A DNA stretch of 28,872 bases from a virus, in IMG/VR virus record IMGVR_UViG_3300044904_000293, positions 1-28,872 of that record; one strand, given 5' to 3'. This document shows positions 1 through 28,872 of the stretch, piece by piece. Within the stretch, counting starts at the first letter, position 1, and the number at the start of each line of letters is the position of its first letter. Below the pieces are notes generated by a model, which was not told where the DNA came from, did not search any database, and worked only from the letters and a program-made list of their open reading frames with translations. The position numbers were made by a program, and so were the translations under genes.

Positions 1-108
1 ATGTGGCTGGGGATGAGGAGCGGCCGGAGGCTGAGTGAGGAGGCGGCGCGGTTTGAGGGATCGCGAGCGGGTTTGGGGAATGTGGTCGCGGAGGAGGTGG
101 CGGTATGA
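1..108 (+). CDS. Short reading frame, tiny protein or 3' end of an upstream gene
   Basis: An open frame runs from the ATG at the first base to the TGA at 106-108 and encodes 35 residues (MWLGMRSGRR...VAEEVAV). Its stop overlaps the start of the next gene as ATGA, the arrangement of translationally coupled operon genes, which is the main reason to consider it real. The frame is open at the left edge, so it may be the tail of a longer gene and the first ATG only internal. The peptide is rich in Arg, Glu and Gly and matches nothing I recognise. Confidence 0.35.
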   Translation: MWLGMRSGRRLSEEAARFEGSRAGLGNVVAEEVAV

Positions 109-428
109 GGGGAGTGGCGGATTGGCAGGTGCTCCAGCCCGTGTTGAAAACGCAGCGGGAGATTTTGACGGAGGTACTCCTGTGCGCGGCGCGGTACGAC
201 GTGTGGATGACGCTGGAGGAGTTGGCGCACAAGACGCGCTATCCGGAGGCGAGTATATCGGCGCAATTGCGGCACCTGCGCAAGCCGCAGTACGGGGGCT
301 ACGTGGTGGAGAAGCGGCGGCGGTTGTGGGCGGAAACGACGCGGCCGAGCGCGCATGAAAAGGTGTGGGAATACCAGATGAGGTATGGGCAGTGGGAGGG
401 AGTGCGGGAGGAGGAAGCGGTTCACTGA
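105..428 (+). CDS. Small winged-helix-like DNA-binding protein
   Basis: This 107-aa protein begins at an ATG preceded by GGAGGTGG about 6 nt upstream and overlaps the preceding frame by ATGA. Residues about 18-65 (TQREILTEVLLCAARYD, then MTLEELAHKTRYPEASISAQ, then a wing-like YGGYVVEKRR) have the pattern of a winged helix: an initial helix, a helix-turn-helix with a Ser-rich recognition helix, and a basic beta hairpin. Proteins of this shape and size are common in phage early or regulatory clusters, where they act as transcription or replication accessory factors. I do not recognise a specific family. The partner is probably the gene at 525-923. Confidence 0.7.
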   Translation: MRGVADWQVLQPVLKTQREILTEVLLCAARYDVWMTLEELAHKTRYPEASISAQLRHLRKPQYGGYVVEKRRRLWAETTRPSAHEKVWEYQMRYGQWEGVREEEAVH

Positions 429-524
429 AGTGGCAAAGGGCCGCAGGTGAGGACGGAGGAAGTAAAGGAGGCAAAGGAGGTAGAGGAAGTAGAGGAGGAA
501 GACGGAGGGCGGGCGGAGGAGACC

Positions 525-923
525 ATGGGCGTGAAGGCGGAGATGGCGTTTGATGTTTGCTGGGAAGTGTATCGCGGGGCGCGGGAAGTGCTGGAAGCAA
601 AGCGGGGGATTACATCGCTGACCTGGGAGGCGGACACGAAGTATGCATGGCGGCCGGATCTGCGACCAAAGCTGAAAGATTGGGTGGCGGATTTTGCGCT
701 GGCGGGGCAGGCGGCGCTGGGAGATCCGGAGCGGGCATCGCGGCTGGTGCTGTTCCGGTTGTACTACCTGGGACTGGTGCCGTATGAGCAGGCGCGGCAT
801 TTTCTGGGATTGAGCGAGCGGAGCTGGGTGAACTGGTCGGAGGAGATACGGCGGAGATGCGGGGAGGAGTTGCTGCGGAGGGATTTGTTTCCGCCGAGGA
901 GGTATTTTAACGGAGGGGATTAG
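525..923 (+). CDS. Helix-turn-helix-like phage regulatory protein
   Basis: The chosen start is the ATG at 525, with GGAGGAG about 5 nt upstream. The frame can be extended to a GTG at 447, but that stretch is a purine-only low-complexity run (KEVEEVEEEDGG) that looks untranslated. The 132-aa product ends in a basic helical region (about residues 86-115, PYEQARHFLGLSERSWVNW followed by an Arg-rich helix) resembling a sigma region 4 or LuxR-type helix-turn-helix. Such late-regulator-like proteins often sit just before phage packaging genes, but this role is inferred. The stop overlaps the stop region of the convergent minus-strand gene by 4 nt. Confidence 0.65.
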   Translation: MGVKAEMAFDVCWEVYRGAREVLEAKRGITSLTWEADTKYAWRPDLRPKLKDWVADFALAGQAALGDPERASRLVLFRLYYLGLVPYEQARHFLGLSERSWVNWSEEIRRRCGEELLRRDLFPPRRYFNGGD

Positions 924-1381
924 GTGGCGTTGTTTTTGCGCTGCAGCGAGGCTTCCAAGCGCGAGGAAGCCAGCCATTGAATAGAATGAAGGACTGTCAG
1001 GACAAGCAAGGATATAAAAGCAAAGCCCAACAACGGATCGAGGAGTTTGGCGATCGTCGGAGCCTCTAGAGACATTTTCGAGAGGGTGAAGGATCGGACC
1101 GTTCTAAAAGCTTCATCGGTTAGGAACAGGCCTAATAGGAGAAGAAACAACAGATGGAGTTGACGCAGATTGCGAAGACGCGCTGAGATCCGATGATAGG
1201 TGGATTCGACATCCGCATCGAGCGCGATGCGGGGAAGCTTCGTGATCTGGACGAGGGCTCTCAATAGGGAGATGCAGGAATAGATTGCTGCTGCTAAGAG
1301 GCAGAGCAAATAGAGCTTGGTTTGCAGGGGCAAGCTAGCCCACAGGGCACGGAAGTCCCAATCGGTTGTGAGCAGGGTCAT
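920..1381 (-). CDS. Predicted inner-membrane protein of unknown function
   Basis: Read on the minus strand, this gene encodes about 153 residues from an ATG at 1381. The frame continues upstream to a GTG at 1459, but that extension enters a hairpin repeat, so the inner ATG is preferred; neither has a clear ribosome-binding site. Three hydrophobic segments are visible: about residues 23-45 (LYLLCLLAAAIYSC), 76-90 (LLFLLLLGLFL) and 118-138 (LLGFAFISLLVLTVL), with a basic stretch between the first two. The end is Lys/Asn rich. I recognise no family. Orientation opposite to the phage genes suggests a host or cargo gene. Confidence 0.6.
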   Translation of the reverse strand: MTLLTTDWDFRALWASLPLQTKLYLLCLLAAAIYSCISLLRALVQITKLPRIALDADVESTYHRISARLRNLRQLHLLFLLLLGLFLTDEAFRTVRSFTLSKMSLEAPTIAKLLDPLLGFAFISLLVLTVLHSIQWLASSRLEASLQRKNNAT

Positions 1382-1460
1382 GGCTGTTTGTTGGACACCG
1401 TTGTAAGGGGAATTGTGCCACAGGGAGTCAGGGAGGACAGCGACGATTCTGTGGCGCACC

Positions 1461-1912
1461 TACGGCGCTCGAGATGGTGCTGATTGCAGACCCAGCCCTT
1501 ACGGGCTGGGCTAACTTGTGGCGCGCTTACAGCGCTGGGACCTTTGGAGAAGAGGAGCCAAGAGCGAAGACAAGAGGGTTGGTGGCGTTGGATCGTCGGA
1601 GCCCACCCTTCGCACAAGACGCGAAGGATGGGGCACCCTCAAGATCATTCGTGCCGTTGCGTAACCGGAGAACCCAAGAGCGGCCTGCCTCCCTCCTGCG
1701 GCGGGCAGGCAGAAGGACAGGCCCTACAAAGACCAAGGCAAAGAATGACCCAAGAACCGACCTGAAGGTCGGCCACTACAAAGGCGCACCCAAGAAACGG
1801 CCGCTACAAAGGCAAACGCAAGAAAAGGACGCAGGGCTCCCGCCAGCAAACGGTGGGCTGAACAGAGCGCGGACTCTCCTTGCGCTACAGGGTGGCCACC
1901 TGAAGGTGGCCG
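1461..1912. repeat. Gene-free block of stem-loop repeats
   Basis: This 450-nt gap holds no convincing gene. It is a string of short hairpins: CCCAGCCC/GGGCTGGG near 1493-1510, a GCCCACCCTTCGC/GCGAAGGATGGGGCACC hairpin at 1600-1642, a TGAA-loop hairpin with stem CCGACC/GGTCGG at 1757-1772 followed by GGCCACTACA, and another with stem GGCCACC/GGTGGCC at 1894-1911 followed by GCTACA. Several copies end in CTACA. The long plus-strand open frame through it (168 codons) is only the translation of these repeats. The last hairpin supplies the stop codon of the MOSC gene. Confidence 0.7.
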
Positions 1913-2716
1913 CTACAGGAGGAGGGCGGCACCAATGCGGAGGAGTTTACCTGATTCGGAGGAGGGGACGCGGGTGTTAGTGGCTAGGCGGTAGAAATGG
2001 TCGAAGCGGGGGCGGGGAGACCATGGGGGGAGAGAGGCTTGGCGTTGTTGGGTGAAGCGTTTTTGGAAGGATTCGATGGGGATGCCGGTGAAGGGATCGC
2101 GGGGAGGGACGGGGCAGCGGGCGCAGGGATTGCTGCCCTCGAAATGGACTGCGCCGATTTGGAAGCGGACGGAGCTGCGCTCGTCTTCGCCGAAGAGTTG
2201 ATCTTCCCAGAAGGCGGGGACGCCATCGATTTCGAGAGTGGTGCGGAAGCGGAGACGGACTTCGTCAAGGGTGAGGCCGGGGAACCACTCGCAGACAGCT
2301 TGCAGGGATGCGGTGGAGACGATGGTGGGGCCGTTGGCGATGGAGTCGTCGGGAAAACCGCCGGGGGAATAGCGGACGACAATCTGTTGCTCGAAGAAGA
2401 CGCTGAACCATTCGGCGGCGTCATCGTGGGCTTCGGGGAAAGAGAAGGTGTGCGCGGGAATGCCGCGACGATCGCCGGGGACAGAGAGCGTGACACTGCG
2501 CAGATCGGGAGAGAAGGCGGCACGGATCAGGTGGATGGCGGGAGTGCGCTTGCCGTTGACCCAACGGCCGTCCACGGAATAGAGGGCCCAGGCGCGATCG
2601 AGTTCGAGGCCGCCGGAAGGGCTGATGCGGGCTTCGCTGACGGTGATGGGGTCGAGAGATTTGATGGGATGGAGACGGAGATTGGCCAGGCGCGGGGTTA
2701 CGTTTGAGAGGGACAC
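1913..2716 (-). CDS. MOSC-domain protein (molybdenum cofactor sulfurase C-terminal type)
   Basis: This 267-aa protein starts at a GTG at 2716. Residues about 9-110 (LRLHPIKSLDPITVSEARI, then LELDRAWALYSVDGRWVNGK) fit the MOSC N-terminal beta-barrel domain, and residues about 140-265 fit the MOSC domain proper, including the GSNPCARCPVP segment with the conserved Cys pair and the DPFTGIP motif. MOSC proteins handle sulfur or N-hydroxylated substrates at a molybdenum cofactor; the substrate here cannot be told. It is a typical cellular enzyme, unrelated to virion assembly, and lies between the regulatory and structural phage genes, so it is host DNA or cargo. Its stop codon is formed by the CTACA tail of a repeat. 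Confidence 0.88.
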   Translation of the reverse strand: MSLSNVTPRLANLRLHPIKSLDPITVSEARISPSGGLELDRAWALYSVDGRWVNGKRTPAIHLIRAAFSPDLRSVTLSVPGDRRGIPAHTFSFPEAHDDAAEWFSVFFEQQIVVRYSPGGFPDDSIANGPTIVSTASLQAVCEWFPGLTLDEVRLRFRTTLEIDGVPAFWEDQLFGEDERSSVRFQIGAVHFEGSNPCARCPVPPRDPFTGIPIESFQKRFTQQRQASLPPWSPRPRFDHFYRLATNTRVPSSESGKLLRIGAALLL

Positions 2717-2804
2717 AGGAAGATTTTAGCAGAGGTTGGAAGGGGAGAAGGAGGGGCGCTGGGGTTGAGGACGGATTGGGGTTTGGTGGTGAAGTAGCGG
2801 CCGT

Positions 2805-2836
2805 AAAAGCGGCGGCGAGCCGCCGCACTCCAAAAG
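2805..2836. repeat. Palindromic repeat, AAAAGCGGC...GCCGCACTCCAAAAG family
   Basis: A perfect 8-bp stem (GCGGCGGC at 2809-2816, GCCGCCGC at 2819-2826) sits between TAAAA and ACTCCAAAAG. A second copy with the same flanks and a changed but still paired stem lies at 25883-25915. Both copies stand upstream of a structural gene or block. Confidence 0.75.
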
Positions 2837-2872
2837 GGCTAGAAATATTTCAATGGGTGATGCAGATTTCAC

Positions 2873-2900
2873 TTGACAAGATGGTGAAATGTGGTAGACT
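2873..2900 (+). promoter_or_regulatory. Sigma70-type promoter of the structural block
   Basis: A consensus -35 box TTGACA (2873-2878) is followed after 16 nt by TAGACT (2895-2900), which matches four of six bases of the -10 consensus. The surrounding stretch is AT-richer than the neighbourhood. The predicted start near 2907 lies just before a strong terminator hairpin, and the first structural gene begins about 420 nt downstream. Confidence 0.6.
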
Positions 2901-2924
2901 ATGGGGCCTAGAGAAGTGTGAGCG

Positions 2925-2956
2925 GCCCCGGACGAGTTCCGGGGCTTTTTGTTTTT
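2925..2956 (+). terminator. Intrinsic terminator or attenuator just after the promoter
   Basis: GCCCCGGA (2925-2932) pairs perfectly with TCCGGGGC (2938-2945) around a 5-nt loop and is followed by TTTTTGTTTTT. A transcript from the promoter at 2873-2900 would be only about 45-50 nt long if it stopped here. A similar hairpin with the same AGTGTG lead and TTTTTGTTT tail lies before the scaffold gene at 12930-12959. Confidence 0.75.
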
Positions 2957-2997
2957 GGGGAGGAAAAGACGGCGAAGGGCGGTTCAAGCGTTGCCTC

Positions 2998-3073
2998 GAT
3001 CCCTCCACTGTGCGGCCCGACGCGCCCAAAGACGGCGCGAAGGAAAAAGTCGGGCCGCTCCGGTCGGGATGAC
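2998..3073. repeat. GATCCC...GGGATGAC palindromic element, copy 1
   Basis: The outer ends ATCCC (2999-3003) and GGGAT (3066-3070) are complementary. Inside them is a perfect 10-bp stem GCGGCCCGAC/GTCGGGCCGC (3012-3021 and 3049-3058). Nine further copies with different inner stems occur in the window, four of them inside coding genes. Confidence 0.8.
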
Positions 3074-3139
3074 AATGCGTGGGAGCGTTGCGGAACGGTT
3101 GAACGGGCTGCGGGAAAATGCTCCAAATATTTTGCTCAG

Positions 3140-3224
3140 GGGCGCTTCGCGCCCTGGGCTGAAGCCCAGGGTCTACCGAGCCCAATGGTAGCCAAGCATT
3201 TAATGTCGGAGCTGAAGCTCCGAC
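3140..3224. repeat. Two TGAA-loop hairpins in tandem
   Basis: CCCTGGGC-TGAA-GCCCAGGG (3152-3171) and GTCGGAGC-TGAA-GCTCCGAC (3205-3224) have perfect 8-bp stems of different sequence around the same loop. The first is preceded by a GGGCGC/GCGCCC hairpin. They belong to the same family as the hairpins at 1757, 1894, 13704 and 20354. The rest of 2957-3328 holds no gene. Confidence 0.75.
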
Positions 3225-3328
3225 CCCCTAAAGAGCGGAGCGAGACGCAGGATTCCTTTAACAAAACAAATTGAAGGTGGAATGACACGAGTTTGTGGCA
3301 CGCGGAGTGGTGTGCCTGAGGAGAGAAC

Positions 3329-3703
3329 ATGCCGACCTATCAGAATGTGACGCCGCCGAGCGCGTTGTATCCCGGCGACGTGGGGTATAGCTGGAACAAT
3401 GAGGCGTTTCCCGGGGCGAATACTTCGGGGGCGCAGTTTGCGTTGAGCACGCCGGGAGGGTATGCGCCAGAGACGGGATTTACGGTGCGTTGGCAGACGA
3501 TATTCGGCGGTGCGCCTTCGGCCATCAGCATTAAGTTGCAAGGAGCGATGGCGGATGTAGACGCGGAATACCAGGACATGGATGCGTCGACGTCCACGAC
3601 CGGCGAAGCGCGGCAGGTGACCGGGGTGCAGGCGAAATTCTTGAGGATCAAGTTGTACTCCTCGACGGGCGGCAGCGGATTGACGGCGAAGATCCTGGTG
3701 TAA
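3329..3703 (+). CDS. Probable minor virion protein, beta-rich
   Basis: This 124-aa protein starts at an ATG with GAGGAGAG about 4 nt upstream. The sequence is rich in Gly, Ser, Thr and Ala, lacks hydrophobic membrane segments, and has the alternating pattern of a beta-sandwich (TGFTVRWQTIFGG, SAISIKLQGAMADV, KFLRIKLYSSTGG). It is the first gene after the promoter at 2873 and is followed 3 nt later by a gene of similar character. Decoration or fibre-associated proteins look like this, but I recognise no family; the virion role is inferred from position and composition. Confidence 0.75.
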   Translation: MPTYQNVTPPSALYPGDVGYSWNNEAFPGANTSGAQFALSTPGGYAPETGFTVRWQTIFGGAPSAISIKLQGAMADVDAEYQDMDASTSTTGEARQVTGVQAKFLRIKLYSSTGGSGLTAKILV

Positions 3704-3706
3704 GCG

Positions 3707-4018
3707 ATGAGGGGCGATTCCCAAGGGCGGAGTGTACAGATCGGGCGATACCTGAGCGCGCCCGTGGCACTGAACGTGGGAGTGACGAGCGCGTCGGTAC
3801 AGTTGAATCCGAACCGGCACTACCGGTTATGGGGAAGCGTGGACCTGTTTTTCCAGTTTGGCGGGCCGGGAGTGACGGCGACGTTGAACAGCCACCCGGC
3901 GGCGGCGAAACTGGACTATCTGCACTACACGGACGACACGAACACGACGCTGGCGGCGATTGTGAGCAGCGGAACGGGCGTGTTGTTCATCAGCGAAATT
4001 GACGCGCAGGGAGTGTGA
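3707..4018 (+). CDS. Probable minor virion protein
   Basis: This 103-aa protein follows the preceding gene after 3 nt. Its centre (ALNVGVTSASVQLNPNRHYRLWG, given here in two strands about residues 22-45) and end (GTGVLFISEIDAQGV) suggest a small all-beta protein that finishes with an exposed strand, like phage decoration or spike-associated proteins. No membrane segment, signal peptide or catalytic motif is visible. The stop TGA at 4016-4018 is followed directly by the GTG start of the next gene at 4020, so the three genes are probably co-translated. Confidence 0.72.
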   Translation: MRGDSQGRSVQIGRYLSAPVALNVGVTSASVQLNPNRHYRLWGSVDLFFQFGGPGVTATLNSHPAAAKLDYLHYTDDTNTTLAAIVSSGTGVLFISEIDAQGV

Positions 4019-4019
4019 C

Positions 4020-4307
4020 GTGCGGGAATGGATGCGATTCTGCTGGCGATTCTGGCGCATGCGGGAAACGCATGTGTGGGAGAAAGCGGCGCGCGCGGTG
4101 GAAGAAGTGCTGCGGCATGACGCGCTGCAGCAGGCGGCAACGGCGCAAGATTGCGTGACGTTTTGCCCACGGTGCGGACAGATTCCGGACGGAGACCGGC
4201 GGATGGAAGAAGCGCGGGAGAGGTTTTTTGCGGCGTGGAAAGGCGAAGCGCCGAAGCGGAGTGAGTTGGATTTTGCGCTGGCTTGGGAGTATTTCCGGCG
4301 GAAGTGA
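4020..4307 (+). CDS. Small hypothetical protein with one CxxC knuckle
   Basis: The start chosen is GTG at 4020, two nt after the previous stop, with GGGAG about 6 nt upstream; a TTG at 3999 would overlap the previous gene. The 95-aa product begins with an Arg/Trp-rich helix (REWMRFCWRFWRMRETHVW) and carries a single CPRCGQ motif near residue 52, followed by a charged helical C terminus. One CxxC alone does not complete a zinc site, so metal binding would require a dimer or partner. No family recognised. Confidence 0.65.
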   Translation: MREWMRFCWRFWRMRETHVWEKAARAVEEVLRHDALQQAATAQDCVTFCPRCGQIPDGDRRMEEARERFFAAWKGEAPKRSELDFALAWEYFRRK

Positions 4308-4332
4308 GCGGGCTTGCCTGAGGTGGACGGTT

Positions 4333-4503
4333 ATCAGATATCAGAGAGCAGGAAGCGATCTGCAACCGGCGATCAGCGATCGGGAAACTAAGAGAAAAGC
4401 AAGAGGGACGATAACACAGAGTTCACAGAGGTAAGAACACAGAGAGCACAGAGGGAAGAGGAACCCCAAGACCCAGGTAATAAATCGAACCTGGGGCACC
4501 CGG
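4333..4503. repeat. Composite repeat cassette, copy 1
   Basis: The gap 4308-4667 has no gene. It begins with ATCAGATATCAG and GATCAGCGATC tracts, continues with CACAGAG direct repeats (4412-4452), then a CCCAGGT/ACCTGGG hairpin followed by GGCACCC (4473-4501). The same order of three parts recurs at 6047, 6443 and 20186. Confidence 0.75.
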
Positions 4504-4531
4504 CACCCGACGGAGAAGAGCGGAGAAGAGA

Positions 4532-4646
4532 GATTCCTCACTTCGCGGACTCCGTTCGGAATGACGGGGCTGGGTAGACGAGCGATGTTGCCGCGATCCC
4601 TCCACTTCGCAGCGGCAAACCGCGCCGCTGCTCCGGCCGGGATGAG
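4532..4646. repeat. Palindromic elements, copies 2 and 3
   Basis: Copy 2 (4532-4565) has ends ATTCC (4533-4537) and GGAAT (4558-4562). Copy 3 (4595-4646) has ends ATCCC (4596-4600) and GGGAT (4639-4643) with an AGCGGC/GCCGCT inner stem. The paired change from ATCCC/GGGAT to ATTCC/GGAAT keeps the outer stem complementary. Confidence 0.8.
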
Positions 4647-4667
4647 ATTGACGGGGCGGAACGAGTT

Positions 4668-4901
4668 ATGGATTCGATGGATTCGAGATTGAAGGGATAT
4701 AGGGGGCGGGTAACGCACCCAACGCTGGGGCTGGAGCGGGCGTATTGCACGATCTGCGGACGGCCGTATGGCTGGGTAAGCATGGAAAGCTACGAGCACG
4801 TGGCGCCACAGGAAGTGATCGTGGTGTGCGACGGATGCGATGAGAGATATGGGCGAATGCCATTGCCGGAATTGGAATTGAAGCGAACAAAGGAGAGTTG
4901 A
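4668..4901 (+). CDS. Small two-knuckle zinc-ribbon protein
   Basis: This 77-aa protein carries CTICG (about residue 27) and CDGC (about residue 54), a CxxC...CxxC arrangement that should form one zinc ribbon. The end is acidic then basic. No strong ribosome-binding site precedes the ATG at 4668. It is placed 1 nt before the GTG start of the next gene, with AGGAGAG at its own 3' end serving that gene. Small zinc-ribbon proteins of unknown function are frequent in phage structural operons. Function not assignable. Confidence 0.65.
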   Translation: MDSMDSRLKGYRGRVTHPTLGLERAYCTICGRPYGWVSMESYEHVAPQEVIVVCDGCDERYGRMPLPELELKRTKES

Positions 4902-4902
4902 C

Positions 4903-5391
4903 GTGCCATTTTATTACGCGGTTTCTTCGCAACAGAATACGAACGCCACGGCGAACACGGACACGCTGCTGGCGGATTTGAAGACGGCCAGCGCCAACGC
5001 GGGATTGCGGGCGTATGTGCAGAAATTGCAGGCGGGGTCGTACGCAACGCCGGCGGACAATGCGATTCGCTTGCGGCTGCACCGGCTGACGTCGGTGGGG
5101 ACGTATGCCTCCGGGACAGCGGTGACCGCGGCGCCATTGGTGCCGGATGCGCCGGCAGCGGCATCGCTGGCGTCGACGCTGCCCACGCTGGGGACCGGAG
5201 CGCTGAACGCGGTACCGGCGATCCAGTTGGCGTTCAATCAGCGCGGAACGGGGCTGTGGGCGGCGTTCACCGTGGACGAGGCCATCGGCATTTCGGGGTC
5301 GAATGCGGCAGTGAATGGACTGGTGGTGCTGGATAGCCAGGCGACGGGCACATCAGTGCCGGTGAACTTCAAGATAATTTTCAGCGAGTAA
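4903..5391 (+). CDS. Probable virion protein, Ala/Thr rich
   Basis: This 162-aa protein starts at GTG 4903 with AGGAGAG about 5 nt upstream, immediately after the preceding stop. It is rich in Ala, Thr, Asn and Gly, opens with FYYAVSSQQNTNATANTDT, and has a helical middle followed by beta segments ending VPVNFKIIFSE. It has no signal peptide or membrane segment. Position among small structural genes and the next gene 3 nt away suggest a virion component such as a fibre or decoration protein; I recognise no family. Confidence 0.72.
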   Translation: MPFYYAVSSQQNTNATANTDTLLADLKTASANAGLRAYVQKLQAGSYATPADNAIRLRLHRLTSVGTYASGTAVTAAPLVPDAPAAASLASTLPTLGTGALNAVPAIQLAFNQRGTGLWAAFTVDEAIGISGSNAAVNGLVVLDSQATGTSVPVNFKIIFSE

Positions 5392-5394
5392 GGG

Positions 5395-6018
5395 ATGGCG
5401 ACAACAGCGTGGGTTGCAGGGCTGTACAACGAAGTAACGGTGCAGCCCGCACCCCCGGCGCGCGTGGCGATTTTTGGAATGCCGGAGTTTGCGGACCCTG
5501 CCGAACGAGTGCCCATTTTGCCGGCAGTGGCGGAAGAGTTTTACGGCGACTTGTTTGGGTACAAGTTGTGGGAACAGCGGGCAGGGCTTTCGGGAATTGC
5601 GGAGTTTGATGCTCGGCAGGTTTTACCGCCCCAGGCGCCCTCTGCATTTGATGAAGTGGAGTGGCAGCGGTTTGCGGGGGCGTGGTTCGCGCAGACAACT
5701 GGCGAGGCGGAGACCGGGCTGACGCCGATTGTGCCAGGGAGAGCCTGGGACGAGACGGAATGGCAGAGAGCGTTTGCGTGGTTCGCGGCGTTTCCGGCGG
5801 AGGATGAGCAGCCAGGAAGATTGCCGTTCACGCCACCACCCGTGCCGAATCTGGGCTGGGACGATTTTGAGTGGAATCACGATTTTGGGGCGCGGGGATT
5901 GGGGATGTTGGTGGTGATGGACGATTTTGTGAATGCGCCGACGGGTGGAGGAACCGGCGGTGTCGCGCCGAGAGGAAGGGCAGCGCGATTGGGGTTTGCG
6001 ATGCCTGCGTTCCGGTAA
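5395..6018 (+). CDS. Hypothetical protein with three WD(E/D)xEW repeats
   Basis: This 207-aa protein begins 3 nt after the previous stop. It holds three copies of a short motif: FDEVEWQ (residues 85-91), WDETEWQ (118-124) and WDDFEWN (155-161), spaced 33 and 37 residues, each followed or preceded by Pro-rich linkers. The rest is rich in Ala, Phe, Trp and Pro. The C terminus is Gly-rich then basic. The repeats suggest a modular binding protein or fibre adaptor. No family recognised. Confidence 0.68.
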   Translation: MATTAWVAGLYNEVTVQPAPPARVAIFGMPEFADPAERVPILPAVAEEFYGDLFGYKLWEQRAGLSGIAEFDARQVLPPQAPSAFDEVEWQRFAGAWFAQTTGEAETGLTPIVPGRAWDETEWQRAFAWFAAFPAEDEQPGRLPFTPPPVPNLGWDDFEWNHDFGARGLGMLVVMDDFVNAPTGGGTGGVAPRGRAARLGFAMPAFR

Positions 6019-6046
6019 CGGAAGCGGCGCGAACTGCATGGGAAGG

Positions 6047-6195
6047 ATATCAGCGATCAGATATCAGCGATTGGGAAGCAAGAAAAAGAAAGATAAGGAT
6101 AACGCAGAGGCACGGAGTACGCAGAGGTTCGCAGAGGCAGGAAAAAACCAAAAGGGAACCCAAGACCCAGGCACACACTCCGTGCCTGGGGCACC
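6047..6195. repeat. Composite repeat cassette, copy 2
   Basis: The order is ATCAGCGATCAG tract, purine-rich linker AAGCAAGAAAAAGAAAG, CGCAGAGG direct repeats, then AACCCAAGA and a CCCAGGCAC/GTGCCTGGG hairpin followed by GGCACC. It occupies nearly the whole gap between two genes. Confidence 0.8.
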
Positions 6196-6210
6196 CAGCG
6201 ATTCATTCCG

Positions 6211-6435
6211 ATGAAAAAGTGCAAGGCATTTTATCCGATCGCGGGGTCGCGAACGGCGTGGATTCCGTGTGTGCGGAAGGCGGAGGCGGGAACGGGATTT
6301 TGCCGGCGGCATGGAGACGCGATCTTTGGAGTGATGTTGGGAGCAATTGTGTACGAGGCTGCGGTGGATGAGGCAGTGGAGGTGGGGGCGGAGAAGTGGC
6401 CGCGAAGAGGGGAAGAGACAACGCAGAAACGCTGA
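6211..6435 (+). CDS. Small Cys/His protein
   Basis: This 74-aa protein has cysteines at about residues 4, 20 and 31 and a histidine at 34 (CKAF..., IPCVRK, FCRRHG), a spacing that could hold zinc. A hydrophobic stretch (IFGVMLGAIVYEAAV) follows. The final residues (RRGEETTQKR) run into repeat-like sequence, so the C terminus may have been extended by repeat insertion. No ribosome-binding site is evident. It may be a real small phage gene, but support is moderate. Confidence 0.5.
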   Translation: MKKCKAFYPIAGSRTAWIPCVRKAEAGTGFCRRHGDAIFGVMLGAIVYEAAVDEAVEVGAEKWPRRGEETTQKR

Positions 6436-6442
6436 TGGGAAG

Positions 6443-6611
6443 GATATCAGCGATCAGGAAGCAAGAAAGAGAAAGAATAAGGATAACGCAGAGGCGCAGA
6501 GTGCGCAGAGGCTCGCAGAGAAGACAAAGAGAACCCAAGAGCACAGTCAGGAGTGACTGTGCCACGGGCAGAAGAACCCAAGACCCAGGCACACACTCCG
6601 TGCCTGGGGCA
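6443..6611. repeat. Composite repeat cassette, copy 3, with two terminal hairpins
   Basis: It has the same ATCAGCGATCAG, purine linker and GCAGAGG parts as copy 2, then two terminal hairpins in series: GCACAGTCA/TGACTGTGC (near 6539-6560) and CCCAGGCAC/GTGCCTGGG (near 6582-6606), each introduced by AACCCAAGA. This is a duplication or nested insertion of the terminal part. Confidence 0.8.
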
Positions 6612-6664
6612 ACCTGATCACGCTATTGATCATTGCTTGGTTGCAAGGAAGTTCGAGAGGTGCC

Positions 6665-7222
6665 ATGAGCGCCGCGTTTCGAGTGGGGATTAATACTTTC
6701 CGGACCCTGAACGATCCGCTGTCCGGGAAGGTGTGCGTGGTAGGCGGATCGCCGCGACACAGGGGAGCGCGCAAGTCACATCACCCGGTGAGGAGTACTT
6801 CACCGAAGTCAACTGCTGGATCAGACGACGGAAGCGGACCAACCGCTGGCGGGAGTGCGCACACCTCCGCTGCACACGCTGCGGGCTGCGAACCGAGCGC
6901 TGATTTGGCAGGCGGCAATGGGAATGGAACGAAGCGCGCTCCTGAAAAAGGCAAGGAACAGTGGGTACCACTGCTGGAGTTTGCGGAGAAAGAGTTGCGG
7001 CCCATAGAGGCGTTTCCGCGAGATTCGTTGCAGTTTGTGATGGCCGTGAACGAAGGAGTGCAGATGGTCGGAGTCGCGAAGGCGCTTCTGGCTCAGGACG
7101 ACATCAAGGTGAAGCAGAGAGTGTTTGAGCAGTTGATGGAGATGGCATACGGGAGAAATTCGCGCCGGGAAGGCGAAACGAAGCACACGGTGATTGATAT
7201 TCCGGGGATGACAAAAGATTGA
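6665..7222 (+). CDS. Possible terminase small subunit
   Basis: The start chosen is ATG 6665, preceded by GAGAGG; a TTG at 6626 lies next to the repeat cassette. The 185-aa product has a low-complexity N-terminal third (Ser, Gly, Ala, His, Pro). After about residue 90 comes a helical, conserved-looking domain (WVPLLEFAEKELRPIEAFP, then KVKQRVFEQLMEMAYG). It sits two genes upstream of the large terminase, the usual place for the small subunit. However, no clear N-terminal helix-turn-helix is visible, so the call rests on position. The low-complexity region may be a repeat-derived expansion. Confidence 0.5.
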   Translation: MSAAFRVGINTFRTLNDPLSGKVCVVGGSPRHRGARKSHHPVRSTSPKSTAGSDDGSGPTAGGSAHTSAAHAAGCEPSADLAGGNGNGTKRAPEKGKEQWVPLLEFAEKELRPIEAFPRDSLQFVMAVNEGVQMVGVAKALLAQDDIKVKQRVFEQLMEMAYGRNSRREGETKHTVIDIPGMTKD

Positions 7223-7232
7223 GGAGGGACAA

Positions 7233-7397
7233 ATGGCAGGTCCAAAGGTTGTTTTCATCGGAGAAGTGGCACAGATCGCGGGAGTGGGGGCAGTGGTGGC
7301 CGGCATCGTGCTCAGCCTGCATCACTGGGCCGCCGCAGCCGCGTTAATCGGAGGATTTGCGGCGTTTTTTGTGGGGAAAAAGCTGCGGGCATCCTAG
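7233..7397 (+). CDS. 54-aa holin-like membrane peptide
   Basis: This short gene starts at ATG 7233 with GAGGAGGG about 4 nt upstream and ends at TAG 7395-7397. The 54 residues are MAGPKVVFIG..., then two hydrophobic segments, AGVGAVVAGIVLSL (about 16-29) and AAAAALIGGFAAFFVG (about 33-48), with a short LHHW turn between them and a basic tail KKLRAS. Two short membrane segments and a basic end match small holins or holin-like phage proteins. It lies between the putative small and the large terminase genes, 10 nt after one and 18 nt before the other. The strong ribosome-binding site is the best evidence that it is translated. Confidence 0.65.
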   Translation: MAGPKVVFIGEVAQIAGVGAVVAGIVLSLHHWAAAAALIGGFAAFFVGKKLRAS

Positions 7398-7415
7398 GCA
7401 GAGAGGATCCACCGG

Positions 7416-8960
7416 GTGGAGGGCCAGTACGATCTTGGAAAGGTGTACCACGCCTTCGACAGGCAGCGGGAGTTTCACAATTCCAAGAAGAAATACCGGC
7501 TGTTTGGCGGAGCCGCAGGGCCCGGCAAAACAAAGGCGCTGTTGTGGGAAGCAATCCGCAAGGCGCTCTTACACGATGGGTGCGACACGTTGCTTTTGCG
7601 GCGGACGTTTCCGGAGTTGGAAGGATCGTTGGTTGCTCAATTCCGGCGGGATGTGCCGGCGACCTGGTACCGCAGCTATAACGAGGCGAAGCACATCGTC
7701 ACATGGTGGAACGGGTCCACAACGCGATTCGGGTACTGCCGGAACGAGAATGATGTTTACCAGTACCAGGGCGCGGAGTTTTTGTTCATCGGGATCGATG
7801 AGCTGACGCACTTCACGCTGAAGCAGTGGCAATTTCTGACTTCGCGGAACCGATGCCCGATTCCAGGAACTTTTCCCTGCATGGCGGGGGCGACGAACCC
7901 GGGGAACATCGGGCACGCGTGGGTGAAAGCGCTGTGGGTGGACAAAGAGCCGCCGACGGGATTTGAGAGGCCGGAACAGTATGATCCGGGGGATTACGAC
8001 TTCATACGGGTGCGGATTGAAGACAATCCGATTTACGCGAACGATTTGAATTACCGGAAGACGCTGGAGGCTCTGCCAGAACAATTGCGGAAAGCGTTTC
8101 TGGAGGGGGACTGGAACGTCTTCGCGGGACAGTATTTTGATTTGTTTGAGATTGGACGGCATACAGCGCGGCCGGAAGAGATCGGAATGCGGGAGTGGTG
8201 GCCGCGATGGATTTCGATTGATTGGGGATTTCAGCATCCGAGCGCGGTGTATTGGCATGTGGCGGAGCCGGAGAGAGTGGCCAGTGGCCGGCGACCAGCG
8301 ACCAGTGAGGAAAACTGCGGCCCCCGCATTGTGACTTACCGGGAGTTTGTGCAGAACGGATTGTCGCCGCGGATGCTGGGACAGGCGATTGCGGAGCGGT
8401 GCAAGGGCGAGAAGATCCAGGAGATTTACCTTTCACCGGATGCGTTTGCGCACCGGACGAGCGAGGCTTCGATTGCGGAGCAGCTCGGAGAGGTGCTGGC
8501 GCAGAACGGACTGCCGCGGCCTGTGCCGGCGGATGATGACCGGATTGGCGGATGGCAGTTGATGTATCAAATGCTGGAGCAGGACGCCTGGGTGATTACA
8601 GAGAATTGCGGAAGGTTGATCGAGTGTTTGCCGCAACTTGTGCGGGATAACCGGCGGGTCGAGGACGTGCGGAAGATGGAAGGTGACGACCCGGCGGATG
8701 CGGCGCGGTATGGGATAGTTCTCGGCGCAAGATACGCCGGTGTTGGGGCATCCGCCAGAGGCGGACCCGGGGCGGGGCAGGCTCCGCCCCTTTATTCTCA
8801 GGTGCGATTCATGCCGGGGATGCCGCTGGGAGAACAGATTGCGCGGCAGGTGACGGCGCAGGAACCAACTTCGCGAGCGATTCAGTTTCAGAGGCTGGAG
8901 GCGGAGGCGCGGAAGCAGTTTGGGCCACAGAGGTTGCCGAGGCGGCGGTGGAATTGGTAG
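7416..8960 (+). CDS. terL: Phage terminase large subunit
   Basis: This 514-aa protein starts at GTG 7416 with AGAGAGG upstream. It is the DNA-packaging motor ATPase with a C-terminal nuclease. Walker A is GGAAGPGKT at residues 31-39, Walker B is FLFIGIDE with D128 and E129, and GATNPGN near 155 is the coupling motif. The nuclease domain begins at SIDWGFQHPSAVYW with D269 as a likely metal ligand, and further Asp residues lie in YLSPDAF and ADDDRIGG. Two segments look foreign: residues 288-300 (VASGRRPATSEEN) match the GACCAGCGACCAG repeat, and residues about 443-462 coincide with two small DNA hairpins. Both fall in loops and keep the frame. Confidence 0.95.
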   Translation: MEGQYDLGKVYHAFDRQREFHNSKKKYRLFGGAAGPGKTKALLWEAIRKALLHDGCDTLLLRRTFPELEGSLVAQFRRDVPATWYRSYNEAKHIVTWWNGSTTRFGYCRNENDVYQYQGAEFLFIGIDELTHFTLKQWQFLTSRNRCPIPGTFPCMAGATNPGNIGHAWVKALWVDKEPPTGFERPEQYDPGDYDFIRVRIEDNPIYANDLNYRKTLEALPEQLRKAFLEGDWNVFAGQYFDLFEIGRHTARPEEIGMREWWPRWISIDWGFQHPSAVYWHVAEPERVASGRRPATSEENCGPRIVTYREFVQNGLSPRMLGQAIAERCKGEKIQEIYLSPDAFAHRTSEASIAEQLGEVLAQNGLPRPVPADDDRIGGWQLMYQMLEQDAWVITENCGRLIECLPQLVRDNRRVEDVRKMEGDDPADAARYGIVLGARYAGVGASARGGPGAGQAPPLYSQVRFMPGMPLGEQIARQVTAQEPTSRAIQFQRLEAEARKQFGPQRLPRRRWNW

Positions 8961-8972
8961 GGCGGCTCGGGG

Positions 8973-9338
8973 CTAAAAGGGTGCGTCAGGATCGAAGGAC
9001 CGGCGGACGGCAAGACAGACGTCCCGCATGCGCCGGTTCGACAATGGGCGGGGAAGTCTCTCCACAAGCTGTGCTTTGCGGACAGTATTTATGAAGTAGC
9101 ATTTTAACCAGGAGACGGCAGGTAGCCCGGATTCCCCCGGTTCCATGCGGATTACCGAGGGACCGTCGATGCCCCTCGAGCTAAAAGGAACGACCAGGAC
9201 AGAATCGATGTGGCGGCTGAGGTTGCGCGCATCGAGGGAGAGGATGACCACCCAGTGGCGGATGGGAGGGTCGCCGAGATTGGCAGTCCAAACCTCCCCA
9301 CGATGGGAGACGGGCCAGAGAGGATACTCATCACTCAT
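8973..9338 (-). CDS. MazF/PemK-family endoribonuclease toxin
   Basis: This 121-aa minus-strand protein has the family pattern: RGEVWTANLG near residue 13, a hydrophobic strand HWVVILSLDARN, SVLVVPFSS and the Ser/Pro-containing core that follows. Toxins of this family cleave mRNA, often at ACA-like sites, and halt growth unless bound by the antitoxin. Its start lies inside the end of the antitoxin gene (8-nt overlap), the normal toxin-antitoxin order with the antitoxin first. It sits opposite to the packaging genes, so it is cargo, perhaps maintaining the prophage. A glutamate-to-other change in the active site cannot be judged without alignment. Confidence 0.85.
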   Translation of the reverse strand: MSDEYPLWPVSHRGEVWTANLGDPPIRHWVVILSLDARNLSRHIDSVLVVPFSSRGIDGPSVIRMEPGESGLPAVSWLKCYFINTVRKAQLVERLPRPLSNRRMRDVCLAVRRSFDPDAPF

Positions 9339-9606
9339 CGAAGTTCACCTTCCCTGATTCGTGGGCAAGTGCAAGCCCGAGGGCGCTGTCTTCTGCAATG
9401 TTCTCCTTCGAGAGAGATTCGTAGTAGGCGGCGGTAGCGGCTTCCAGGCGGAGGCGCGACTCGGCGCGGCGGGCGACGGCAACGGCGCGATCCACGGCTT
9501 CGGCCAGATTGGCTGCCTTGCCGCGGCGAACGAGGGATTTGAGGAAGGCGTCGGTCTCAGGGGCTACAGTGGTGGAGATTTTGCGGCGATTGGCGTGGGT
9601 TGACAT
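9331..9606 (-). CDS. Antitoxin of the MazF-like pair
   Basis: The start chosen is ATG 9606 (MSTHANRRKISTTVAPE), giving 91 residues; the frame extends to 9696, but that extension crosses the promoter. Residues about 8-50 (KISTTVAPETDAFLKSLV, then NLAEAVDRAVAVARR) look like a ribbon-helix-helix DNA-binding domain, and the acidic C-terminal part (YYESLSKENIAEDSALG...) should wrap the toxin. Such antitoxins repress their own operon, and an inverted repeat lies just upstream at 9656-9666. Confidence 0.82.
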   Translation of the reverse strand: MSTHANRRKISTTVAPETDAFLKSLVRRGKAANLAEAVDRAVAVARRAESRLRLEAATAAYYESLSKENIAEDSALGLALAHESGKVNFDE

Positions 9607-9648
9607 GGCAGTTTTCTCTACTGTGCAAGCATAGCACAATATCCGACA

Positions 9649-9696
9649 ATTATAGGACATTTTGTCTGTCATAGTGTTGGGCCTTTTATCTGACAT
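9649..9696 (-). promoter_or_regulatory. Toxin-antitoxin promoter and candidate operator
   Basis: On the minus strand a perfect TATAAT (complement of 9649-9654) lies 43 nt upstream of the antitoxin start; no good -35 box is seen. Overlapping its upstream side are the inverted repeat GACATTTTGTC (9656-9666) and two near-identical direct repeats on the plus strand, TTTTGTCTGTCAT (9660-9672) and TTTTATCTGACAT (9684-9696), 24 nt apart. That spacing places both on about the same DNA face, as expected for cooperative ribbon-helix-helix binding. Confidence 0.55.
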
Positions 9697-9937
9697 GATT
9701 ACGATTCAAAACATGATCCAGCGGTTCTTCAGGACGCGGTATGTGGGGATGCTGGAGGAAGAAGTGGCGCGGCTGCGGGGGGAGAACCGGGCGCTGCTGA
9801 ATTCACTGCTGGGGACGGCGGGATTTCCTCCGGTGGAGTTTGCGGAGCCGGTGAAGCCGGTGGAATTGCCGAGGTTGCGGAAGAGGTCTTGGCAACAGGT
9901 GCAGAGGAAGAATGAGTTGGAGGCGATGAAGGGGTGA
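9695..9937 (+). CDS. Small coiled-coil phage protein upstream of portal
   Basis: About 80 residues from ATG 9695, or 74 from ATG 9713; neither has a clear ribosome-binding site, and the first overlaps the toxin-antitoxin operator. MLEEEVARLRGENRALLNSLL forms a clear heptad coiled coil, followed by a Pro-rich segment and a basic tail (LRKRSWQQVQRKNELEAMKG). Short coiled-coil proteins of this type are common just before portal genes. Function unknown. Confidence 0.65.
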   Translation: MITIQNMIQRFFRTRYVGMLEEEVARLRGENRALLNSLLGTAGFPPVEFAEPVKPVELPRLRKRSWQQVQRKNELEAMKG

Positions 9938-9955
9938 GGGGAAGGCAAGAAGGAT

Positions 9956-10170
9956 GTAACACAGAGTTCACAAAGGGAAGAACACAGAGGGCACAGAGAA
10001 GAGGGAGCAAGGCGTTTGATCGTAAGAGCCCACCCTTCGCACACTTCGCGAAGGGTGGGGCACCCTCAAGTTCATGAGTTAGAGGCGCTAGAAGAAGAAC
10101 CGAAGAGCACAGTCAGGAGTGGCTGTGCCACAGGTGCAGAGAACACTGAGAGCAGTAGTTACAGAGAAGA
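9956..10170. repeat. Composite repeat region before the portal gene
   Basis: CACAGAG repeats (9960-9995) are followed by a hairpin CCACCCTTCGC/GCGAAGGGTGG plus GGCACC (10029-10061), then a GCACAGTCA/TGGCTGTGC hairpin (10106-10127) and more CAGAG-rich sequence. The portal frame is open through part of it up to 10016, but this is repeat sequence and not gene. Confidence 0.75.
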
Positions 10171-10174
10171 GATT

Positions 10175-12886
10175 ATGAGAGACGGCATGGACAATGCGAT
10201 GACAGATTGGGAAGCGGGGATGACGGCACCGGCGGATGGGAATGCGGGGGGTGGAGGAGTTGGACAGAATCTCGGAGGGGTTCCTCGCTCCGGCGAAGCG
10301 CACGGGGCGCACAACCCGCGCTCCGAAGACTCCGTTCGGAATGACGGGCAGGTGAGCCAGGTAGTGGACCTAGGGCCAAACTTCGAGAAGCTGGAGGAGG
10401 AGCGGCCGGAACTGGTGAATGCGCTGCGGGAGTTGGTGCGGCAATACCGGGTCGAGGGAGTGACGGCGCGGATGCACGAGATACGGCGGATTCGCCAGGC
10501 GCGGCTGTTCTGGCAGGGGTTGCAATATGCGTGGTGGAATCCGAATGACATGAACTGGCATTTGCCGTTCGAGCAGAAATTCAATGACGACCGTGCGCTG
10601 GAGGAGATGCCGCGGTACCAGTTTGTGACGAACTTTTATCAGGGATTTGGGCTGTCGTTTATCGCGGTGCTTTCGCAGGATGTGCCAAGCGTGCGGTTCT
10701 ATCCACAGTCCGCACAATCGCTGGTGGATATTGCCGCGGCGCGGGCGGCGAGCGATGTGTCGGAGTTAGTCGAGCGAAATAACCATGTGGAACACCTGCT
10801 GACTTCGATTGGGTATTTTTTGTGGACGGATGGGAAGCTGGGCGCGTATGTGCGGTACGTGAAGGATGGGCAGCGGTTTGGTTTTCGTGAGGAAGAGGTA
10901 TTGGAGGCGGTCGAGATACCGCTGGGCATTGACACGTGGGTTTGCCCGGAGTGTGGGAAGGAGACGCCAGTTGGGAGCGGCCAGGGAATAGAGGATGGCG
11001 ACCAGCGATCGGCGACCAGCGACCAGGAAAGTGCGGAAGACGCGGGGAACTTGCCGCGATCCCTCGACTCCGGTCTGCAGAAGGCGCAGACCTCCGCTCG
11101 GGATGACAATCGCGGAAGGGATGGAAACCCCCGTACCTCCGCTCGGGATGACAATTACGGATTTGATGGGGATGACGGAGTGGTGGGTGGTGGCGCGGGC
11201 GGCGGCCTCGCGGGTCAGAACAATCGCAATGCGGATGACGATGAGATCCTTCGGTCAGCGAAGAACGCTGACACCAGGATGACAGCGCCTTCGTTTACCT
11301 GCCCACAGTGCGGGGCGGAGTTGGGGGAGAAGGATTTGCGGAGGGCGGAGCGGGTGACGGTGCCGCGCGTGGTGGAGACGCGGCGGGTGGCGAATGGGCA
11401 GGAAGTGATTTCGATTGCCGGCGGGCTGGAGCTGAATACTCCCGTATGGGCGAACGAGATGCACGAGTATCCGTACCTGCAATGGCAGGCGGAAGTACAC
11501 CGCGCGAAATTGAAGGCGGCGTATCCGCTGGCGGCGGGGAAGATCGAGTCGGCGCCATCGCAGGGTCCGGAGGATGTGTATGCGCGCGTGTCGCGGCTGA
11601 GCGTGGAGCAGGGATTGCCTTCGATTCATCCTGGCGACGCGTTGATGAACTTGATTACGTTTGACCGGACGTGGCTGCGGCCGTGGGCATTTTACGGGAT
11701 TGAAGATGAAGAGGTGAGGAACGAGCTGCTGGCGCTATTCCCGGACGGTTGCTACGTGGGGTTTGCGGGCGATGTGTACTGCGAGGCGCGCAACGAAAAC
11801 ATGGACGATCACTGGCGGGTGCTGCACGCGCTGCCGGGAGACGGGCAGAACCGGCCGAGCGTGGGCGATTCGCTGGTGCAGGTGCAGGAGCGCTACAACA
11901 CGCTGAGCAACATGCAGGCGGAGACGTATGAGTATGGCATTCCGCCGATCTATGCCGACCCGCAGGTGTTGGACTTTGACGCGCTGGCGAACCAGGTGGC
12001 GGAACCAGCGGCGCACTTTCCGGCGCGAGCGAGGCCGGGGCAGCCCTTGGCGGCAGGATTTTTCCAGCCGGCTGCGGCGCAGGTGCCCCCGGACATGATT
12101 CGTCACCAGCAGGATTTGATTGGGCCGGTGTCGCAATTTTTGACGGGGCTGTTTCCGGCGGTGTTTGGCGGAAACATGGAGGACGTGAAGACGGCGAGCG
12201 GGTATGCAATGGCGCGCGACCAGGCGATGGGCCGATTGGGATTGGTGTGGCGGCGGCTGAAACAGTTTTACGGCGAGGTAATGCTGCTGGGCGTGGACTG
12301 CTTCCGGAAGAACCGGCCGGAGGACGTGGATGTGCTGCTGCTGGGGCCGGATGGGACGCTGGACGCGCGGATGATCCGCGTCGGCGATTTGAAAGGGAAT
12401 ATTTGCGTGCACCCGGAGACAGATGAGACGTTCCCGCGGCTGAAATCGCAACAACGCGGCGTGCTGCAGCAGTTGTTTGGGCTGAAGGATCCGCTGATTC
12501 AAGAGGCGCTGGCTGATCCGGCGAACCTTGGGTACATCAAGAATGTGTTGGGATTGACGGAGCTGGTGATTCCGGGGGAGGACTCGCGGAACAAACAGTT
12601 GCGGGAGATACAGCAGTTACTGGGGAGCGCGCCGATTGTGGTGGGGAGAGGCGACCAGCGATCAGCGAGCGGCGATCAGGAGGCAGGAATTGTGGTGCTG
12701 CCGTCGGTGGCGGTGGATTTGTTGATGGATGAGCATGCGGTGGAGTTTGAAGAGTGCAAGAGGTGGGCGAATTCGGAGGCGGGGCAGTCGGCAAAGATGA
12801 CGAATCCGGTGGGATTCGCGAATGTGCGGGCGCACGCGGAAGCGCATTTGCGGGCGATGCAGGGGACCGTGACGCGTGGCTCGTGA
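10175..12886 (+). CDS. Phage portal protein with in-frame repeat insertions
   Basis: The start chosen is ATG 10175 with AGAGAAGAG upstream; the frame is open from 10016, but through repeat DNA. The 903-aa protein is called portal from its position between terminase and scaffold/capsid and from its C-terminal half, which contains long amphipathic helices (TASGYAMARDQAMGRLGLVW) and the typical DQPGAR-like Pro-rich loop near LAAGFFQPAAAQVPPDM. It is long for a portal, partly because of insertions: residues about 36-57 (palindrome), about 275-370 (several repeats) and 826-836 (GDQRSASGDQE). The middle block separates CPEC (257-260) from CPQC (376-379), the two knuckles of a zinc ribbon. The portal forms the dodecameric DNA gate of the head. 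Confidence 0.88.
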   Translation: MRDGMDNAMTDWEAGMTAPADGNAGGGGVGQNLGGVPRSGEAHGAHNPRSEDSVRNDGQVSQVVDLGPNFEKLEEERPELVNALRELVRQYRVEGVTARMHEIRRIRQARLFWQGLQYAWWNPNDMNWHLPFEQKFNDDRALEEMPRYQFVTNFYQGFGLSFIAVLSQDVPSVRFYPQSAQSLVDIAAARAASDVSELVERNNHVEHLLTSIGYFLWTDGKLGAYVRYVKDGQRFGFREEEVLEAVEIPLGIDTWVCPECGKETPVGSGQGIEDGDQRSATSDQESAEDAGNLPRSLDSGLQKAQTSARDDNRGRDGNPRTSARDDNYGFDGDDGVVGGGAGGGLAGQNNRNADDDEILRSAKNADTRMTAPSFTCPQCGAELGEKDLRRAERVTVPRVVETRRVANGQEVISIAGGLELNTPVWANEMHEYPYLQWQAEVHRAKLKAAYPLAAGKIESAPSQGPEDVYARVSRLSVEQGLPSIHPGDALMNLITFDRTWLRPWAFYGIEDEEVRNELLALFPDGCYVGFAGDVYCEARNENMDDHWRVLHALPGDGQNRPSVGDSLVQVQERYNTLSNMQAETYEYGIPPIYADPQVLDFDALANQVAEPAAHFPARARPGQPLAAGFFQPAAAQVPPDMIRHQQDLIGPVSQFLTGLFPAVFGGNMEDVKTASGYAMARDQAMGRLGLVWRRLKQFYGEVMLLGVDCFRKNRPEDVDVLLLGPDGTLDARMIRVGDLKGNICVHPETDETFPRLKSQQRGVLQQLFGLKDPLIQEALADPANLGYIKNVLGLTELVIPGEDSRNKQLREIQQLLGSAPIVVGRGDQRSASGDQEAGIVVLPSVAVDLLMDEHAVEFEECKRWANSEAGQSAKMTNPVGFANVRAHAEAHLRAMQGTVTRGS
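10280..10345. repeat. Palindromic element, copy 4, inside the portal gene
   Basis: Ends GTTCC and GGAAT can pair with one G-T wobble. The right half, CGAAGACTCCGTTCGGAATGAC, closely matches the intergenic copies at 4532 and 18758. It is read in frame and encodes part of the N-terminal Arg/Ser/Gly-rich segment. Confidence 0.7.
10998..11283. repeat. Repeat cluster inside the portal zinc ribbon
   Basis: In order: a GACCAGCGATC tract (10998-11028, encoding GDQRSATSDQE), a palindromic element (11058-11110) with ends ATCCC/GGGAT and inner stem GGTCTGC/GCAGACC, a partial right end (11132-11155), and another element (11245-11283) with ends ATCCT/AGGAT and inner stem TCAGCG/CGCTGA. All are in one open frame. 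Confidence 0.8.
12650..12681. repeat. GACCAGCGATCAG tract inside the portal gene
   Basis: The tract encodes GDQRSASGDQE at residues 826-836, nearly the same peptide and the same frame as at 10998-11028 in this gene and at 13656-13688 in the scaffold gene. Confidence 0.75.
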
Positions 12887-12929
12887 GACGTAAGAAGAAA
12901 GCCACTTTTAGTGTGCAGAGGTAAGGACT

Positions 12930-12959
12930 GGCTCTGACTTGTCGGAGCCATTTTTGTTT
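12930..12959 (+). terminator. Intrinsic terminator between portal and scaffold
   Basis: GGCTCTGA (12930-12937) pairs with TCGGAGCC (12942-12949) around a 4-nt loop and is followed by ATTTTTGTTTG. Layout and the preceding AGTGTG match the hairpin at 2925-2956. If it works, it separates portal from head genes or acts as an attenuator. Confidence 0.65.
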
Positions 12960-12992
12960 GTGGAACACGGCAGGAATACGGGTGCGGCGAAT

Positions 12993-14351
12993 ATGGATGG
13001 AACTACAAGTGAAGTGTTTGCGCTGACGGATGAGCAGATATTGGGGATGGAGCCGGGAGAAGAAGTGGCGAGTGGCGAGTGGCGAGTGACGAGCGGACAA
13101 GACGCGGCGAGCAAGCCGGGATCCCTCGACTCCGGTCTGCAAAATGCGCAGACCTCCGCTCGGGATGACAATCCTGCGGTAGGGACGAAAAGCGGACAGG
13201 AAGCCAGAACTTCCGATGGGGAATGGCGAGAGGCACAGTCCGTCTTACAACAGGAAGGGCAGGTGGCACGGGGTGTGCCACAGGCGCCGCCACAGTGGCT
13301 GGCGGAGAGGATGCGTGATCCCTGGCATGGGGATGAGGCCAAGGAGTTGTGGGAAGGCGCGGTGCAGGCGCGGCAGGAGGCGGCGGCTTATCGCGAGGCG
13401 ATTGCTACGCCCGCGGAGGCTCGCGCATTGAAGGAGATTTATCCCGGCGGAGTGAACGAGGCGAAAACGGCGGCGGAACGCGCGCGGCAACTGGAGGAGT
13501 TTGATGCGGCGTATTTTGGCGCAGCGGGGAAGCCGGCGGAGGCAATGAGCGCGGCCAGGGTGCAATTGGCGCAGAGATTGATGGAGCAGGACCCGGGAGC
13601 GTTTCGAGAGATGGTGGCGGCGGGAGTGAGGTTGCTGGAGGGGAGAGGAAAGGACGGTGACCAGCGACCAGCGAGCGGCGACCAGGAAGAGAAAAGCAGA
13701 TCCCTCAGGCCTGAAGGCCTGAGCTACAACGCTCGGGATGACAAATCTCTTCCAATTCGTGCGGCGGTGCAGGAAGTGCCAGCGGCTTATGTGAGTTTTG
13801 AGAAGGCGGCGAATGCGGAGTTGGAGAAGAGCGTGGGCGGGACGATTGCGCGGGCGATCGAGAGCGCGCTGCCGAATTTGAAGAGCCTGGATCGCGCGGG
13901 ACGGGACGGGGCAGCGCAGGGGACGCCTCTGCCGGAGAGGTTGGGGATGGCGGTGCGCGAGGAAGTGGAAGCGGCGTTGAAGAGCGACGCGCAATTGGGC
14001 GAACAGGTGGCGCGGATTTTGGGGGCGCGGCGGTTTGACGATGCGGTACGGGCGCAGGTGGTACACGTGATCGATGCGCGGGCACAACAATTGGTGCCGG
14101 GCGCGGTGAAGCGGGTGGTGGGAAGTTGGACTACGGCGACTTTGGGAACGAGAGGGAAAAGCCCGGCGGCGGAAGCAGGAGCCGCGACGAGGAGCGAAGT
14201 GAAGGGGAATGCGGCGCCACGGTCCGGGAAAAGCGGGCAGAGCGCGGGGAGGAATGAGAAGGCGGAGGCGCGTGTGCCCGGGCGAACGGCAAGCCGAGGG
14301 CGGGTGGATTACGGGAAGTTGAGCGACGAACAGATTTTGGATATGAGCTAG
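12993..14351 (+). CDS. Probable capsid scaffolding protein with in-frame repeats
   Basis: The start chosen is ATG 12993; a TTG at 12939 would lie inside the terminator hairpin. The 452-aa product is hydrophilic, Ala/Glu/Arg rich and mostly helical, the profile of a scaffold, and lies between portal and capsid genes. Its first residues contain LTDEQILGM and its last LSDEQILDM, so a short motif is repeated at both ends. Three in-frame repeat insertions are visible: residues 43-60 (SLDSGLQNAQTSARDDN), 222-232 (GDQRPASGDQE) and 236-250 (SLRPEGLSYNARDD). A scaffold directs shell assembly around the portal and then leaves. A scaffold tolerates insertions better than other head proteins, which may explain the repeats. 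Confidence 0.78.
   Translation: MDGTTSEVFALTDEQILGMEPGEEVASGEWRVTSGQDAASKPGSLDSGLQNAQTSARDDNPAVGTKSGQEARTSDGEWREAQSVLQQEGQVARGVPQAPPQWLAERMRDPWHGDEAKELWEGAVQARQEAAAYREAIATPAEARALKEIYPGGVNEAKTAAERARQLEEFDAAYFGAAGKPAEAMSAARVQLAQRLMEQDPGAFREMVAAGVRLLEGRGKDGDQRPASGDQEEKSRSLRPEGLSYNARDDKSLPIRAAVQEVPAAYVSFEKAANAELEKSVGGTIARAIESALPNLKSLDRAGRDGAAQGTPLPERLGMAVREEVEAALKSDAQLGEQVARILGARRFDDAVRAQVVHVIDARAQQLVPGAVKRVVGSWTTATLGTRGKSPAAEAGAATRSEVKGNAAPRSGKSGQSAGRNEKAEARVPGRTASRGRVDYGKLSDEQILDMS
13120..13170. repeat. Palindromic element inside the scaffold gene (a)
   Basis: Ends ATCCC (13121-13125) and GGGAT (13162-13166), inner stem GGTCTGC/GCAGACC. It matches the portal copy at 11058-11110 with two differences over about 52 nt and is read in the same frame. 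Confidence 0.85.
13656..13742. repeat. GACCAGCGACC tract plus nested palindromic element (b)
   Basis: The tract at 13656-13688 is followed by an element with ends ATCCC (13700-13704) and GGGAT (13735-13739). Its interior is itself a TGAA-loop hairpin, CTCAGGCC-TGAA-GGCCTGAG (13704-13723), plus CTACA. These 25 nt are identical to the intergenic hairpin at 20354-20378. Confidence 0.85.
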
Positions 14352-14429
14352 TCGCGCGGAACAGGTGAGCACGGCTGCTCCGCTCACAAATCACGCTGCC
14401 GATCAAACAATCCTTTTGGAGGTGAACCT

Positions 14430-15056
14430 ATTGGGCACCATGCGTCCTGGCTCGAACGGGCGATCGATGTTTTCAAGCCGCAACCCGGGTCTCCGCCGAA
14501 ACCGCACGCTCCGGCCGTGGACCAAAGCGCCTGGAACCAATCCGTAGAGCAGAAGCACGTCATTCCCGGTTTGACGGTGCATGACGTGGGCCTGAGCGTC
14601 TTCGGCGAGACGCGCGCGCTTCGCGACAGGCCCGGTTCCAATGAGCCCATTGGCGCTGCTCGGCAAAGAGTGGCCCACGCGATGATTAACGACGCGGAGC
14701 TATCTCACCGAACGGGTAAGCCCCGCAACGCAGTCCATGCGCCTGTCGAACCTTCGGACGAAGTGAAGCGCAATCCCACGGAGCAGGCTGCTTACGAGTC
14801 TTCCCTACGCGCCGCCCGCGAAGCGTATCTCAGTGGCCATGATCCGACCAACGGTGCCACACACTTTAACATGCGTCCGACGCCGGATCGTTCCAACTGG
14901 AAATTCCCAAAGGGAACAGCCGAGGGCGTCACACTGAGCACGCAGTCCGGGCCGTATGACAATTCGTTTCCGAACAAAAACGCACCTGCACACACTACTT
15001 GGTTAAGCACGTATTTCCCGGACGAGGAAGAAAAGAAGACACGGCGAAGGCATTGA
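14430..15056 (+). CDS. SleB-like cell-wall hydrolase
   Basis: The start is uncertain. A perfect GGAGGTGA (14418-14425) precedes an in-frame ATT at 14430; the nearest ordinary start is GTG 14517 (179 aa) without a ribosome-binding site. Counted from 14517, FGETRAL (residues 29-35) followed by EPIGAARQRVAHAMIND, and later DPTNGATHFN near 109 with a downstream SNW, match the Hydrolase_2/SleB pattern, in which the Glu is catalytic and the enzyme cleaves peptidoglycan. Proteins of this type serve phages for entry or lysis. The gene lies between scaffold and capsid, and its frame is open from the scaffold TAG onward. Family call is by eye and moderately sure. Confidence 0.7.
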   Translation: MGHHASWLERAIDVFKPQPGSPPKPHAPAVDQSAWNQSVEQKHVIPGLTVHDVGLSVFGETRALRDRPGSNEPIGAARQRVAHAMINDAELSHRTGKPRNAVHAPVEPSDEVKRNPTEQAAYESSLRAAREAYLSGHDPTNGATHFNMRPTPDRSNWKFPKGTAEGVTLSTQSGPYDNSFPNKNAPAHTTWLSTYFPDEEEKKTRRRH

Positions 15057-15077
15057 ATCTCTTACCGGGCGGGAGGC

Positions 15078-15623
15078 TCAGTAGTCATTTTCTATGAAGA
15101 TGTTCCTGGCTGATTCGACGCAAACAGGTTGCATCCAACCCTTACGTTCCGGATCGAGAGGGCAAACCTCAAAATTAGCAAAGACGGGAGGGGGGACAGC
15201 CCACATGAATCCCGTCGCCCTCTTGTGGGCTCGGTTGTCAGCCTCGTAAGCGCGATCCAACTCTGGGGGAAACTCCGGGCTCTCGTCGTCAGCGATAGTG
15301 CGCGGCGGAAAATGCGAAGGGCCGTTGAAAACACCGAGGATCCTGTGCGTACCAATCCTCCAGATTCGGAACGACGGGTTGCCGTTGGCGACCGAGAGGC
15401 GGCCGTGCGTCCAATAGCAGAGCGCGGCGTTCTCCGGCGTCTTACATGGAATCTTGCGCGCGCTGGCACTCGGAGAGGCCTTTGCGGATGGCTTCGCCTG
15501 GTCCTGCAAGGCCCTTCCTGCTCCTCCCGAAGCGGGCGACTGAGGTTCACCGGGCAGGTTGGCGGTGAACGATGCCGCCAGGGCGAGGAGCATAAGCGTT
15601 CCACTCGTGAGCACAGTTCTCAT
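15078..15623 (-). CDS. Exported protein of unknown function
   Basis: This 181-aa minus-strand protein starts at ATG 15623 and has a signal peptide (MRTVLTSGTLMLLALAASFTANL), then a Ser/Ala/Lys/Pro linker to about residue 58. The remaining domain has several conserved-looking Cys (IPCKTPENAALCYWTHG, FEVCPLDPE, PVCVESA), which could form disulfides in the periplasm. I recall similar small exported proteins from acidobacterial genomes, but assign no function. Orientation against the capsid genes and the lower GC around it suggest a cargo (moron) gene. Confidence 0.65.
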   Translation of the reverse strand: MRTVLTSGTLMLLALAASFTANLPGEPQSPASGGAGRALQDQAKPSAKASPSASARKIPCKTPENAALCYWTHGRLSVANGNPSFRIWRIGTHRILGVFNGPSHFPPRTIADDESPEFPPELDRAYEADNRAHKRATGFMWAVPPPVFANFEVCPLDPERKGWMQPVCVESARNIFIENDY

Positions 15624-15750
15624 TCAGTCAATATAACATAGCTGCTAACGAACGCAGGCCTGAATACTTAAACCAAAAGTTTTGGCGCCTTCTCGCAAGA
15701 CGCCTGCTTGCCCTTCTGAAGCGGGGCAGCACATCTAAGGAGAAACAACA

Positions 15751-17007
15751 ATGCCAGCACAAGCAAACGCGAATGTCATCGCGTTGCAGCTCGAGAAGGT
15801 GCGCGACAAGGTACCTTTGCTGTATGAGCGCGACGACATTCTTTTGACGATGATCCAGCAACGGGGGGACGTGGAGAAAGTCTCTTCACGAAACATGCGC
15901 CTGCCGTTGCAAGTAAATCCCGGTGGAAAGGCCGGGTCGTATAACGCAGACGGCGGCGACCTGGGCCGCGGCACAGGAACCGCCTATGACGTCGCGCAGG
16001 TGTCGCCTATTTTCTTCCGCTTCGCGATTGAAATCACGAAGCTGGTGGAATACGCGACGACCGGAAGGGAACGCGCGATTGAAAACGCGGCCAAGCGCGA
16101 AGTGGCCAACGGAATGAAGCAGTTCCGTGCGTTCCTTGACAAGCTGATTCAGACGGCGGGGAACGGGGTGCTGGGAACGATCAGTTCGTTTGCCAGCACG
16201 ACATGGACGATGAGCGTGCCGAGCGGCGCGGCGCTGGTGTATGTGGGGCAGACGATCCAGGTCTACGACTCGACGCTGACGACCAACCGCGGCACGTGCA
16301 ACGTGGTGGCGGCTGACCCGATCAGCCCGACGCAGACGATTACCGTGGACGCGAATCCGAGCGGACTGACGAACGGCGACGTGATCGTGCACGACGGGTT
16401 GAGCGGAGCTTCGCCGGTATCGTTGTTCGGGATCAAGTATCACCAGAACAACGCGACAACAGGCACGTGGCTCAACTTGAATCGCGCGACCTATCCGGTG
16501 CAACTGGCCACATCGCGCGTGAATGCGGGCAATGCGGCGCTGACGCCGGCGAACGTGCGCCTGGCGATCAACAAGGTGCGCAAGGCGTTGGGGATCAACC
16601 ACCTCAGCAAGCTGATCGCGTACATGGCGGTCGAGCAGGAGCATGCCTGGGAAAATCTGGGCATCACGGTGAGCTCGATCATCAAGGAAGGCGGCGGCGG
16701 AAACGGGAACGATCTGGATCTGCTGTTCACCGGACGGAAGACGATGAGCGGGATTCCGATCAAGTCCAGCGTGAATGCGGACCAGACGCGCGTGGACTTT
16801 CTGGACCTGGCGCACTGGGGCCGCGCCGTGTTGAAGGACATTGATTTTTACGAGGTCAATGGCAACACGGTGTTCCCGATTTACGGGGCGAGCGGCGGAC
16901 TGGCGGCGTCGTACATCTTCTACTTTGATACGGCTTTTCAACTTTGGTCAGACAGCCCGCGCAGCGGTGCGTACATTGATACGCTTGCTCGCCCACAGGG
17001 TTATTAG
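15751..17007 (+). CDS. Major capsid protein
   Basis: This 418-aa protein starts at ATG 15751 with AAGGAGAAAC upstream. Its pattern fits an HK97-fold shell protein: N-terminal helical arm, a central spine helix (AAKREVANGMKQFRAFLDKL, about residues 111-130), a beta-rich insertion (about 145-240), and a C-terminal A-domain with YIFYFDTAFQLWSD near residue 393. It is the size and position of a coat protein after a scaffold. No insertion repeats are visible in it, in contrast to portal and scaffold, consistent with tight packing constraints. Confidence 0.88.
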   Translation: MPAQANANVIALQLEKVRDKVPLLYERDDILLTMIQQRGDVEKVSSRNMRLPLQVNPGGKAGSYNADGGDLGRGTGTAYDVAQVSPIFFRFAIEITKLVEYATTGRERAIENAAKREVANGMKQFRAFLDKLIQTAGNGVLGTISSFASTTWTMSVPSGAALVYVGQTIQVYDSTLTTNRGTCNVVAADPISPTQTITVDANPSGLTNGDVIVHDGLSGASPVSLFGIKYHQNNATTGTWLNLNRATYPVQLATSRVNAGNAALTPANVRLAINKVRKALGINHLSKLIAYMAVEQEHAWENLGITVSSIIKEGGGGNGNDLDLLFTGRKTMSGIPIKSSVNADQTRVDFLDLAHWGRAVLKDIDFYEVNGNTVFPIYGASGGLAASYIFYFDTAFQLWSDSPRSGAYIDTLARPQGY

Positions 17008-17032
17008 AAGAAGGGTTTTTCCAACTATCTCA

Positions 17033-17683
17033 CTATCGATGGTGACGGAGGAACACTTCCGCTGTCATGGAATGTTTTCGCTGGTTGCAGCGGAGGCACG
17101 ACGGGACAAGGTTTGAAATCTCGTTTGTTCCTCCGCGCACCAGTGGGGTTCTGTGGTCGCGGCTTCTATTCTTCTTGTTGAGTGTTGTTCCACAGTACGC
17201 GCAGCGGAAGTTGAAGCGCACAAGGAGAGCCCGCCAGTCTTGAAGACTGATGTAGCAGGATTTGCCAGACCGCTTGGCTCGCGCAATTCGAGACTGATAA
17301 CGCCTTTTCTCAGGATCGCGCCAATATCGCGCGCGATCGATGGCGTGAAATCTCTCTGGGTTATTGATCCGTTTTTGTTGTCTCGCGGCGTTAATTTGAC
17401 CGCGATGCCGATGATGAAAGCGGCGTCGCTTGGCGAGAAGAGTCTGATGAATTTCCTCGTCTGTCCTTTTCTGTCTTCGCTTCCCAAGCTTTTCACCGCG
17501 AACCTTGCGGCGATGGGCGCGCGCCCATTCCTTCTGGTAGGCACGCGTCTCCTTAAGGTTCTCAGCGCGATATCTACGCTGGTATTCGCGCTGATAGGCC
17601 CTATAACGCGCGACCCATTGCGGGTCGCTCAAGCGACGCTCCTTATATCTGCGGCGCCGGTCGCCAGGGTTCTTGTAAGGCAT
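17033..17683 (-). CDS. Free-standing HNH endonuclease
   Basis: This 216-aa minus-strand protein has an Arg/Lys/Tyr-rich N terminus (many RYR, KRR and RRY units, probably DNA-binding helices) and a C-terminal HNH domain: CAYCG near 165, SRDHRTPLVRGGTNEISNLV with the catalytic His, then CLRCNQRKH. The zinc-type Cys pairs and the DH...N...H order are intact. HNH nucleases of this kind home between phage genomes. It starts at 17683, where it overlaps an alternative start of the next gene, and ends 26 nt after the capsid stop. Confidence 0.88.
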   Translation of the reverse strand: MPYKNPGDRRRRYKERRLSDPQWVARYRAYQREYQRRYRAENLKETRAYQKEWARAHRRKVRGEKLGKRRQKRTDEEIHQTLLAKRRRFHHRHRGQINAARQQKRINNPERFHAIDRARYWRDPEKRRYQSRIARAKRSGKSCYISLQDWRALLVRFNFRCAYCGTTLNKKNRSRDHRTPLVRGGTNEISNLVPSCLRCNQRKHSMTAEVFLRHHR

Positions 17684-17711
17684 GACGTTTTATCGTAAGG
17701 CTAACGTATCT

Positions 17712-18341
17712 ATGAAGGAAAAGGAATGCAACAGCAAGAATAGCGCAAGTATTCAGATCTTACGCGAACTTCACGAGACGCCGGAGGACGTGGCACGGCG
17801 GCTGGAAATGGCCGGTGGGCGGAACCGGTTTGGCGAACCGAATTTTCGCGTGGTGTGGGGCTGGAACCGGTTGGCGTGGATTGGCGGGAAATTTGAGGAC
17901 CGCGACGCGCACGGGGATGTGGTGCGGGAAGCGGTGGAAATGCGGCTGGAGCCGAAATATGCGCAGGTGAACCGCTGGCACGTGGAACGCTGGGTGGCGC
18001 CGGAAACGTATGGATCGCCGCAAGAGTGGTACGCGAAGACGTTGGAGAGTGCGAATGGAACGAGCGTGGCGGCGCTGGGGCCGTATCCGGAGCGAGGCGA
18101 GTACGAGCATTGTTTTACATTGGAAGGGCCGAAAGGCGAGTTTTTGCAGTTGACGCCGACGATTGTGGAGCACGTGGCGCGGGCGATTGAATGGGCCAGG
18201 CGTTTTCCGAAGGCGAAGCAACGCGGGCTGTTATACGAGAGGGAAGCGAGGGAAGAACGGGAATACGAGGAGTGGGCGTACGCGTTGATGGATGATGCGG
18301 CGCCGGCGTGGCATGGATTGCCGTTTGTGACGGTGGGATGA
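17712..18341 (+). CDS. Conserved-looking phage protein of unknown function
   Basis: The start chosen is ATG 17712 with TAAGG upstream; an ATG at 17682 overlaps the HNH start. The 209-aa product is rich in Trp, Glu and Arg (FRVVWGWNRLAWIGGKFEDRD, RWHVERWVAPETYGSPQEWY), has no membrane segment, and ends in an acidic helical tail (EREAREEREYEEWAYALMDD). Proteins with this Trp-rich pattern seem familiar from phage capsid neighbourhoods, but I know no function. It is followed 3 nt later by the holin-like gene. Confidence 0.7.
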   Translation: MKEKECNSKNSASIQILRELHETPEDVARRLEMAGGRNRFGEPNFRVVWGWNRLAWIGGKFEDRDAHGDVVREAVEMRLEPKYAQVNRWHVERWVAPETYGSPQEWYAKTLESANGTSVAALGPYPERGEYEHCFTLEGPKGEFLQLTPTIVEHVARAIEWARRFPKAKQRGLLYEREAREEREYEEWAYALMDDAAPAWHGLPFVTVG

Positions 18342-18344
18342 ATT

Positions 18345-18581
18345 ATGAGCGGAAGAAGGTCACACCTGCGGATCTGGCTGATGGGGCTGGCAGCGGCGGG
18401 GATTAGCGGAGCTGCAGGCGGAGTGATGACGGGGCTGGCAGCGGTGGGAATCGATCCGGGGCATTTTAATTTGCAGGCAGGGATGGGGGCGACGTTGAAG
18501 ATTGGAACGGCCGCGGCGTTGATCAATGCGGTGATTGGCGTGGCGGCGTATTTGCAGAAGTCGCCGTTGCCGGAGGAGTGA
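18345..18581 (+). CDS. Holin-like membrane protein
   Basis: The 78-aa product has a basic start (MSGRRSHLRIW), a hydrophobic segment (LMGLAAAGISGAAGGVMTGLAAVG, about 12-35), a loop with DPGHFNLQAG, a second segment (IGTAAALINAVIGVAAYL, about 52-69) and an acidic end. Two membrane segments and small size suit a holin, which would release lytic enzyme. It follows the previous gene after 3 nt. A second holin-like peptide lies at 7233-7397. Confidence 0.68.
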   Translation: MSGRRSHLRIWLMGLAAAGISGAAGGVMTGLAAVGIDPGHFNLQAGMGATLKIGTAAALINAVIGVAAYLQKSPLPEE

Positions 18582-18920
18582 GGAAGTTGTCAGTTTTCAG
18601 TTATTAGTTCCAAGTTTCCGAAAAGAGAAAAACTAAGAGAAGAGAAGAAAGTCGGTGGCGCTAGGGCGTAAGAGCCCACCCTCATAACCCCGAGGGTGGG
18701 GCACCCGCAAGTTCAGGGGAGCTGTGACGTTGGTAGGAAAATCCAAGAGTGAAGAGGGATTCCTGACTCCGCGGACTCCGTTCGGAATGACGGGTGATTG
18801 CTATGGGTTCCTTTCCTCCGAAAGATTGGGGGAATCGGAATGACCCTGCGATAGGTTTAGATGCGCTGGCCGATTGATGGAGACGAGCAAGAGAGAATCC
18901 AGTAGGGGGGGGGAAAAACT
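18582..18920. repeat. Gene-free repeat region before the adaptor gene
   Basis: From left to right: TCAGTTTTCAGTTATTAG tract, a hairpin CCACCCTC/GAGGGTGG followed by GGCACCC (18674-18706), and a palindromic element (18758-18791) with ends ATTCC/GGAAT. A run of nine G (18905-18913) lies just before the next start and overlaps its ribosome-binding site. No gene was seen. Confidence 0.75.
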
Positions 18921-19643
18921 ATGCCAGTTGTGGGATCGAGTGCGTATAACACGGCGGGGCAGATCACTTCGCTGGTGAGGTCGCTGTTGAATGATGCACA
19001 GGGAAACCTGTTCACGGATACGCTGCTGCTGCCATATCTGAACTCGGCTTATCGCAAGGTGCAGCGAGCGATCGGAAACGCCGGGGGCGGTGGATTCATC
19101 CAGGACGATGCGTTGCTGGTGGTGCCGGCAGTGGCGGGTGGGGATGCGTCGCTGCAAGTGTCGTTGAGCGATGCGAGCGCGCCACCGAATCAACTGCCGA
19201 CGGATTTGTTGGTTCCGCTGAAGTTGTGGGAGCGGCCGAATTTGTCCACGCAGGAATTTGACGAAATGGTAGACCTGACGAGGCACGGTGGGCTGCCTTC
19301 GCGGGTGCAGGACGTGACGCTGAGCGTGTGGGAATGGCGCACGGATGGGTTGTGGTTCATCGGAGCGACGCAGGACACGCAGATCCGCTTGCGCTATTTG
19401 AAGGCGTATCCGGATTTCACGGATGCGACTTCATCGGTGCTGGTGCGCAACGCGCAGGAAGCCCTGGCGTATGCCACGGCAGCCCTGGCGGGATGGGCCA
19501 GGGGCAGCCCGCTGGCGGAGAAGTGGGACGATGCGGCGAGCGACGCGATCGAAGACCTGGTGGTGGCAGCGGTGCGGAGAGAACAGCAGAGCGGGCGGAG
19601 GCGGCGGCCGTTTTCGGCGCGGAGCGGGTATACGCCGTTTTGA
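18921..19643 (+). CDS. Head-tail adaptor (gp6 / tail-tubular A-like)
   Basis: The 240-aa protein opens with an adaptor-like helical part (AGQITSLVRSLLNDAQGNLF, then LLPYLNSAYRKVQRAIG, about residues 12-52) and continues with a beta-rich middle and a final helical region (SVLVRNAQEALAYATAALAGWARG) ending in a basic tail. This helix-beta-helix plan and the position between capsid and tail genes fit a connector sitting under the portal. The exact family is not certain. Confidence 0.72.
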   Translation: MPVVGSSAYNTAGQITSLVRSLLNDAQGNLFTDTLLLPYLNSAYRKVQRAIGNAGGGGFIQDDALLVVPAVAGGDASLQVSLSDASAPPNQLPTDLLVPLKLWERPNLSTQEFDEMVDLTRHGGLPSRVQDVTLSVWEWRTDGLWFIGATQDTQIRLRYLKAYPDFTDATSSVLVRNAQEALAYATAALAGWARGSPLAEKWDDAASDAIEDLVVAAVRREQQSGRRRRPFSARSGYTPF

Positions 19644-19833
19644 GGCGGTTTTCAGTTGTCAGTTTTGAGTTTTCAGTAAAGCGTTTTGGATGAAGGCTGG
19701 GTTGCGGAGTTATGGGGGCGATATCAGATATCAGCGATCAGAGATCAGGAACCCGGATGCGTGATCGCAGATGGCTTGGCAGGCGTCAGAGGGAAATTCA
19801 CAAGGAAGCAGAGAAAGAGAGAGGGGTAGACAA

Positions 19834-20181
19834 ATGGCGATTACGATTTCGCTGGGTCCGCAGAACGTGGATTCCAGTGCGAGCAATTTTGTGTACGCGG
19901 TGGCGACGCTGACGTTTTCCGGGAATTACGTGACAGGCGGAGACACGCTGGACTTCACGCAGATTGCGAACCAGTTGCCGTCGGATACGATTGTGCAGGT
20001 GTTCGCGGAAAGCCAGAACGGGAACAGCGGGTATTATATTCCCGTGCAGGGAACCACGTTGAATAACTGGAAGTTGAAGGCGTTCCTGGGCGGCGGAACG
20101 GAGATCAGTGCGGGGGCGTATCCGGCCAGCGTAACCACGGACATCGTGCAGCTCAGCATTACGGCGCGGAAGTTGCTGTAA
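19834..20181 (+). CDS. Small probable virion protein
   Basis: The start chosen is ATG 19834 with GAGAGGGG about 6 nt upstream; an earlier ATG at 19771 lies in repeat-like sequence. The 115-aa protein is beta-rich (AITISLGPQNVDSSASNFVY, YAVATLTFSGNYVTGGDTL, and ends TTDIVQLSITARKLL). It sits between adaptor and spike genes. Role inferred from place and composition only. The gap 19644-19833 before it has CAGTTGTCAGTTTTGAG and ATCAGATATCAGCGATCAG tracts. Confidence 0.7.
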   Translation: MAITISLGPQNVDSSASNFVYAVATLTFSGNYVTGGDTLDFTQIANQLPSDTIVQVFAESQNGNSGYYIPVQGTTLNNWKLKAFLGGGTEISAGAYPASVTTDIVQLSITARKLL

Positions 20182-20185
20182 GCAA

Positions 20186-20310
20186 GCGATCAGCGATCAG
20201 ATATCAGCGATCAGGAAGCAAGAAAAGGCTTTCACAGAGATCACAGAGGCGCAGAGTTCGCAGAGATAAGAGGAACCCAAGACCCAGGCACATACTCCGT
20301 GCCTGGGGCA
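20186..20310. repeat. Composite repeat cassette, copy 4
   Basis: GATCAGCGATCAGATATC tract, AAGCAAGAAAAG linker, CACAGAG/GCAGAG repeats, AACCCAAGA and a CCCAGGCAC/GTGCCTGGG hairpin with GGCACCC: the same order as copies 1-3. A TGAA-loop hairpin (20354-20378, CTCAGGCC/GGCCTGAG plus CTACA) follows at 20351-20380. Confidence 0.8.
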
Positions 20311-20353
20311 CCCAATCTTGGATGCAATACGTTGCTGAGCTTATGGGGAAGGC

Positions 20354-20378
20354 CTCAGGCCTGAAGGCCTGAGCTACA
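20354..20378. repeat. TGAA-loop hairpin identical to one inside the scaffold gene
   Basis: CTCAGGCC-TGAA-GGCCTGAG plus CTACA; the 25 nt are identical to 13704-13728. It ends 30 nt before the spike start at 20408. Confidence 0.8.
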
Positions 20379-20407
20379 GGATTACGAAGCACATGATAGG
20401 ATCGAAA

Positions 20408-23400
20408 ATGCGTATGGGGATTTTGCTGGGGATATTGGCGCTGGCGCTGCAGTTGTGGCCGGGGGCGGTGGGGCCGGCACAGGGGCAGGGGTCGCGCAAA
20501 GACGACATCGTATTTAACACGCGAGGGGTGCCGCTGGCCGGGGCCACGGTGCGCGTGTGCGCGATGCCGGCGAGCGGGCAGCCTTGCACGCCGCTGGCGA
20601 ACATTTACTCCGATGCGGGATTGACGCAGGCGCTGGCGAATCCCACGACCACGGATGGAATGGGGAACTACAGCTTTTACGCGGCGCCAGGGAAGTACGA
20701 AATTGAGATTTCCGGGCCGGGAATTACAACCAAGCAATTGCCGAATGTGATTTTGCCAAGTGACCCTTCTTCGCCAACCTTCAGCAGCATCTCTTCGACG
20801 GGCGGGATCAGCGCGTTCACGTTGAACCTTACCGGCAACCTGACGGTGAATGGCAGCACGGCGGTGGTGGGAAACCTTTCTAGCGGCACGCTGAGCCTGG
20901 CGAATCAGAGCACGGCGCCAGGGACGCCGGGCGCAGGATCCGTAAACTTGTACACGAAGACGGCGGATAAGCGGCTGTACTACAAAGATGAAACCGGCGT
21001 GGAGGTGGGCCCGATTACAAGCGCGAGCGGCGCGCAAACGAATACGCCGAACACCTTCACGGCGCCACAAAACATTGACGCGGATTTCCACACCAAGGGG
21101 CCGAATCCCTGGTATGACCTGGCGCGCTTCGGGTGGTACAGCAGCGCGACGTATTACAACACGGGGACGACGGGGAGCATGTCGGCATCGTCCGCGACGC
21201 TGACGCTGGCGAGCGCACTGGATTTTGTGAATGGGCAGGGCATCCTGATCATTGGTGCGGGACCGACGCCAACAATTTCGACGCCTTCCACGGTCACCGC
21301 GGCGCCGCTGGGTGCGACTGGGTCTACGACCTACTACTACTGCGTCGTGGACGAGGACTATGAGGACGGCAGGACGGCGTGCAGCGCGGCAGGGAGCGTC
21401 ACAACGGCAGTTGCTTCGCTGGGGATTCAGACCAACACGCTGACGGCGTGCAATCGTGCTTCGGGCGTGGTGACTTGCACTACGAGCGCGAATCACAATT
21501 TCATCAATGGTTCACAGATCGAGATTCAAGGCGGCACGACGGGCGATGGAAGCTTTGAGGGCGCGTTCACAACGACCTCAGCCTCTGGCAGTACGTTCAC
21601 GTACAACCAGTACGGCGCACCAGATGCGAGCGGCACAGTAACCTCTGGCAACGCCCGTGTGGTGGGCAAAGTGGCCGTGAAGTGGGCTGCGCCAACGAAT
21701 TACACGGTGCTGAAGCACCTCATCTATCGGTGTACGGGCGGTTCCTGCGCGCTTCCTGCGAATGCGGGAAATTATGCGCTGGTGGGCGTAGCGATTGGGC
21801 AGGACAGCTACTTTGTGGATCAGGGCTATACGTTCAACACAGCATCGCTGGACAATGGCGACGCGCCTTCGACCGCGCCGACCTCGACTTCAAACCAGTG
21901 GCTCTCGACAACGATTACTTCTGGCGGCGGTACGACGTCACTGACGCTGGCAGCGACCGCGACGAATGCGGTTTCTGGCGTTCTGGTGAAGCATGACAAC
22001 ACGCCGGTAATCAAAGCCGCATGCGCATCACTGACGGCAAACGCGGGAGGGCCGATACTCTACGTCCCAGCCGTGGGCGGAGTCGGATGGAGCTATTCGC
22101 CAATCTCCTCCACGCTTTCATTGACGAGCGCTTCCATGTCGGATGGCCACGGAGCCACCTGCCCAAATGGAACGCAGGTGATTTTCAACAACACGCTTTG
22201 GCTGTCAGCGCCGCTCATTCTTGGCATGGGGAATCAGCTCTATGGTGGGCCAGGCGGATTGACCCAAAGCGCCACGGCATACGTTGGCCAGCCCTACACG
22301 GTTATGAATGGAAGCGCCTATCCGCTGATTTATGAGAACAGCGCGGGAACACACGACGACAATATGACCGGGTTCAAGGTAGTGTGCGCCCAACCTTATC
22401 AAGTGTGTCTCTATGGGGACCAAGACGTCACAGGGGGAGGCCCGACGAGTTTCAATTTCACCGATGTGACGCTGGCGGCCAGTGGCAAATCCAACGCCTA
22501 TGTCCAGAAGTCCGGCTTCGGTTATTTCTGGGTGCGTGGCGCATGGGAATCGAGCGTGCTTGACTTCAGCAGCCCAACCGCGGCTCTCTTTACCGATAAT
22601 TGTGGCACGGGACAAACAGTCACATCTCTTCCTGGCATTGGATACACGACCTACACAGATATTTTCGGCGGGATGCTGATTGATACTTGCGGGACGTACC
22701 CCTCAGCCTTTCAACACTGGACGTTCAACGAGGTACTGGCGGAGAGCAGTTACGTTCCGACACTTCGCGTGAACACCTATTACGGCGTCTACAACACGGA
22801 CATCTACAACATTTCTTACGCCGACTACCTGGGCGGGGCCTCCACGCCGCTGATCGATTTGACCAACGTTTCCGCCGCTCCCAACATTCGCATCTTCAAT
22901 CCAGCGTGCGCCACAGGCTCGCAACCAATTTTCGAGACGGGCAGCGCGACAGGAGGCCTCACCGTCACAAATCCCAATTCGGGATGCAATATTCTTGGCA
23001 CTAACTACGGCGCTGTACGAACTCCCGGCCAATCCATTGACGATTATCTGAACTGGAACCAGCGGCTGCAAAACACGTCGCACATTGCATATCAGCTGAG
23101 TGTTCCATCGGCTCCCGCAAGCGCGGTTGTAAGCGCCGGCGGAACGGTGGCTGTCGGAGCGCACACGTATACCTTGTCGGCGGTGGACGTCGACGGCAAC
23201 GAAACGACGATTGGAGCGGGAATCACGGCCACAACGACAAGCGGCAACCAGACGGTAACGGTCACGGCGCCAGCGAGTTTTCCGGCGGGAGCGGTGGGCG
23301 TGAACGTATATCGCGATGGCGGGAGAATCTACAACAACGGGGCAAACTGCACGACGCCGAGCATCTCGACGCCAAGCGGCACGCAGATTGATAGTTACAG

Positions 23401-23848
23401 CGCGCGTTGCACGTCGAATACTCCCTACTTGAATGAAGCGGGGGCAACGCTGCTAAGCTCGGGGGGAGTGTCCACGTACAAGCTCAGAGTTGGCAGCGAG
23501 GCCTTGACGGCATTGCCGCGAGGAGAGCAGAACATCTTCCTGCCCGGGGCGCTGACTGCGACGTGGACGGGCTCAACGTGGACACCGGACAAAGCAGTAA
23601 CAGTGACCCGTGTGCAGGTGCAGGCAAAGACGGGGCCATCGGGGTGCACGACGAATGCGGTGGTGCGGTTGACGGATGGCGCGAACCCCGTGAATGTGAC
23701 GATTACGGCTGCGGCGAACGATTCCGGGAGCATCGCGCAGAACTACGTGGCCGGAACACCGCTGACGTTGAGCGTACAGACGGCCGCGGCGGGTTGCACG
23801 ACTTCGCCAGCGGACGCGAATGTGACCATCCAATATCGCATGCAGTAG
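20408..23848 (+). CDS. Tail spike or fibre protein with N-terminal signal peptide
   Basis: The start chosen is ATG 20408, with AGGA 6 nt upstream, giving 1146 aa; an ATG at 20393 adds five residues. The N terminus is a clear signal peptide (MRMGILLGILALALQLWPGAV, then AQGQ), unusual for a phage tail protein. Residues about 30-110 resemble a carboxypeptidase regulatory-like beta-sandwich (GVPLAGATVRVC, TTDGMGNYSFYAAPGKYEIEI). A Gly/Thr/Ser-rich shaft follows. Residues about 534-850 resemble a beta-helix of the pectate-lyase-like spike type, and then come fibronectin-like repeats and a beta C terminus. The central part uses codons less GC-rich than its neighbours. It probably binds or cleaves host surface polysaccharide. 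Confidence 0.75.
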   Translation: MRMGILLGILALALQLWPGAVGPAQGQGSRKDDIVFNTRGVPLAGATVRVCAMPASGQPCTPLANIYSDAGLTQALANPTTTDGMGNYSFYAAPGKYEIEISGPGITTKQLPNVILPSDPSSPTFSSISSTGGISAFTLNLTGNLTVNGSTAVVGNLSSGTLSLANQSTAPGTPGAGSVNLYTKTADKRLYYKDETGVEVGPITSASGAQTNTPNTFTAPQNIDADFHTKGPNPWYDLARFGWYSSATYYNTGTTGSMSASSATLTLASALDFVNGQGILIIGAGPTPTISTPSTVTAAPLGATGSTTYYYCVVDEDYEDGRTACSAAGSVTTAVASLGIQTNTLTACNRASGVVTCTTSANHNFINGSQIEIQGGTTGDGSFEGAFTTTSASGSTFTYNQYGAPDASGTVTSGNARVVGKVAVKWAAPTNYTVLKHLIYRCTGGSCALPANAGNYALVGVAIGQDSYFVDQGYTFNTASLDNGDAPSTAPTSTSNQWLSTTITSGGGTTSLTLAATATNAVSGVLVKHDNTPVIKAACASLTANAGGPILYVPAVGGVGWSYSPISSTLSLTSASMSDGHGATCPNGTQVIFNNTLWLSAPLILGMGNQLYGGPGGLTQSATAYVGQPYTVMNGSAYPLIYENSAGTHDDNMTGFKVVCAQPYQVCLYGDQDVTGGGPTSFNFTDVTLAASGKSNAYVQKSGFGYFWVRGAWESSVLDFSSPTAALFTDNCGTGQTVTSLPGIGYTTYTDIFGGMLIDTCGTYPSAFQHWTFNEVLAESSYVPTLRVNTYYGVYNTDIYNISYADYLGGASTPLIDLTNVSAAPNIRIFNPACATGSQPIFETGSATGGLTVTNPNSGCNILGTNYGAVRTPGQSIDDYLNWNQRLQNTSHIAYQLSVPSAPASAVVSAGGTVAVGAHTYTLSAVDVDGNETTIGAGITATTTSGNQTVTVTAPASFPAGAVGVNVYRDGGRIYNNGANCTTPSISTPSGTQIDSYSARCTSNTPYLNEAGATLLSSGGVSTYKLRVGSEALTALPRGEQNIFLPGALTATWTGSTWTPDKAVTVTRVQVQAKTGPSGCTTNAVVRLTDGANPVNVTITAAANDSGSIAQNYVAGTPLTLSVQTAAAGCTTSPADANVTIQYRMQ

Positions 23849-23926
23849 AGGCAGGACCGGCAGAACAGGCTGGTCCGGGCTAATTCCAGGCAGTGCAGTT
23901 CAGCCCGAAATCCGAAGCTGAAGAGG

Positions 23927-23978
23927 GATTCCTCCGCTCCGGGACGGCCAAAAGCGCCGTCCCTCCGGTCGGAATGAC
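23927..23978. repeat. Palindromic element, copy 10
   Basis: Ends ATTCC (23928-23932) and GGAAT (23971-23975), inner stem GGGACGGC/GCCGTCCC (23941-23948 and 23956-23963). It lies in the gap before the zinc-ribbon gene. Confidence 0.8.
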
Positions 23979-24072
23979 AGGTTTTGGAAGTTTGTTGGCA
24001 TGGGGTACGTACAAGCAGGCAAGTAGTTCACCATCTTCGATTTCAGAAACAGAAAAACAATTTGAGGAAAAC

Positions 24073-24711
24073 ATGAATACGCAGAGCGACGTCGTTGCGT
24101 TGGTGAATATCTCCAGGCAAAAGTGGCCGCCGCGGCAGCGCACTTATTTTGGCTCGCTGGAGATCCGCACGCCGGAGGCGGGGGAGACTTTTGCGATTAC
24201 GCCCGTCCGCGGGTGCAAAGGAATCATGGACCTGGGCGACAAGCGCATCATGGAATTTCCGATCAGCGCCCGGGAAGTGGCGGATGATCTGGTGCGGGAA
24301 CTCAACGGAGATTCAGGGGAGGGAAGTTTCCACGGCGTGTTTGTGGCGGCCGGACCGACGCCGACGGAGGCGGAACTGGCCGAGGCGCACAGGAAGCTGG
24401 ATGCGTTTCACACGCGATTGGTGGAGGCGGCGGACTTGGAATGGGAGCGCTCGCACAATCCCATGTTCATCACGGATCTCGAGAGGCGCGCAGCGCGGGA
24501 ATTAAAGCTGGATAAGCCGTGGCTGTATGACCCGAAGCCGCTGGCGGAGTGTCCGGCGTGCGGAGAAAAGATCAAGCCGGGAGTGGCGGTGTGCCGGTCG
24601 TGCCGGGCGATTCTGAACCGGGCGAAGGCAGCGGAGTTTGGATTGGCGCCGAGAGAAACGGAGACAACGCTGGATTTGGGGAAGATGAGAGAAAAGGGAA
24701 GCACGAAATAA
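24073..24711 (+). CDS. Hypothetical phage protein with C-terminal zinc ribbon
   Basis: The start chosen is ATG 24073 with TGAGGAAAAC upstream; the frame is open from 23893 across a repeat. The 212-aa product has a beta-rich N half (TYFGSLEIRTPEAGETFAI), a helical middle (AELAEAHRKLDAFHTRLVEA) and a C-terminal CPACGEKIKPG...CRSC ribbon at about residues 159-178, one probable zinc site. It lies between spike and cargo genes. I know no function; the ribbon suggests nucleic-acid or protein binding. Confidence 0.7.
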   Translation: MNTQSDVVALVNISRQKWPPRQRTYFGSLEIRTPEAGETFAITPVRGCKGIMDLGDKRIMEFPISAREVADDLVRELNGDSGEGSFHGVFVAAGPTPTEAELAEAHRKLDAFHTRLVEAADLEWERSHNPMFITDLERRAARELKLDKPWLYDPKPLAECPACGEKIKPGVAVCRSCRAILNRAKAAEFGLAPRETETTLDLGKMREKGSTK

Positions 24712-24736
24712 AAAGGGCGGCGAAGGTTCGCCGCCC
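24706..24736 (-). terminator. Hairpin and U-run, oriented against the genes
   Basis: GGGCGGCGAA (24715-24724) pairs with TTCGCCGCCC (24727-24736), a 10-bp stem. Read on the minus strand it is followed by TTTTTATTT, so it could stop minus-strand transcription. On the plus strand it lacks a T-run and overlaps the end of the zinc-ribbon gene. Confidence 0.55.
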
Positions 24737-24927
24737 CTGAAAAACCAACGTGCACTGGGCACGCCTGCCAAGCGAATTCAGCATAGCAGATGTCCGCTGT
24801 TACGGTTATAGCGTGTCAAGAACAAAATGTGCGGTCATACACCTGTTGATGCCTCAGAATGGTAGAATGAAAAGTACCCAGGAGGGCCATCAGAATAGGA
24901 CAACGGGGCTCAAAAGAGGTGAGGCTT

Positions 24928-25203
24928 ATGTCGCCTTTGGAAAAAGAACGTAAGTATATGGATTCTCATAAGGATGAGCTGCTCAAGCAGTACGGGGGGA
25001 AAATCCTCGTCATCAGCGGAGAGCAAGTAACTGGTGCGTTTGACACGATGGAAGAGGCGTTGCATGGTGCCGTAACGCAGCACGGTCTCAACAACGTTCT
25101 CATTAGGAGACCTTCTGAAGCGCAGATCGAATTCTCCGCGCCCGCATTAACACTGGGGATTCTCAATGCCAATTCTACACAGTCAGATAACAGCGCAAGG
25201 TAA
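24928..25203 (+). CDS. DUF5678-like small protein
   Basis: ATG 24928 is preceded by GAGGTGA at a distance of 5 nt. The 91-aa protein reads LEKERKYMDSHKDELLKQY, then GGKILVISGEQVTGAFDTM, then EEALHGAVTQHGLNNVLIRR. This is the pattern I associate with DUF5678: a helical start, a KxLVISGEQV strand with hydrophilic turn, and an EEAL...G helix. Function unknown. The stop lies 37 nt inside the next gene, which starts at 25166, so the two are translationally coupled. AT-richer than its neighbours; probably cargo. Confidence 0.68.
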   Translation: MSPLEKERKYMDSHKDELLKQYGGKILVISGEQVTGAFDTMEEALHGAVTQHGLNNVLIRRPSEAQIEFSAPALTLGILNANSTQSDNSAR

Positions 25204-25645
25204 AGCGCTCGACGGCAAAACAGTCGATATACCGCCCGCGATAGCGCTTCAGATGCGCGGGCCCCTGATACAAGTTACGGTCACGATTGAGGAAAACGCG
25301 GGGAAGGCATTGCTTAGCCAAGGTAAGGCCCTTCCGATACCCAAGACAGGTTTAGCATTGATAGACACGGGCGCATCGAATACGTGCATAGACGAGCAAG
25401 CAGCAAAGGAATTGGGTCTCCCGGTGATTGACGTTGGGGCGATGCTGTCGGCGACCCACGAGAAGGTTCCCTGTAATATTTATCCCGTACAAGTCACGAC
25501 CCCGATTGTGAACTTGAATTCACCACGCACGATGGGAGCGGCGTTGGCAGCTCAAGGTTTATTGGTGCTCATCGGGCGTGATGTTCTCCAACGCTGCAAT
25601 CTCTTCTACAACGGGCCAATAGGCCAGTTCACTTTATCTCTGTAG
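25166..25645 (+). CDS. Retropepsin-like aspartic protease
   Basis: This 159-aa protein contains LALIDTGASNTCIDEQAAKELGLP (quoted in parts: LIDTGASNT at about residues 66-74), the D-T-G-A-S active site of retroviral-type aspartic proteases, with hydrophobic residues before it, and a later LVLIGRDVLQRC near residue 136 that matches the second hydrophobic segment of that fold. One DTGA motif means an active dimer. It overlaps the DUF5678-like gene by 38 nt and has a weak GGGG ribosome-binding site. No signal peptide. Substrate unknown; the upstream partner is an obvious candidate. It could alternatively process a phage protein, but it sits in cargo-like sequence. Confidence 0.82.
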   Translation: MPILHSQITAQGKALDGKTVDIPPAIALQMRGPLIQVTVTIEENAGKALLSQGKALPIPKTGLALIDTGASNTCIDEQAAKELGLPVIDVGAMLSATHEKVPCNIYPVQVTTPIVNLNSPRTMGAALAAQGLLVLIGRDVLQRCNLFYNGPIGQFTLSL

Positions 25646-25923
25646 GTCGCTTCTTCGTCTTTCTCCATCTAGCGTGGCAGCCTTTTTGGTTATTTTCTGT
25701 TGCCCAATGTCTGCCAGTGTCTCCAAACAGCGTTTCGCTGCGATTTTGCGACGGCTATGAGGCTAGGCGGGCGGAGGTTGGAAAGGCGGCTGGCTTTGAC
25801 CTTCGCCAAGTTTAGAGTGGAGAAACGGCCGCTCCGCGAGATTTGTTGCAGATAGAACTTTGATTGCAACTCGCTAGACCCTAAAAGCGGCAGCACGACT
25901 GCCGCACTCCAAAAGAAGAACCT
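25646..25923. other. Gap with little content, ending in a palindromic repeat
   Basis: No gene is supported; a 68-codon minus-strand frame is open but lacks any mark of a gene. At 25883-25915 a GCGGCAG/CTGCCGC palindrome lies between TAAAA and ACTCCAAAAG, the partner of the copy at 2805-2836, followed by AGAAG 8 nt before the next start. Confidence 0.5.
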
Positions 25924-28872
25924 ATGTCGACCATTGGATCATTGGATGCGCCGATTGAGATTTTCAGCGGGCTGGTGAGCGACATGTCGCCGGCGGATCT
26001 GCCGCATGGGGTGTCGCCGGATTGCCAGGACGTGTATTTCAGCAAAGGTGGCGTGACGACGCGGCCAGGATTGCAGACGCTGTTTGGGCCACTGGCGGGA
26101 AACCCCACCGTCAACTACCTGAAAACGTTTGCGACGTTGAGCGGCGTGATGCGCACGCTGGCACTGGACGGGAATGGGAATCTGTACAAGGAGTCCACGC
26201 CGGGAACGCTGACGTCGTTTGTGAGCGGATTGGCTGCGAACGCGTTTGGGAATTCGACGACGTTGTTTGGCCGGGAATATCTGGCGATCAGCGATGGGAT
26301 GACGGGTAATGACCTGCCACGACAGTACGACGACGTGAATTTCGATCGCGTGAGCCAGTGCGGGCCAGGGGCGGCGCCAACGGTGGTGGATGAAAACGTG
26401 ATCGTGAGCATCGTGGCAAGTCCGAATGGAGCGACGCAGCCGGCGGCAGTGGCAATTGTGGCGAGCCCGAACGGGGCTTCCCAGAACGGCTACCTGGTCA
26501 CGATAACGACAAGCGCGTCGCACGGGCTGTCCGTGGGACAGAACGTGACGGTGGCGGGCGTGGGCGTGACGGGATACAACGGCACATTCGCGGTGGTGAG
26601 TGTGCCGAGTTCGACGCAGTTCACGTATATCGCGGGTGCGGCAGGGCTTGCGAATTCGGGCGGGGGAACGTCGGCTTCGGCGACAGCGACGATTCAGACG
26701 AGCGCGGCACATGGTTTGTCCGCGGGACAACTGGTGACGATTGCCGGAGTGGGCGTTGGCGGATACAACGGAACATTTGCGATTGCCAGCGTGCCGGACT
26801 CGACGCACTTCACGTTTACCGCAGCATCGGGCGGGCTTGCGGCCTCCGGTGGAGGCACAGCGGCGGCGGCGGGGAGTGTTGTCACGGGCGTGCACCAGGT
26901 GAGCGTGATCTTTCAGACGCGGCAGGGCTACCAGACCAAGCCAAGCCTGGCGGGGAGTTGGACGGCCAGCGGCGGGAAGCGCGCGGTGGTGACCAATATT
27001 CCGACGGGGCCCGCGAACGTGGTAGCGCGGATATTGTGTTTCACGGGCGCGGGCGGGGCGAGCTTCTACTACGTGGGAGCGGGGGGCCAGCTGTTCAGCG
27101 GGAACATGGTGATCGCGGATAACACAACGACGTCGGTGGTGGTGGATTTTTCGGACGCGATTCTGCTGGCGGGGACGAACGTGGACAATTTAAGCCGCCT
27201 AGTCGAGCTGGGCGATTGCGCGGGGGTGATTGATTACTCGGGGCGGCTGTTCTGGTGGGGCGAACGCAACAAGATGGAAAACTGGGTGAACCTGGGATTT
27301 GACGGCGGGTTCACTGGGCCGACGTATCCGCATTACCCGCTGGGCTGGACGGCGGATGGAACGTTCGCGCCGGGCGGAACGGACGAAGAAAACTTTGTCG
27401 TGTGGGGCGCGGCGTATTCGATCGTAGGGAATGGCACGACGGCCACGCGAGGGCTGATGACGCAAGGCGCGGCGAAGGACGCGCTGGGAGCGCCGCTGAT
27501 CCAGGCGAATACGAGTTACACGGTGCGGGCGCGGTGTGCGCGGAATTCCTTGCTGACGCAGGGGACACTGCACGTGCACCTTTACAGCGCGAGCGGGGGG
27601 ATCAATACGACGGGGCTGCAACTGACGGCGGCGCAACTGACGACAGGCTATGTCGAATATAGCGCGCAGTTGACGGGGCCGCTGAGCACGATTCCAAATG
27701 ATCTGGTGCTGCGCGTGTATGCGGACGGCACGCCCAACCAGAATGGGCAGTTCTACATCGATTGCATTGAGGTTTTCCCGACGGCGCAGCCGGTGAACGC
27801 TTCGCTGGTGCGGGCCAGCCGCGTGGAGGATCCCGAGAGTTACGACGGGCTGGACGGGATGCTGAGCGTGGCGGAGAACAACGGGGAAGCGATCCGGGCG
27901 GCGTTCAAATTGCGCGAACGGCTTTATTTCGTGAAAGAACATTCGCTGTACGTGACACAGGACGACGGTACGAACGAGCCGGCGCTGTGGTCAATTGCGG
28001 AAGTTTCGCGGCGCGTGGGAACACCATCGGTGCGCGGGGTGGGATTTGGGGAAGATTGGGTGGTGATCGCGCACCGCACGGGGCTGTACCTGTTTGCTGG
28101 CGGCGAACCGGTGAAGATTTCGCAGGAAATCCAGCCGACGTGGAACCAGATTAACTGGCAATACGCGCAGACGATGTGGGTGACGGTGGACACAAAAGAG
28201 CGGCGGATTTACGTAGGCGCGCCGTTCGGAAACGCGACTTCGCCGAATCGCGTGCTGATGCTGGATTATCACGATCTGGATACAGCCAGCGACTTGCAAT
28301 CGCGCGGACCGATCAACATTACGTACACCGGGCGAAAAACCGCTACGGACCTGGCACGCAAGTGGTCGCCGTGGTCCATCGGAGCAAATTGCTGCGCGCT
28401 GATTGAGCGCACGGACGGAACAGCGGTGGCCGCGTTTGGGAGCGGGAATCCCGGCGTGGGCGGCGGCGGAGCGACGGGGAAAATCTACCAGTTGAGCGAC
28501 ACGCAATACTCGGATGATGGCACGGCGATCCCGAGCTACTACACAACGCACTATTTCCCCGAGCGCGCGGTGGAGAATTCGTTGGGGCTGGGCGCGCACA
28601 GGAAGCTCTTCAGTTATTTGAGCATGTATGTGGAAGGAGCTGGCAATTTGGGGCTGACGGCTTATGTGGATTCCTCGGGCGCGGCACATGCGCAGCAGCC
28701 TTTGCCACTAAGTTCGCCCTGCCTGGAAGATTTGGAGTTGGCGATCAATGTGTTGGGGGAACGCGTGGCCTTTCAGGTGAGCACGAACCAGGCGGGGGCG
28801 TGGTTTAAGCTGCAACGATTTACGCCGAGTTTGCGGGTAGACCCGTGGGCGCCGGTGAGAGGGGTGAATTAG
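25924..28872 (+). CDS. Large tail / packaged-DNA stabilisation-type protein
   Basis: This 982-aa protein ends exactly at the window edge. Its start, GLVSDMSPADLPHGVSPDCQ then VYFSKGGVTTRPGLQTLFG, and its many beta segments resemble the large tail-tube/DNA-stabilisation proteins of short-tailed phages (T7 tail tubular B or P22 gp10 type). Two 63-residue repeats follow one another: ITTSASHGLSVGQ... from residue 194 and IQTSAAHGLSAGQ... from 257, Ig-like modules. A jelly-roll-like insert occupies about 479-619 (TRGLMTQGAAKDAL, SYTVRARCARN, FYIDCIEVFPT). It probably forms the lower tail below the adaptor. The insert may bind carbohydrate, by analogy only. Confidence 0.75.
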   Translation: MSTIGSLDAPIEIFSGLVSDMSPADLPHGVSPDCQDVYFSKGGVTTRPGLQTLFGPLAGNPTVNYLKTFATLSGVMRTLALDGNGNLYKESTPGTLTSFVSGLAANAFGNSTTLFGREYLAISDGMTGNDLPRQYDDVNFDRVSQCGPGAAPTVVDENVIVSIVASPNGATQPAAVAIVASPNGASQNGYLVTITTSASHGLSVGQNVTVAGVGVTGYNGTFAVVSVPSSTQFTYIAGAAGLANSGGGTSASATATIQTSAAHGLSAGQLVTIAGVGVGGYNGTFAIASVPDSTHFTFTAASGGLAASGGGTAAAAGSVVTGVHQVSVIFQTRQGYQTKPSLAGSWTASGGKRAVVTNIPTGPANVVARILCFTGAGGASFYYVGAGGQLFSGNMVIADNTTTSVVVDFSDAILLAGTNVDNLSRLVELGDCAGVIDYSGRLFWWGERNKMENWVNLGFDGGFTGPTYPHYPLGWTADGTFAPGGTDEENFVVWGAAYSIVGNGTTATRGLMTQGAAKDALGAPLIQANTSYTVRARCARNSLLTQGTLHVHLYSASGGINTTGLQLTAAQLTTGYVEYSAQLTGPLSTIPNDLVLRVYADGTPNQNGQFYIDCIEVFPTAQPVNASLVRASRVEDPESYDGLDGMLSVAENNGEAIRAAFKLRERLYFVKEHSLYVTQDDGTNEPALWSIAEVSRRVGTPSVRGVGFGEDWVVIAHRTGLYLFAGGEPVKISQEIQPTWNQINWQYAQTMWVTVDTKERRIYVGAPFGNATSPNRVLMLDYHDLDTASDLQSRGPINITYTGRKTATDLARKWSPWSIGANCCALIERTDGTAVAAFGSGNPGVGGGGATGKIYQLSDTQYSDDGTAIPSYYTTHYFPERAVENSLGLGAHRKLFSYLSMYVEGAGNLGLTAYVDSSGAAHAQQPLPLSSPCLEDLELAINVLGERVAFQVSTNQAGAWFKLQRFTPSLRVDPWAPVRGVN

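Follow-up and report, generated by a model that had tools for sequence, protein, structure and literature searches.

Hairpin-forming host repeats inserted in frame into loops of three packaging and head-assembly genes of related Acidobacteriota phages

Rickettsia palindromic elements (RPEs), of ~150 bp, lie in frame in unrelated metabolic genes of Rickettsia bacteria, encode a recurring peptide, and are missing from homologues (PMC10969869). Intragenic MITEs (ERIC, BOX, and others), which are small non-autonomous repeats, can likewise fuse in frame with genes (PMC10969869). Intragenic REPs (GTAG and CGTC families) are short palindromes that are abundant between host genes and sometimes occur inside ORFs, singly or in groups (PMC3733652). 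Phage genes are not mentioned in the available parts of PMC10969869 and PMC3733652. A sequence-only reading of the DNA studied here had named the RPE as the known parallel for repeats inside proteins and knew of none in phage virion genes. The parallel is sound, and the intragenic REPs of many bacteria provide a second one (PMC3733652); our literature search, with limited coverage of subscription papers, also found no case in phage virion genes.

In this study, short hairpin-forming repeats, scattered through the chromosomes of soil Acidobacteriota hosts, were found to have been inserted repeatedly, and in frame, into exposed loops of three packaging and head-assembly genes of related phages. 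Similar to RPEs, the phage inserts are palindromic DNA with covarying outer arms and inner stems, they are missing from homologues with aligned flanks, and an extended unit lies in frame in unrelated genes (TerL, portal, and scaffold) with one recurring peptide. In contrast, they span ~50–75 nt, occupy packaging and assembly genes of Acidobacteriota phages, comprise several unrelated families at shared loops, and include one phage-only version. We did not file them as RPEs because the host group is Acidobacteriota; the likeness is one of behaviour. As with REPs, a short palindrome has many similar copies per host genome; however, no linked RAYT gene was found at 12 Y1-transposase loci, the bearing genes are viral, and the likeness is one of form and abundance. 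REPs seldom overlap coding sequence; for the repeats studied here the picture is mixed, with somewhat more than half of the host copies outside ORFs and many phage copies inside real genes. As for MITE features, no IS-like terminal inverted repeats or target-site duplication were seen, although no clean empty-site pair was found for the extended unit.

The window, meaning the whole stretch of DNA analyzed, comes from IMG/VR as a virus record of 28.9 kb that has no host genome attached, and the host tiles used for comparison belong to the hosts of its relatives, not to its own host. The genes concerned are as follows.

7416..8960, + strand: terminase large subunit (TerL); Pfam Terminase_3, 6e-6; phrog_979, 1.4e-38
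10175..12886, + strand: portal-like gene, 903 aa, an open frame with three repeat-bearing sites; assigned as portal with moderate confidence
12993..14351, + strand: putative scaffold gene, 452 aa, placed between the portal and the major head protein; mostly helical model
15751-17007: major head protein, downstream of the putative scaffold

The portal label is based on weak family matches in relatives (Pfam P22_portal, E 0.004, in three of 16; a phrog portal family, E 0.007, in one), on a connector fold match, and on gene order, the gene following TerL. The top BFVD fold match of the low-confidence model is a podovirus-type head-to-tail connector (E 2.8e-4), and the PDB matches of this poor model (pLDDT 55.5) were not significant, though portals were among them. 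Fold and family searches with the putative scaffold returned no match. Elsewhere in the window, an Acido-Lenti-1 RNA (Rfam RF01687; 56.4 bits) lies at 1491-1536 (+); this motif is listed from Acidobacteria and Lentisphaerae, consistent with the host group. Between TerL and the portal, an overlapping ORF pair at 8973-9338 and 9331-9696 (−) resembles, by eye, a MazF-type toxin and antitoxin. An ORF beside the major head gene (17033-17683, −) has an HNH-endonuclease-like end (CAYCG...SRDHRTPLVRGG), and one at the left end of the record (1913-2716, −) resembles a MOSC-domain protein, a cellular-type gene that may reflect a prophage or cargo.

The repeat copies in the window are listed below.

8271..8313, + strand: B-like repeat in TerL, at the turn that joins YWH to VTYREF, read as VASGRRPATSE; weak host matches, at a TerL repeat hotspot in relatives
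10275..10349, + strand: long form of palindromic element A, lying in the N-terminal linker of the portal and read in the VPR...SVRNDG frame; matches host tile L136 over 75 nt at 86.7%, E 3e-18
10990..11031, + strand: repeat B (GACCAGCGATC type, family D1) in the zinc-knuckle loop, read as GDQRSATSDQE; host matches, E 4e-4
11037..11111, + strand: extended coding palindromic unit, specific to these phages, in the portal, EDAGNLPRSLDSGLQKAQTSARDDN; 11051-11110 matches host DNA, up to 83.6% over 55 nt, E 2e-8
11124..11155, + strand: half copy (3' arm) of element A, read as TSARDDN
11242..11284, + strand: element A variant in another open frame (EILRSAKNADTRMT; DTRMT), with paired outer arms GATCCT/AGGATGACA; weak host match, BLAST E 0.8
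12650..12687, + strand: repeat B where the C-terminal hairpin of the portal turns, with predicted strands 821-824 and 839-842 on either side; host matches, E 0.005-0.02
13062..13097, + strand: B-like repeat (GAGTGGCGAGTG), scaffold site 1; host match, E 4e-5
13099..13173, + strand: extended coding unit, scaffold site 1, QDAASKPGSLDSGLQNAQTSARDDN; 13108-13172 matches host DNA, E 2e-8
13656..13697, + strand: repeat B, scaffold site 2, from host comparison
13699..13745, + strand: element A with a nested palindrome, CTCAGGCCTGAAGGCCTGAG (13704-13723), scaffold site 2; 13702-13742 matches host DNA, E 9e-7
18751..18794, + strand: element A, intergenic copy; others at 2998-3075, 4525-4568, and 23913-23980

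All five in-gene stretches first pointed out in the portal and scaffold are present and repetitive. The two copies placed at 11058 and 13120, whose true 5' limits are 11037 and 13099, encode nearly the same peptide, SLDSGLQKAQTSARDDN and SLDSGLQNAQTSARDDN, both in frame as claimed. The further statement that one and the same element occurs in genes and gaps needs a correction here: the extended form at these two positions differs from the gap form. Beyond that reading, a second repeat occurs inside genes at 10990-11031, 12650-12687, 13656-13697, and 8271-8313 (TerL), with a similar one at 13062-13097. The nested palindrome CTCAGGCCTGAAGGCCTGAG is also found between genes of the window, at 20354-20373; the host match of the copy that contains it extends over 39 nt at 89.7%, nesting included, and 26-27 nt match at 100% elsewhere in the host.

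To place these copies in context, we assembled relatives of the portal gene (79 viral and 38 genome loci), the genome loci being Acidobacteriota MAGs, Candidatus Acidiferrum among them. The alignment comprised 76 non-redundant intact portals, and the host set comprised ~1.56 Mb of chromosome from four Acidobacteriota MAGs with known prophage tiles left out. In the scaffold set, the L011 entry is really a portal copy and was discounted. A search of 50,697 phage records gave no portal match and no insert-DNA match, and Rfam holds no family for the window repeats.

Based on these comparisons, the in-gene segments are the same DNA families as palindromic repeats abundant between genes of Acidobacteriota hosts. 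Short matches of the window (E<=0.05) to tiles of two hosts numbered 161 and 115, the 161 coming from 400 kb of one genome, and the reversed window gave 0. Similarly, when the 76 portals were compared with the 1.56 Mb from host chromosomes, 898 matches reached E<=0.01 and reversed sequences gave 17. Exact TCGGGATGACA occurs 70 and 103 times in two hosts, with 0 occurrences of the reversed pattern. In the main element, the outer arms read ATYCY...RGRAT, GACA comes next, and the inner hairpin varies. Two variable arm positions both form Watson-Crick pairs in 55 of the 64 copies from hosts and in 62 of the 66 from inside genes; because the pairing is kept in four combinations, these positions covary at the DNA or RNA level. 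Of 56 host copies, 32 lie outside ORFs; most of the other 24 fall within short ORFs, and many of these run antisense to the ORF.

Within the portal, host-repeat matches concentrate at three sites (236/390/262), with 10 elsewhere across the 76 portals. Repeats occupy the N-terminal linker in 26 genes (residue coverage 10%), the loop between two CxxC knuckles in 40 (15%), and the C-terminal hairpin turn in 36 (9%), and coverage outside these sites is 0.3%. In the window portal model, residues 1-60 and 272-370 are of low confidence and the C site is a hairpin turn; likewise, two broad repeat regions of the putative scaffold correspond to the low-confidence model regions 31-93 and 224-248 of the window protein. 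TerL has a single site, the YWH/VTYREF turn, which is occupied in 33 of 83 relatives, and no repeat site was found in the major capsid (head) protein among relatives. At least eight palindrome families are involved in all, at least seven of them besides the main one at these sites (e.g., CCCCTGAAGGGGTGAG, GGGGCGCAGCATGCTGCGCCCC, and GACAGGCTGAAGCCTGTC), and one DNA repeat can be read in differing frames at differing sites. The portal zinc loop of L040 carries approximately eleven tandem LVAQG/LVAHG repeats. Since the copies are related by descent and recombination, none of these counts represents independent events.

When the 76 portal homologues were aligned, as had been proposed as a check, the inserts were missing or replaced while the flanks still aligned. 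L069 has a short zinc loop without repeats, and the flanks on its two sides agree with the window at 81 and 88% identity; in distant relatives the C-site hairpin and the TerL turn are minimal. Of the related portals L006 and L045, one lacks precisely the 33-nt inner hairpin of the element A long form. The window and L010 are 99.0% identical in core residues and 91.9% identical in core DNA, and all three sites differ; L004 and L005 are 98.8% identical in core DNA and share almost all of the zinc loop, and their C sites are unrelated in sequence. On a tree built from core columns, the C site shows 10 changes of the main element with 10 carriers, and the zinc loop 12 changes with 20 carriers, numbers that recombination may inflate; counts for repeat B were dropped because its search pattern was loose. 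In the related portal and loop pairs compared, no target-site duplication was seen and no clean one-step empty site was found. L049 and L050 are identical in core DNA and differ at many residues of the N-terminal linker, which may mark a sharp recombination boundary or a contig chimera.

The nearly identical peptide in two genes could suggest an ancestral domain of portal and scaffold. However, such segments are missing in close and distant relatives, the constraint falls on DNA stems rather than residues, and the same DNA is translated in more than one frame and also lies between host genes. The shared ancestral segment named beforehand as the refuting outcome did not occur in the portal alignment; the alignments refute this explanation, which we consider practically untenable. 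Assembly error is a more general concern, given that the sequences are metagenome contigs and that repeats provoke misassembly. It is nonetheless very improbable, as dozens of separate assemblies, including MAG contigs >100 kb, hold in-frame copies at the same sites.

To describe how the inserts are read, we tallied frames in the three genes. Forward copies give RDD or RND 91 times and MT approximately 11 times (conserved non-repeat matches left out), and in reverse the element occurs approximately 11 times, nearly always as VIPSEAR. The element has two open frames forward and three in reverse, and the avoided frames contain cysteine or a TGA stop. The suggestion that the hydrophilic frame was kept thus captures a strong bias to the RDD frame but not a rule, since several frames and orientations are tolerated; the copy noted at 11245 uses the other open frame (DTRMT), which relatives also read. 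In L037, L038, and L094, the element stands in the cysteine-bearing frame, and a frameshift is already present in the portal upstream of it, immediately ahead of the zinc knuckle. Furthermore, pN/pS is 0.024 for the portal core, 1.46 for element codons, and 1.94 for host copies in the matching pseudo-frame, the last value coming from three host copies only. The element values lie near those of host copies while the core is strongly constrained, which indicates that the insert peptide is tolerated rather than conserved. Collectively, constraint is undetectable in the encoded insert peptides and strong in the remainder of the protein.

These values also bear on whether the loops are useful, that is, whether fast-changing TerL, portal, and scaffold loops built from repeats are selected for variety, for example to evade host sensors, with palindromes as raw material. 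STAND-type Avs sensors bind terminase and portal, the insert-bearing genes encode packaging and assembly proteins, and whole loops are swapped between phages with 99% identical core residues as well as in the L004/L005 pair. In contrast, element codons resemble host non-coding copies, distant relatives thrive with minimal loops, and the scaffold, which is not a known sensor target, is equally repeat-rich. On this balance, selection for loop variety appears unlikely.

The extended unit (~75 nt) differs from the other copies in its 5' part. The copies noted at 11058 and 13120 carry ~21 nt of extra 5' sequence in common with copies in relatives at the portal C site, scaffold site 2, and TerL, and this extension is missing from host copies. 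A degenerate pattern for the junction matched 18 contigs in IMG/VR, every one from this phage group, and was found in none of 89 genomes from the host family. Among the fetched loci, 27 of 28 distinct copies lie in scaffold (14), portal (11), and TerL (2), and all 27 in-gene copies are on the sense strand in one frame at five sites. The sole copy outside these genes, L047:4704, lies inside a 113-codon ORF. The 54-nt core of the window scaffold copy (13099..13173) is identical to the portal C-site copy of L011 and L013. It is a tentative possibility, somewhat short of an even chance, that a host repeat gave rise to the extended unit as a separate coding palindromic element carried by phages, restricted to one phage group and specialized for single-frame spread among loops of virion and packaging genes.

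As for mobilization, RAYT proteins were considered and rejected: 35 Y1-transposase matches were found in five of six host genomes, and 0 of 12 fetched loci had the element including its 5' arm. One of these 12 host loci had a short 3' core nearby, without the 5' arm, and no full element copy was found. An alternative, less likely than not but fairly plausible, is that the repeats spread by ectopic recombination or gene conversion between repeat-sharing loops rather than by mobile insertion, with the extended unit as a recombination module. The extended unit has similar ends at unlike sites, the loops are mosaics of the same blocks, and the transposase link was not found, all of which are consistent with such a route; however, it leaves unexplained the first arrival of many unrelated families per site and the sites in different genes without other similarity. 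This alternative concerns the route of spread only and is compatible with the inserts being passengers.

Taken together, the inserts, whose translation in virions is putative, are probably tolerated passengers, similar to RPEs and intragenic REPs, in loops that turn over fast. Host repeats may have been copied into phage DNA while the phage lived in its host, and copies inside genes would persist only where the frame is open and the hydrophilic peptide falls on a disordered loop. With survival limited to open frames and disordered loops, the copies would ride along as tolerated passengers. The loops may then turn over quickly by further insertion, nesting, internal deletion, and loop-to-loop copying, and within this phage group the 5'-extended version would have reached at least five loops across the three genes, always in one frame.

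In-frame palindromic inserts were already known in bacterial genes; here, they reach phage packaging and assembly proteins. Shared sites, many families, and >100 related loci available for comparison make it directly testable how selfish palindromes turn into protein sequence, as a single tree can show how copies arrive, which frame they take, how they are tolerated, and how they turn over. Additionally, the inserts mark natural insertion-tolerant loops in terminase, portal, and scaffold, as well as a phage-specific repeat that appears to move between genes.
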